Shown here: in pieces, positions 1 through 6,638 of the stretch
How the letters are laid out: every line of letters begins with the position of its first letter
Numbering within the stretch: the stretch's first letter is position 1
DNA from: Methanobrevibacter sp.
GTDB lineage: Archaea > Methanobacteriota > Methanobacteria > Methanobacteriales > Methanobacteriaceae
Direction: 5' to 3'
Assembly: GCA_009784145.1 (NCBI GenBank)
Contig: WRCI01000094.1
Location: forward strand, 1 to 6,638
DNA length: 6,638 nt
Made by a program: the position numbers and the translations under genes
The notes under the pieces: model-generated
What the model saw: only the letters and a program-made list of their open reading frames with translations
Told to the model about the DNA's origin: nothing
Databases searched by the model: none

Positions 1-35
1 AATAAATTTTTTAAAATAAAATTATATATTTTTTA

Positions 36-142
36 AATATAGTATAAAATTTTTAAGAATATAATATAATAATTTTTTATATAAAAATATAATATAGTAT
101 AAAATTTTTTAAAATTAAATAAACTTTTTAAAATTAAATAAA
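36..142. repeat. Short AT-rich direct repeats upstream of trpB2
   Basis: Two near-identical copies of AATATAGTATAAAATTTTT lie at 36-54 and 91-109, 55 bp apart. The second runs into a 19-bp tandem repeat of TTTTTAAAATTAAATAAA (106-123 and 125-142). Each long copy contains a TATAAAAT core, so the duplication may have doubled a promoter. The sequence is low complexity, so part of this could arise from composition alone. Confidence 0.5.
98..105 (+). promoter_or_regulatory. Candidate TATA box for trpB2
   Basis: TATAAAAT lies about 70 bp upstream of the trpB2 ATG. With the usual archaeal spacing of about 25 bp, transcription would start near 125-130 and leave a leader of about 45 nt containing the GGTGA site. 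An identical core at 43-50 is an alternative. In such AT-rich DNA, TATA-like strings are common, so this is a weak call. Confidence 0.35.
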
Positions 143-162
143 ATTTTAAAATATAAAATAAA

Positions 163-167
163 GGTGA
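163..167 (+). promoter_or_regulatory. Shine-Dalgarno GGTGA that sets the trpB2 start
   Basis: GGTGA sits 5 nt before the ATG at 173 and matches the archaeal consensus GGAGGTGAT. The in-frame GTG at 164-166 is part of this site, so it is very unlikely to be the start codon. Confidence 0.8.
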
Positions 168-172
168 AAAAT

Positions 173-1474
173 ATGTATAAAATAGAATTATCCTCTGATG
201 ATGTTCCAAAAAAATGGTATAATATTAACCCAGATTTACCTGGAGAACTCCCACCTCCAATGAATAGTGAAGGAAAAAATCAAATTGAATCACTTCCTCA
301 AATATTTTCCAAAGGTGTTCTTGAGCAAGAATTTGCACAAGAAAGATATATAACTATACCTAAGAAAGTTAGAGATCTATATATGAGAATGGGAAGACCT
401 AGTCCACTATTTAGAGCTAAAGCTTTAGAAGAGTTATTAAATACTCCTGCTAAAATTTATTATAAGAGAGAAGATATGTCTCCAACGGGAAGCCACAAAC
501 TAAATAGTGCAATTCCACAAGCATATTATGCTCAAAAAGATGGGGTCGAAAGACTCACTACCGAAACTGGTGCTGGTCAATGGGGTACTGCTCTTTCTCT
601 TGCTTGTTCTCAAATGGATATTGATTGTACTGTATATATGGTAAAAGTATCATTTGATCAAAAACCATTTAGAAAAGCTATAATGGAGATTTATGGAGGA
701 GAACTTTATCCTTCACCAAGTGCACACACTGAATTTGGAAAAAAAGTATTAGCTGAAACTCCAGATCACCCAGGTTCTCTTGGCATAGCTATATCTGAAG
801 CTATTGAAGATGCTTTAGCTAATGAAAATGTTTACTACTCTCTTGGTAGTGTTTTAAATCATGTAATGTTACATCAAACTGTAATTGGTCAAGAAGTTAA
901 AACACAACTTGAAATAGCTGAAGAAGAACCAGATATGTTAATTGGTTGTGTTGGTGGAGGAAGTAATTTTGCAGGATTTTCTTATCCATTTATTAAAGAT
1001 AAATTAGATGGAAATAGCGATTGTAAGTTTATAGCTGTTGAACCAAGTACTTGCCCAACTCTTACAAAAGGTAGCTATGATTATGATTTTGGAGACACTG
1101 AAGGTTTAACTCCTCTTTTAAAAATGTTCTCTCTTGGTCATGATTTTGTAGCTCCTTCTGTTCATGCAGGCGGACTTAGGTATCATGGAATGTCTCCACA
1201 AATATCACTTCTTACAAAAGAAGGTTATATAGAACCAAGATCTGTTCATCAAAATGAGGTATTTAAGGCAGGAATCACTTTTGCAAAATCTGAAGGTGTT
1301 GTACCAGCTCCTGAATCTACTCATGCAATAAAAGCAGTAATTGATGAAGCTAAAAAATGTAAAGAAACTGGAGAAGAAAAAACAATTGTATTTAATTTAT
1401 CAGGTCATGGTTTACTTGACCTTACTGGATATGATAAATATATACATAATGATTTAGAAGTAGATGGGAAATAA
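173..1474 (+). CDS. trpB2: Tryptophan synthase beta-like PLP enzyme, TrpB2 type
   Basis: The 433-residue cytoplasmic enzyme is expected to join indole and serine to make tryptophan with PLP. Seen in the sequence, counted from ATG 173: the PLP lysine K109 in GSHKLN, the catalytic-type glutamate E131 in ETGAGQWG, the phosphate-binding loop GGGSN at 261-265, and a C-terminal SGHG at 410-413. The N-terminal extension (about 80 residues before the core), the Trp in GQWG and the total length fit the TrpB2 branch (TIGR01415-like) rather than the roughly 400-residue TrpB1. A GTG nine bases upstream is in frame but forms part of the GGTGA ribosome-binding site, so ATG 173 was chosen. No trpA or other trp gene is next to it. 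TrpB2 enzymes are known to act without a stable TrpA partner, which suggests indole salvage or a serine-using side role. Family assignment is firm; exact physiology is inferred. Confidence 0.95.
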
Positions 1475-1511
1475 TTGATAATTGATTTAACTAATTAATA
1501 GTTTTATTAAG

Positions 1512-1549
1512 TAATTAATAATTTGATTAAATAGTTAATAATTTGATTA
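1512..1549. repeat. 20-bp tandem repeat downstream of trpB2
   Basis: TTAATAATTTGATTA occurs at 1515-1529 and again at 1535-1549, a period of 20 bp, with looser copies of the same words back to about 1478. It lies directly after the trpB2 stop, in the 3' untranslated region. Confidence 0.5.
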
Positions 1550-1589
1550 TTTCTTATTTTATTTTTTTTATTTTAATCTTTTTTCTTTA
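1546..1589 (+). terminator. T-tract terminator of trpB2
   Basis: The + strand becomes a run of T-tracts about 70 bp after the trpB2 stop, including eight T at 1562-1569 and further T-runs to 1587. Archaeal RNA polymerase stops at oligo-T on the non-template strand without needing a hairpin, so this is the likely trpB2 terminator. T-tracts continue almost to 1848, so more than one stop site is possible. Confidence 0.5.
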
Positions 1590-1602
1590 AGATATTTTTT
1601 AT

Positions 1603-1616
1603 TTTTTTTAAAAAAA
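1603..1616 (-). terminator. Palindromic T7A7 tract, possible stop for the coiled-coil gene
   Basis: Seven T followed by seven A reads the same on both strands. It is the only clear A-run on the + strand (so U-run in a minus-strand transcript) between the coiled-coil stop at 1849 and trpB2. It could therefore stop minus-strand transcription and back up the trpB2 terminator. The call rests only on base runs. Confidence 0.3.
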
Positions 1617-1695
1617 TAATTTTTTTATTTTTTATATTTTTTTAATATATTTTAATATATTTTTTTTAATTTCTTTTTTTCAATATATTTTTTTT

Positions 1696-1807
1696 AAATA
1701 ATTGATATTTTTTATATTTTTTTAAACAATCGATATTTTTTATATTTTTTTAAATAATTGATATTTTTTGTATTTTTTTAAACAATCGATATTTTTTATA
1801 TTTTTTT
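1696..1807. repeat. Four 28-bp tandem repeats in an A-B-A-B pattern
   Basis: Units begin at 1696, 1724, 1752 and 1780, exactly 28 bp apart. Units 1 and 3 start AAATAATTGATATTTTTT and units 2 and 4 start AAACAATCGATATTTTTT. Units 2 and 4 are identical over their length; units 1 and 3 differ at one base (TATATTT versus TGTATTT). The pattern implies that a 56-bp pair was duplicated after the two 28-bp units had diverged. Degenerate flanking copies extend to about 1840. No coding potential is seen. Confidence 0.8.
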
Positions 1808-1848
1808 ATTTTTTTCAATTTATTTTTTTAAATAATTTTTTTAGTTAA

Positions 1849-3744
1849 TTATTTATTAACAATAAAACTTCTTAGTTTATTTGCCACTTCTTGATGATAG
1901 ATAAGTAAATTATGAGTTTTGTCTAATTCTACTTTTAGTTGCTGGTATTTTTTAATTAAATCATTATATTCTTCTTCTAATTTTTCTATTTCATAGCTAT
2001 TAGAAGACTTTAACTCAGTCATTTTTCTTTTTTGTTCTTCAATATGTGAGTTTAAAAATTCTATTCTTTCAGTTAGCTCTTTTTTATCAATTTTTAGCTT
2101 ATTTATACTAGCCATATAGTTTTCTTTCTCTACTCTATTAATGATATTTTCTCCAATATCTTCTTTTTTGGCATCACTAAGCTTTTCTTCGAAATTCTTT
2201 TTCAAATCAATTATTTCATTTTCTATATTTTTATTTTTTTCAAGCTTCTTTTCAAGAACTTCAATTGTATTTTGTAATTCAGATACTTTATTCGCATTTT
2301 CTTTATTCAAAGCAGCTAATTTTTCATTTAATTCTATTCTAGATTGAAGTTCTACTTTTAAAGCTTTTTTAAGTTCATTTTTCTCAGCATTAATTTTTTG
2401 ATTAATTCTTTCTAAATTAGCTATTTTTTCTTTTAGCATTCCATTTTCTTCAATCTTTACAGTTTCTCTTGAGTTGGTTTCATTTTTGTCTTCTTTTATT
2501 TTATTTTCCAAACCATTCACTTGTGTTTTTAAATTTTTTATTCTTTCCTTTAATTTAGCATTTTCACCTGTTCGCAATTCTTTCATTTTTTTTAGTTTTG
2601 CTATTGCTTGTTGTTCATTTTCTCTTAATTTGTTTGCTTTTTCATTTGTTTTAGCTATTGATTCCTTGTGAGTCTGTTTTAATGAAGTGATTTCTTCTCT
2701 TAAGCTAGTTATTAATTTGTTTGTTTTTTCTCTTTCTTCTTCTAGTAGTTTTTTTCTTTCTTTAGCTAGTAGTTGGTTTGTTTTTGCATTTGTTTTAGCT
2801 AGTAGTTGGTTTGTTTTTTCTTTTTCTTCTTCTAGTATTTTTTCCCTTTCTTCTTTTAGCAGTTGGGTTGTTTTTTCTTTTTCTTCTTCTAGTAGTTTTT
2901 CTATTTTTTCTCTTTCTTTAGCTATTAATTCTTCAGTTTTTGCATTTGTTTTAGCTAGTAGTTGGTTTGTTCTTTCCTTTTCCTCTTTTAGTAGCTTTTC
3001 CACTTTTACTTTTTCTTCTTCTAGTTTTTCTATTTTTTCTTTTTCTTCAGCTATTAGTTGTTTTGTTTCTTCATTTATTTTAGCTAGTAGCTGGTTTGTC
3101 TTTTTCCTTTCTTCTTCTAGTAATTTTTCTGTTTCTGCTTTATCTTCTAGTAGTTTTTCTATTTTTTCTTTTTCTTCAGTTAATAGTTGGTTTGATTTTT
3201 CTTTTTCTTCTTCTAGTAGTTTTTCTATTTTTTCCTTTTCTTTAGCTAATACTTGATTTGTTTTTTCCTTTTCTTTAGCTATTAGTTGTTTTGATTCTTT
3301 ATTAACTCTAGCTATTAATTGGCTTGTTTTTTCCTTTTCTTTAGCTAATAATTTTTGGGGATCTTCTTTTGCAACTTTTTCTAAATTAGCTATTTTTGTT
3401 TCATATTCTGAAAGAATCGCATTTCTTTCTTCTAATTCTTCTTTTAAATTTTGTGTTTCTTTACCATCACTTTTATCTTTAGTTTGAAAGGCTAAATCTT
3501 TGTTTGTTTCTTTTAATGACCCAACTTCTTCTTCTAATTTAGTTATTTTATTTAGAAAATCTTTTATTTCTTCAGCATTTTTTTCAGAAATAACTAAAAC
3601 TGTTTCTTCGTCTTTAAATATATTTTCTTCTTTAGGGACTGTTATTTGGAATTGTTCAGTTTTATATTTTTTCTTTTTCCCATTTTTCAGTGTTCTAGTA
3701 TATTCTCTTGTATACTTTTTCACAGTGCTTTTAGCAAATTCCAT
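1849..3744 (-). CDS. Long coiled-coil protein with central hendecad repeats
   Basis: The 631-residue protein has no recognisable enzyme domain, signal peptide or membrane helix. Residues 1-60 are a small basic segment containing TLKNGKKKKYKTEQFQITVP, which looks like a beta hairpin and may be a folded head. Residues 61-131 are helical and charged. Residues 132-343 are about 20 tandem units such as LLEEEKEKTNQ, LLAKEKEKIEK and LLAKTNAKTNQ, mostly 11 residues long. Residues 344-631 are a less regular coiled coil rich in K, E, N and L. It is very poor in Pro and Gly and has no Cys or Trp, as expected for a rod. The start ATG follows GGGGAT with 6 nt spacing; this is a weak ribosome-binding site. 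Database names such as SMC-like would reflect only coiled-coil similarity, since no Walker motifs are present. A structural or scaffolding role is plausible, but the function is unknown. Confidence 0.85.
   Translation of the reverse strand: MEFAKSTVKKYTREYTRTLKNGKKKKYKTEQFQITVPKEENIFKDEETVLVISEKNAEEIKDFLNKITKLEEEVGSLKETNKDLAFQTKDKSDGKETQNLKEELEERNAILSEYETKIANLEKVAKEDPQKLLAKEKEKTSQLIARVNKESKQLIAKEKEKTNQVLAKEKEKIEKLLEEEKEKSNQLLTEEKEKIEKLLEDKAETEKLLEEERKKTNQLLAKINEETKQLIAEEKEKIEKLEEEKVKVEKLLKEEKERTNQLLAKTNAKTEELIAKEREKIEKLLEEEKEKTTQLLKEEREKILEEEKEKTNQLLAKTNAKTNQLLAKERKKLLEEEREKTNKLITSLREEITSLKQTHKESIAKTNEKANKLRENEQQAIAKLKKMKELRTGENAKLKERIKNLKTQVNGLENKIKEDKNETNSRETVKIEENGMLKEKIANLERINQKINAEKNELKKALKVELQSRIELNEKLAALNKENANKVSELQNTIEVLEKKLEKNKNIENEIIDLKKNFEEKLSDAKKEDIGENIINRVEKENYMASINKLKIDKKELTERIEFLNSHIEEQKRKMTELKSSNSYEIEKLEEEYNDLIKKYQQLKVELDKTHNLLIYHQEVANKLRSFIVNK
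2716..3351 (-). repeat. 33-bp coding repeats for 11-residue coiled-coil units
   Basis: This stretch encodes residues 132-343 as 20 consecutive units: 15 are exactly 11 residues, and five are shorter (10, 10, 9, 10 and 8). DNA identity is high in places: 2780-2815 is repeated exactly at 2936-2971 (36 bp), and 2872-2910 is repeated exactly at 3196-3234 (39 bp). Such conserved DNA between distant units points to recent expansion or gene-conversion-like copying, and copy number may vary between strains. Confidence 0.85.
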
Positions 3745-3791
3745 TTATTTATCCCCAGTTTATATTTTTAGATGTTTAACTAATTTATTAT

Positions 3792-3799
3792 GTTTATAT
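3792..3799 (-). promoter_or_regulatory. Candidate TATA box of the coiled-coil gene
   Basis: Read on the minus strand this is ATATAAAC, about 50 bp before the ATG at 3744, which would give a leader of roughly 25 nt containing GGGGAT (3756-3751). A stronger looking TTTTATATAA at 3860-3851 is an alternative further upstream. The surroundings are almost all A and T, so confidence is low. Confidence 0.3.
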
Positions 3800-3899
3800 G
3801 GGTTGTTATAGTTTATTAAGTATAAAATATTTTTTGTATGTTTTTTTATATTATATAAAATATTTTTTCATATATTTTCCTATTTTTTGTATATTTTTC

Positions 3900-4042
3900 T
3901 ATACTTTATTTTTCTATTGTATATTTTATATAATTTATATTATATATCTTCTATTTCGTATTTTTTTTATTTTTTATTATATCTACTGTATATTTTATAC
4001 TTTATTTTTCTATTGTATATTTTATATAATTTATATTATATA
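3900..4042. repeat. Perfect 47-bp direct repeat, 96 bp apart
   Basis: The 47 bases at 3900-3946 recur without a mismatch at 3996-4042. Both copies start TATACTTTATTTTTCTATTG. They fill most of the 354-bp gap between the coiled-coil gene and the flavoprotein gene. A reading frame crossing the gap (3798-4079, +) encodes only Y, I, F, L and K from AT repeats and has no ribosome-binding site, so nothing here is taken as a gene. The gap otherwise holds only the possible promoter of the coiled-coil gene. No U-tract ending the flavoprotein transcript is visible. Confidence 0.8.
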
Positions 4043-4098
4043 CAAATTCTATTATATAAATATTAATATAATCATATGACAATAGTTCAAATTTATAG

Positions 4099-4683
4099 TT
4101 ATCTATATTTGTTTAAAAATTTAATAAAGCGTTTTAAAGTCATATCTAAACTTTTAAATCCATAAGTATCTTCTTTCACACCTTCAAGAGTATCTTGTGA
4201 CCATAAAACAGCTCCAAGATTAGCTCCAAAAGCACCACCACTAACTGGAATAATCCCATTAAGTATGTAAAAAGTGTTTATTTGTTGAATAGCTAATTCT
4301 TGCCCACCTACTCGGTCTCCTCCAATAGCTATAGACATACCAATTTTTCCTTCATGCATATTAATATCTTCAGATTCAAGAGCTCGACACCTATCCATTA
4401 TAGCTTTAATTTGAGCTGAAATAGATCCATTATACATTGGACTTGCTATTATTATACCATCAGCTTTTTTAAGGAGATTATAAACTTCAACCATATCATC
4501 TTTCATGACACATTCTTTATTTTCTAAACAATAATCACAGTGTCTACATGGAGCAATATTTTTTCCTCTAACTGTAAACATTTTTGTTTCAAACCCTTCT
4601 TCTTCAAGATTAGACAATGCTTTATTAAGAACATATTCAGTAGCTTTTTTCCTTGGACTTCCACTAATTCCTAGAATAAACAT
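4099..4683 (-). CDS. Iron-sulfur flavoprotein, NADPH-dependent FMN reductase family
   Basis: The 194-residue protein has a flavodoxin-like fold predicted to bind FMN. Seen in the sequence: SGSPRKKA at residues 7-14 for the FMN phosphate, SPMYNGSISAQIKAIMDR at 81-98 for the flavin ring edge and dimer contact, and GGDRVGGQE at 121-129. Cysteines C46, C49, C52 and C58 form CX2CX2CX5C, the compact [4Fe-4S] motif of archaeal Isf proteins. Isf proteins of methanogens are dimers that pass electrons from ferredoxin to FMN and can reduce O2 or peroxide, so a role in redox balance or oxygen defence is likely here. The partner is not shown by the neighbourhood. The ATG is preceded by GTGAT with 3 nt spacing, the tail of the archaeal Shine-Dalgarno, which supports this start. 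Length is typical for the family. The gene is flanked by AT-rich gaps and is probably expressed alone. Confidence 0.93.
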   Translation of the reverse strand: MFILGISGSPRKKATEYVLNKALSNLEEEGFETKMFTVRGKNIAPCRHCDYCLENKECVMKDDMVEVYNLLKKADGIIIASPMYNGSISAQIKAIMDRCRALESEDINMHEGKIGMSIAIGGDRVGGQELAIQQINTFYILNGIIPVSGGAFGANLGAVLWSQDTLEGVKEDTYGFKSLDMTLKRFIKFLNKYR

Positions 4684-4686
4684 ATT

Positions 4687-4691
4687 ATCAC
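4687..4691 (-). promoter_or_regulatory. Shine-Dalgarno GTGAT of the flavoprotein gene
   Basis: On the minus strand GTGAT ends 3 nt before the ATG at 4683. It matches the last five bases of GGAGGTGAT, for which a short gap to the start codon is normal. It supports the chosen start. Confidence 0.65.
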
Positions 4692-4804
4692 TTCAATTAA
4701 TATATTATTAAAATCATTATTGTTAATTATTCTTAGCTATATTATTCTATTATTGTATATTGTAAAATAGAATATATGGTAAAATTGGATTATATATTAT
4801 TTGT

Positions 4805-4882
4805 ATTCCGTTTATATTCTATATATTCTTTATATTCTATTATATTCTTTATATTTTATATATTCTATACATTCTTTATATT
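4805..4882. repeat. Irregular ATTCTTTATATT repeats
   Basis: ATTCTTTATATT is present exactly at 4825-4836, 4844-4855 and 4871-4882, with related TATATTCTA words between them. A separate 13-mer, TATATTGTAAAAT, flanks the block at 4756-4768 and 4923-4935. These look like decayed tandem repeats; no gene is seen here. Confidence 0.5.
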
Positions 4883-4935
4883 TTTTCATATACTTTTTAT
4901 TTCTATTGTAAAAGGTATAAACTATATTGTAAAAT

Positions 4936-5135
4936 CTTTTAAAAAATTAAAATAAATAAGATAAAAATAAATTAAATTAAAAATTAAATTAAAATAACTG
5001 ACTCAAACAATGAAAGAATTGACAAAATAAAAATAAACAGATTGTTATTAAGTTAATTGAAGAAAACACTAAAAAAAAACCAACTTATGAAATAGAATTA
5101 AAAGAAAAAAAGAATTAGATTAAATAGTATGGGAA
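4936..5135 (+). other. A-rich stretch with a possible decayed reading frame
   Basis: The + strand changes abruptly from T-rich to A-rich. No intact gene is visible. Frame 1 at 4999-5054 ends in SNNERIDKIKINRLLLS before a stop, and another frame at 5023-5115 reads QNKNKQIVIKLIEENTKKKP and then TYEIELKEKKN before a stop. The protein-like composition split over two frames would fit a frameshifted gene remnant, but a short AT-rich stretch can give the same by chance. The rest of 4684-4935 holds repeats and the presumed flavoprotein promoter, which I could not place. Confidence 0.2.
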
Positions 5136-5163
5136 TTGGAAGCTAAAAAAGAGAAGCTTCCGA
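5136..5163 (+). other. Hairpin GGAAGCT/AGCTTCC
   Basis: GGAAGCT at 5138-5144 pairs perfectly with AGCTTCC at 5155-5161 around an A-rich 10-nt loop. A T-G and a T-A pair extend it to nine pairs at 5136-5163. It directly abuts the first copy of the GAAGACAC motif. It is not followed by a U-tract, so it is not a standard terminator. Confidence 0.5.
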
Positions 5164-5185
5164 AGACACATACACATCAACAATA
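5162..5185 (+). repeat. Upstream copy of the GAAGACAC / ATACACATCAACAATA motif
   Basis: GAAGACAC (5162-5169) is followed directly by ATACACATCAACAATA (5170-5185). Both words recur in the same order at 5323-5352, inside the structured RNA, with six extra bases (GAAAAT) between them. Twenty-four matched, fairly GC-containing bases in this AT-rich DNA are unlikely by chance. Confidence 0.75.
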
Positions 5186-5204
5186 TTTATTATTATAGAC
5201 TTTA

Positions 5205-5215
5205 TTATATATAAA
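5205..5215 (+). promoter_or_regulatory. TATA box of the structured RNA
   Basis: TTATATATAAA is a close match to the archaeal box A. Counting about 25 bp downstream predicts a start near 5235-5240, just before the 5' arm of the long inverted repeat at 5244. This agreement makes it more credible than other TATA-like strings here. Confidence 0.5.
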
Positions 5216-5251
5216 CTTTTTTATATCATGAAATTTAATTATTAAATGTAG

Positions 5252-5318
5252 TCCTCTATAGTTAAAGATATTTAACACTATAAACAAGGCAATATATAAA
5301 TGTATTGCTTATAGGGGA
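5252..5318 (+). promoter_or_regulatory. Three-way RNA junction in the leader
   Basis: TCCTCTATA (5252-5260) pairs with TATAGGGGA (5310-5318), nine pairs including one U-G. Hairpin A, GTTAAA/TTTAAC at 5261-5276 with loop GATA, stacks directly on its inner end. Hairpin B, 5288-5294 with 5303-5309 (GCAATA/TATTGC core), lies flush against 5310. Only 11 linker bases (5277-5287) are unpaired. The 5' strand of this junction is the same segment that pairs with the 3' end of the RNA, so the two folds exclude each other. Confidence 0.6.
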
Positions 5319-5322
5319 GTTT

Positions 5323-5352
5323 GAAGACACGAAAATATACACATCAACAATA
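5323..5352 (+). repeat. Internal copy of the GAAGACAC / ATACACATCAACAATA motif
   Basis: GAAGACAC at 5323-5330 and ATACACATCAACAATA at 5337-5352 repeat the words found at 5162-5185, here separated by GAAAAT. The copy sits between the three-way junction and the ribosome-binding-site hairpin, in a stretch with little predicted pairing. It could therefore be an accessible site for a protein or an antisense RNA. Confidence 0.7.
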
Positions 5353-5369
5353 GTATATTTTTCTTTTTG

Positions 5370-5395
5370 CTCCTACTTATTATGTAGGGGGTGGT
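5370..5395 (+). promoter_or_regulatory. Hairpin covering the Shine-Dalgarno of the 30-aa peptide
   Basis: CTCCTAC (5370-5376) pairs with GTAGGGG (5384-5390) around a 7-nt loop. The right arm runs into the ribosome-binding site GGGGGTGGT (5387-5395), which matches GGAGGTGAT at seven of nine bases and ends 4 nt before the ATG. Folding would hide about half of the site, so translation should depend on opening it. GGGGAG at 5314-5319 could compete for CTCC at 5370-5373. Confidence 0.55.
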
Positions 5396-5399
5396 AGAT

Positions 5400-5492
5400 A
5401 TGTCAGTAGTTTTTATTTTAGAACTGCTATTTTTAGTTGCTTCTTTAGTAATAATTCTACTTAAAATTATCGTCATGTTCTTAACGAACTAA
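5400..5492 (+). CDS. 30-residue hydrophobic peptide, type I toxin-like
   Basis: The frame starts at an ATG 4 nt after a strong G-rich ribosome-binding site and ends at TAA 5490-5492. The peptide begins MSVVFILELLFLVASLVIIL and ends with LKIIVMFLTN. It is one continuous hydrophobic helix of about 26 residues with a single Glu (residue 8) and a single Lys (residue 22), enough to span the membrane. Size and pattern resemble bacterial membrane toxins TisB (29 aa) and DinQ (27 aa), although no alignment is claimed. It lies inside an RNA whose ends are paired and whose ribosome-binding site is masked, as in those systems. A small harmless membrane subunit or a chance frame are the alternatives. GC-containing codons such as ATC, GTC, ACG and AAC in a very AT-rich setting argue mildly against a random open stretch. 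Confidence 0.5.
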   Translation: MSVVFILELLFLVASLVIILLKIIVMFLTN

Positions 5493-5511
5493 GTAAAAGG
5501 TTTTTATACGA

Positions 5512-5530
5512 TATAGAGGGCTACATTTTT
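5512..5530 (+). terminator. 3' arm plus U-tract ending the structured RNA
   Basis: TATAGAGGGCTACATTT (5512-5528) is the 3' arm of the long inverted repeat and ends in five T (5526-5530). A U-tract after base-paired sequence fits a transcript end here. Because the partner arm lies about 250 nt upstream, the pairing can form only once the full RNA has been made. Confidence 0.5.
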
Positions 5531-5550
5531 CTAATGACTTATATATTTTC

Positions 5551-5676
5551 TCACCTAACTTCTTCCCTTATTCTTTCATCCCTTCTTATTTCCTCTTTTT
5601 CACCCTTATTACATATCCAACCTAGAACCCCACATATAACAATTGCTAAAATTATTCCCATTATAGTACCTATCAT
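5551..5676 (-). CDS. 41-residue single-pass membrane protein
   Basis: The frame has ATG at 5676 and TGA at 5551. GGTGA (5685-5681) lies 4 nt upstream, a textbook archaeal ribosome-binding site, and fixes the start. Residues 2-21 (IGTIMGIILAIVICGVLGWI) form one membrane helix with Gly spacing, followed by Cys22 and a very charged tail KGEKEEIRRDERIREEVR, which would be cytoplasmic by the positive-inside rule. It is too short for most gene callers. It converges on the 30-aa peptide gene, with 58 bp between the two stop codons. I do not recognise the family. It could be an immunity or antitoxin partner, a small subunit of a membrane complex, or unrelated to its neighbour. A frame on the other strand (5534-5704, +) lacks a ribosome-binding site and is judged a shadow. 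Confidence 0.6.
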   Translation of the reverse strand: MIGTIMGIILAIVICGVLGWICNKGEKEEIRRDERIREEVR

Positions 5677-5730
5677 TTTTTCACCACTGATTTTATATAT
5701 TTAATAAATAAACAAAATATTTAATTAAAA

Positions 5731-5738
5731 TTATATAA
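5731..5738 (-). promoter_or_regulatory. Candidate TATA box of the 41-aa gene
   Basis: TTATATAA is self-complementary and lies 55 bp before the ATG at 5676 on the minus strand. It would place the start near 5706, with a leader of about 30 nt that includes GGTGA. A closer ATATATAAAA at about 5701-5692 would leave no room for the ribosome-binding site. Confidence 0.35.
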
Positions 5739-5786
5739 CCAACACCCCCAAGTAAGCCTGTTATTAATCTTAAATTATTATTATTT

Positions 5787-5805
5787 GTCCTCATAGGGAC
5801 TGTCC
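5787..5805. other. GGAC/GTCC palindrome cluster
   Basis: GGAC-T-GTCC at 5797-5805 is a perfect interrupted palindrome, and GTCC at 5787-5790 gives an alternative partner for the same GGAC. The word AGGGACTGTCC resembles the ends of some insertion sequences from memory, but no second end is visible in this window. The stretch 5739-5824 otherwise shows no gene. Confidence 0.3.
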
Positions 5806-5824
5806 ATTTTGTTCATGATTTGAA

Positions 5825-5934
5825 TTGAGGGTCGGTCAAAAATAGCTTTTTTCAAAAAAAGTTTCTTTTTTTACTAAACAAAGGATTTTCATAATGTTTT
5901 GACAATCTGAGATGGAATTTTGACCGACCCTCAA
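5825..5934. mobile_element. 110-bp MITE-like element with perfect 17-bp terminal inverted repeats
   Basis: TTGAGGGTCGGTCAAAA at 5825-5841 is matched exactly in reverse complement by 5918-5934. The ends are far richer in GC than the flanks. The 76-bp interior has no open frame and contains A- and T-runs that form a small hairpin (5854-5861 with 5865-5872). If the ends are read as 5826 and 5933, both flanks are AAT, a possible 3-bp target duplication but weak in this composition. Size, perfect ends and lack of coding capacity fit a non-autonomous element moved by a transposase encoded elsewhere. A strong bidirectional terminator hairpin is the other reading, but the ends are 76 bp apart, which is long for that. 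Confidence 0.6.
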
Positions 5935-5990
5935 ATAAATAAAAAAATTAATAATTAAGTGAAGTATATTGTAAAAATAAGTAACAATAT

Positions 5991-6011
5991 AAAAAAATAA
6001 AAATAAAAAAA
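5991..6011 (-). terminator. U-tract terminator of the flippase gene
   Basis: In the minus-strand transcript this is three U-runs of 7, 5 and 7, each separated by a single A, starting about 18 nt after the flippase stop. That is a typical archaeal terminator. An 8-bp hairpin, TATATTGT/ACAATATA (5965-5972 with 5984-5991), follows directly downstream. Confidence 0.65.
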
Positions 6012-6028
6012 TTAGCTAATCTAAATAC

Positions 6029-6638
6029 TCATAAAAACTTTTCAATTAGATTTAAAATCTTATTAATCACTTTAGTAACTGGTCCAAACTTATGGGAAAA
6101 GTTTCTTATTTCATCGAGGTCTTCTTTTTCAAATGATTTTAAAAGCACTAAAGCTATGATATAAATTATTGGGCAGATTATTATTCCAATTATTAGCCCT
6201 AAAACAGTATTTGGAAGGGCAACAATAACTAATCCCATTATTAATGAAGCTAAAATAAGCTTTCCAATGAATTTATAAGGAGCTTTAGTTTTTGTAAGTT
6301 TAAAACTCATTTTTAATATAGGTATCATAATTAAAAAACATGCAATAGTGGTAGCTATAGATCCTCCAACAATTCCATATATGGGAACAATAAACCAATT
6401 TAAAACAAAAGTAGCTATTGCTCCAACAACCAAAACATACATAGGAATTCTTGGATTACCAATTCCTTGAACTATACTTGATGAAATTGCAAACAATGAG
6501 TAAAATGTCATTCCCACAACAAGAACACTAAGTGCTGGAGATGCAGCTAAAAATCTTGGGAAAGTCACTTCTAATATTGGAGTGGCAAATAGAGATATTC
6601 CTACACACATTGGGATAATTATTAACATAGAATATTTA
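6029..6638 (-). CDS. Polysaccharide/lipid flippase, C-terminal part (runs off the window)
   Basis: The frame stays open to the right edge (residues K-Y-S precede the first visible Met), so the gene is cut; about 202 of an expected 470-520 residues are present. Counting from the Met at 6628, six membrane helices lie near 1-19, 32-55, 61-83, 86-106, 119-138 and 142-163. The loop after helix 2 reads SIVQGIGNPRIPMY, and the region before it is FPRFLAASPALSVL. Both are typical of the C-terminal half of Wzx-like transporters (Polysacc_synt_C, MOP superfamily). The protein ends in a charged cytoplasmic tail (EKEDLDEIRNFSHKFG) and a short amphipathic helix. Such flippases move lipid-linked sugar chains or cell-wall precursors across the membrane, and in pseudomurein-walled methanogens a cell-wall or surface-glycan role is likely. 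The substrate cannot be told from sequence. A U-tract terminator follows its TGA stop. Confidence 0.88.
   Translation of the reverse strand, partial: KYSMLIIIPMCVGISLFATPILEVTFPRFLAASPALSVLVVGMTFYSLFAISSSIVQGIGNPRIPMYVLVVGAIATFVLNWFIVPIYGIVGGSIATTIACFLIMIPILKMSFKLTKTKAPYKFIGKLILASLIMGLVIVALPNTVLGLIIGIIICPIIYIIALVLLKSFEKEDLDEIRNFSHKFGPVTKVINKILNLIEKFL

What the first reader, a model, noticed from the sequence alone, without database searches (positions are those of the whole stretch)
5205..5530. Possible type I toxin-like mRNA in an archaeon
A TATA box, a 17-bp pairing between the two ends of a roughly 285-nt RNA, a masked ribosome-binding site, a 30-residue membrane-helix frame and a U-tract occur in the right order and spacing. 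Bacterial hok, tisB and dinQ mRNAs share this layout. I know of no established type I toxin of this kind in methanogenic archaea.
Basis: partly seen in the sequence, partly recalled or inferred. Interest (0 to 1): 0.8.

Follow-up and report, generated by a model that had tools for sequence, protein, structure and literature searches.

The report
Archaeal type I toxin–antitoxin family
A methane-producing archaeon carries a 30-residue hydrophobic peptide gene, likely a toxin, next to a divergent gene predicted to make a short antisense RNA that would silence it; in seven such loci from five related genomes the two matching stretches vary between loci yet still match within each locus, which makes this likely the first type I toxin–antitoxin family seen in archaea.

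Summary
The RNA folds far better than its shuffles (z -6.4), its ends pair over 17 bp, and a 30-aa membrane-peptide frame follows an SD. Seven complete loci were found in 5 of 138 Methanobacteriaceae genomes, two of them in the cultured Methanobrevibacter cuticularis. In all seven the end stem is kept although its sequence varies.

The missed half is an antitoxin. A copy of a leader stretch lies upstream, beyond two back-to-back TATA boxes. Read on the minus strand it would give a ~50-75-nt RNA: 21-24 nt antisense to the toxin leader, then a hairpin. The antisense sequence varies between loci but fits its own leader (-25 to -35 kcal/mol; -10 to -23 for unlike loci; only the true pairing of 720 reaches the cognate sum). 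A TATA box is centred 26-27 nt before the antisense segment in 7 of 7. Four toxin-side copies with no antitoxin in view all have broken frames; three antitoxins stand alone.

The layout is that of istR/tisB and zorO/orzO, with end pairing as in hok and aapA. Transcripts and toxicity are untested, and folding does not settle how translation is switched. No archaeal type I system turned up in the papers searched.

The parts
5138..5161 (-). terminal hairpin of the predicted antitoxin RNA (stem 5138-5144 / 5155-5161)
   Evidence: Sequence; 7-bp stem; a hairpin is at the same place in 7 of 7 loci
5162..5185 (-). antisense segment of the predicted antitoxin RNA (repeat A); start expected at about 5186
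   Evidence: Repeats 5323-5352 with one 6-nt gap (16-nt block E 6.5e-6 against 620 nt upstream, plus an 8-nt block); duplex with own leader -34.2 kcal/mol, 0 of 500 shuffles as good
5208..5215 (-). TATA box of the antitoxin, TTTATATA on the minus strand
   Evidence: Centred 26 nt before repeat A; offset 26-27 in 7 of 7 loci, exact octamer in 6 of 7; background 7 of 4601 minus-strand positions, these six included
5218..5227 (+). TATA box of the toxin mRNA, TTTTTATATC
   Evidence: Centred 23-25 nt before the 5' arm
5244..5260 (+). 5' arm of the end-to-end stem, at the predicted RNA start
5311..5319 (+). SD-like stretch that can pair with the anti-SD
   Evidence: Fold of the free RNA
5323..5352 (+). 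antitoxin target in the toxin leader (repeat T)
5370..5377 (+). anti-SD CTCCTACT, able to pair with the SD or with the SD-like stretch
5387..5394 (+). Shine-Dalgarno sequence GGGGGTGG
5400..5492 (+). 30-codon frame MSVVFILELLFLVASLVIILLKIIVMFLTN, predicted membrane-helix toxin
5512..5528 (+). 3' arm of the end-to-end stem
5526..5532 (+). U-tract, predicted end of the toxin mRNA

Best explanation
The locus is likely a type I toxin-antitoxin pair of an archaeon: the plus strand is predicted to give a ~285-nt mRNA for a 30-residue membrane peptide that is likely toxic, and the minus strand, from a TATA box next to the toxin promoter, is predicted to give a short RNA that is complementary to 24 nt of the toxin leader and would silence it. 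Inferred working: the full-length mRNA closes on itself by pairing its 5' and 3' ends and hides its SD, so fresh transcript would not be translated until it is processed or refolded. The antitoxin would bind the hairpin that precedes the SD and block translation, probably with cleavage of the duplex. In the window and in L040 the fold model suggests how: antitoxin binding frees the anti-SD from the SD-like stretch and lets it pair with the SD. If the antitoxin were lost, surviving mRNA would give the peptide, which would insert into the membrane. Shown by sequence: the end stem with changes on both sides, the frame, the two TATA boxes at near-fixed distances, and the locus-specific antisense match. 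Not shown: transcription, processing, translation, toxicity, antitoxin action.
For: (1) Seven complete loci in 5 genomes (window G000; L010 in G027; L040 and L084 in G026; L041 in G002; L080 and L083 in G011); L080 is a 95% copy of L041, so six are independent. (2) Antitoxin:leader energies: own locus -25.4 to -34.7, unlike loci -10.0 to -23.0 kcal/mol; 0 of 500 shuffles as good in 7 of 7; in the six independent loci 1 of 720 pairings, the true one, reaches the cognate sum. (3) End stem: own locus -23.1 to -29.6; 0 of 500 shuffles as good in 6 loci and 1 of 500 in L010; 1 of 720 pairings reaches the cognate sum. (4) Geometry: arms 263-279 nt apart in 7 of 7; antitoxin TATA centred 26-27 nt before the antisense segment in 7 of 7, exact TTTATATA in 6, an octamer found at 7 of 4601 minus-strand positions of these loci. 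(5) Frame of 28-30 codons with a hydrophobic stretch in 7 of 7; its hydropathy is reached by 0 of the open shuffles in 5 loci, 1 of 109 in L080 and 6 of 156 in L083; L041 and L080 differ by 2 synonymous and 0 other codons. (6) All 7 mRNAs fold better than 100 of 100 shuffles, z -4.3 to -7.5. (7) Four toxin-side copies with no antitoxin in the 300-500 nt printed upstream (L009, L096, L012, L079) all lack an intact frame, while three antitoxins stand alone (L078, L081, L082).
Against: No transcript, ribosome or growth data. Fold model: the move of the anti-SD from the SD-like stretch to the SD on antitoxin binding is seen in 2 of 7 loci (window, L040) and in the window not for the 3'-trimmed RNA; in the full-length window RNA the mean openness of the SD even rises on binding (0.03 to 0.30) although opening it all costs more (5.2 to 6.6 kcal/mol). 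Removing the 3' arm does not open the SD: mean unpaired 0.00-0.32 with or without it, over the 7 loci. SD masking is not much deeper than for three ordinary genes of the window (0.17-0.38). Only 2 of 7 loci have an ATG start; L041 and L080 have GTG or TTG, L084 TTG, and in L083 (CTG) and L010 (ATA) the start is a guess, so these may be poorly expressed or dead. The four antitoxin-less copies are decayed loci (two are 3' ends only), so loss of the frame may be plain decay, and an antitoxin further off than the printed flanks was not excluded. The antitoxin 3' end in the window is uncertain: the U-run comes about 25 nt after the hairpin.
Confidence: 0.78

Rival explanations
1. A small, non-toxic membrane protein (regulator or stress peptide) whose mRNA is controlled by a neighbouring antisense RNA; the same RNA mechanics, but no toxin and no addiction.
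For: The sequence data show RNA pairing and a membrane peptide, not toxicity; the peptides match no family over its cut-off. The frames beside the loci looked like ordinary chromosomal genes by eye (no family search was made on them).
Against: Patchy presence (complete loci in 5 of 138 genomes), several unlike copies in one genome, locus-specific antisense sequences, and broken frames in the 4 copies without an antitoxin in view fit a harmful peptide better.
Confidence: 0.17
2. A small mobile element (MITE-like) whose 17-bp inverted ends are transposon termini and whose frame is incidental.
For: Inverted ends; a similar unit at several places; absent beside the same flavin-reductase gene in G002, G003 and G004.
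Against: The end sequences vary between loci while pairing is kept; termini of one element would keep their sequence. The conserved unit reaches beyond the inverted ends, to the antitoxin hairpin.
Confidence: 0.03
3. Chance pairing and a chance frame in AT-rich intergenic DNA.
For: The DNA is very AT-rich, and blastn with the locus gives a match at E <= 1 in 99 of 99 genomes, nearly all of them short AT-rich matches.
Against: z -6.4 and the same architecture in seven loci with cognate pairing.
Confidence: 0.01

Closest known systems
istR-1/tisB, shoB/ohsC, zorO/orzO, dinQ/agrB (E. coli type I systems)
   Same: Antitoxin RNA gene lies beside the toxin gene and is read divergently; complementarity (21 nt for IstR-1) to the long toxin leader, away from the start of translation; TisB is a 29-residue hydrophobic peptide (review PMC4147584, passages).
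   Different: Archaeal TATA promoters, back to back; toxin peptides match no family over its cut-off; 2-6 leader nt stay unpaired inside the antisense match in 7 of 7; 5'-3' end pairing of the mRNA; host is an archaeon.
aapA/IsoA of Helicobacter and hok/sok
   Same: Toxin mRNA closed by pairing of its 5' and 3' ends, with local anti-SD hairpins (aapA3: PMC6733600, passages; hok detail partly recalled).
   Different: In those systems the antitoxin is read from the strand opposite the toxin gene itself (recalled); here it is a separate gene upstream. A conserved mok-like leader frame is not seen: in the window one open frame crosses the target and ends 8 nt past the start of the SD, in L010 and L080 the frame open across the target runs on into the toxin frame, and in the other four all such frames end before the SD.
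CreTA (type VIII; known in archaea)
   Same: Toxin-antitoxin system with an RNA antitoxin, with archaeal members (PMC8501985, PMC9458426, abstracts in the listing).
   Different: There the toxin is an RNA and the antitoxin guides Cascade; here the predicted toxin is a peptide and the antitoxin pairs with its mRNA.
Hol_Tox (PF16935), putative holin-like toxins
   Same: Short single-helix peptide; the L010 peptide gives 17.6 bits, E 0.0036.
   Different: Below the cut-off of 23.3 bits; many other membrane stretches in this order reach 15-18 bits as well; 6 of 7 peptides, the window's included, do not match it.

Membership tests
Type I toxin-antitoxin (general) | Small hydrophobic peptide encoded on an mRNA with a structured leader | tested here: met
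   28-30 residues, best 19-residue hydropathy 2.36-3.16 in 7 of 7; mRNA z -4.3 to -7.5
Type I toxin-antitoxin (general) | Antisense RNA gene complementary to the toxin mRNA | tested here: met
   At sequence level only: cognate duplexes -25 to -35 kcal/mol in 7 of 7, 0 of 500 shuffles; TATA at 26-27 nt. The RNA itself has not been seen
Type I toxin-antitoxin (general) | Peptide is toxic when overproduced | not testable with these tools
   Needs expression
Type I toxin-antitoxin (general) | Antitoxin RNA stops toxin synthesis | not testable with these tools
   Needs RNA and translation assays; the fold model is ambiguous
istR/tisB-type divergent layout | Divergent neighbouring antitoxin gene, match in the leader away from the start codon | tested here: met
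   7 of 7; in L010 the two halves are about 270 bp apart because of a repeated insertion
hok/aapA-type mRNA | 5'-3' end pairing that hides the SD in the full-length mRNA | tested here: inconclusive
   End pairing met; SD masking predicted but not clearly deeper than in control genes, and not relieved in the model by removing the 3' arm
Hol_Tox PF16935 | Score over the Pfam cut-off | tested here: not met
   Best 17.6 against 23.3 bits, 1 of 7 peptides
Known RNA families (Rfam 15) | Match over the gathering score | tested here: not met
   0 matches in the window; in 10 loci at E <= 0.1 only a sub-threshold isrG match outside the locus
CreTA | RNA toxin and crRNA-like antitoxin beside cas genes | not tested
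   No CRISPR search was made; the open, conserved peptide frame points elsewhere

The most novel reading that the evidence does not exclude
The first type I toxin-antitoxin family of the archaeal domain: a modular addiction unit of methanogens in which one RNA chassis (two back-to-back TATA boxes, end-paired mRNA, bulged antisense match) carries two unlike toxin peptides and fast-changing recognition sequences, so that one genome can hold several mutually blind pairs plus solitary antitoxins that may act as anti-addiction RNAs.
Probability: 0.7. Interest if true: 0.92.

Novelty: new variant of a known kind. Interest (0 to 1): 0.85.

Why it matters
Type I systems are described as limited to a few bacterial phyla (PMC12390103, passages: Proteobacteria, Firmicutes and Tenericutes before its own cyanobacterial case). 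A family in methanogens would show that antisense-guarded membrane toxins work, or arose anew, with archaeal promoters and a different membrane. It also gives a ready test case: M. cuticularis DSM 11139 holds two unlike complete pairs and a solitary antitoxin, so specificity can be tested by swapping pairs. The rule used here, a repeat that matches within a locus but varies between loci, can be scanned for in other archaea.

Tried and rejected
Rejected: MITE (ends change in step, conserved unit reaches beyond them). Rejected: Hol_Tox membership (below cut-off, noise-level); DUF4083 matches of 3 of 7 peptides, best E 0.021 and below cut-off. Rejected: weak R3 matches L121-L126 (E 0.1-0.36), read by eye: no layout, and no leader repeat except a long coding repeat in L126 and an 11-nt match in L122. 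Rejected: 12 viral contigs found with a short SD-hairpin pattern, read by eye as other sequence; 2 of the 5 genome contigs matches (Bacillota, Chitinophagaceae), read by eye as other sequence. Rejected: most blastn matches, short AT-rich matches near the TATA region. Led nowhere: tblastn of the window peptide against plasmids, no match; tRNA neighbours, none in 12 loci; R2 and R3 searches of family, order and phylum gave no complete locus beyond the seven, with the stricter filters used above 40 genomes. The PHROGs and PADLOC libraries and the phage and E. coli collections were not searched. The RNAalifold alignment of four mRNAs breaks the L083 end stem, probably by misalignment, so stem counts were taken from per-locus duplexes. 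In one search the rows with L041 start one pair off register, and those with L040 are not anchored on the same outer pairs; neither is used.

Full report
What was checked. The window is contig C94 of a 1.5-Mb, 65%-complete genome, searched here together with its family, which tie to Methanobrevibacter. The RNA 5237-5535 folds to -79.4 kcal/mol; 200 shuffles average -51.6 +/- 4.3. Its two ends pair over 17 consecutive bp, 5244-5260 with 5512-5528. The frame 5400-5492 reads MSVVFILELLFLVASLVIILLKIIVMFLTN.

Homologues. blastn with the locus in 99 genomes gave two clear matches (L009, L010) and a 3' end (L012) among much AT-rich noise. A covariance model from window and L010 found L040 and, weakly (E 0.023), L041 in 138 genomes of the family. 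L041 as query gave L080 (first L067), L084 (L068), L083 (L077) and the solitary antitoxins; L040 as query gave one 3' end, L079; L083 as query gave L096. Complete loci: window (G000), L010 (G027), L040 and L084 (G026), L041 (G002), L080 and L083 (G011). A named-genome scan whose contigs have the same lengths (13,140; 33,516; 11,108) identifies G011 as Methanobrevibacter cuticularis DSM 11139 and G026 as Methanobrevibacter sp. Hm464_bin67; M. cuticularis came from a termite hindgut (PMC4919416, abstract in the listing).

The antitoxin. In the window 5162-5185 repeats 5323-5352 with a 6-nt gap. The first copy lies upstream of the toxin promoter; the second lies in the toxin leader. In every other complete locus the same two places hold a repeat of a varying sequence. 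Read on the minus strand, the box TTTATATA is centred 26-27 nt before the upstream copy in 7 of 7 loci, exact in 6 and TTTAAATA in L010; the exact octamer occurs at 7 of 4601 minus-strand positions of these loci. After the antisense part comes a hairpin in 7 of 7; in the L041 type an invariant U-rich stretch follows it in 7 of 7 sequences, solitary ones included. That a TATA box centred 26-27 nt before a start is usual in archaea is recalled knowledge.

Pairing is specific. The first 32 nt of each antitoxin were paired with each leader. Own-locus energies: window -34.2, L010 -25.4, L040 -33.9, L041 -32.5, L080 -34.7, L083 -31.9, L084 -32.5; unlike loci -10.0 to -23.0; the near-identical L041 and L080 cross-match at -32 to -35. 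In the six independent loci (L080 dropped) only 1 of 720 pairings, the true one, reaches the cognate sum. The repeats had been picked by eye before this test; the leader was searched whole. Each duplex leaves 2-6 leader nucleotides unpaired in its middle.

End stem. Own-locus energies -23.1 to -29.6. Pairs outside the L041 type reach -6.8 to -17.1; loci of the L041 type cross-pair at -21.8 to -29.4 because they are alike. 1 of 720 pairings reaches the cognate sum. Between window and L010, anchored on the shared outer five pairs, 6 of 12 pairs changed on both sides and none on one side. A plus-strand TATA-like box, 6-7 of 8 matching, is centred 23-28 nt before the 5' arm in 7 of 7 (best candidate in the 50 nt upstream, ties broken towards 26 nt, so this is weaker evidence than the minus-strand box).

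Peptides. Two types: window, L010, L040 (the latter two 38% and 32% identical to the window) and L041, L080, L083, L084 (14-17% to the window). They have no Pfam match over cut-off and no NCBIfam match better than E 0.23. L041 and L080 differ by 2 synonymous codons, L041 and L084 by 3 synonymous and 3 other codons. Start codons: ATG in window and L040, GTG or TTG in L041 and L080, TTG in L084; in L083 (CTG) and L010 (ATA) the start is a guess.

Partial copies. Toxin-side with no antitoxin in the printed flanks: L009 (frame interrupted, leader replaced), L096 (deletion over the start), L012 and L079 (3' ends only): 0 of 4 with an intact frame, against 7 of 7 for copies with an antitoxin. This fits a harmful peptide but also plain decay. 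The L083 antitoxin still fits the L096 remnant leader of the same genome (-29.7). Solitary antitoxins: L078 (G011), L081 (the window's own genome), L082 (G003); they fit no known leader well (-10 to -20).

Mechanism. With the antitoxin target blocked, the fold of the full window and L040 mRNA shifts: the anti-SD leaves the SD-like stretch and pairs with the SD (window 0.1 to 5.4 expected pairs, L040 1.6 to 5.7). Yet the window SD becomes on average more open by this (0.03 to 0.30) while the cost of opening it wholly rises (5.2 to 6.6 kcal/mol). In L010 the anti-SD is on the SD in both states; in L041, L080 and L084 the SD is closed by other pairings in both; in L083 it is partly open in both. 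Removing the 3' arm does not open the SD in the model. So the switch is a proposal supported in 2 of 7 loci, and activation by trimming is an inference from hok and aapA, not from these folds. Common to all seven are the end stem and an antitoxin site in the leader upstream of the SD. Duplex cleavage is an alternative or addition.

Spread. Complete loci in 5 of the 138 family genomes held; one further genome (G003) has a solitary antitoxin; nothing more in 150 genomes of the order or 151 of the phylum, at the sensitivity of the model with its stricter filters. The flavin-reductase gene beside the window's unit is present in 4 of 5 genomes of the genus; around it in G002, G003 and G004 blastn finds only short AT-rich matches to the unit, and the flippase gene lies near it in G002 and G003 in another order. 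So the unit is accessory there.

Known or new. Listings of searches showed no archaeal type I system; others (20 of 88 papers; 20 of 27; 8 of 15; 12 of 13) were listed only in part, and one search was too loose to count. PMC12390103 (passages) states that type I systems were known only from Proteobacteria, Firmicutes and Tenericutes. PMC6523106 (passages) reports antisense RNAs at archaeal type II systems. PMC3510493 on a Methanosarcina sRNA names a type I system only as a staphylococcal comparison (passage). TADB 3.0 (PMC10767807, passages) predicted 16,009 type I loci in a set of 34,257 bacterial and 532 archaeal genomes; the passages seen do not say whether any is archaeal. Subscription papers and preprints are not in that library.

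Noticed in passing
L081 (own genome G000:C108:4747-4840), L078, L082: Solitary antitoxin genes with TATA-like box, antisense part and terminal hairpin but no toxin beside them; possible relics or anti-addiction RNAs.
   Followed up: partly
5820-5841 and 5918-5939: 22-nt inverted repeat around GAGGGTCGGTCAAAA, 91% complementary, 76 nt apart: looks like a small MITE or IS end pair.
   Followed up: no
5551-5676 (-) and 5693-5794 (-): Two further short hydrophobic frames; the second resembles the end of DUF2085 below cut-off.
   Followed up: no
L010:458-640: The insertion that separates antitoxin and toxin in L010 resembles stretches on contigs C41, C42 and C74 of the same genome, 72-74% identical.
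   Followed up: partly
1849-3744 (-): 631-residue coiled-coil-like protein with internal repeats; a frame with a similar N-terminus lies beside the flavin reductase in G003 (L135, by eye).
   Followed up: no
L137 (G115:C59:472-573): A Hol_Tox match over its cut-off (53.5 bits, 39-residue frame) in a genome of the family; a stray bacterial contig is possible.
   Followed up: no
L066 and L067: The 95%-identical units in G002 and M. cuticularis, put in different genera here, both lie near a lysine-tRNA-ligase-like frame (name from recall): shared site or transfer.
   Followed up: no
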